Source: Bacteroidales bacterium
GTDB taxonomy: Bacteria > Bacteroidota > Bacteroidia > Bacteroidales > UBA932
Assembly: GCA_017550025.1 (NCBI GenBank)
Contig: JAFYLU010000061.1
Span: 1-34,130 of the forward strand
Length of the DNA stretch: 34,130 nt
Direction of reading: 5' to 3'
A program made the translations under genes and the position numbers. The notes under the pieces are model-generated. The model saw nothing but the letters and a program-made list of their open reading frames with translations, had not been told where the DNA came from and made no database searches. The stretch's first letter is position 1; every line of letters starts with the position of its first letter. This document shows, in pieces, positions 1 to 34,130 of the stretch.

Positions 1-537
1 GGCGGATTCAACGCATCTCCAAAATACGGCGCGACTCCTACAGGTTACTATTTGAGGAAGTACGTCGACGGAGCAGCCGTTACTACAGCCGACAACCAGG
101 TTGCACGCCGCCATACATGGATTGTATTCCGTCTTGGTGAAATATACCTTGACTATGCGGAGGCTGTCTACAATGCTACAGGCAGTGCAAATGACAAGAC
201 TTATGGTCTTTCTGCAAATGAAGCAATCAATGTGCTCCGTAATCGTGCCGACATTGCCATGCCTGAATTTACAGAAGACGGTGCAGCTTGGGTAGAACGT
301 TATGAGCGTGAGCGTCTCGTGGAGCTTGCATTCGAGAATCATCGTTTCTGGGATGTGCGTCGCTGGAAGAAGGGAAGCACATATTTCAAGAGTGTGAAGG
401 TTGCGAATATAAGCAAGGCGAAGCAGCTCACAAGATCTACAGTGGCACGTCAGTGGGAAGAAAAATACAATCTGTATCCTATCCCTCAGACTGAAAACAA
501 GAAGAACCCTGCCCTTGGCCAAAATCCAGGATGGTAG
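1..537 (+). CDS. SusD/RagB-family glycan-binding lipoprotein, C-terminal part (5' end outside window)
   Basis: SusD-like proteins sit on the outer-membrane surface and form the lid over a SusC TonB-dependent transporter, handing it oligosaccharides. Frame 1 is open from the first base, so the gene starts upstream; 178 codons are visible. The segment has the usual SusD C-terminus: a helix reading RLGEIYLDYAEA, then a conserved block around ERERLVELAFENHRFWDVRRW, and an ending in which KNPALGQNPGW follows a YPIP motif. Full family members have about 500-600 residues. It lies 21 nt upstream of the surface glycan-binding protein gene and shares its direction, the usual SusC-SusD-SGBP order. The glycan bound is inferred to be a beta-mannan from the enzymes downstream. 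The family call is firm; the substrate is inference. Confidence 0.93.
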   Translation, partial: GGFNASPKYGATPTGYYLRKYVDGAAVTTADNQVARRHTWIVFRLGEIYLDYAEAVYNATGSANDKTYGLSANEAINVLRNRADIAMPEFTEDGAAWVERYERERLVELAFENHRFWDVRRWKKGSTYFKSVKVANISKAKQLTRSTVARQWEEKYNLYPIPQTENKKNPALGQNPGW

Positions 538-558
538 TAATTTATAAGGAGTTCAATT

Positions 559-2511
559 ATGAAGAATATATTTAAATTTTTCAGAACAGTTCTGATACTT
601 GTCCTTACCACTGCTTTGAGCGGCTGTTTCGTTCAGGAAGAACTCGAATCTGCTGATCTCGGATTGCATGTGAAGGTGTTCTTCCCTGCAAAGGTGGTTG
701 CCGGACAGCCTATGACCATCAATGGTGGAGGTTTCTCTGATGTTACGGAGATCGTCTTCCCTGATGGTGAGGAAGGTATTGTAGTTAAAGACTTCCAGAT
801 TGTCAGCAATGACATGATCAGGGTAAATGCACCTAAAGGCATTGCTGCTGATGGTGGAAAGATCATCGTTCGTACTGAGTCGGATCAGGCTGAGTCTCCG
901 CTTCCTCTCACTCTTGGCGATACCAAGATTTCAGGTTACTCTGCAAACGCAGGTGACCAGGTGGATGGCGGAAGCCAGATCACAATCTTCGGTACTGACC
1001 TCGAGTTCATCACAGGCGTCGAGCTGCTTGATGCAGACGGAAACCCTGCACTTGTTTCAGATAAGCTCTTCAACAAGAAGGCAACAGCTTCCATCATCTT
1101 CACAGTTCCTAAGAAGGTGTACGAAGGCACATTCGTAGGTAAGGTCTATACTATCGACGGCAAGACTTTCGAAATGCCTGAGCTTACTTACAAGCCAGCT
1201 TCTGACGGCGGATACTTCGAGACTGTCGAGCACGTAATCTGGGAGAATCCTGATCCGGCGGGAATCGGTTCTGTAAGCTGGAGCGGACAGTACAGATTCT
1301 ACGGAGAGGGCAATGCAGATACAAACGGCGAGTGTATAGCAATGATCGCGGCAGATCACTGGGATATCATAAAGAACGGCACATTCTACCTCAAGTTTGC
1401 TCCTGCAGCTGATGCATATCAGATCCGTGCAAACACAGGTTGGTGGTCATTCGACGGTGACGGTGTTCATGATATCCATGGTGGCGACGAGCGCATCATC
1501 GACAATGGCGACGGAACATTCTCTCTCGCTTACACATTGTCGGAGGAACCTCTTAAGAGCGGTATCCAGGGTCTTATCGACGAGCAGCATCTCCTCTTTA
1601 CAGGTAGCGGCTATACTCCTCTCAAGCTTTACTACACTGAGGAAGTATGGGTACCAGGCGGTTCTGTTGAGATCGTAAGGACTTCTATCTGGAAGAACGA
1701 CGGCTCAGTAGGTGCAGCTAATTGGGATGGTACTTATCGTTATGCAAAGGAGGGTATGGATGCCAATAGTGAGTGTGTCGCTGAGATTCCTGCGGAAACA
1801 TGGGAGAAGATGAAGACCACTCCATTCAATGTCCAGATTACTCCAGCAGGTGACTGGTGGCAGGTTCGTATCCTTGATGGTCACTGGTCAATCGGAAATG
1901 CAGATTCGAATGACATTACTCCTAATACGCCAGATAAGTTCGTTGACAATGGCGATGGCACATTTACTTTCGTCGTTGATCTTCAGTCATATCCTGAAGA
2001 AGGAGATAAACTGGTGACAACAGTAGATGAAAAGCACCTTCTCTTTAGTGGTTCTGGCTTCATCATCAACGAGATGTACTGGGAAGAGGAAGTCTTCATT
2101 CCAGGTGGTGGTGCTCCTACAGAGGTAACTCTCTGGGAAGGCGAGGCTATTGCTGAGGACTGGGCAAACCAGCCAAATATCCTTTCGGATGCCGGAGTTG
2201 AGCTTCAGGAGGCAGGTGCACAGCCAGGACAGACAATCTACCTCTACATGGAGCCGGTTGATCCTGCCCAGCATTGGTATCTTGAACTCGTAGAAGGCCA
2301 CTGGAGCGGTGTGACTTACCTTTGTCTTTGTGCACCAGGCGCTGATACTCAGGGCAAGTTCGTTGAGTATGATCTTGGTGCGAATGGCGGTAGAGCCGCT
2401 CTCGAAATCACTCAGAAAATGCTTGACACAGCATATGTACAGCAGGGGTGGGGTGGTACATTCATCGCAAACGGTGACAACCTTAAGATTACAAAGGTTA
2501 CTCTCCTGTAA
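559..2511 (+). CDS. Surface glycan-binding lipoprotein with IPT/TIG-like domains and three tandem C-terminal modules
   Basis: This is probably the third component of the SusCD outer-membrane complex, which tethers polysaccharide at the cell surface. The 650-residue protein has a lipoprotein signal (LSGC, Cys23). Two IPT/TIG-like beta-sandwich domains follow at about 36-118 and 122-212; the first contains AGQPMTINGGGFSDVTEIVF, a typical IPT start. The rest is three related modules at about 220-372, 375-523 and 525-650. Modules 1 and 2 clearly repeat each other: each has an aromatic HW/GWW strand, the phrase DNGDGTF and the ending DE(Q/K)HLLF(T/S)GSG. Module 3 is more diverged and keeps the motif VEGHWSG. 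The exposed tryptophans suit sugar binding. An AAGGAG-like purine run lies about 8 nt before the ATG, which is unusual in Bacteroidota. A strong terminator follows. The exact ligand is unknown; mannan is inferred from the neighbours. Confidence 0.85.
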   Translation: MKNIFKFFRTVLILVLTTALSGCFVQEELESADLGLHVKVFFPAKVVAGQPMTINGGGFSDVTEIVFPDGEEGIVVKDFQIVSNDMIRVNAPKGIAADGGKIIVRTESDQAESPLPLTLGDTKISGYSANAGDQVDGGSQITIFGTDLEFITGVELLDADGNPALVSDKLFNKKATASIIFTVPKKVYEGTFVGKVYTIDGKTFEMPELTYKPASDGGYFETVEHVIWENPDPAGIGSVSWSGQYRFYGEGNADTNGECIAMIAADHWDIIKNGTFYLKFAPAADAYQIRANTGWWSFDGDGVHDIHGGDERIIDNGDGTFSLAYTLSEEPLKSGIQGLIDEQHLLFTGSGYTPLKLYYTEEVWVPGGSVEIVRTSIWKNDGSVGAANWDGTYRYAKEGMDANSECVAEIPAETWEKMKTTPFNVQITPAGDWWQVRILDGHWSIGNADSNDITPNTPDKFVDNGDGTFTFVVDLQSYPEEGDKLVTTVDEKHLLFSGSGFIINEMYWEEEVFIPGGGAPTEVTLWEGEAIAEDWANQPNILSDAGVELQEAGAQPGQTIYLYMEPVDPAQHWYLELVEGHWSGVTYLCLCAPGADTQGKFVEYDLGANGGRAALEITQKMLDTAYVQQGWGGTFIANGDNLKITKVTLL

Positions 2512-2529
2512 TATGGGATATTCTTGATC

Positions 2530-2565
2530 AGCAAGGCTGGCCTTCGGGTCAGCCTTGCTTTTTTT
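2530..2565 (+). terminator. Rho-independent terminator after the SGBP gene
   Basis: A 13-bp stem (left arm AGCAAGGCTGGCC, right arm GGTCAGCCTTGCT, one G-T wobble) closes a TTCG tetraloop. It runs directly into seven Ts. It lies 19 nt after the SGBP stop codon and separates the susCD-SGBP transcript from the enzyme genes. Confidence 0.9.
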
Positions 2566-2634
2566 GTCGGAAATCCATTTGAAAATCAGTTCATAAAATG
2601 CACTGGCAGTATTTAAGATGCCAAATATTATTGT

Positions 2635-2642
2635 TACCTTTG
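2635..2642 (+). promoter_or_regulatory. Bacteroidota-type -7 box upstream of the first GH5 gene
   Basis: TACCTTTG matches the Bacteroidota -7 consensus TAnnTTTG exactly. It lies 31 nt before the GH5 start and just downstream of the SGBP terminator. No convincing TTTG -33 element is present at the usual 19-21 nt spacing, so the promoter may be weak or need an activator. This is a motif match only. Confidence 0.55.
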
Positions 2643-2672
2643 ACAAGATATAATAACATCGGAAAACTGACT

Positions 2673-4187
2673 ATGAAATACCTGTTGTATATATTGTCGG
2701 CTCTGTTTATGGCTGTCTCGTGCGGTCCTGACGAAACGAGTGAATCGGAACATGTCAAGCTCACTGTTGACAGGCCTTTGCTGGAGTTTCCGGCGGAAGG
2801 AGGAGAGGACACAGTCCGTGTAAGAACTTCCGAACTGCTCTATGTGGTTCCGGCCGACAAATGGGTTACTTGTGATAGAAAACCTCTTGGTCATGACTAT
2901 GCATATGATGTGATTGTCAAGGCGGAAAAGAACGCCGCCTATGAGCCACGATCGACCAGAATATCGGTGATCTCCGGAGAAGAAAAGTTCTACATAGAGG
3001 TGTCGCAGGAGGAGGCGGTAGAGGAGCGTGATCCTTCCGAAATCCCTGTAAATAACGGAAACACAGCATGGAAAATGGCTGAAAGACTCGGTATCGGATG
3101 GAATCTTGGAAATAGCTTTGATGCTCATTCGAACGGTGTGTCCGGCGAGACCTTGTGGGGAAATCCAAGGACCAGTCAGATGCTTTTCACCAAGCTCAAG
3201 GAGCTGGGCTTCAATACGGTACGTGTTCCGATAACATGGCTGGGACATTTTGGCGGAGCACCGGACTATAAGATAGAAGATGCCTGGCTTGACAGGATCG
3301 AGGAAGTTGTGGGATATGCAAAGTCCGCAGGACTGAATGTGATAATAAACATGCACCATGACGGGGCAGACAGTCAGTTCTGGCTTGATATCGCTTCTGC
3401 TGCCATCAATGCATCCGTGCAGGAGAAGATACTTGCGCAGATTACGGCGATGTGGGGTCAGATAGCGGCAAGGTTCGTGGACGAAGGCGAGTATCTCATC
3501 TTTGAGGCTTTCAATGAAGTGCATGACGGCAAATGGGGCTGGGGAGCAAACCGTACCGATGGAGGAAAGCAGTATGCTTGTCTGAACCAGTGGAATCAGG
3601 CCTTCGTGGATGCGGTGCGTTCTGCAGGCGGTGAGAACACTGACAGATACCTCGGTATCCCGGCATATTGCACAAATGCGGATTACGCGGTGCAGTTCCT
3701 TGAACTTCCGCAGGACAAGGTCCTCGGCCGCCTGCTGGTCTCTGTGCATTGCTACGATCCTTCGGACTATACCCTTACTGCAAAGTATTCGGAATGGGGC
3801 CATACGGCTGATGCCTCGAAGAAGGCTTCCGGAAACAACGAGCAGGACCTTGAAAAGGTCTTCAGGAAGCTCTATTCCAATTTTGTCTCGAAGGGAGTTC
3901 CGGTCTATCTTGGAGAATTCGGCTGTGTGAACAGGGCTTCTGCCCGTGAGCAGGCATTCCAGCAGTATTACCTGAAGTATTACGCGAAACTTTCCAAGAT
4001 GTATGGAGTGCCGTGCGCAATCTGGGATAACGGTGCCAAAGGTGCCGGAAATGAGCGCCATGCATTCCTTGACCATGCGACCGGTACATACTGCTCTGTC
4101 GAGGCGAAGGCTGCTATCCAGGCCATGCTCACTGCATATAAGGACAACCTGACACTTCGCAACATTTATACATCAGCTCCAAAGTAG
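2673..4187 (+). CDS. BACON-GH5 endo-beta-glycanase lipoprotein (GH5_4-like)
   Basis: Glycoside hydrolase family 5 enzyme expected to cut the beta-1,4 backbone of mannan, glucomannan or glucan by a retaining mechanism. I chose the ATG at 2673 because it begins a clean lipoprotein signal (MAVSC, Cys17) and lies 31 nt after a -7 box; an in-frame upstream ATG gives a non-signal extension. A BACON domain occupies about residues 25-115, as in many Bacteroidales surface GH5 enzymes. The catalytic domain follows at about 128-500: GIGWNLGNSFDA, NTVRVPITW, IINMHHD, acid/base Glu282 in FEAFNE, nucleophile Glu415 in LGEFG. Motif style suggests subfamily 4 (endoglucanase, xyloglucanase or glucomannanase), but this was not tested by alignment. 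The GH26 gene follows after only 4 nt. Cell-surface placement is inferred from the lipobox and BACON domain. Confidence 0.88.
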   Translation: MKYLLYILSALFMAVSCGPDETSESEHVKLTVDRPLLEFPAEGGEDTVRVRTSELLYVVPADKWVTCDRKPLGHDYAYDVIVKAEKNAAYEPRSTRISVISGEEKFYIEVSQEEAVEERDPSEIPVNNGNTAWKMAERLGIGWNLGNSFDAHSNGVSGETLWGNPRTSQMLFTKLKELGFNTVRVPITWLGHFGGAPDYKIEDAWLDRIEEVVGYAKSAGLNVIINMHHDGADSQFWLDIASAAINASVQEKILAQITAMWGQIAARFVDEGEYLIFEAFNEVHDGKWGWGANRTDGGKQYACLNQWNQAFVDAVRSAGGENTDRYLGIPAYCTNADYAVQFLELPQDKVLGRLLVSVHCYDPSDYTLTAKYSEWGHTADASKKASGNNEQDLEKVFRKLYSNFVSKGVPVYLGEFGCVNRASAREQAFQQYYLKYYAKLSKMYGVPCAIWDNGAKGAGNERHAFLDHATGTYCSVEAKAAIQAMLTAYKDNLTLRNIYTSAPK

Positions 4188-4191
4188 AATT

Positions 4192-5298
4192 ATGAAAAGA
4201 ACACTTAAACCCGTGACTACCATGATTGCGACAGCACTTGCAATCGCTTCTTGCGGAGGTTCCAAGGAACCTGAAGCACAGACTCCCGCAGATCACCTTC
4301 TTGCTGAACTTACCTCTCTCGTAGAGCAGGGAAAGATCATGTTTGGCCATCAGGATACTTATCTGTACGGTCATTCGTGGAAGATAGAGGCGGATGCGTC
4401 GACCTATGACAGGACTGACATCAAGGATGTGGCAGGAGCATATCCGGCGCTTTCCGGAATGGATCTGGGAGGCATTGAACTTGATTCGCCGCTGAATATA
4501 GACAAGAACGACTTCAACCATATGAGGGCATCAGCCGTTGCTCATCATGAAAGAGGAGGAGTGGTGACATTCTCATGGCATCCGCGCAATCCTCTGACAG
4601 GAGGCGACACATGGGATACAAGCTCGACAGAGGTGGTGGCCTCGATACTTCCGGGAGGAGAGAAGCATGAGATGTTCATGGGATGGCTTTCAAAGGCTGC
4701 AGATTTTCTTGAGTCTATAAAGACAGCGGAAGGGGATAAGATTCCGGTGATCTTCCGTCCATGGCATGAGCATACAAGGAACTTCTTCTGGTGGGGAAAG
4801 GACCTCTGTACCAAGGATCAGTATGTGGCTCTCTGGCGCATGACATATGACTATATGACGAAGGAAAGAGGTCTTGACCATCTTGTATGGTCTTATTCTC
4901 CTGACGCAGGTGGCCTTTTCGTACCTGAAGACTTCGGCGAGAGGTATCCTGGAGACGACATCATAGACATGGTCGGCATCGACTTCTACCAGTTCACTCC
5001 TGCTGACGAGTTCATCGCAAAGATGAAGAGTTCTCTCGACATGACGAAGGCATTTGCACAGGAACACGGCAAGCTCATGGCTGTCACAGAGACAGGATGC
5101 GAGGGTGTCAAGAATGCGAAATGGTGGACAGAAGTGCTCTATCCTGCCATCAAGGACTATCCTGTATCATATGTGCTTACATGGAGAAATGCCTGCGACG
5201 AGAACATGCAGCATCATTTCTATGCACCTTTCCCTGGACATGAATCGGCGGAAGACTTCAAGGCGTTCGCGGCTCTTGATCAGATCATGTTCCTTTAA
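4192..5298 (+). CDS. GH26 endo-beta-1,4-mannanase lipoprotein
   Basis: Retaining endo-beta-mannanase, expected to release mannobiose or short manno-oligosaccharides. The 368-residue protein has a lipoprotein signal (IASC, Cys21) and then a single GH26 domain filling the rest, the usual size for a one-domain member. Visible landmarks are MFGHQDT near residue 50, TFSWHPRNP near 127-134, the acid/base Glu193 in FRPWHEHT, WSYSPD, and the nucleophile Glu300 in VTETGCEG. Its start lies 4 nt after the GH5 stop, so the two are probably co-transcribed. This gene, with GH130, is the main reason for assigning the locus to beta-mannan. Outer-membrane or periplasmic side is not resolved from the lipobox alone. 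Confidence 0.93.
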   Translation: MKRTLKPVTTMIATALAIASCGGSKEPEAQTPADHLLAELTSLVEQGKIMFGHQDTYLYGHSWKIEADASTYDRTDIKDVAGAYPALSGMDLGGIELDSPLNIDKNDFNHMRASAVAHHERGGVVTFSWHPRNPLTGGDTWDTSSTEVVASILPGGEKHEMFMGWLSKAADFLESIKTAEGDKIPVIFRPWHEHTRNFFWWGKDLCTKDQYVALWRMTYDYMTKERGLDHLVWSYSPDAGGLFVPEDFGERYPGDDIIDMVGIDFYQFTPADEFIAKMKSSLDMTKAFAQEHGKLMAVTETGCEGVKNAKWWTEVLYPAIKDYPVSYVLTWRNACDENMQHHFYAPFPGHESAEDFKAFAALDQIMFL

Positions 5299-5361
5299 TC
5301 AGAAATATTCATTAACAATCAACTAACCTTATAAACCGCAGATGCATCGGTAAATGCATCA

Positions 5362-6528
5362 ATGAAAGATATGACATTTGAAGAAAGACTGGAATGGCTC
5401 AAGGCAGAGCATGAGGCCCTCATCACAAAGAAGAACGAGCCGATTGAGGGTAACGGCGTTTATGAGCGCTATCAGAACCCTATCCTTACAGGTGACCATT
5501 CTCCTCTTTTCTGGAGATATGACCTCAACAAGGAGACTAATCCATATCTTATGGAGCGTTACGGCATCCATGCCGCTCTCAATTCAGGAGCCATCAAGTG
5601 GAACGGCAAGTACGTTCTCGTTGTACGCGTAGAGGGTGCTGACCGCAAGTCGTTCTTTGCAGTTGCAGAGAGCCCTAACGGTGTGGACAACTTCCGTTTC
5701 TGGGACCGTCCGATCACTATGCCTGAATATGGCGAGCCTGCTACAAATGTATATGACATGCGTCTTACAGCTCATGAGGACGGCTGGATCTACGGTATCT
5801 TCTGCGTTGAGCGCAAGGATCCGAATGCAGCTCCGGGCGACCTCTCTTCAGCAGTTGCAGCTGCCGGTATCGCACGTACAAAGGACCTCGTGAACTGGGA
5901 GCGTCTTCCGGACCTCGAGTCTACTTCACAGCAGCGTAACGTGGTGCTCCATCCGGAGTTCGTAGACGGCAAGTATGCTCTCTATACACGTCCGCAGGAT
6001 GGATTCATCGACGCTGGTAGCGGTGGTGGAATCGGCTGGGCTCTCGTTGACACAATGGAGAAGGCAGTGGTTACAGAAGAGAAGATCATCAACCACAGAT
6101 TCTATCACACAATCAAGGAAGTGAAGAACGGTGAAGGTCCGCACCCAATCAAGACTGACCGCGGCTGGCTCCACCTTGCTCACGGTGTACGTGGATGTGC
6201 TTCAGGTCTCCGTTATGTTCTCTATATGTACATGACTTCTCTTGAGGATCCTACAAAGATGATCGCTGATCCTGCAGGCTTCTTCATGGTACCGGAGGGT
6301 GAGGAGTACATCGGTGATGTCATGAACGTGCTCTTTACAAACGGATGGATTGCAGACGAGGACGGCAAGGTGTTCATCTACTATGCATCAAGCGACACAC
6401 GCATGCATGTTGCGACATCTACAGTAGACCGTCTTGTAGACTACTGTATGAACACAGAGCCGGACGCACTCACAACAGGTGAGTCTGTCAAGAGACTCAA
6501 CCGCCTCATCGACCGCAACCTCCTCTAA
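5362..6528 (+). CDS. GH130 4-O-beta-D-mannosyl-D-glucose phosphorylase
   Basis: Inverting phosphorylase that splits Man-beta-1,4-Glc with inorganic phosphate to mannose 1-phosphate and glucose. The 388-residue protein has no signal peptide and should be cytoplasmic. It closely matches my memory of the characterised Bacteroides fragilis enzyme (GH130_1): shared blocks include [59 protein letters not shown] and [11 protein letters not shown]. The Asp in NVYDMRL corresponds to the family's catalytic position. In the known mannan pathway a cellobiose 2-epimerase turns mannobiose into mannosylglucose for this enzyme; no epimerase is present here. The 63-nt gap before it shows no clear promoter but contains the direct repeat ATGCATC spaced by 5 nt just ahead of the start. 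Confidence 0.93.
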
Positions 6529-6542
6529 AGATTCTTGCGATT

Positions 6543-6589
6543 CCTCGGCATGCCGGCGGCATTTTCATGCCTTACCGTGCCTGCCGGGG
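6543..6589 (+). other. Structured intergenic segment between GH130 and the symporter gene
   Basis: Arms CCTCGGCA (6543-6550) and TGCCGGGG (6582-6589) can pair over 8 bp with one wobble, and the interior contains a small GGCA/TGCC hairpin. No T-run follows, so this is not a standard terminator. It could be an mRNA-processing or stabilising structure between two genes of one transcript. Low confidence in function. Confidence 0.35.
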
Positions 6590-6617
6590 ATCCGTTAACT
6601 TTAATAACGACTGAATA

Positions 6618-8060
6618 ATGACCAATGCAAATCCAGCAGGAACCTTCCAGAAGGCTCCTTTAAGCCAGAAGATAGGATACGGTTTCGGTGACATGTCGTC
6701 TTCGATGTTCTGGAAGATCTTCACCGCATACCTTCCGTTCTTCTATTCAACCATCTTTGGCCTCAGCCTTGTAGATGCTACATTCCTTATGCTTGTGACC
6801 AGAATCTGGGATGCTGTTTCCGATCCTATGATGGGTATCATTGCTGACCGTACGCAGACCCGCTGGGGAAAGTACAGGCCATATCTGCTCTGGATCTCGA
6901 TACCGTTTGCTGTAGTGGGTGTGCTTCTTTTCACAACACCTGAACTCGGCTACGCAGGCAAGCGTATATGGGCTTATGTGACATATATCATGATGATGAC
7001 AGTCTATACGGCCATCAATGTACCTTATGGTGCGATGCTTGGCGTCATGACTGCAGATTCAGACGAAAAGACAGTGTTCTCTTCTTTCAGAATGTTCTTC
7101 GCATATGCCGGCAGCTTCATCGTGCTGGCTGGATGGGAGCCTCTCTGCAAGATGTTCAACAAGATGCAGGGCATCGAGACATCTGTAAACGATCCTTCTT
7201 CATGGCAGTATGCCATGATCGTTGTGGCAGTATGCTGCTTCCTCCTCTTCCTCCTCTGCTTCAAGATGACACGCGAGACAGTGAAGAGCCTTCCGAAGGA
7301 GACATCTGTGGGATCAGACCTCAAGACCCTTTTCAGAAACGCTCCGTGGTGGATTCTTCTGGGTGGAGTGCTTTTCTTCAACCTTTTCAATGCAGCCCGT
7401 TACACAGCAGGTCCTTTCTTCTTTGCAAGTGTCATCGGAGATGGTGCCCAGCTCAAGATATTCTCGCTTGAGTTCCTCTTCTATGCAGGTATCTTCTTCG
7501 CTGTAGGTGAGGTAGCAAACATGGCAGGTGTGGCCATGACTCCGTGGATCACCAGGAAGATCGGAAAAAAGAGCACATTCATGTACTCTCTCATCCTTCT
7601 CATTGTATTGAGCAGCATTTTCTTCTTCATTCCTCTTACATCAGGCGGATATTGGCTCATGATGCTCATGCAGGTTGTAATATCTGTGATCACAGGTATC
7701 GTGTCTCCTCTCGTATGGAGTATGTATGCTGACATCGCCGACTATGCAGAGCTCAAGTTCAACACTGCTTCTACAGGACTCATCTTCTCGTCATCATCGA
7801 TGGCACAGAAGTTCGGTGGAGCTATCGGAGGTTCTGCAGTTACTGCCATCCTCGCTGCTGTAGGTTACAGCACAGAGGCCGGAGCTGTCCAGACCGAGAC
7901 AGCCTTGACATGGGTGAGAGCATTGATGAGCTTTGTCCCTGCAGCAGTCGCAGCCGCTTCTCTGTTCTTCATCACCATCTATCCTCTTACAACGAAGAGG
8001 ATGAAGGAGATTCAGGCGGAGCTTGAGGTCAGACGAGGAGCACAACCATCTGAAAAATAA
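6618..8060 (+). CDS. GPH-family (MFS) cation:oligosaccharide symporter
   Basis: Inner-membrane transporter of the glycoside-pentoside-hexuronide:cation symporter family, inferred to carry mannobiose, mannosylglucose or related disaccharides into the cytoplasm. The 480-residue protein has about 12 hydrophobic segments. The GPH landmark region lies at residues 62-91: RIWDAVSDPMMG followed by ADRTQTRWGKYRPYLLW. A second conserved patch near residue 370 reads MYADIADYAELKF, also typical of the family. Length fits (about 450-500). It lies between the GH130 and GH36 genes, as in other Bacteroidales mannan loci where transporter and phosphorylase are neighbours. Substrate assignment rests on context only. 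Confidence 0.9.
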   Translation: MTNANPAGTFQKAPLSQKIGYGFGDMSSSMFWKIFTAYLPFFYSTIFGLSLVDATFLMLVTRIWDAVSDPMMGIIADRTQTRWGKYRPYLLWISIPFAVVGVLLFTTPELGYAGKRIWAYVTYIMMMTVYTAINVPYGAMLGVMTADSDEKTVFSSFRMFFAYAGSFIVLAGWEPLCKMFNKMQGIETSVNDPSSWQYAMIVVAVCCFLLFLLCFKMTRETVKSLPKETSVGSDLKTLFRNAPWWILLGGVLFFNLFNAARYTAGPFFFASVIGDGAQLKIFSLEFLFYAGIFFAVGEVANMAGVAMTPWITRKIGKKSTFMYSLILLIVLSSIFFFIPLTSGGYWLMMLMQVVISVITGIVSPLVWSMYADIADYAELKFNTASTGLIFSSSSMAQKFGGAIGGSAVTAILAAVGYSTEAGAVQTETALTWVRALMSFVPAAVAAASLFFITIYPLTTKRMKEIQAELEVRRGAQPSEK

Positions 8061-8072
8061 ATTGTACTATGG

Positions 8073-8107
8073 ATATGCGCGCTGTCTCTGACGGTGCGCA
8101 TATTTTT
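8073..8107 (+). terminator. Terminator-like hairpin between symporter and GH36 genes
   Basis: ATATGCGC (8073-8080) pairs perfectly with GCGCATAT (8096-8103) over a 15-nt loop and is followed by TTTT. The GH36 start codon is only 15 nt downstream, leaving no room for a new promoter, so partial termination or mRNA-end stabilisation with read-through is more likely than a hard stop. Confidence 0.6.
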
Positions 8108-8122
8108 CAATAGGTCGGAATC

Positions 8123-10318
8123 ATGAGGAAATCATTATCTGTAATTTCACTGTTGGCTTTGGCCATATCGTCATTTGCGCAGGTTCATGTCGCTACACCG
8201 AATGTGGAAATGGTGCTTAAGGCGGAAAAAGGCAGCAGGTTGGAGATAATGTATTTTGGCAGCAGGCTTTCCGAAGCGGATGCTGCAAATATTGAGGCTG
8301 CCGGTGTGCCGGGACATAATGCATATCCTCCTTATGGGATGTCCTCTCACTCCGAGGCTGCATTGGAAGTCACTCATGCAGATGGAAACATGTCAACGGT
8401 TCTTGTTGTTGAAGGTGTTTCTTCTGAAAACGATGTTTTGGCAGAGATCACCCGTATCAGGCTGAAAGACACAGTGTATCCTTTTTATGTTACGGTTTGT
8501 TACCGTGCATACAAGGAGGTGGATATGATTGAGACATGGACAGAAATCGAGAATCTTGAAAAGAAGCCGGTGCGGCTGACCCGGTTTGATTCAGGCTATC
8601 TTCCTGTCAGGCTTGGAGATGCATGGCTGAGCCATCTGCACGGTACATGGTCTAACGAAGGTATGCTTGTGCAGGAGCCGCTTGCCAGGGGTATGAGAGT
8701 GATAAAGAACAAGGATGGTACCCGTAATTCGCATACCGACCATGCCGAGGTGATGATTTCCCTTGACGGAAAGCCGCAGGAAAATCATGGCCGTGTCATC
8801 GGTGCCGCTCTCTGCTATAGCGGAAACTATGAGATCAGGATCGATACGAGAGATACAGACTATCATGAATTCTTTGCGGGAATAAATCCTGACAATTCGG
8901 CTTTCACTCTTTCTCATAAGGAAGTCTTCAGGACCCCTGAACTGGCTCTTACATATTCGGATGAAGGATTGAGCGGAGTCAGCCGGAACTTTCACAAATG
9001 GGGTCGCAAATATAAGCTGGCTCATGGAGATAAACTTCGCAAGATCCTCCTGAACAGCTGGGAAGGTGTGTATTTCGACATCAATGAGCCGGGTATGGAC
9101 CAGATGATGGCGGATATTGCATCTATGGGTGGCGAACTTTTCGTGATGGATGACGGCTGGTTCGGGGTCAAGTATCCCCGCCTTACCGACAACTGTGCTC
9201 TCGGCGACTGGAAGGTCGACAGAAATAAACTGCCGAACGGAATCGGCTGGCTTGTGGAACAGGCCCATAAGCATGGGATAAAGTTCGGCATCTGGATTGA
9301 ACCGGAAATGACCAACACCACAAGCGAACTTTATGAGAAGCATCCTGAATGGGTGATCAAAGCTCCTGAAAGAGAGGTGGTTACCGGCAGGGGAGGCACT
9401 CAGCTGGTTCTTGATCTGGGCAATCCTGAAGTTCAGGATTTTGTCTTCAGCATAGTGGATGACCTTCTGACCGAGAATCCGGAAATCGACTATATCAAGT
9501 GGGATGCGAACATGCCTGTGTCCAACCATGGCTCACAGCATCTTTCCATGGACAGGCAGAGCCATCTCTATATAGACTATCATCGTGGATTCGCTTCCGT
9601 ATGTGACAGGATCCGTGCAAAATATCCTGACATAACGATTCAGGCATGTGCTTCAGGAGGAGGACGAGCCAACTGGGGTGTACTTCCTTGGTTTGACGAA
9701 TTCTGGGTAAGCGACAACACTGATGCCCTTCAGCGCATATATATGCAGTGGGGAACCTCCTATTTCTTCCCTGCAATTGCCATGGCATCACATATAAGCG
9801 CTGTTCCGAACCATATGGTCTTCCGTACCACATCACTCAAATACCGCATAGATGTAGCTATGAGCGGCCGTCTGGGCATGGAGATTCAGCCCGCTAACAT
9901 GACTGAAGAGGAAAAGGCTTTGTGCCGTAATGCTATTTCCGAATATAAGGAAATACGTCCTGTGGTCCAGATGGGTGAAATCTATCGTCTAGTGTCTCCT
10001 TATGACGGGCGCGACATGGCCTCTCTCATGTATGTGTCGGAAGACAAGTCGGAAGCGGTTTTCTACTGGTGGAAGACCGAAACCTTCCATGACGCTCATC
10101 TTCCTCGAGTGAGGATGGCTGGTCTGGATCCTTCCAGGATGTACAGGATACGCGAACTCAACAGGATTGACAATGTTGCCCTTCCTTATGAAGGATTGTC
10201 TTTCAGCGGACGGTTTCTGATGGAAAACGGACTTGAGATTCCACTCAGGCATAAGGTGGACTATCACAAGCAGGATGACTGGAGCAGCCGCATACTCCAT
10301 CTGGTTTGTGATGAATGA
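8123..10318 (+). CDS. GH36 alpha-galactosidase, secreted
   Basis: Removes alpha-1,6-linked galactose side chains, here probably from galactomannan or galactoglucomannan oligosaccharides. The 731-residue protein begins with a cleavable signal peptide (ends near SSFAQ, residue 20) and no lipobox, so a periplasmic location is likely. The order is an N-terminal beta-sandwich (about 21-290), a TIM barrel (about 300-640) and a C-terminal sandwich. Landmarks: LLNSWEGVYFDINE, FVMDDGWFG, GIWIEPEM, the nucleophile Asp461 in YIKWDANMP, the CASGGGR motif near 509-515, and the acid/base Asp531 in WVSDNTDA. Length fits bacterial GH36 (about 700-740). It lies 35 nt upstream of the GH94 gene. Family assignment is firm; galactomannan as the in vivo target is inferred from neighbours. 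Confidence 0.93.
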   Translation: MRKSLSVISLLALAISSFAQVHVATPNVEMVLKAEKGSRLEIMYFGSRLSEADAANIEAAGVPGHNAYPPYGMSSHSEAALEVTHADGNMSTVLVVEGVSSENDVLAEITRIRLKDTVYPFYVTVCYRAYKEVDMIETWTEIENLEKKPVRLTRFDSGYLPVRLGDAWLSHLHGTWSNEGMLVQEPLARGMRVIKNKDGTRNSHTDHAEVMISLDGKPQENHGRVIGAALCYSGNYEIRIDTRDTDYHEFFAGINPDNSAFTLSHKEVFRTPELALTYSDEGLSGVSRNFHKWGRKYKLAHGDKLRKILLNSWEGVYFDINEPGMDQMMADIASMGGELFVMDDGWFGVKYPRLTDNCALGDWKVDRNKLPNGIGWLVEQAHKHGIKFGIWIEPEMTNTTSELYEKHPEWVIKAPEREVVTGRGGTQLVLDLGNPEVQDFVFSIVDDLLTENPEIDYIKWDANMPVSNHGSQHLSMDRQSHLYIDYHRGFASVCDRIRAKYPDITIQACASGGGRANWGVLPWFDEFWVSDNTDALQRIYMQWGTSYFFPAIAMASHISAVPNHMVFRTTSLKYRIDVAMSGRLGMEIQPANMTEEEKALCRNAISEYKEIRPVVQMGEIYRLVSPYDGRDMASLMYVSEDKSEAVFYWWKTETFHDAHLPRVRMAGLDPSRMYRIRELNRIDNVALPYEGLSFSGRFLMENGLEIPLRHKVDYHKQDDWSSRILHLVCDE

Positions 10319-10353
10319 GATTGATTTTGTGATAATTTAGTAGTTACGAAAAT

Positions 10354-12822
10354 ATGAAGCAGAGATTCGGATATTTCGATGACGCTAACCGCGAATATGT
10401 CATCACAGATCCAAAGACACCTTGGCCTTGGATCAACTATCTCGGCAACGAGGACTTCTTTTCCCTGATTTCAAATACGGCAGGAGGATATTCCTTCTAC
10501 AAGGATGCCAAGTTCCGCAGGATCACCCGTTACAGATATAATGGTGTTCCTATGGATAATGGCGGAAGGTATTTCTATATCAACGACAATGGCTCCGTAT
10601 GGTCTCCGGGCTGGAAGCCTTGCAAGGCTGCACTTGATTCATATGAATGCCGCCATGGAATGAGCTACACCCGCATTACGGGAGCCAAGGATGGCATAGA
10701 GGCCAGCGTCCTGTTCTTCGTGCCTCTGGGTGCATGGTGCGAGGTTCAGAAGATGACGCTTCGCAACACCTCGTCGCAGACGAAGAGATTCAAGCTTTAT
10801 TCGTTTGCGGAATGGTGCCTTTGGAATGCCGCTACCGATATGGAGAATTTCCAGCGTAATTTCTCCACAGGAGAGGTAGAGGTGGACGGATCTGTCATAT
10901 ATCACAAGACTGAATACAAAGAACGCAGGAACCATTATGCATTTTATAGCGTGAATGTTCCTGTGGATGGATTCGACACTGACAGAGAGACATTCATCGG
11001 CCTTTACAACGAATTCCGCGACCCGCAGAATGTGCTTGCCGGAACAGCTTCAGACAGTATAGCCCACGGATGGAGCCCTATAGCATCACACTTCATCGAA
11101 GTGGAGCTGAAGGCCGGGGAGAGCAGGGATTTCATATTCCTTCTTGGATATGTCGAGAATCCGCAGGAAGAGAAGTTTGCCGAGGCGACTCCGGGCCTTC
11201 TCCACAGCGGCAGTTCGCCTATAATCAACAAGTCCGGGGCGAAGGAGATGATATCTGCATTCGATACGGCAGAAAAGGTCGACAGAGCTTTCGCTGAACT
11301 TAAGATATATTGGGATAACCTCCTTGGCGTGTTCTCTGTCAAGAGTCCGGAAGAGAAGCTTGACAGGATGGTGAACATCTGGAACCAGTACCAGTGCATG
11401 GTTACATTCAACATGTCCCGTTCGGCTTCATTCTTCGAGAGCGGAATCGGCAGAGGCATGGGCTTCCGCGATTCCAATCAGGATCTTGTCGGCTTCGTCC
11501 ATCAGATTCCGGAGCGTGCCCGTCAGCGCATCATAGACATCGCTTCAACACAGTTCCCTGACGGAGGATGCTACCACCAGTATCAGCCTCTTACAAAGAG
11601 AGGAAACAATGATATAGGCGGAGGCTTCAATGATGATCCGATGTGGCTGATATTTGGTACTGTTGCATATCTTAAGGAGACAGGAGACTTCAGCATCCTT
11701 GAAGAACAGGTGCCTTTCGACAACGAACCTGGTTCGGAAGTCTCGCTGATGGAGCATCTTCGCATTTCATTCGATCATGTGGTCAATAATCTTGGTCCGC
11801 ACATGCTGCCTCTCATAGGTCGTGCCGACTGGAATGACTGCCTCAATCTCAACTGCTTCTCATGGGACCCGAACGAGTCTTTCCAGACCACAGAGAACAA
11901 GACGGAAGGTTCGAAAGCGGAGTCTCTGATGATAGCAGGCCTTTTCGTAGTGTGCGGTCGTGACTATGTGGAACTCTGCGGACATCTTGGCATGGAAGAG
12001 GAAGGCCGCAGGGCGCAGGGACTTATAGACGATATGGTTGAGGCCGTGAAGAAGCACGGCTGGGATGGAGAATGGTATCTGCGTGCCTATGACTATTTCG
12101 GAAGGAAGGTCGGCTCAAAGGAAAATGAGGAAGGCCAGATATTCATCGAGTCACAGGGTTGGTGCTCTATGGCCGGAATCGGACTTGAGGAAGGTATGGT
12201 ACAGAAGGCTCTTGATTCTGTCAAGGAGCGTCTGGACTGCGAACATGGAATCGTCCTTAACAATCCTGCATTCACAAAATATGTTGTGGAATATGGAGAG
12301 ATTTCTTCATATCCGGCAGGTTACAAGGAGAATGCGGGCATCTTCTGCCACAATAATCCATGGGTGATCATAGGAGAGACCGTCCTCGGAAGAGGAGATT
12401 ATGCGTGGGACTACTTCCGCAAGATATGTCCTTCATTCACAGAGCAGAACAGTGCCCTGCACAAGGTCGAACCTTATGTATATTCGCAGATGATCGCCGG
12501 CAAGGATGCCGCAAGACCTGGCGAGGCAAAGAACAGCTGGCTGACAGGAACAGCGGCATGGAACTGGTACGCCATCACCCAGTATATCCTGGGTATAAGG
12601 CCTTCGTATGACGGCCTTGAGATAGATCCTTGCATCTGCTCGCAATGGAAGGAATATACGGTAATCCGTCGCTTCCGTGGAGCTGAATATGAGATAACAG
12701 TGAAGAATCCTGACGGAGTCTGCAAAGGCGTCAGGGAAATCATTATGGACGGCCAGCCTGTGGCCGGAAATGTGGTTCCTTGCACTCCTGGATCCCACAA
12801 GGTGACCGTGCTGCTTGGTTAA
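10354..12822 (+). CDS. GH94 cellobiose-type phosphorylase
   Basis: Inverting phosphorylase giving glucose 1-phosphate and a free sugar from a beta-1,4-glucosyl disaccharide such as cellobiose, or possibly glucosyl-mannose. The 822-residue protein has no signal peptide and matches cellobiose phosphorylases in length (about 810-830). The N-terminus ([20 protein letters not shown], then [15 protein letters not shown]) is characteristic. The active-site segment is [14 protein letters not shown], with Asp495 of WND as the general acid by family analogy. Further landmarks are [13 protein letters not shown] and TGTAAWNW. Next to GH130 it implies that both Man-Glc and Glc-containing disaccharides are phosphorolysed in the cytoplasm, as expected for glucomannan breakdown. 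The exact acceptor (glucose or mannose) cannot be read from sequence. Confidence 0.9.
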
Positions 12823-12861
12823 TATGACTCTCATCTTTGTCGCTTACTTGAAAAGATTGAA

Positions 12862-14457
12862 ATGACACGAACATCGGCTGCAAAAATTTGGATTAAACTG
12901 TCTGCTTTCATTTTCCTTCTTGCAGAATCAGCGTGCTCTCCGTATGTGAGGTATCAGGATGATAATCCTGCACCAAAACCAAAGCCTGTTCCGGCATTTG
13001 AGACTGCACACGAGGCTGTGCAGGCCATGGGCGTGGGCTGGAATCTTGGAAATACTCTTGATACATGGTGGACCGGCGATTCTGACGGCAGAGACTGGAA
13101 GAAATGGGAGACGGGTTGGGGGCAGCCTGTGACAAAGCCGGAGCTTATGACTATGCTGAAGCAGGCCGGTTTCGGCGCCGTAAGGGTACCTGTGACCTGG
13201 AGCGTTCATATGGACAGCGAAGGCAATGTGTATCCGGAGTGGATGGACCGTGTGAATGAGATTGTAGACTATGTCCTGGATGCAGGAATGTACTGCATAA
13301 TCAATGTCCATCATGATACCGGTGCGGATGACAATGTGTGGCTTGTGGCTTCAGAGGCTGATTATCAGAGAGAAAGGGAAATGTATGAAGGCCTTTGGAT
13401 CCAGATTGCCGAGAGATTCGGAGACTATGATCAGCGTCTTCTTTTTGAAGCTTACAATGAGATGCTTGATGAAAGCAGGTCGTGGTGCTTCGCCTCCTTG
13501 AATCTGGGATATGACCAGGCTGCTGCGGCAGAGGCCTATGATGCTATAAACAGTTATGCCCAGAGTTTTGTGGATGCCGTCCGTTCGACAGGAGGCAACA
13601 ATGCTGTCCGTAATCTGATTGTCAATACATACGGCGCATGCAACGGGGCAGGAGACTGGAACCCTCATCTGAAGGAGCCTTTGAAGAATATGGATCTGCC
13701 TTCGGACAGTACTGAAGACCATCTGATGTTTCAGGTACATGCATATCCGCTTATAGATGACATTCCTTCCATGGAAACAGAGCTGGAGGATATGTTCGAT
13801 TCTCTTGATAGATATCTTGCTTCGCAGGGAGCTCCTGTCATAATCGGTGAATGGGGAACATTCAGTGAGGATCCCCCGAAGGAGAATCTTCTCTATTTTG
13901 CAGATTTTTTCGTGCGCAAGTCCAAGGAACATGGCTTCGGCACCTTTTACTGGATGACACTTACTGACGGTTTTGCCCGTTCCGTTCCGGCATTCAGCGA
14001 GCCGGAACTTGCAAGGACGATTGTAAAGGCATGGCATGGAGAAGGCTTCAATGCGGTCTTTCCGTCTATGGATGAAATAGAGTTCAAGTATTGTGTGACT
14101 TTCAGTTCGCAGTGGTCAGAGATGAATCTTTATGATGGAAACTTCTCTTTAGACAAGTATGCCGGAGTCCGTTTTACCCTTGATGAGGCACCGGAAAACG
14201 GAGATCTGCATGTGAAGGTATATGGCGAAAGCGACGGAAAGGAGCAGTATAGCCCGGTGCAAGACAAAGATGTCACGGTCATGTTTGATCCTTTAATACT
14301 TGGCTCGGAATGCAGCCAGGTGACCCTTCAGTATCTGAAAGCCCCGTCATATACGGCGACGGTAAGCGATGTCGCCATGATATGTCCTGACGGGAGTGTC
14401 AGGAAGGTTATTCCTTCTGTATTCTGGGGATGCTATATGGAGCCTATATCTCTGTGA
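12862..14457 (+). CDS. Second GH5 lipoprotein with C-terminal beta-sandwich extension
   Basis: Retaining endo-beta-1,4-glycanase, likely a second backbone-cutting enzyme of the locus. The 531-residue protein has a lipobox-like AESAC with Cys25. A proline-rich linker leads into a GH5 domain at about 48-400: GVGWNLGNTLDTWW, GFGAVRVPVTW, YCIINVHHDTGA, acid/base Glu200 in FEAYNE, nucleophile Glu330 in IIGEWG. Residues about 405-531 form an extra predicted beta-rich region that could be a carbohydrate-binding module; I do not recognise its family. There is no BACON domain and the active-site surroundings differ from the first GH5, so the two are probably not redundant. The 3' end overlaps the convergent gene on the other strand by 14 bp. 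GH5 is firm; subfamily and substrate are open. Confidence 0.87.
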   Translation: MTRTSAAKIWIKLSAFIFLLAESACSPYVRYQDDNPAPKPKPVPAFETAHEAVQAMGVGWNLGNTLDTWWTGDSDGRDWKKWETGWGQPVTKPELMTMLKQAGFGAVRVPVTWSVHMDSEGNVYPEWMDRVNEIVDYVLDAGMYCIINVHHDTGADDNVWLVASEADYQREREMYEGLWIQIAERFGDYDQRLLFEAYNEMLDESRSWCFASLNLGYDQAAAAEAYDAINSYAQSFVDAVRSTGGNNAVRNLIVNTYGACNGAGDWNPHLKEPLKNMDLPSDSTEDHLMFQVHAYPLIDDIPSMETELEDMFDSLDRYLASQGAPVIIGEWGTFSEDPPKENLLYFADFFVRKSKEHGFGTFYWMTLTDGFARSVPAFSEPELARTIVKAWHGEGFNAVFPSMDEIEFKYCVTFSSQWSEMNLYDGNFSLDKYAGVRFTLDEAPENGDLHVKVYGESDGKEQYSPVQDKDVTVMFDPLILGSECSQVTLQYLKAPSYTATVSDVAMICPDGSVRKVIPSVFWGCYMEPISL

Positions 14458-15904
14458 TGTCAACCACGCCGTTTCTTGTCATTGAAATACGGAAATGGTG
14501 GTATTCCGTATCCTTGTCATGCTGCAGCTGGAAAACGATATTGACGAAATATAGTTTCTGTACCTTATATGTGATGATATCCCCGTTTTCATTTATGGAG
14601 TCTATCGGGACCTCCGGATTATCCATCTTATGGGTGAATCTGTTGAGGTGCAGACGCATTATTTCGTTTATTCCGCGCATCGGGTAGTCGTCATTAGCGG
14701 ATAGTGCCATATAGTCTATAGTGACATGTTTTCTATAGAGAAGCACCTTTTCCTCAAATATACGTGATTCATCAGCTACGGAAGATGCTTTCTCGCGCAT
14801 GCCCACAACCTCTTTCGGCGTCTGGCTTTTTGATATGAAGTCAAAGCCTTCCTTTATTTCTCCCACTCGGTTCTTTCCGATAGTGACAGTGGCTTTCTTG
14901 TCATAATACTTGTTTCCGAGCTTATGGGCGAAATAATAGCGCAGGAGGTCCTTGATGCGGTCTTTCAGCATGTAGCTGATGACCAGGACGATGAAGAGAG
15001 GCCAGGTGATGTTGCCATATCTTATCTGGTAGAACCAGGCTACGGCAGTTGCAAAAATCATTGCGACCCCGGCAGCTATGCTGTAGTATATCTGCTGCAC
15101 AGCAATTCCGTCTTTCTTCTTGTCGAGACGGATATACAGTTCGCTTTCGATGAATTTCTTAAGCATTCCCCTGTGATATGCAAGCTGACGGTTGTGCAAT
15201 GTGTCGTCTGTCATCACTCCATATCCTCTGGACTCCTTATAATCGTGCTCGCTTATTATGAGCTCCATCAGCTTTCCCTTGATTTTTGAGTGTGCTGCGG
15301 AGTTTATGGATGTGTCGGCTGCCCTCATGATTCTGATAGACCTGAACTCCACCAGATAACTCATGAATTCATCGCATAGATGGAAAAGGCTGCGTGTCTT
15401 CTCCGTCACCGTAGGCACATCGATGATTCTGTACATGTCGCGGAATTTCTGGAGGACAATTCTCGAGCTGTGCACAAAGTCGTCCACCAGATATTCGGCG
15501 GATTCGAGCGACCGGACAGAAGCCAGGTGAGAGGCCTGGTCACGCAGTGCGCTCTTGAATATGGCCGCAAACATCTTCAGGTGGTATTCGTATGCATCCA
15601 GATCGTGCCGGGACGGATTGCCTGCAACCCTCTCCAGAGCGTTCTTGAGGGAAACGAGAGGCAGGGAACTGTCCTGCGAGATATCGCGCAGAAGATAGAC
15701 AGGGGTGATCAGTCTTACATTGGACTTGATGTCTCTGTAGAACTGTTTCTTTCCGTAGTTTTCAGAATTGATATCCAGGCTGTTGGGTACAAAGATCCAT
15801 GCGTTGACCGAGAAGTCATCGCTTGTCTTGTCTTCCTTGCAGTTGAATCCGAATTTGAATTCAACCGAGAAATTGTCGTGTTTCTTTGCCTGAATGGATA
15901 TCAT
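14444..15904 (-). CDS. Unrecognised 486-residue protein with two central membrane segments
   Basis: I do not recognise a family. The N-terminal part (about 1-70) looks beta-rich and soluble (SVEFKFGFNCKED, AWIFVPNSLDI). Residues about 80-265 are mostly helical and charged, with possible coiled-coil stretches. Two hydrophobic segments follow at about 272-292 and 299-313, joined by a short loop, and a soluble C-terminal part of about 170 residues ends in beta-type sequence (YFVNIVFQLQHD, HFRISMTRNGVVDITEI). There is no signal peptide. It begins 6 nt after the stop of the DASS transporter gene and is the last gene of the eight-gene run, so an accessory or regulatory role with that transporter is the simplest guess. 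Its stop codon lies inside the convergent GH5 gene. Confidence 0.75.
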   Translation of the reverse strand: MISIQAKKHDNFSVEFKFGFNCKEDKTSDDFSVNAWIFVPNSLDINSENYGKKQFYRDIKSNVRLITPVYLLRDISQDSSLPLVSLKNALERVAGNPSRHDLDAYEYHLKMFAAIFKSALRDQASHLASVRSLESAEYLVDDFVHSSRIVLQKFRDMYRIIDVPTVTEKTRSLFHLCDEFMSYLVEFRSIRIMRAADTSINSAAHSKIKGKLMELIISEHDYKESRGYGVMTDDTLHNRQLAYHRGMLKKFIESELYIRLDKKKDGIAVQQIYYSIAAGVAMIFATAVAWFYQIRYGNITWPLFIVLVISYMLKDRIKDLLRYYFAHKLGNKYYDKKATVTIGKNRVGEIKEGFDFISKSQTPKEVVGMREKASSVADESRIFEEKVLLYRKHVTIDYMALSANDDYPMRGINEIMRLHLNRFTHKMDNPEVPIDSINENGDIITYKVQKLYFVNIVFQLQHDKDTEYHHFRISMTRNGVVDITEI

Positions 15905-15910
15905 GTTTCT

Positions 15911-17521
15911 TTAGAATAATCCAGGAGTGTAACCGAGCCAGTGAAGGACAGTCTCGCCCCATACAAGTATCATAACCCATGCAAGTATCATCATTGTGAT
16001 ACCGAACTTGAATGTGTCGCTCCAGCTATAATGGTTGGTGGTATAGAGGAGAGCTGCCGGCTTGCTGTTGAACGGCAGGACATAAACATGTTCAATCAAA
16101 AGTGATACCGGGAATGAGAGGCTCAATGGAGGAAAACCGAACTGCTGCTCGACGCCGATGGCGATAGGAAGGAATACCAATGTCCTCATGTTCTTCGACT
16201 GGAAGATGAGTCCGCTGAAGAGCATAAGTCCTGTAAGCAGCAGATAAAGCACTATGAACGGGGTGTTTGCCGTGATGCCGAGAGCATCCATGCCGGCGCC
16301 CACCATGACTGCAGGAAGGTCAGTCGCATTAAGGCCTGATCCGATGACATATGCACCTGCAGAGAAAAGCATCAGATGCCATGGAATATCCACATCGTTC
16401 CATTTGACCACGCCGATGCCAGGTGTGAGGGCAATGATGGCTCCAATGAGGACGACAACTTCCGCTGAAACCCCATGCAAGCTTTCTGTTACCCACATGA
16501 TGAGGACTCCAAGGAAGATAGCGATCGACTTATATTCCTCAGCTCTCACCTTGCCCATGGATTCAAGCTCCTCGCGAAGACGTTCCATTCCTCCCGGAAT
16601 CTGTGGCTTCCTTTCCTCCGGTTTCATAGGGAAAATGACCTTGACACCGATGAACCATCCTAAAAGAAGGAGGATCATTGCGAGCGGAAAGGCTGCCATA
16701 AGCCAATCCGAATAGATCAGAGAGATGGAGCTGTATGCACCTGTGAGAAGCGATACCGCAAGGAGGTTTGCTCCTGAACCTGTCATAAAGGCACTCGCAC
16801 CGATATTTATCTGGAAAAGATTCTGGAGTACGAGGTTGCGGCCGAAATTATTTCTTTGTCCCTGGCTTGCTCCGAAGATGGCAGCCACGACCATGAAGAT
16901 CGGCAGGAGTATTGTCGCCTTGACAGTTGTCGCGGAAATGAAAAGAGATAATACCACGTTGATTATCAGGAAGCTGAAGAATATTCCAGCTGCACTTTTA
17001 CCGAATTTCAGAACGAACCAGAGTGCGAATCTCTTTGCTACTCTGGTCTTGACCAGCATGCTTGCAAGAACGAATGACAGGATGTTCAGCCACATCACCG
17101 GATGTCCCAGCTGTGCAAAGGCGTCCTTCTGTGTCGTCACCCCGCAGATGATGACGGCAAGTATGACCATAAGCGAGGTCAGGTAGCTTTGTACGGCTTC
17201 TGTGATCCATAGCACGATTGAGGCGCAGAAAATGGCAAGCATGGCGTAGCATGCCCTTATGAAGGATGCTTCACCTATTACTGCAAGCCTCGCCTGGGCC
17301 TTACTTGAAAGTCCCGAGAAATCGAGATTGTCAAACAAAGGGATATCTATCACCCAGTATATAAGGATGAATATCAAGGCTGCAACAGGACCTCCAAGGC
17401 GGGCCATCCACTTCTCGAATCCGGATTTTTCCATCTTCGGAAGTTTCTCCACCTTATAATTGTTCATGTCTAACGGGTCAAAAGCCTGCTCCTGTTCAAG
17501 TTCTGTGTTCTTGTCGGTCAT
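15911..17521 (-). CDS. SLC13/DASS-type sodium-anion symporter (substrate inferred to be phosphate or polyphosphate-derived)
   Basis: Polytopic inner-membrane transporter, 536 residues with about 11-12 hydrophobic segments. It resembles the divalent anion:sodium symporter family, which carries dicarboxylates, sulfate or phosphate. The two inverted repeats are visible: SATTVKATILLPI (196-208) sits where the family has SNT-type sodium sites, MTGSGANLLA (246-255) where it has GTPPN, and the C-terminal half repeats the pattern with LFSAGAYVIGSGLN and VLPFNSKPAALLYT. The motifs are diverged, so it is probably a distinct subgroup. A roughly 40-residue acidic soluble N-terminus precedes the first segment. 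It lies downstream of a CYTH enzyme, a phosphate porin and a PhoU-like gene, which favours phosphate over dicarboxylate; that is inference. A 102-nt gap with palindromes separates it from the CYTH gene. Confidence 0.8.
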   Translation of the reverse strand: MTDKNTELEQEQAFDPLDMNNYKVEKLPKMEKSGFEKWMARLGGPVAALIFILIYWVIDIPLFDNLDFSGLSSKAQARLAVIGEASFIRACYAMLAIFCASIVLWITEAVQSYLTSLMVILAVIICGVTTQKDAFAQLGHPVMWLNILSFVLASMLVKTRVAKRFALWFVLKFGKSAAGIFFSFLIINVVLSLFISATTVKATILLPIFMVVAAIFGASQGQRNNFGRNLVLQNLFQINIGASAFMTGSGANLLAVSLLTGAYSSISLIYSDWLMAAFPLAMILLLLGWFIGVKVIFPMKPEERKPQIPGGMERLREELESMGKVRAEEYKSIAIFLGVLIMWVTESLHGVSAEVVVLIGAIIALTPGIGVVKWNDVDIPWHLMLFSAGAYVIGSGLNATDLPAVMVGAGMDALGITANTPFIVLYLLLTGLMLFSGLIFQSKNMRTLVFLPIAIGVEQQFGFPPLSLSFPVSLLIEHVYVLPFNSKPAALLYTTNHYSWSDTFKFGITMMILAWVMILVWGETVLHWLGYTPGLF

Positions 17522-17541
17522 AGTTCTGTCGGGTTTTAAAG

Positions 17542-17617
17542 ATCCCCGGTCAAGCCGGGGATGACTCCATTTGATTGCCGGTCAAGCCGTTTGGTCATTG
17601 CCGGCTTGACCGGCAAT
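17542..17617. repeat. REP-like palindromes between CYTH and DASS genes
   Basis: Two palindromes fill the gap. The first, 17542-17562, has arms ATCCCCGG and CCGGGGAT around TCAAG. The second has perfect 16-bp arms at 17574-17589 and 17602-17617 around a 12-nt loop, and its arms share the GCCGGTCAAGCCG-type word with the first. A relative lies at 32133-32195. On the transcribed (-) strand these could attenuate expression of the transporter gene or stabilise the upstream mRNA. Confidence 0.8.
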
Positions 17618-17623
17618 CTCTAT

Positions 17624-18097
17624 TTATTTTGCCCAGTTCTTATATGGGTTCTTCATGAGCATAGAGTTGTAGTACTTCACATCTCCGGTAACCTCCTCAC
17701 CGAGCCATTCAGGCTTAACGAATGCCTCGTCTTCAGAAGAAAGCTCAACCTCAGCCACAACAAGGCCTTCGTTGTCACCGTAGAATTCGTCTACCTCATA
17801 AGTGTGGTCGCCAGCCTCAACAAGGTAGCGTGTCTTGTCGATTACTCCTGGCTCGCAGATCTGAAGAAGATCCTGAACTTCTGCTATAGGGATCTCCTTC
17901 TCCCACTCGAAACGGCTTGCACCGCTTGCCGAACCTATACCCTTGATGGTAATGAATCCTTTTTCACCCTTCACGCGTACTCGTACTGTGCGCTCCGGAA
18001 CTGAACTGAGGTATCCCTGTGTGATTCGGGTTGCCTTCTTTGCAAACGGCTTGAAGTCGCCTGCAACCAAAAATTTTCTTTCGATTTCCTGTGCCAT
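17624..18097 (-). CDS. Short CYTH-domain triphosphate tunnel metalloenzyme (probable inorganic triphosphatase)
   Basis: CYTH/TTM enzymes bind triphosphate groups in a beta-barrel tunnel with a divalent metal. The short bacterial forms of about 155-160 residues (for example those of Nitrosomonas europaea and Clostridium thermocellum) hydrolyse inorganic tripolyphosphate. I chose the ATG at 18097, giving 157 residues starting MAQEIERKFLV, the classic ExExK-type opening; an in-frame ATG six codons upstream overlaps the preceding gene. Further tunnel residues appear in TVRVRVKGEKGFITIKG, EWEKEIP, YEVDEFYGDNEGLVVAEVEL and the final VKYYNS. There is no signal peptide, so it is cytoplasmic. It starts 4 nt after the stop of the CYTH-like gene. 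Exact substrate (tripolyphosphate, a nucleotide triphosphate, or thiamine triphosphate) cannot be decided here. Confidence 0.88.
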   Translation of the reverse strand: MAQEIERKFLVAGDFKPFAKKATRITQGYLSSVPERTVRVRVKGEKGFITIKGIGSASGASRFEWEKEIPIAEVQDLLQICEPGVIDKTRYLVEAGDHTYEVDEFYGDNEGLVVAEVELSSEDEAFVKPEWLGEEVTGDVKYYNSMLMKNPYKNWAK

Positions 18098-18101
18098 GAT
18101 A

Positions 18102-18740
18102 TTATTCGTTTGCAAGTGGTTTGTCAGACATACCGATCACGCGCTTGATAGCCTGGAGATAGTTGATGTTCTCGACACCCTCAAGACCGCAGTCCGCGAT
18201 TGTCTTCTTGATATCCTCGATTTCGGTTGACTCCGAGTTGATGGTCACGACCTTTGCACCGTTGATAAGGACGTTGCCGACCTCGCAGATAGTGTTGTTT
18301 ACCATATAGCCGAAACGCTGCTTGTGTACGCGTACAGCTGCAAGGTCAGGGTTAGCCTTTACCATTGCGATGAACTCATCGTAAGTGTACTCGTCCTTGT
18401 CAAGAGCAGGCATCTCTACCATGAATGCAGGGAATACCTCATTCTCAAGTACAGTGCGTGAGATAGGGAACTCACCCTTCATGAGAGGATTCCACTGCTC
18501 GAGACCGTCTACTGTCTGGACATATGTCTTGATGTCCATCTTTCCGTTGCGGATCTTTGTGTTGTTGATGTCGTTCTTGTTTGAGATGATGTAGATCTCG
18601 TCGCTTTCGCGCTCCCAAACCTTTTCAGGTACAGGTACTGAAAGACGAGCCATTCTCTTGTGTGCCTCGCAGAAGCACTGTCCGAAAGAGCGGAACTCGA
18701 AGCGTGGCTTCGAGATTTCACCGATTTTTAATTCTGCCAT
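18102..18740 (-). CDS. CYTH-like 212-residue protein of unknown function
   Basis: No standard family name comes to mind, but the layout resembles a diverged CYTH/TTM fold. It opens with a strand of alternating charged residues (PRFEFRSFG), followed by SDEIYIIS, NTKIRNGKMDIKTYVQ (where CYTH proteins have their arginine-lysine strands), then LAAVRVHKQRFGYMVNN, TICEVGNVLI and a late acidic strand TINSESTEIEDIKKTIADCGL, as in the C-terminal half of CYTH domains. There is no signal peptide. It begins 18 nt after the lamin-tail gene and ends 4 nt before the true CYTH gene, so the two are almost certainly translated together and may form a pair. The fold suggestion is inference at moderate strength; catalytic competence is unclear because the ExExK motif is not intact. 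Confidence 0.7.
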   Translation of the reverse strand: MAELKIGEISKPRFEFRSFGQCFCEAHKRMARLSVPVPEKVWERESDEIYIISNKNDINNTKIRNGKMDIKTYVQTVDGLEQWNPLMKGEFPISRTVLENEVFPAFMVEMPALDKDEYTYDEFIAMVKANPDLAAVRVHKQRFGYMVNNTICEVGNVLINGAKVVTINSESTEIEDIKKTIADCGLEGVENINYLQAIKRVIGMSDKPLANE

Positions 18741-18758
18741 GATAGTATTTATTATAGA

Positions 18759-19847
18759 TTATTCGTTTTCGATTACACCTGTCTTTTCACCGTTTGCGGC
18801 TCCTGGAGTCGGAGCGGCATAAGCCCACTCGCCTGTTCCGTTCGGAACGCGTGAGAATGATGCTTCCTTATTCTCGGCAAGAGGTTCCTCACCGAACGGA
18901 TCCGCGTCTGTACCACGTACAAACTTGTCAACTACTTTTCCGGATGCATCAACGAGCTCGAACTTCACACCCTTCTTTGCAGAAAGACCTGCGTTGAATC
19001 CAAGTTCAGGATCAGTAATGTCAGCACCGAGTACGAGATATGCTCCGGCTGCCAGCTTCTTTCCTTCCGGTGCAGTCCAGCAGATATTGTATTTGCCTGC
19101 AACGTCTGTTGCGTCAGCAGCATACTTTCTGATTGTCCAACCCTTAAGAGAAGCCTCTGCTTCACCTGCGTTGAAGAGCTCGATGAACTTGTTGCCCTCA
19201 TATGCCTTGTTTCCGCAAAGCTCGTTGAATACGACCTTGGCTGTCTTCTGTACAGGAACATCACCGTTTCCTACGAGAGCTGGATCGACAGTAGCACCTT
19301 CACCGTTGTTCGCTGCACCTGGAGTCGCATTAGGTGTGATCATGAATGCTCCTGTTCCGTCAGGAACGCGGCTCCATGATCCCTTATTGTTGTCAAGTCC
19401 CTGATCGCCCCATGCGCTGCCTTTCTCGCCACGCTGGAATGTATCAAGCTTTGTTCCGTCTGGAGCGTAAAGCTCAACGATTACGCTCTTCTTTGCAGAG
19501 AATCCTGAAGAGAATCCGTCAGGAGTGGTTCCCTTTGCTCCGATGATGGCAAAGTAGCCGTTTGCAGGAATCTTCTGTCCCTTCGCACCAGTCCATGCAA
19601 GCTCCTCGTCTTTGTTGATGGTAACTCCAGCGAGATCGATCTCCTGGCTGCCGGTGTTATAAAGCTCCCAGAACTTTTCATTATCCTCACCTGCTCCGGA
19701 AAGCTCGTTGAGAACGAGTTTTGAGTAGTCATATACGATTTCCGGTTCTGGTTCCGGTACGAGTGCGTTAGGATTCTGTTCGTCCTTTACACAAGATACA
19801 GCAGCCATTGATGCGAGTGCTGCAAGCGCTAAAAATATCTTTTTCAT
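18759..19847 (-). CDS. Lipoprotein with two lamin-tail (LTD) domains
   Basis: A 362-residue lipoprotein (MAAVSC, Cys19) built from two similar lamin-tail domains at about 44-180 and 203-355. Each begins with a LVLNELSG or VVFNELCG strand, has a WELYNTG or IELFNAG strand, an SAKK(S/G)V strand and a tail reading WSRVPDGTGAF or FSRVPNGTGEW before TPGAAN. In bacteria, LTD domains are accessory beta-sandwiches of exported proteins, often attached to nucleases, phosphatases or other hydrolases; here they stand alone with no catalytic domain. It lies 51 nt after the phosphate porin gene, suggesting a surface or periplasmic binding protein that works with the porin. Function and ligand are not established. 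Confidence 0.85.
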   Translation of the reverse strand: MKKIFLALAALASMAAVSCVKDEQNPNALVPEPEPEIVYDYSKLVLNELSGAGEDNEKFWELYNTGSQEIDLAGVTINKDEELAWTGAKGQKIPANGYFAIIGAKGTTPDGFSSGFSAKKSVIVELYAPDGTKLDTFQRGEKGSAWGDQGLDNNKGSWSRVPDGTGAFMITPNATPGAANNGEGATVDPALVGNGDVPVQKTAKVVFNELCGNKAYEGNKFIELFNAGEAEASLKGWTIRKYAADATDVAGKYNICWTAPEGKKLAAGAYLVLGADITDPELGFNAGLSAKKGVKFELVDASGKVVDKFVRGTDADPFGEEPLAENKEASFSRVPNGTGEWAYAAPTPGAANGEKTGVIENE

Positions 19848-19898
19848 GATTTTCCGTTTATTATTAATATGGATTCTTCGACTATGTCTGAACCTTGA

Positions 19899-21326
19899 TT
19901 AGAATGCAACCTGGAAACGAAGTGCAAGCATCTGGTAATCAACTCCTCCCTTTCCTGTAGGAGCTACTACCTTGTTTGGATCCTTGGTAGGCTTGCCGTT
20001 GAGGTCATATCCTACATAGCTCTTGCCCTTGGCGTTTGCATAGCGGTCATTGTTGTTGTACTGCCAGTTGAGGACAATCTTCACATTCTTGCTTGGATAG
20101 TAGTTGAGACCAATGGTGTAAGCCTCGCCGCTACCGCCGAAGATGTTGGTGTCAGCTACCTTGCGTGAGAAGAGCTTACCTGTGTTGAAGTCAGCGAATT
20201 CATAGCGGAAAGCCACTTCGAGGTTGCCCCACTTGTGCTCTGAAGTAGTTCTGGTATATTTTGCACCGTCCTCATCATAGTTCTGTGTACCACCGAAGAG
20301 AAGCCAGCTTGCCTGTGCATACCATCCCTCTGCCCACTGTGTAGGAAGCGGATTGACCTTCTGGTCGAGATACATGCCTCGTGCGATATATGCTGCCTCA
20401 TAGCGGAGCTGCTTCCAGTGACCTGCAAGCTCGAGAGTCCATGCAAGCTCGTGGTCAAGTCCCTTTACATCGTCTGTGTCAAGATACTTCTTGCGGTTGA
20501 TGCTGGTTGAGTTGCGTGAGCTGTAGCGGCCGATATAATATCCGTCTGTGCTGGTAAGCTTTGGCTCGCGGTATGAAACGGCACCACCAATGTGGAGTGA
20601 TGAAGTTGTAGACTTGTGAAGCGGACGGAAAACGAGTTTACCTGTATATGAAAGTCCTTCGTTATATCCGTAGTCCTTGTTTCCGTCTTCCATATATGTC
20701 AGCTCCTCTGAACTGCTGAGCTCTGGTCCGAACACACCTGCAGAAGCCCAGAACCAATCCTTCGAGTATCTTGCATTGATACCGAGGTGACGTGATGGAG
20801 CAAGGTAAGTGACCATGGCGCGCTCCATGAACATGAGGTAACGTGATGTTGTGTTTCTCTGGATAGAGAAGTTCTCCTTGAAGTTACCGGCCTTGATTTC
20901 GAGACCCTCTACTCCGGTGAATGCTACATATGCGTCCTTGAGTTCCGGAGTACCGCTTGTCCAGTCGGTGTCAAGCTCACCATACCAGTTCTTGTCGAGC
21001 TGTGCCTTTACGGCGAAACGGGTACGGCGGAGATTCATTCCGTTACCGATGTGGCTTGTGTTCCATTTGCCGTCGATTTCCTTTGCGCAGAAATCAGGTG
21101 CACCGAAGTATACGGCAGCATCTGCCTGCACTCGCACGTCAAACCACATCTTGTAGTTTGCGTTCTTGTTCTGGAATACGAGGATACCATCCTGCATCTT
21201 TGCTTCTACAGGAACTGATTCCACTTTCTGACCATACTGGTTTACATCAGCCTCTTCAGCTTTCTGAGCGACTGCTGTGATTGACGCAGAAAGCGCCAAA
21301 AGCGAAATTAATAATACCTTTTTCAT
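19899..21326 (-). CDS. Phosphate-selective porin of the OprO/OprP family
   Basis: Outer-membrane beta-barrel of the family named for the Pseudomonas phosphate and polyphosphate porins OprP and OprO. The 475-residue protein has a signal peptide (ends near AVAQ, residue 21), a short polar lead, and then amphipathic strands to the C-terminus, which ends in phenylalanine (LRFQVAF) as barrel assembly requires. Characteristic pieces are MNLRRTRFAVKAQLDKNWYG, LKDAYVAF, IKAGNFKENFSIQRNTTSRY and MFMERA. It lies 30 nt after the membrane-HTH gene. Many Bacteroidota members of this family have untested specificity, but here the PhoU-like and CYTH genes support phosphate or polyphosphate. Confidence 0.88.
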   Translation of the reverse strand: MKKVLLISLLALSASITAVAQKAEEADVNQYGQKVESVPVEAKMQDGILVFQNKNANYKMWFDVRVQADAAVYFGAPDFCAKEIDGKWNTSHIGNGMNLRRTRFAVKAQLDKNWYGELDTDWTSGTPELKDAYVAFTGVEGLEIKAGNFKENFSIQRNTTSRYLMFMERAMVTYLAPSRHLGINARYSKDWFWASAGVFGPELSSSEELTYMEDGNKDYGYNEGLSYTGKLVFRPLHKSTTSSLHIGGAVSYREPKLTSTDGYYIGRYSSRNSTSINRKKYLDTDDVKGLDHELAWTLELAGHWKQLRYEAAYIARGMYLDQKVNPLPTQWAEGWYAQASWLLFGGTQNYDEDGAKYTRTTSEHKWGNLEVAFRYEFADFNTGKLFSRKVADTNIFGGSGEAYTIGLNYYPSKNVKIVLNWQYNNNDRYANAKGKSYVGYDLNGKPTKDPNKVVAPTGKGGVDYQMLALRFQVAF

Positions 21327-21356
21327 TGCTTTAAGGTTTGAATGTTAATAAGTTAG

Positions 21357-22982
21357 TTATATGGATTTTATATAATTCACGAGATTGTCTCCCTTTGACA
21401 GACCGAGCTTCTGCCTGAGTCTGTAGCGGCTTATCTCGACGCTTTTGGGAGTTATATTCATCAGGGTAGCTATATATTTGGATGAGAAGCCAAGCCTAAG
21501 AAGTGTTGCGAGCCGTTTTTCCTGCTGGGTAAGGTTAGGGAAATTCTCGGAGAGCTTTGAGTTGAAATCCTCGTGGAGGGATTCTGCCTGGGCGTAGAAA
21601 TACTGTGAGTCTACGTCTCGGTCGTATGAAAGGCGCTGCGTTATTGCCGAACCCAGTTCGGCTATAAGCTTCTCCTTGTCCTTCGGGTCGTCGGTTTTGG
21701 CAAGCAGCTTTACCTTGTCATTGAGAGATTCCAGAAACTCTTTCTGTTCCACTATGCTGAGAGCCACATTCATCACTTCCTGTTTCTTCTGCTCGATGGA
21801 ATTATGAAGAGCCTGGTTCTCTGAAAGAACCACCTTCAGTTCCATGTCATTCAGGGCCCTGCTGTTTTCATATATCTGCTGCTGCTGCGAGTACACCAGC
21901 CTTTCGGTTGCATCTCTCAATGCCTTCTGGCGGCGGACATAACCGGAGAACAGCAGGACAGCCAATATGAGCATTGCTGCTGACATCACGGTGAAGTCAA
22001 CCATCTCCTCTTCATTGTGTCCGGACAGATATATGATTATATATGCCGTCAGGAATGATAATACAGGAGCAGCCGGCAGAGCGATTATTTCCTTTATGTA
22101 TTCTTCTGTTTCCACAATACGGTTCTTCTGCACAACTTCTGTTCCGGCAATGGCGGCGAATATAAGCGATCCTGCAGAAATAGGAGCCGGAGAAAGATGC
22201 AGAAGTGCGGTTGTCGACTCAAATGAAAAGAACAATAGAGTCAGGGATGTTGAAAATCCTACTGTCAGGACCGACCATATTGAAAAATCGCTGAACCTTC
22301 CTGCACTTTCATCGCTTTCTGTCCTCATGAATGAAGACAGGCCTGTGATAATGACAGCCATCAGAGGTATCATTACATATGATGCCCATTCTGGAGCTTC
22401 TGTCATTTCTGCTATCGACGTCAGGAATCCTCCCCAGTTAAGTCCTGCAGAAAGGGATGTTATTATGATCCCGGCGATGACCGCGTAACGAAGATAATAT
22501 GACAATGTTATCAGATGCACATGGCACTTGTCCAGCGTGTGCCGGCATGCGAGGCGGATCAGTGCGGAAAGTACGAAGGCCATGACCGGAGCGGCGAGGA
22601 AAGATACAGGCATTAGATTCTCTGACCTTTGTCCGGAGATGATTACAAAAGCTTCCAGAGCGCCCCAGAAAGCATATATGACCGATCCTGTCACCGAAAA
22701 GAACTTCAGGGTCAGCAACGTGATCAAAGTCGCGATGATGCAGATCAGCAGATGCTTGCAGTCTACGGTGATATGCCCGAAACATCCGGACATACCTGCC
22801 TCTATGTCACCATGTATGCTGAATGCTGCGGCTCCGAGGAGAGAAAGTGCCACGATGGTCTTGAACCAGACCCTTTTCAATACGCATGTAGGGACATATA
22901 TTCCGAACAATGTCGGATACTCGTTGGTGAAAAACCACAGAGCAGCGACACACAGGAACAATATGAGACATGTAGCAGTCAT
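21357..22982 (-). CDS. Polytopic membrane protein (PiT-like?) fused to coiled coil and LuxR/GerE-type HTH
   Basis: A 541-residue protein in three parts. Residues 1-350 hold roughly 10-11 hydrophobic segments. Residues about 352-430 form a charged coiled coil (RQKALRDATERLVYSQQQQ onward). Residues about 478-541 are a LuxR/GerE helix-turn-helix: LTQQEKRLATLLRLGFSSKY, then IATLMNITPKSVEISRYRLR and QKLGL, as found at the ends of Bacteroidota sensor-regulators. The N-terminus, FFTNEYPTLFGIYVPTCVLK then GAAAFSIHGDIEAGMSG, follows the spacing of the PiT phosphate-transporter signature (xxNDxxNxxGxxVxxxxL, then a GxxxxxTIxxG stretch), with the Asp changed to Glu and no intact second motif. Its start codon directly abuts the stop of the DUF47 gene, the usual partner of PiT. 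I infer a phosphate-sensing membrane regulator; PiT ancestry is a hypothesis. Confidence 0.75.
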   Translation of the reverse strand: MTATCLILFLCVAALWFFTNEYPTLFGIYVPTCVLKRVWFKTIVALSLLGAAAFSIHGDIEAGMSGCFGHITVDCKHLLICIIATLITLLTLKFFSVTGSVIYAFWGALEAFVIISGQRSENLMPVSFLAAPVMAFVLSALIRLACRHTLDKCHVHLITLSYYLRYAVIAGIIITSLSAGLNWGGFLTSIAEMTEAPEWASYVMIPLMAVIITGLSSFMRTESDESAGRFSDFSIWSVLTVGFSTSLTLLFFSFESTTALLHLSPAPISAGSLIFAAIAGTEVVQKNRIVETEEYIKEIIALPAAPVLSFLTAYIIIYLSGHNEEEMVDFTVMSAAMLILAVLLFSGYVRRQKALRDATERLVYSQQQQIYENSRALNDMELKVVLSENQALHNSIEQKKQEVMNVALSIVEQKEFLESLNDKVKLLAKTDDPKDKEKLIAELGSAITQRLSYDRDVDSQYFYAQAESLHEDFNSKLSENFPNLTQQEKRLATLLRLGFSSKYIATLMNITPKSVEISRYRLRQKLGLSKGDNLVNYIKSI

Positions 22983-23630
22983 TTACATAGTCCTTCTAAT
23001 GGCCATTACGGCAAGTTGGTCTGCAACATTCTCTGCAGCCTTGGACAGATCCTCGATGTGAAGTGCGAAATATCTCAGGTGGAATTTTTCACTGAGCTTC
23101 AGGTTCGTCATATTGTGGAAGACCGTACGCTTGATCGTCTGGGAATATCTGACGGCTTCCTTTTCATAATAATATGTCCTGCTTATCTTGTCCTGAATGC
23201 TTTCAGGGGTCTTGAAATAAGCTTTGCATGCTGGGACTACCGCTTCCACGGCCAAGGTGGAGAATTCGGTCAGCTTCATGAATTCAGGATTCAGTTCGGA
23301 AGGTATGAAAGGAGTCTCTATCTCAAACTGGAAGAGACTGTCATAAAGAATTGCAGTGATGTTCCTTGTCTTCTCCAGAAGACGCATTATGTCTCCTCTT
23401 GAACGGACCAGAGCTGTCTGGGTGTAAAGAGCATTCTCTATTTCTCTACGCAGAACCTCTGTCTCACTTTCAAGGTCAGACATCTTCTTCAGATTTCCAT
23501 TGAAATCGTTGTTGTTTGAATAGAGGTAATTCCTGACGCCGTCCTTGAATACAAGAACCGACTGATCCATCAGATCGAAATATCTGTCGATATCATCAAT
23601 GAGCTTGTCAGCTTTCTTTTTTCCGAACAT
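22983..23630 (-). CDS. PhoU-like DUF47-family protein
   Basis: A 215-residue all-helical protein of the DUF47/PhoU-like family (usual length about 205-220), cytoplasmic, with no signal. DUF47 proteins are normally encoded next to PiT low-affinity phosphate transporters and are thought to modulate them. Visible features are the helical N-terminus with FDLMDQSVLVFKDGVRNYL, a central ETEVLRREIENAL helix, RGDIMRLLEKTRNI, and the C-terminal metal-binding-type motif HIEDLSKAAENVADQL. It is the first gene after a good promoter and its TAA is followed immediately by the ATG of the membrane-HTH gene, indicating translational coupling. No ordinary PiT gene is in the window, so its partner is either that membrane-HTH protein or the DASS transporter. 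Confidence 0.87.
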   Translation of the reverse strand: MFGKKKADKLIDDIDRYFDLMDQSVLVFKDGVRNYLYSNNNDFNGNLKKMSDLESETEVLRREIENALYTQTALVRSRGDIMRLLEKTRNITAILYDSLFQFEIETPFIPSELNPEFMKLTEFSTLAVEAVVPACKAYFKTPESIQDKISRTYYYEKEAVRYSQTIKRTVFHNMTNLKLSEKFHLRYFALHIEDLSKAAENVADQLAVMAIRRTM

Positions 23631-23652
23631 GTTCCCCGTTTTTCGGTTAATA

Positions 23653-23680
23653 ACTATACAAAGTTATCATATTTTGTCAA
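23653..23680 (-). promoter_or_regulatory. Promoter for the phosphate-related operon
   Basis: On the minus strand TAACTTTG (23659-23666) matches the Bacteroidota -7 box TAnnTTTG exactly, about 30 nt before the DUF47 start. The same segment also contains TTGACA (23675-23680) and TATAGT (23653-23658) with a 16-nt spacer, a sigma-70-like arrangement. Either reading places transcription start just upstream of DUF47. Motif-based. Confidence 0.6.
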
Positions 23681-23704
23681 TAAATTATTTGTAGAGGAGT
23701 GCGA

Positions 23705-23724
23705 GGGGGATAGGGGAATGGGGG
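23705..23724 (+). other. Three G-runs upstream of the DUF47 promoter
   Basis: Runs of 5, 4 and 5 Gs separated by ATA and AAT. There is no fourth run of comparable length nearby, so a standard intramolecular G-quadruplex is not assured. The position, between the inverted repeat and the promoter, is notable. Confidence 0.4.
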
Positions 23725-23732
23725 TACTTGAT

Positions 23733-23783
23733 GATTTAATTCGCTATAATCCATTGATATGCAGGATTATAGCGGATTAAATC
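23733..23783. repeat. Long AT-rich inverted repeat upstream of the phosphate-related operon
   Basis: Arms of 20 nt at 23733-23752 and 23764-23783 pair with a single T-G wobble around an 11-nt loop; the pairing can extend several bases outward through wobbles. It lies between the end of the FISUMP lipoprotein gene and the DUF47 promoter (about 50 nt upstream of the -35 side). It may act as a terminator for the incoming transcript, as an operator for a dimeric regulator, or both. No T-run follows on the minus strand. Confidence 0.7.
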
Positions 23784-23870
23784 GTTGATGGAAACAGAAC
23801 CCCTGTGAGAGGTTTTGTAGAGGTTTTTATATCCTTTATGAGAGGTGTTTCGGGGTGTTTCAAGGCTTTT

Positions 23871-25613
23871 TTATTCCTTCTGGCAGCGGACAGGCAAGCC
23901 GTATGCGCGCAATGTGTGATTGTCTGCTGTGACATATCCGTCCGAGGTAAGGCTGATATGATGTGCCCTGTTTGTCCAGGCCTGGTTCGTGCATGACCAG
24001 CAGCATCCGGTATATCCTACGCTCAGCAGTGGACGGCCATCAAAGAAAATTCCGTCGGCAAACGGATACCAGATAGACTCACTGTCTCCCATATCTCCGG
24101 AAAAATCAATTCCCGGCAGGATGGCTTCAAATGGGAAATAGCGGACAGAGGTTGAATTCAATGCTTTTGCCCATATTCCGTCTTTACCTCCGTCCGGAAC
24201 ACGCCATCCTGGAGGACATGGATCGTAAATGGTCTTTTCTGACTGCCACAGGTCAAGCTCCATCTTGTCGTGATTCCAGTCTCCGGCTGTAGGGGTGCAG
24301 ATGAATGTTGTAGGATTCTGTATGGCATACTCTACGCCGGTATTGCTGTTGCGTTCCACAGGAGAAGGCCATGAAATGGTGGATTTTGCGACAACACCTT
24401 CATGTTTGTTAACATTTGAAGAGCCGAGGAACGGATCTTTTCTTCCCCATTGGTATAACAGGCCGTGTGCTCCTGCATCTCCCGGTGTCGCAGATGTCGC
24501 TCCGAGATTACGGTCCATCATTGTTCCTGCATCGTGATAGTAGACCTGCTCCTGTGGAGTGTCAGTCATCCATATATGCCATGACCAAAGAACCTTTCCT
24601 TCTCCGCTTCTGGCTGCAATCACTGCATTGCCCTCCTTGATTCTTTCCAAGGTCTTGAAAGCGATATATCCGTCCTTATGACAGAATTCTTTTATGAGTT
24701 CCCTTCGCTCGGGAGCGAGATCCGATCCGAAAGATTCCCACAGGATCTCGCAATAGTCCAGATCCTCAAGCTTCTCGTCAGAATTTCCCTTGACGGCCTT
24801 GAATCTATAGGTTCCCGGTTCTGATACAATGTAGCAGTTAGCGGTTCCTGATGCAGAAAGGTCGGTGGCTGAAGACATGTCGATAGCTGACTCTTCCGAG
24901 TATGAGTTGATTATGAGGAAATCCTTTATGTCGCTTGTCAAATAGTCATTTTCTGTTCCGAAGAAGGTGCAGTAATAATATCTGGCACCTATTGACAGGT
25001 CTGTGACTTTTACATGGATTCCGCCTTCAGGACTGATTTCAGACACTTTCGCCTTGTTGCACTGTCCGTTTGCGATGTCGTCGGGAACGGATGAATACAT
25101 CACTCCGATTTCAATACTTTGCAGATCCTCTTCAGAAAATCCGCTGATTTCCCCGTCAAACTCCACTACAGGGTCAGAGTCAGCTACAATGGTTTCATCA
25201 GTCACATTCAGTTCGATTTCTGCACTGGCAGTCGTGAATTCCTTTGTCTGGCTTCTGTCTGTCTTTTCCCAGACATCCGTCACGATGCAATAATGATACA
25301 CCGTTCCGGGCCGCAGTCCTTTGAGCATAAAGACGAAATTCCCTGTCATGCTGTCGGGAGGCAAAGATGCCTTTTGGGCTTCCTCTATGCTAAAGTTTTC
25401 ATTGTCAGAATAATATATGGCTATCTCACTGTGCGGGACATCGTATATGGATATCTCGGCAGTTCCGGAGAACGTAGCGGTAGTCGCTGTGACCTTGCCC
25501 AAAGAGACTGTGACAGGGCCGACATGGGATATGTTGTAATCCGGCTCCTTGCAGCAGCCTGACAGAAGCAGGACGATACAGGAAATTATATATATAAACT
25601 GATGACCTTTCAT
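23871..25613 (-). CDS. Fibronectin-III / FISUMP-like surface lipoprotein
   Basis: A 580-residue lipoprotein (LLLSGC, Cys20). Residues about 28-132 form an FnIII-like domain (TVSLGKVTATTATFSGTAEI, ending LRPGTVYHYCIVTDVWE). A second similar beta domain spans about 133-236 (VTDLSIGARYYYCTFFG). Next comes a stretch starting SGTANCYIVSEPGTYRFKAV, common in Bacteroidales surface lipoproteins, and then a FISUMP/DUF1566-like region to the end, with MDRNLGATSATPGDAGAHGL, LYQWGRKDPF, DPCPPGWRVPDGG and a final YGLPVRCQKE. Such proteins are thought to be adhesive or structural; no enzyme motif is seen. It starts 1 nt after the S46 peptidase stop and is the last gene of that three-gene unit. Confidence 0.82.
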   Translation of the reverse strand: MKGHQFIYIISCIVLLLSGCCKEPDYNISHVGPVTVSLGKVTATTATFSGTAEISIYDVPHSEIAIYYSDNENFSIEEAQKASLPPDSMTGNFVFMLKGLRPGTVYHYCIVTDVWEKTDRSQTKEFTTASAEIELNVTDETIVADSDPVVEFDGEISGFSEEDLQSIEIGVMYSSVPDDIANGQCNKAKVSEISPEGGIHVKVTDLSIGARYYYCTFFGTENDYLTSDIKDFLIINSYSEESAIDMSSATDLSASGTANCYIVSEPGTYRFKAVKGNSDEKLEDLDYCEILWESFGSDLAPERRELIKEFCHKDGYIAFKTLERIKEGNAVIAARSGEGKVLWSWHIWMTDTPQEQVYYHDAGTMMDRNLGATSATPGDAGAHGLLYQWGRKDPFLGSSNVNKHEGVVAKSTISWPSPVERNSNTGVEYAIQNPTTFICTPTAGDWNHDKMELDLWQSEKTIYDPCPPGWRVPDGGKDGIWAKALNSTSVRYFPFEAILPGIDFSGDMGDSESIWYPFADGIFFDGRPLLSVGYTGCCWSCTNQAWTNRAHHISLTSDGYVTADNHTLRAYGLPVRCQKE

Positions 25614-25614
25614 T

Positions 25615-27870
25615 TTATATTCCTAATTCTTCGATTATCCAGCTCATTCCGGCATAGCGGTCAATGGTCCAGAGGATGAATCTGATGTCTACGCAGACGC
25701 ATTTGTTGTAGCCTGGAGTGCAGTATACATCGCTTGCGAGAGACTCCTTGTTGCCGTCGAATGCAAGACCGATGAGCTCGCCTTTTGAGTTAAGGACAGG
25801 GCTTCCGGAGTTGCCGCCGGTGATGTCGTTGTCTGTGAGGAAGTTCACATACATCTGCGAACCGTTCTCTCCGAATCCCCATCTTCCCCAGTCTCCCTTT
25901 CTGTAAAGGAGGTACTGCCTGTCATTCAATGTGAAGTCGAAGTCTCCCGGCTGGTATTTTTCAAGAATGCCTGCAGGTGTGGTCTTCCAGTCGCAGATCA
26001 CACCGTCGTAAGGCTCATATCCGCCGACTGTGCCGTATGTGATTCGCATTGTGGAATTCGCGTCAGGATACTGCACTATGCCCTTGTCCATTCGCATCTG
26101 ATAGAGGGCGTGAGTGAATTCCTTGTTGAGTGTAGAACGGCTGACTTTTCCTTCTGCCGCAAGAGTGGCTTCGTTGAATCTTGTGACCTTCACTTCCTGA
26201 AGGAATCGGAAAAGAGGGTCTGTGAGATATTCTGTCAAGGTGTGTTCCTCGGAGATGAAACGCTCAAGTCTCTGCATGTCGGTGAAGAAGCTGTTCTCCC
26301 AGATGCTGTCTGCAAGGCCCAGGTAGTCAGTTCCGTTTACGGAAGTATACCTGTCGTAAAGTTCCTTCTGGTATTCTCCGATGTATGCATGGTCTATATT
26401 GCTGTAATATTCCTCGACTGCAAACCTGAACAGATCCTTTTCCACCCTCATGTCAATGCCTTCGTATTCCTTGAGGATGGCTGACATGTGCTTTCCATAC
26501 TTGTTGCCGCAGAATCTGAATGTGTTGCAGAACTCTGTCTCTGCCGGATCCGGACCGTTCTGGAGCTCAATCGACTTCTTCGGAGTCATTCCCTGGCTGG
26601 TCATCACTGCAGTGCGGAATGCATTTATCTTTGTGCATGCACGTGAGATTCGTGTTCCGCGCACGATGGTCTCGCGATAATAGTTCACATTTCTTTCCGG
26701 TTCTGCCACAGACAGATATTTGGTCTTGAGGTCATTCAGGAGGCTGCCCCAACGCTCCTTTCTTTCAGGAGAAGCCTCTATCCACTCCTGAAGTTCCTTT
26801 TCTCCTTCCTCCTTCTTTCCGATGACACCGAACCTGTCGATACACTCCACTTCTCCGCTGTAAAGCTCCTGGATATTGCTCAATGTGAAGAAATAGTCCG
26901 AATACTTAAGACGGATTTCAGGGTCTGCATCCATCCATTTCTTGATTATCTCCATCTGCTTTCCCCTGATGCTGTTGCATACAGGCTGCCTTACGGTCTG
27001 ATAGAAGTTCACCTCGTATGAATTGCTGTAGCGGTTTGTACTGCCAGGGTAGCCTATGACCATAGTGTAGTCTCCGGCCTTGTATCCGCCAAGTGAAATC
27101 TTCAGTTTAGCCTTCGGCTTCATAGGGACATTCTCCTTCGAATATTCTGCAGGGGAACCGTCCGGAGCAGTGTACACGCGGTACATGGCGAAGTCACATT
27201 TGTGCTGTGGCCATTCCCAGTTGTCTATGTAGCCTCCGAATGCAGCGGAAGACACCGGGGGAGCGGCTACGAGACGAACATCTGAATATACCTCATAAAG
27301 GGCCATATAATATTTTGAACCGTCCCACATCGATGCCAGCCACGCCTCAAGTCCGGTTTCCTTCTTGTATCTGGTTTCGAGAATATAGCTGAGCTTTCTC
27401 ATTCCCATAGGTCTTGCCTGCACATCGTGCTCCTTCTTCAGGACCTCTACCTCTTCTGTTATGTCGAGGACTCTTTTCAGGAAGAACACTCTCTTTCCCT
27501 TGATATTGACTTCCTCGTCGGAACGCATCGCCCAGAAACCTTCCTCAAGATAGTTATGCTCCGCTGTACTCAAGGCATGTACATCCCCGTATGCGCAGTG
27601 ATGGTTGGTTATGAGCAGACCCTTGTCGGAAATCATGCTTCCGGTGCATCCGAATTCCATTGACACCACTGCATCGGCTACATCAGCTCCTTCCGCATCG
27701 GCATTATATATTTCATTTGCAGAAAGCTGCAGGCCTCTTTCCTGCATTTTCTTCTCCAGAGCGGCATCGATGGCATGAATCATCCACATTCCTTCGTCCG
27801 CCATAGCGCTATAGCTGCCGATCAGGGCAGCTATAGCAACAGACATTATCTTTCTGATATTCTTCATCAT
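25615..27870 (-). CDS. S46-family dipeptidyl-peptidase, DPP7-type
   Basis: Serine exopeptidase that removes dipeptides from peptide N-termini in the periplasm, feeding amino-acid-using Bacteroidota. The 751-residue protein has a signal peptide (cut near AMADEG, residue 24) and the usual S46 length (about 700-750). Landmarks: the His region TNHHCAYG (residues 89-95) and the nucleophile Ser688 in GGNSGSP. The residue 18 positions later is Gly706 in AFDGN, the DPP7 state; DPP11 enzymes have Arg there and favour acidic P1 residues. This predicts preference for hydrophobic or broad P1 residues. The start is 2 nt after the stop of the Fe-S membrane gene, and the gene ends 1 nt before the lipoprotein start, so the three are co-transcribed. 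Confidence 0.93.
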   Translation of the reverse strand: MMKNIRKIMSVAIAALIGSYSAMADEGMWMIHAIDAALEKKMQERGLQLSANEIYNADAEGADVADAVVSMEFGCTGSMISDKGLLITNHHCAYGDVHALSTAEHNYLEEGFWAMRSDEEVNIKGKRVFFLKRVLDITEEVEVLKKEHDVQARPMGMRKLSYILETRYKKETGLEAWLASMWDGSKYYMALYEVYSDVRLVAAPPVSSAAFGGYIDNWEWPQHKCDFAMYRVYTAPDGSPAEYSKENVPMKPKAKLKISLGGYKAGDYTMVIGYPGSTNRYSNSYEVNFYQTVRQPVCNSIRGKQMEIIKKWMDADPEIRLKYSDYFFTLSNIQELYSGEVECIDRFGVIGKKEEGEKELQEWIEASPERKERWGSLLNDLKTKYLSVAEPERNVNYYRETIVRGTRISRACTKINAFRTAVMTSQGMTPKKSIELQNGPDPAETEFCNTFRFCGNKYGKHMSAILKEYEGIDMRVEKDLFRFAVEEYYSNIDHAYIGEYQKELYDRYTSVNGTDYLGLADSIWENSFFTDMQRLERFISEEHTLTEYLTDPLFRFLQEVKVTRFNEATLAAEGKVSRSTLNKEFTHALYQMRMDKGIVQYPDANSTMRITYGTVGGYEPYDGVICDWKTTPAGILEKYQPGDFDFTLNDRQYLLYRKGDWGRWGFGENGSQMYVNFLTDNDITGGNSGSPVLNSKGELIGLAFDGNKESLASDVYCTPGYNKCVCVDIRFILWTIDRYAGMSWIIEELGI

Positions 27871-27872
27871 AA

Positions 27873-29888
27873 TTACATGTTATATTCATATGAGACTCCC
27901 GGTGTCTTGAAGCTGAGTTTTGCACCCTCTTCGCGCACATCGTCGGCCTTGTATGTAATGGTCCATGTCTCCATGGTCATGAGCTCCCAGAGCTTCTCCT
28001 CTGTCATAGGATCGGCATATCTTACCTGAATTGACGGCTGGAGGTCCTTGTTGAGGTCAAGATATACTCCGATAACGCCATCATGTCTTGAGAGGTGGTT
28101 GCTCAGGAACGGCATGTTGCGCAGGATGATAGGCTTCTCGTAGTTCTTGTCCACGATCTCATATACATACTGCTGCTTGCCTTCAGCTGCCTCTATGCGG
28201 CTCTTCCACTGTACTCTGAACGGAGAGAACATGTTGCGGATGAACTGTTCGGTGCTGATGCGTCCGGTCTCGCCTTCAAAGTCCTCGAACTTGTAGTTGA
28301 GCTCGATGTCCTTTGTTCCGCCGCCGTGAACAGGCATGGAGAGTACTTCCTTCTCGACGATTTCCTCGAACCAGTCTTCATCAAGATCCTCCGACGGATC
28401 TGCATATACACGTACGATCAGAGGGCATGCGAATTCTGTCTCAAGTCCGTAGATCTTCTTTCCTGTGAGGCGCATCTGCATTCCGAGATAATTGATGTCC
28501 ATCTTGTCGAACATACCTTCAGTCCTGATGGTCAGGATCTTGAGACTGTCAGTCGCAGCTGGGTCAGGAGTCTGTACCCTGAATTTCGACGGTACATAGA
28601 TGGCTTCCTGGATCTTGTCAGGATCAGTCTTTGCCGGATCGTAAAGGATGTCGGCTGCATGTCTCTTGACAAATACCCTCACTCCGTGGATTCCAGGGAT
28701 CTTCTGCAGCTTTGCCTTGAATGCCATTGAGCTTCCGTAGCATTTTACAGACCGTAGTCCCTCCACTGTGACTGTTTCCAAGGTCTCCTGATCCACGAGC
28801 TTCTGTACGGTTCCGTCTTCTGCAGTTGTCTCGATTCCCCATTTCATGTCGATGGTCGGAAGCTCGAATCTGCCTCCTGCCCAGATTCCGAATGCCACAA
28901 GTCCCACTGTTAGCAATGCCGGGATCACTTTCCATATCCTGCTCTTGGAATGTCTTCTGACTCCGATATTGAGGGCTCCGGTAGAGCATGCGGCTATACA
29001 TTCTCCGCAGAGTGTGCAGTCCACATGAGAAAGCTTTCCGTCGTGAACGGATTTCACATCGATGTGGTATGGACACTTCTTCACGCAGAGGCCGCAGTTG
29101 TTGCAGGCATTGTCGTCCTTCGTGATGTGGAGAAGCTGGAGTTTCGGCTTTGAATGGAAGATCTCGAGAAGATATCCCACGATACAGAATGCGCCGAGCA
29201 GAACTGCCCACGGGATGTCCGCGCCAATCACGTCAGCAACAAAATATGCACCGAAGAGCACTCCGATCCACATCCAGAACTTGAGCGAATTGGATATTGC
29301 TCCGAGCGGACAGAGATAGCGGCACCAGAACATGTCGATGAGGAAGCTTCCCAATACGACAACGCTGATGGATACGATTGACATCCAGAGCGTTATCTCT
29401 CCCTTGAAGCCGGTTGCGACTGCATAGTAAGGATCAAGGTTCTTGCAGAAGAGCTCGCTTGCGTTCACCGTCATGTAGAATATCCAGAACACGAGGGCGT
29501 ATTTCACAATGCGGAGCACCTTGTCGGCAACAGAGCCGTTGCGTACCTTGATGTCCTTGATATGCATTGCATTGCGAGCCTTTGATATAAGGTCCTGCAC
29601 TGTGCCAAGCGGGCAGATATATGCGCAGAACAGCTTGCTGAAAAGCACCACTGCAGCTACGAGTGCTATACCCATCATCACCTGAAGGGATGACATGCTG
29701 CATGGAAGGCTGTTGTTTGCCAGATATGTGGCGAGTGCCTGAAGACCTCCCATAGGACAGTATGTCTCCGGATCCGCTGCGGTCTCTGAAGGAATCAGTC
29801 CTGTGATGGTAACGATCAGGGCGCCAAGGACTCCCCACTGAAGGAGGTACTTTGGCCAGTTTCTCAATATTGTCGATCTTTTAGCCAT
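27873..29888 (-). CDS. NapH/NosR-like Fe-S membrane protein with HMA-like domain and long C-terminal extension
   Basis: A 671-residue inner-membrane electron-transfer protein. About six hydrophobic segments lie in residues 15-240, with two CxxxCP motifs typical of the NapH/NosR/RdxA family: C88-C92 (CAYICPLG) and C189-C193 (CRYLCPLG). Two [4Fe-4S] ferredoxin motifs follow at C262/265/268/272 and C291/294/297/301. After a further membrane segment (about 320-338), residues about 371-432 resemble a heavy-metal-associated domain (VTVEGLRSVKCYG ... IPGIHGVRVFVKRHAADILYD), with one of the two metal-binding cysteines replaced by serine. About 240 further residues are unrecognised. It is the first gene of the S46 peptidase operon and has its own promoter. 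Redox partner and substrate are unknown. Confidence 0.88.
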   Translation of the reverse strand: MAKRSTILRNWPKYLLQWGVLGALIVTITGLIPSETAADPETYCPMGGLQALATYLANNSLPCSMSSLQVMMGIALVAAVVLFSKLFCAYICPLGTVQDLISKARNAMHIKDIKVRNGSVADKVLRIVKYALVFWIFYMTVNASELFCKNLDPYYAVATGFKGEITLWMSIVSISVVVLGSFLIDMFWCRYLCPLGAISNSLKFWMWIGVLFGAYFVADVIGADIPWAVLLGAFCIVGYLLEIFHSKPKLQLLHITKDDNACNNCGLCVKKCPYHIDVKSVHDGKLSHVDCTLCGECIAACSTGALNIGVRRHSKSRIWKVIPALLTVGLVAFGIWAGGRFELPTIDMKWGIETTAEDGTVQKLVDQETLETVTVEGLRSVKCYGSSMAFKAKLQKIPGIHGVRVFVKRHAADILYDPAKTDPDKIQEAIYVPSKFRVQTPDPAATDSLKILTIRTEGMFDKMDINYLGMQMRLTGKKIYGLETEFACPLIVRVYADPSEDLDEDWFEEIVEKEVLSMPVHGGGTKDIELNYKFEDFEGETGRISTEQFIRNMFSPFRVQWKSRIEAAEGKQQYVYEIVDKNYEKPIILRNMPFLSNHLSRHDGVIGVYLDLNKDLQPSIQVRYADPMTEEKLWELMTMETWTITYKADDVREEGAKLSFKTPGVSYEYNM

Positions 29889-29908
29889 AAAAATATGTTT
29901 TTAATCTT

Positions 29909-29940
29909 CGAAGTTACATAATCTTCACAGCATTACCAAA
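29909..29940 (-). promoter_or_regulatory. Bacteroidota-type promoter for the Fe-S / S46 operon
   Basis: Minus strand: TTTG (29937-29940), a 20-nt spacer, then TAACTTCG (29909-29916). The spacing fits the Bacteroidota consensus TTTG-N19-21-TAnnTTTG, and the -7 box differs at one base. The start codon of the Fe-S protein is 20 nt downstream of the -7 box. Confidence 0.65.
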
Positions 29941-29949
29941 ATAAGTTGG

Positions 29950-30032
29950 CCTCCGAGGGGCAGAAGGTGAGTTGAGCGTTGACCTGCGGGAGCGGGTTGT
30001 ATTCCGCGAGACGATCTTCCGCCCCTCGGAGG
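29950..30032. repeat. Structured repeat element, copy 1
   Basis: Outer arms CCTCCGAGGGGC and GCCCCTCGGAGG pair perfectly over 12 bp, followed inward by a GAAG/CTTC step. The interior reads GACCTGCGGGAGCGGG and then GTATTCCGCGAGACG, with an inner GCGGGA/TTCCGC stem. The interior closely matches copy 2 at 30414-30502, while the outer arms are unrelated in sequence between the copies. Confidence 0.85.
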
Positions 30033-30048
30033 GTCCGTCAGGGGTTGG

Positions 30049-30183
30049 AATCTTCGTGCCGTCAGTGCGATAGAAATAATTCGCCAGATCTTCGCCGTTC
30101 ATGCTGACTTTTTCGACAAGGACGAGGTCGTTCCATTCCAATGACATTCCCGTACGGCCGTCAAAGGTCATGTTGCCGTCATA
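30049..30183 (-). pseudogene. RHS/YD-repeat protein fragment
   Basis: On the minus strand about 45 codons read YDGNMTFDGRTGMSLEWNDL, then VLVEKVSMNGEDLANYFYRT and DGTKI. This is the wording of Bacteroidota RHS/YD-repeat proteins (YDxNGNMTxDGRxGLxxxYNxLNLxxKVSxxGxxLAxYxYxADGTKL). No frame continues it: the upstream side runs into the hairpin repeats and a stop, and the downstream side is cut by structured element copy 1. Intact RHS proteins are hundreds to thousands of residues, so this is a relic. I judged it by motif memory without alignment. Confidence 0.6.
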
Positions 30184-30245
30184 ATCCAGAAATCGCTGCT
30201 CCTGGCAATAAGCAGAAACATAAACTTCTGATAATGGTTTTCTGC

Positions 30246-30281
30246 ACCTTGAAGAAAAATCGAACGATTCTTTGTCAAGGT
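30246..30281. repeat. 36-nt hairpin repeat, copy A
   Basis: Arms ACCTTGAAGAAAAATCG (30246-30262) and CGATTCTTTGTCAAGGT (30265-30281) pair with few mismatches around a 2-nt loop. A diverged copy starts 73 nt downstream. Confidence 0.75.
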
Positions 30282-30318
30282 GTGCCGTTTTTTGATCAAA
30301 TTGATTGATTTTCTAGGG

Positions 30319-30354
30319 ACCTTGACGGAAAATCGGGCAATCCTTTGCCAAGGT
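30319..30354. repeat. 36-nt hairpin repeat, copy B
   Basis: Arms ACCTTGACGGAAAATCG (30319-30335) and CAATCCTTTGCCAAGGT (30338-30354). It has the same length and outer stem as copy A but more internal mismatches, so it looks like an older or decaying copy. Confidence 0.75.
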
Positions 30355-30413
30355 GTGTGGCCACAGTCTGATTTTCTGCCGGAGACATGTGAAGGAAGAG
30401 TAAACAGGAAATA

Positions 30414-30502
30414 ATATCCGGATGGTCAGAGGAAACGTCGAGCTTTGACCCGCGGGAACGGGGGGAGTATTCCGCGAGACGTCCTTCTGACCATCCGGAT
30501 AT
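30414..30502. repeat. Structured repeat element, copy 2
   Basis: Perfect 17-bp outer arms, ATATCCGGATGGTCAGA (30414-30430) and its complement at 30486-30502. These are followed inward by GG/CC and ACGTC/GACGT steps with small bulges. The interior, GACCCGCGGGAACGGG then GTATTCCGCGAGACG, matches copy 1 almost base for base apart from a short indel. Confidence 0.88.
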
Positions 30503-30516
30503 GTCAAAAGACGAAG

Positions 30517-30542
30517 AGCCGCTTTTATGGAATCATGCGGCT
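30517..30542 (-). terminator. Weak terminator-like hairpin after the fimbrillin gene
   Basis: AGCCGC (30517-30522) pairs with GCGGCT (30537-30542) around a 14-nt loop, 8 nt past the fimbrillin gene stop on the minus strand. Only a broken T-rich stretch follows, so function is uncertain. Confidence 0.4.
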
Positions 30543-30550
30543 ACAGGTCA

Positions 30551-32098
30551 TTATTTGTTCTTCACACAACGAACAGAAGCGCCGGCGAGGAAGTTGCCGT
30601 AAGCTACGGAAAGCTTTTCGTTTGAGGCATTATAGAGAGGCATCAGGTAGTAGTACTGGACATTCTTGATGCTTCCGTCGTCGTTTGTCGTAGTCTGGTA
30701 CATTGATGAACCGATGACATATGACATCACTCCGTAGATGCCGTTGTAGTTGGTCACGGTATATGAGCCGTTGGCTGCAGTATTGTTCTTGCTGCGGCTG
30801 CTTGCGAACTGCCACTCCCAGCCGGCTTCCTTGAGTGCATTAAGGCTTGCTCCCTTGATTGTGGCATCGTAATATGCTGCACCTGTGTTTGTAAGGGCGC
30901 TGTTAGAGCACTGACCTACGAGTCCTGTCATTTCAGATACGGTAGGGATATGCCAGCCTGCAGGGCAGATACCCTGTGTGCCTTCGAACGAGCCTGCGTT
31001 TTCAGCTGTGATTTCAGCGCCGAATGCTGTAGCGGCGTCATAGAGAAGTCCAAGGCTCTCGGCAAGAGCAGGGTCGGCTGTCTTCGCCGCGTTAGCAGCC
31101 GGATACCAGATGCCTGCATCCTCTGCAGGATTGGTTGAAACAGCCTTTCCGCGTGGTATGTAACGGAGATTCTCGGCCATCCATGTGTTGCCGTCGGCGA
31201 GTGTCACAGTCTTGTACTCTACTCCGTCATATACGAAATATCCCTCATATTCAGTGAATTCCACAGGTGTCTCCTCTGTAGTGCCTTCGCCTTCAAATTC
31301 GATTTCTCCCTCATCTGTCCAGTTTTCGATCTCTCCTGATGCGCTCACGATCATGTTGTCCTGGAGAAGGCGTACATTGATTGTGTACTGTCCTCCTGAC
31401 TTGAGTGTCATTTCAGCGAGAGGCTGGGTGATCTTCTTGCCGTTCGAGAGATTCACGACGAGCTGGAGTTTTGCTGTCGCAGGGATAATGATGGCCTTCC
31501 ACACCTTTCCGGCTGTAGCCTCATATGCCTTCACAGCAGTAGTCTCCTCTGCAGGAGTCAGGGTCAGTCCCGCAATGTCAAGGTCAGCAGCGGCAGGACC
31601 TCCGGCGATCTCAACGCCAGTCACGGACGCTCCGGAAAGATTGTCCACATTCACTACGATTTTTGTCATAAGGTGCTTGAACACCATGGTAATTGCGTTC
31701 GGAGTAGGGAGGATGCCCTGCTTTGCGGCAGCCATGAGGTCAGCCTTTGCAATACCTTCGGTCTGGTCGGTTACTGCTGAATACACTGCAGGAACACCTT
31801 CTGCCGAATATGGATAATATGCATATACATCAGCTTCCGAATATGCGTCAGCATACCACATTAGCTCTCCGGAAAATACTCCGCCGCCGAATGTGAAACA
31901 TTCATTGGAAGCATATGCCTCTGTTCCGTTTACCTTTGTCATGGTCAATCCGATCATGTCTCCATCCTCGAAGTTTACTTCGGTAGCACGGGTGATCACC
32001 GGTTCCACCACAACCTTTGCAGGTGCCTTTTCAGGCTCTGCTGTCTGCTGGCATGCTGCGAATGCAAGCACTGCGAGCGCGTAGAAATAACGTTTCAT
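30551..32098 (-). CDS. Fimbrillin-family (Mfa-like) lipoprotein with C-terminal FISUMP domain
   Basis: A 515-residue lipoprotein (AFAAC, Cys16). Residues about 30-270 match the Mfa-like fimbrillin pattern of Bacteroidales: ITRATEVNFEDGDMIGLTM, VYAYYPYSAEGVP, ADLMAA, NAITMVFKHLMTKIVVNV and LKSGGQYTINVRL. After a linker of glutamates and threonines, residues about 285-515 form a FISUMP domain: YKTVTLADGNTWMAENLRYI, GICPAGWHIPTVSEM, and an ending SVRCVKNK. Fimbrillins form or cap surface fibres; the FISUMP end may be a tip or binding part. It follows the DUF6850 gene after a 110-nt gap containing REP-like repeats. Confidence 0.85.
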   Translation of the reverse strand: MKRYFYALAVLAFAACQQTAEPEKAPAKVVVEPVITRATEVNFEDGDMIGLTMTKVNGTEAYASNECFTFGGGVFSGELMWYADAYSEADVYAYYPYSAEGVPAVYSAVTDQTEGIAKADLMAAAKQGILPTPNAITMVFKHLMTKIVVNVDNLSGASVTGVEIAGGPAAADLDIAGLTLTPAEETTAVKAYEATAGKVWKAIIIPATAKLQLVVNLSNGKKITQPLAEMTLKSGGQYTINVRLLQDNMIVSASGEIENWTDEGEIEFEGEGTTEETPVEFTEYEGYFVYDGVEYKTVTLADGNTWMAENLRYIPRGKAVSTNPAEDAGIWYPAANAAKTADPALAESLGLLYDAATAFGAEITAENAGSFEGTQGICPAGWHIPTVSEMTGLVGQCSNSALTNTGAAYYDATIKGASLNALKEAGWEWQFASSRSKNNTAANGSYTVTNYNGIYGVMSYVIGSSMYQTTTNDDGSIKNVQYYYLMPLYNASNEKLSVAYGNFLAGASVRCVKNK

Positions 32099-32132
32099 GA
32101 TAGTATAAATTTTGGTTTTAAATTTTCATACA

Positions 32133-32195
32133 GATCCCCGATCAGGTCGGGGATGACTTTCCTTCGGTCGGGGATGACTTTCCTCGTTCGGGGAT
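32133..32195. repeat. REP-like palindrome with short tandem repeats
   Basis: The word TCGGGGATGACTTTCC occurs at 32147-32162 and 32168-32183 (21-nt period), with a partial third copy TCGGGGAT at 32188-32195. The left end, ATCCCCGATCAGGTCGGGGAT, is a palindrome related to the one at 17542-17562. Confidence 0.8.
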
Positions 32196-32208
32196 TGGCA
32201 TTCTGCCG

Positions 32209-33702
32209 TCAGAAGTCATATCCTATCCTGAAGGCTGCTCCGAAACGGCCGGCTTCCGTAAGGTGTTTCAGGCCGAAGCCCTGCATCCATGTGCCTTCCG
32301 CCTTGATGTAAATTCCTTTATTGAAGCTGTATCTGAAGCCAAGTCCGGTCTCAAGTCTTGGTGCTGTCAGATACTCCATATGCTTTTCATACCAGTCCTG
32401 AAGCCTGTAAGGCGATGTCTGGACTCCCGGCATTTCGTCTGTCAGCCAGTTCTCCTCATTCACCCTGCCGCCGGCGACTCCTGCCTTTACGGCAAGGTCA
32501 AACGGACCGACATATGTCTTCACGCGCACATCCGCGCCATATTTCATAAGTGACTGAGCAGATACGTACGGGTACATCTGTGAGGCTGTTTCCATATGAC
32601 CCTCGACCAGAGCTGAAGCCAGCACCTCCACCTTTTCTGAAACGTATTCATATTCAGGTCTGAGTTTCCAGCCGCTCTCGGTCTGTATCCTGTTCTGTCC
32701 GTGGCCTACAACCGTAGTGACTCCGCCGAAAGTGACCTTCTCCAGTACGGTCTCGTCCAATGCACCTGAATTCCAACCGAAGTCCAGACGTGCGAAATGT
32801 CCCTCGTGCTTATATCCGAGACGCACGTTGGCTGAATTGCCAGGGAAAAGGAACCAGATGAATTCCTTCTCACCGATGGTTCCTGACGAATGCAGATATT
32901 CCACTTCTGCAAACAATCCCTTATATTGAGCCTGAACTGCTGCACCATTGCTGAAATCCTTAACAGGGAATCCCTTCACTCCATCCTCATCAAGGTGCAG
33001 TCCGCTGCCGGTCCAGATGTTATGGACTCCATACATGAGACCCTTGTCAAGGAATGCATAGTAAGAAGTCTCGGAGATACCGACCTGCTTGGCGTCGACG
33101 GTCTCGCTTGTCTTGCGGAATATATAGTTCGCTCCAATCGCGAAGTCTCCGTCATGGTACATGAAGCCCGGCGACACGGTCATGTCAAGGCGCCAGTTCG
33201 AGTGCCTGAGGTCCTTCCTTTTGGCAATGTTAGAAGACTCGAAGTCCATCATGGCGCCGATGCGCCATCTGCTTGCGAGGTCATAAGATATGCCTCCGTC
33301 AAAGGCGTAAGTCTGCAATGTCTTTCGTCCCGGAGTGAACTCCAACACGTCCACTGGGTAGAAGCCCGGCTTTATGAACATAGAACCGCACATGTCGTAT
33401 CCTTCCGTCTGGGTGAATGCGAATGATCCCTTCAGCGACATCTTCTCCAGGTGCTGTATGCTTGCGGTAGAAGCTCCTGCGCTCCAGCCGCGAGGCGCCT
33501 GCCAAGTGTCTCTGAATCCGCCGTCCTCGTATGTTCCCGACAGCTCCGCGTATGAGCGCGAAACGCTGTCCTGGCGTATGCCGGTGACATTGTCGGAGGT
33601 GTTCCAGAAGTTGTTGCGCAACATCCGGTCGTATGTCTGGGCCGAAACCACCATGCCGCAAAAGAGCAGGCCCAGAACTGATATGAGCCTTATCCTATTC
33701 AT
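32209..33702 (-). CDS. DUF6850-family outer-membrane beta-barrel protein
   Basis: I chose the ATG at 33702 (497 residues) because it opens directly with a signal peptide, MNRIRLISVLGLLFCGMVVS, cut near AQTYD; an ATG eight codons upstream adds a polar tail. The mature part is a series of amphipathic strands rich in aromatic residues and ends FGAAFRIGYDF, with the terminal Phe expected of an outer-membrane barrel. The opening (NFWNTSDNVTGI) and the pairing with DUF4876 match the Bacteroidales DUF6850 family as I know it. No function is established for the family; a role near a TonB-dependent receptor is inferred from the usual gene order. The start overlaps the end of the DUF4876 gene by 8 bp. 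Confidence 0.78.
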   Translation of the reverse strand: MNRIRLISVLGLLFCGMVVSAQTYDRMLRNNFWNTSDNVTGIRQDSVSRSYAELSGTYEDGGFRDTWQAPRGWSAGASTASIQHLEKMSLKGSFAFTQTEGYDMCGSMFIKPGFYPVDVLEFTPGRKTLQTYAFDGGISYDLASRWRIGAMMDFESSNIAKRKDLRHSNWRLDMTVSPGFMYHDGDFAIGANYIFRKTSETVDAKQVGISETSYYAFLDKGLMYGVHNIWTGSGLHLDEDGVKGFPVKDFSNGAAVQAQYKGLFAEVEYLHSSGTIGEKEFIWFLFPGNSANVRLGYKHEGHFARLDFGWNSGALDETVLEKVTFGGVTTVVGHGQNRIQTESGWKLRPEYEYVSEKVEVLASALVEGHMETASQMYPYVSAQSLMKYGADVRVKTYVGPFDLAVKAGVAGGRVNEENWLTDEMPGVQTSPYRLQDWYEKHMEYLTAPRLETGLGFRYSFNKGIYIKAEGTWMQGFGLKHLTEAGRFGAAFRIGYDF

Positions 33703-34130
33703 GCAGTGACTGTTTTTCGGTTTCATAAAAATCGTTCAGCGAGTTGTTTGTGTCCGCCAGTATCTCGTAACCCGCCTGAGCCGTAGCCTCTTCGTCCACA
33801 CGTCTCATGAGGGTATGTCCGAGGAATGTGTCCGAAAGGGACACATAACCGGCATCTGCCGAGGCTGCCAGACGCTTCTGGTTGCTTGCTGACCTGCCGT
33901 CGAATACTTCCATGGCATCTAGCACCCACTCGTAAGGCACCTTCACGACATTGTCCACGGCGTTGCCCGGAACCGGTGTCACATTCTCTGGAATGAGCAC
34001 ATAGTCCTGGATAGTTATGCCTTCTGCGCGGAATATCACAACGGCAGGTGACGACAGTGACATGGTGTAGGCATTCGCCTTTCCTGTCTTGATGACCACG
34101 TCAAGATATCTGTCCTGTGATATCAGATTA
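33695..34130 (-). CDS. DUF4876-family protein, C-terminal part (5' end outside window)
   Basis: The frame is open to the last base of the window, so the start lies beyond 34130; about 144 codons are visible. The sequence fits the C-terminal half of DUF4876 lipoproteins of Bacteroidales: NSPAVVIF-like strand (here SSPAVVIFRAEG), VPYEWVLDAMEVFDG, KRLAASADAGYVSLSD, and TNNSLNDFYETE near the end. The family's function is unknown; members are usually exported and encoded beside a TonB-dependent receptor and a DUF6850 barrel, matching the gene that follows here. Confidence 0.78.
   Translation of the reverse strand, partial: NLISQDRYLDVVIKTGKANAYTMSLSSPAVVIFRAEGITIQDYVLIPENVTPVPGNAVDNVVKVPYEWVLDAMEVFDGRSASNQKRLAASADAGYVSLSDTFLGHTLMRRVDEEATAQAGYEILADTNNSLNDFYETEKQSLHE

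Follow-up and report, generated by a model that had tools for sequence, protein, structure and literature searches.

The window, the whole 34,130-nucleotide stretch of Bacteroidales DNA analyzed here, carries on its reverse strand a gene whose product combines a PiT-like membrane domain, a charged, helical linker, and a LuxR-type helix-turn-helix (HTH) domain (Table 1). A Kyte-Doolittle scan placed 10 hydrophobic segments within residues 1 to 345, in line with the 10 to 11 membrane segments given in the original prediction, and the C-terminal GerE-type HTH that it described scored above the Pfam cut-off. The ATG of the fusion gene directly follows the stop codon of the DUF47 ORF, again as described. 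These observations confirm a fusion of membrane helices, as defined by hydropathy, and a DNA-binding domain on one chain, encoded directly after a DUF47 gene. No kinase domain appeared among the Pfam matches of the window protein up to an E value of 1, and the window protein alone matched neither PF01384 nor any membrane family in Pfam. Because the one-frame layout was kept in full-length relatives from other genomes, the fusion is not an artifact of assembly. Elsewhere in the window, positions 23871 to 25613 encode a lipoprotein-like protein with a weak match, below cut-off, to the purple-acid-phosphatase N-terminal domain; an S46 peptidase gene at positions 25615 to 27870 precedes it on the same strand.

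Table 1. Genes, protein domains, and upstream elements of the fusion operon in the window
Feature	Position	Strand	Evidence or remark
PiT-like membrane domain, helical linker, and LuxR-type HTH in one protein, 541 aa	21357..22982	-	ATG start
PiT-derived membrane domain (supported), residues 1-350, ~10 hydrophobic segments	21933..22982	-	hhalign (20-member alignment) and hydropathy
Linker, likely coiled coil, residues ~351-475	21558..21932	-	Sequence inspection; family-wide conservation
GerE/LuxR-type HTH, residues 483-530	21393..21536	-	PF00196, 29.3 bits (cut-off 23.5)
DUF47/PhoU_div (PitR-type) protein, directly upstream of fusion	22983..23630	-	PF01865, 31 bits (cut-off 24.4)
Porin_O_P outer-membrane porin	19899..21326	-	PF07396, 114.6 bits; adjoins fusion in relatives
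LTD-domain protein, same gene group	18759..19847	-	PF00932, 93 bits
ORF212, highly conserved	18102..18740	-	No named family found
CYTH/triphosphate-tunnel enzyme	17624..18115	-	PF01928, 55 bits
TAACTTTG, fits TAnnTTTG	23659..23666	-	
CTCTACA, candidate operator, promoter-proximal	23690..23696	-	
CTCTACA, candidate operator, distal	23816..23822	-	

We examined the ancestry of the membrane part with a family profile built on an alignment of 20 family members. Six of these 20 matched PF01384 (best E value, 4.7e-10), the sole family matched by more than one member, and a PDB search with the 20-member profile up to an E value of 10 returned only the phosphate transporter 6l85 (E = 1.2e-7), whose chain was matched once per half. 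Profile-profile comparison by hhalign aligned the membrane profile of the window's genus with 14 Bacteroidales PiTs (E = 6.5e-9, 240 columns; E = 5.9e-6 for a 12-member subset against true PiTs) and, colinearly over 299 columns, with the membrane domains of 15 intact fusions (E = 3.5e-21). One intact fusion domain alone was matched by the genus profile at 99.0% (E = 9e-18) and one ordinary PiT alone at only 5% (E = 0.0079), so that the link to ordinary PiTs depends on profile comparison and on the bridge formed by the intact fusions. Control comparisons with DASS, a cation-exchanger-like protein, and Na/Pi cotransporters, using one to three sequences each, gave probabilities of only 0.1 to 0.2%. 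The N and C halves of the profile also aligned with each other (E = 1.5e-5, 111 columns), and the internal repeat of PiTs is thus still detectable at the level of sequence. A lone PF01384 match in G008 (5e-4) came from an unrelated 394-residue protein with a long soluble part, presumably TMEM43-like, and was taken as noise; lone PF01384 matches near an E value of 1e-4 were therefore given no weight.

The alignment of the N terminus with the first PiT repeat, proposed from the window alone, was reproduced by profile comparison: TNEYPTLFG falls on ANDAANIFG, GDIEAGMSG falls on the following loop, and VIYAFWGALEAF aligns with the helix after PVS. The alteration claimed for the NDxxN motif was also borne out, with the first Asn kept, Asp replaced by Glu, and the last Asn replaced by Thr. 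None of the searches run gave a better match to another membrane family. Together, these comparisons support descent of the membrane domain from PiT, more strongly than the original prediction could have known.

We then looked for the same layout in other genomes. Scanning 295 Bacteroidales genomes with the genus profile yielded proteins of 577 to 624 residues that share this layout and have a clear PiT domain. When the intact domain was used for the scan, the PiT subfamily was located in 26 of the 295 sampled genomes, and 16 genomes from 11 families carry the fusion in frames of 581 to 653 residues, identical proteins being counted once. Each of these 16 frames was matched by the C-terminal profile; one of them (G866) has an in-frame stop. 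Four proteins of the fusion layout were covered by a Pfam scan: L210, L214, L213, and L228, the last from the sister genus. The first three, from other families than the window's, matched PF01384 at 170.6 to 217.5 bits, L228 had only its GerE match, and GerE was matched in all four, in L210 below the cut-off (22.3 versus 23.5 bits). Among 296 genomes from the phylum, the intact-domain scan gave 12 matches with no frame longer than 528 residues, and neither these 12 loci nor 19 further loci that were checked gave a match to the C-terminal profile; hence, this sample showed no fusion beyond the order. The membrane profile matched 85 of 400 genomes of the window's genus, 83 of them at an E value of 1e-18 or better. 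All 24 named relatives are Bacteroidales or Bacteroidia metagenome-assembled genomes or uncultured isolates, and the records of 14 name a ruminant host.

Several sequences are recorded here as separate observations. L219 (positions 6489 to 8306) holds a PiT-HTH fusion with an in-frame TAA inside the membrane domain and is either a pseudogene or a sequence error. L096, L097, L208, and L209 represent a PiT-like subfamily with a GSGT-type stretch in place of NDxxN, and PiTs of other Bacteroidota (L102 to L109) are longer at the C terminus by about 150 residues, a stretch unlike the HTH.

In a tree of HTH domains, the genus and 12 of the 16 order fusions, among them L181 from the sister genus, grouped against 10 other Bacteroidales HTHs (SH-aLRT, 99), and L189, L194, L202, and L203 stood apart. 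A tree of the membrane domain placed the genus and L181 on a long branch outside the PiTs and the intact subfamily, with long-branch attraction flagged; the attachment of the genus is unsure because of these long branches. From these trees, a single fusion event is likely for most members, if not proven for all.

The two sets of fusions differ in their transporter motifs, which we compared in 32 genus sequences and 16 order fusions; G866 was left out of this comparison, and both the motif table and the tree were made without the truncated L206 and without the pieces of L192, whose gene contains an in-frame stop. The roles of PiT-site residues were judged by motif conservation and not from structure. 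The functional-transporter motifs GANDxxN and PVS(T/S)(T/S)(H/Q) are eroded in the genus. The position of the motif 1 Asp is acidic in the 32 sequences (Asp in 19 and Glu in 13), and a Pro stands two places after it in 25, but the rest of GANDAAN is mostly lost, its first Asn being found in 7 of 32 sequences, the window included. Neither PVSTSQ nor PVSSTQ survives, and motif 2 (GANN) keeps its first Asn throughout (32 of 32). In the order fusions, motifs were retained in 13 to 16 of 16 sequences at most positions; L181 of the sister genus is already eroded, and L186 is partly changed.

We also compared the divergence of the two domains. At an HTH identity of 45 to 65%, the median identity of the membrane domain was 0.66 among order fusions versus 0.18 to 0.26 in the genus, and at an HTH identity of 35 to 45%, membrane identities were alike (0.22 and 0.19, respectively). 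Among 15 close genus pairs, which are not independent and do not include the window, omega was 0.09 to 0.18 for the membrane part and 0.02 to 0.08 for the linker and HTH, with synonymous change above 1 in more than half of the pairs. The eroded motifs, together with these omega values, indicate a membrane domain that has changed but is maintained in the genus. Since the motifs are eroded and the HTH has changed far less, the form found in the window's genus most likely acts as a receptor. Motif loss in one genus, with motifs mostly intact elsewhere, would fit the proposal of a transporter turned receptor.

The gene neighborhood was analyzed in 21 genus stretches and 17 order fusion stretches (the 16 fusions and the sister genus), using neighbor-gene profiles built from the genus with the window included. 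Wherever the order could be read in either set, it was the same: DUF47, fusion, porin, LTD, ORF212, and CYTH, with an extra ORF between LTD and ORF212 in L213, L221, and L226. DUF47 was present in 20 of 21 genus stretches, the contig of the 21st beginning just before the fusion, and in all 17 order stretches. The corresponding counts were 21 of 21 and 14 of 17 for the porin, 20 of 21 and 14 of 17 for LTD, 19 of 21 and 13 of 17 for ORF212, and 17 of 21 and 13 of 17 for CYTH. Several absent neighbors fall at contig ends; L227 is a seemingly true exception for the porin, with an LTD match on the other side. No porin was found in the three stretches with an HTH-less PiT of the same subfamily. One of these stretches, L229 (positions 5363 to 8120), combines such a solo PiT with DUF47, an ORF212-like gene, and CYTH, and lacks the HTH and the porin; this arrangement is possibly the prefusion state.

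Two downstream genes were characterized further. The CYTH protein of the window matched 2fbl, the structure of NE1496 (E = 7.1e-20), which we take to be the triphosphatase of Nitrosomonas europaea. An inorganic triphosphatase of the CYTH family from N. europaea is mentioned in the abstract of PMC3440374. ORF212 is more than 90% identical across the genus stretches compared, which exceeds its operon neighbors, and is 71 to 82% identical to 11 homologs from other Bacteroidales genomes and 24% identical to a 12th, that of L229. It matched no Pfam or NCBIfam family above cut-off, and the idea that it is a second CYTH protein was rejected (hhalign probability, 0.5%).

These results are best explained by a PiT-derived membrane one-component transcription regulator that probably controls its own operon. 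The original prediction of a transporter turned receptor stands in its PiT descent, its LuxR-type fusion, and its altered NDxxN motif; the sensor role is putative, as the best reading of these sequences. Phosphate is a putative ligand, suggested by the gene neighbors, and coupling to DUF47, dimerization, DNA binding, and the direction of control are likewise presumed. A PiT-derived regulator might instead sense a nonphosphate cue, such as another anion, the state of the membrane, or DUF47 binding only. The altered transporter motifs and the fast diversification of the membrane part inside the genus lend this alternative some weight, but the neighbors are phosphate themed (DUF47, Porin_O_P, and a CYTH triphosphatase-like protein), and we consider it unlikely, if still worth taking seriously.

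A regulatory candidate was found upstream of DUF47. We searched up to 260 bases before the DUF47 gene and took expected counts from random sequences with the same dinucleotide steps. CTCTACA occurs in 17 of 20 genus upstream regions (40 copies, one in reverse, versus 0.35 expected), L065, L078, and L079 having none, and in 9 of 17 order operons (11 copies, 2 in reverse, versus 0.33 expected). The relaxed form [ACT]CTACA occurs in all 17 order operons (40 copies, 5 in reverse, versus 5.4 expected). The result was replicated in 14 of 15 further nonidentical genus upstream regions (33 copies, 6 in reverse), a count restricted to regions of at least 200 bases that repeat no earlier one; the one shorter region, that of L143, has a single copy. 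Neighboring copies are spaced at multiples of about 10.75 to 11 bp (54 distances; 0 of 2,000 random sets as strong), with the caveat that motif and phasing statistics are inflated by related sequences, kinship being outside the model. The window has just two upstream copies, 126 bp apart, and as a whole holds CTCTACA in no excess (3 found versus 3.68 expected).

Comparison with other loci linked the element to the fusion. CTCTACA was absent from the three solo-PiT operons, one of which has [ACT]CTACA, and from all 17 upstream regions of DUF47 genes near ordinary PiTs (15 stretches), a control that is partly coding sequence; [ACT]CTACA was found in 2 of these 17. This control is imperfect because at least 5 of the 17 regions (L082 to L086) are mostly coding and because about 3 kb separate L080 from its PiT. 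Of 61 genomes, 10 had the exact double element CTCTACAN4CTCTA: 6 of 13 fusion-bearing genus genomes, always upstream of the fusion operon; 1 of the 24 genus genomes that lack the fusion (G029), at one place; and, from other families, 3 of 24 genomes (G069, G070, and G079), with one match each. A reversed control pattern was matched more often across the 61 genomes, so the double element is no genome-wide repeat. The window's genome lacks it because its two copies stand 126 bp apart. TAnnTTTG, the -7 promoter element consensus of Bacteroidota, lies 25 to 45 bases before the ATG in 27 of 37 regions, mostly downstream of the CTCTACA copies, a placement that favors an element of DNA over one of RNA; TAnnTTTG was not found in five copy-rich genus regions.

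To our reading, the CTCTACA repeats represent a candidate operator of the fused HTH, and such helically phased elements upstream of most fusion operons are new here. An operator-like element at the fusion operons would fit the earlier proposal of direct signaling to DNA. The element might instead be bound by another regulator, for example, one of the PhoB type, with the fused HTH acting elsewhere or nowhere. PhoB-type response regulators use 11-bp direct repeats, and the 11-bp spacing and mostly one-sided orientation of CTCTACA resemble Pho boxes. Against binding by such a regulator are the occurrence of the double element upstream of the operon in 6 of 13 fusion-bearing genus genomes versus 1 of 24 without the fusion and the lack of CTCTACA in the partly coding control regions and the solo-PiT operons, so that we regard this explanation as unlikely. 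A genome-wide Pho box was rejected, as the double element lies upstream of the fusion operon in six genomes and has single matches in G029 and in three genomes of other families, and the reversed control pattern was matched more often.

A further alternative is that the protein still transports phosphate or another anion, the HTH tail tuning its own synthesis, and thus is a transceptor with altered ion coupling. Purifying selection on the membrane part within the genus and the conserved acidic residue of motif 1 and first Asn of motif 2 are consistent with retained transport. So is the absence of another PiT from 17 of the 21 genus genomes that carry the fusion within the first 61 genomes, several of them incomplete; an ordinary PiT is also present in the other four. 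Yet the genus has lost the rest of the ND..N motif and both P-V-S-(S/T)-(S/T)-Q motifs, and its membrane domains have diverged far beyond those of order fusions at an HTH identity of 0.45 to 0.65. Moreover, the window's genome (84% complete) has three Na/Pi cotransporter loci and neither a PF01384 match nor PstC above cut-off, and phosphate uptake therefore need not depend on the fusion protein. We accordingly judge continued transport by the genus form to be improbable. Lastly, an origin of residues 1 to 350 from an unrelated membrane family, with a merely compositional likeness to PiTs, is very improbable and largely refuted: the window protein has no direct PF01384 match, the G008 match proved to be noise, and a single ordinary PiT is matched weakly, but the genus profile aligns with the intact fusions together and with one alone, 6l85 is the sole PDB match, the DASS, cation-exchanger-like, and Na/Pi cotransporter controls are negative, and the internal repeat is retained.

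Returning to the PiT-derived regulator of its own operon, we propose a mechanism in which phosphate or oligophosphate would enter through the neighboring porin and shift the PiT-like domain to another state, either directly or by way of its DUF47 partner. The helical linker would relay this state to paired HTHs at the inner membrane face. By binding the CTCTACA repeats that precede the DUF47 gene, these HTHs would set operon expression. The intact fusions of other Bacteroidales families may be transceptors, serving as both transporter and regulator. As a broader and tentative model, which could about as easily fail as hold, transceptors across the order might drive the porin/triphosphatase operon via phased CTCTACA elements, with the PitR-like partner reporting flux and the window's lineage having become a dedicated receptor.

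If this reading is true, intact PiT, intact fusion, and eroded fusion would mark natural stages on a path that leads from a transporter through a transceptor to a sensor, making the step from transporter to sensor directly testable. A PiT protein with its own DNA-binding domain would also collapse the sensing chain into one polypeptide and a candidate operator. On our reading of the field, PitR/PhoU-type proteins link importers to two-component systems, and both the way in which bacteria read phosphate flux through transporters and the passage from transporter state to gene control are unsettled.

The closest known relatives of the membrane domain are the PiT/PHO4 transporters (PF01384; TmPiT, 6l85), which share a homologous membrane domain, a detectable internal repeat, and an adjoining DUF47 gene; unlike them, the proteins of the window's genus have eroded signature motifs and an added C-terminal linker and HTH. 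The pairing of a PhoU_div (PF01865) gene with a PiT-type gene recalls PitR-PitA of Staphylococcus aureus (PMC13170248). In that study, PitR carries the PhoU_div domain and is present in 359 of 926 surveyed genomes, and PitA is found in 97.8% of PitR genomes, next to PitR in all but one case; for S. aureus, PitR is reported to govern phosphate-responsive two-component signaling (PMC13170248). Here, in contrast, the transporter-like protein itself bears the DNA-binding domain, and a two-component system would not be needed.

Among membrane-bound regulators, no PiT-LuxR fusion was reported among the matches listed from open-licence PMC papers. The C-terminal part resembles that of the Bacteroidota linker-LuxR proteins (BT3442, NF053779) at 21.8 bits, far under the 940-bit cut-off of that family, whose N terminus is different, and a genome scan gave many C-terminal-only matches. 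In overall layout, the window protein is like the Coriobacteriia LuxR proteins with 10 to 12 transmembrane segments, such as DadR, which also join a many-pass membrane domain to a LuxR-type HTH (PMC9734109). Passages of that work describe membrane LuxR proteins of Eggerthella as activators of metabolic genes and DadR-type regulators as shown to activate neighboring genes, and its main text does not use the word "transporter" (PMC9734109). The CbrA transceptor of Pseudomonas likewise uses a secondary-transporter domain as signaling input, as set out in PMC13022988, but CbrA joins an SLC5 domain to a histidine kinase, whereas the window protein joins PiT to an HTH. Transmembrane transcription regulators are described in passages of PMC10269533 as one-component proteins that act from the membrane and are frequent in Bacteroidota; in these passages, a PiT type is not named, and the main text does not use the term LuxR. 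We conclude that the system described here belongs with the membrane one-component regulators and transceptors, as a variant of these known systems.
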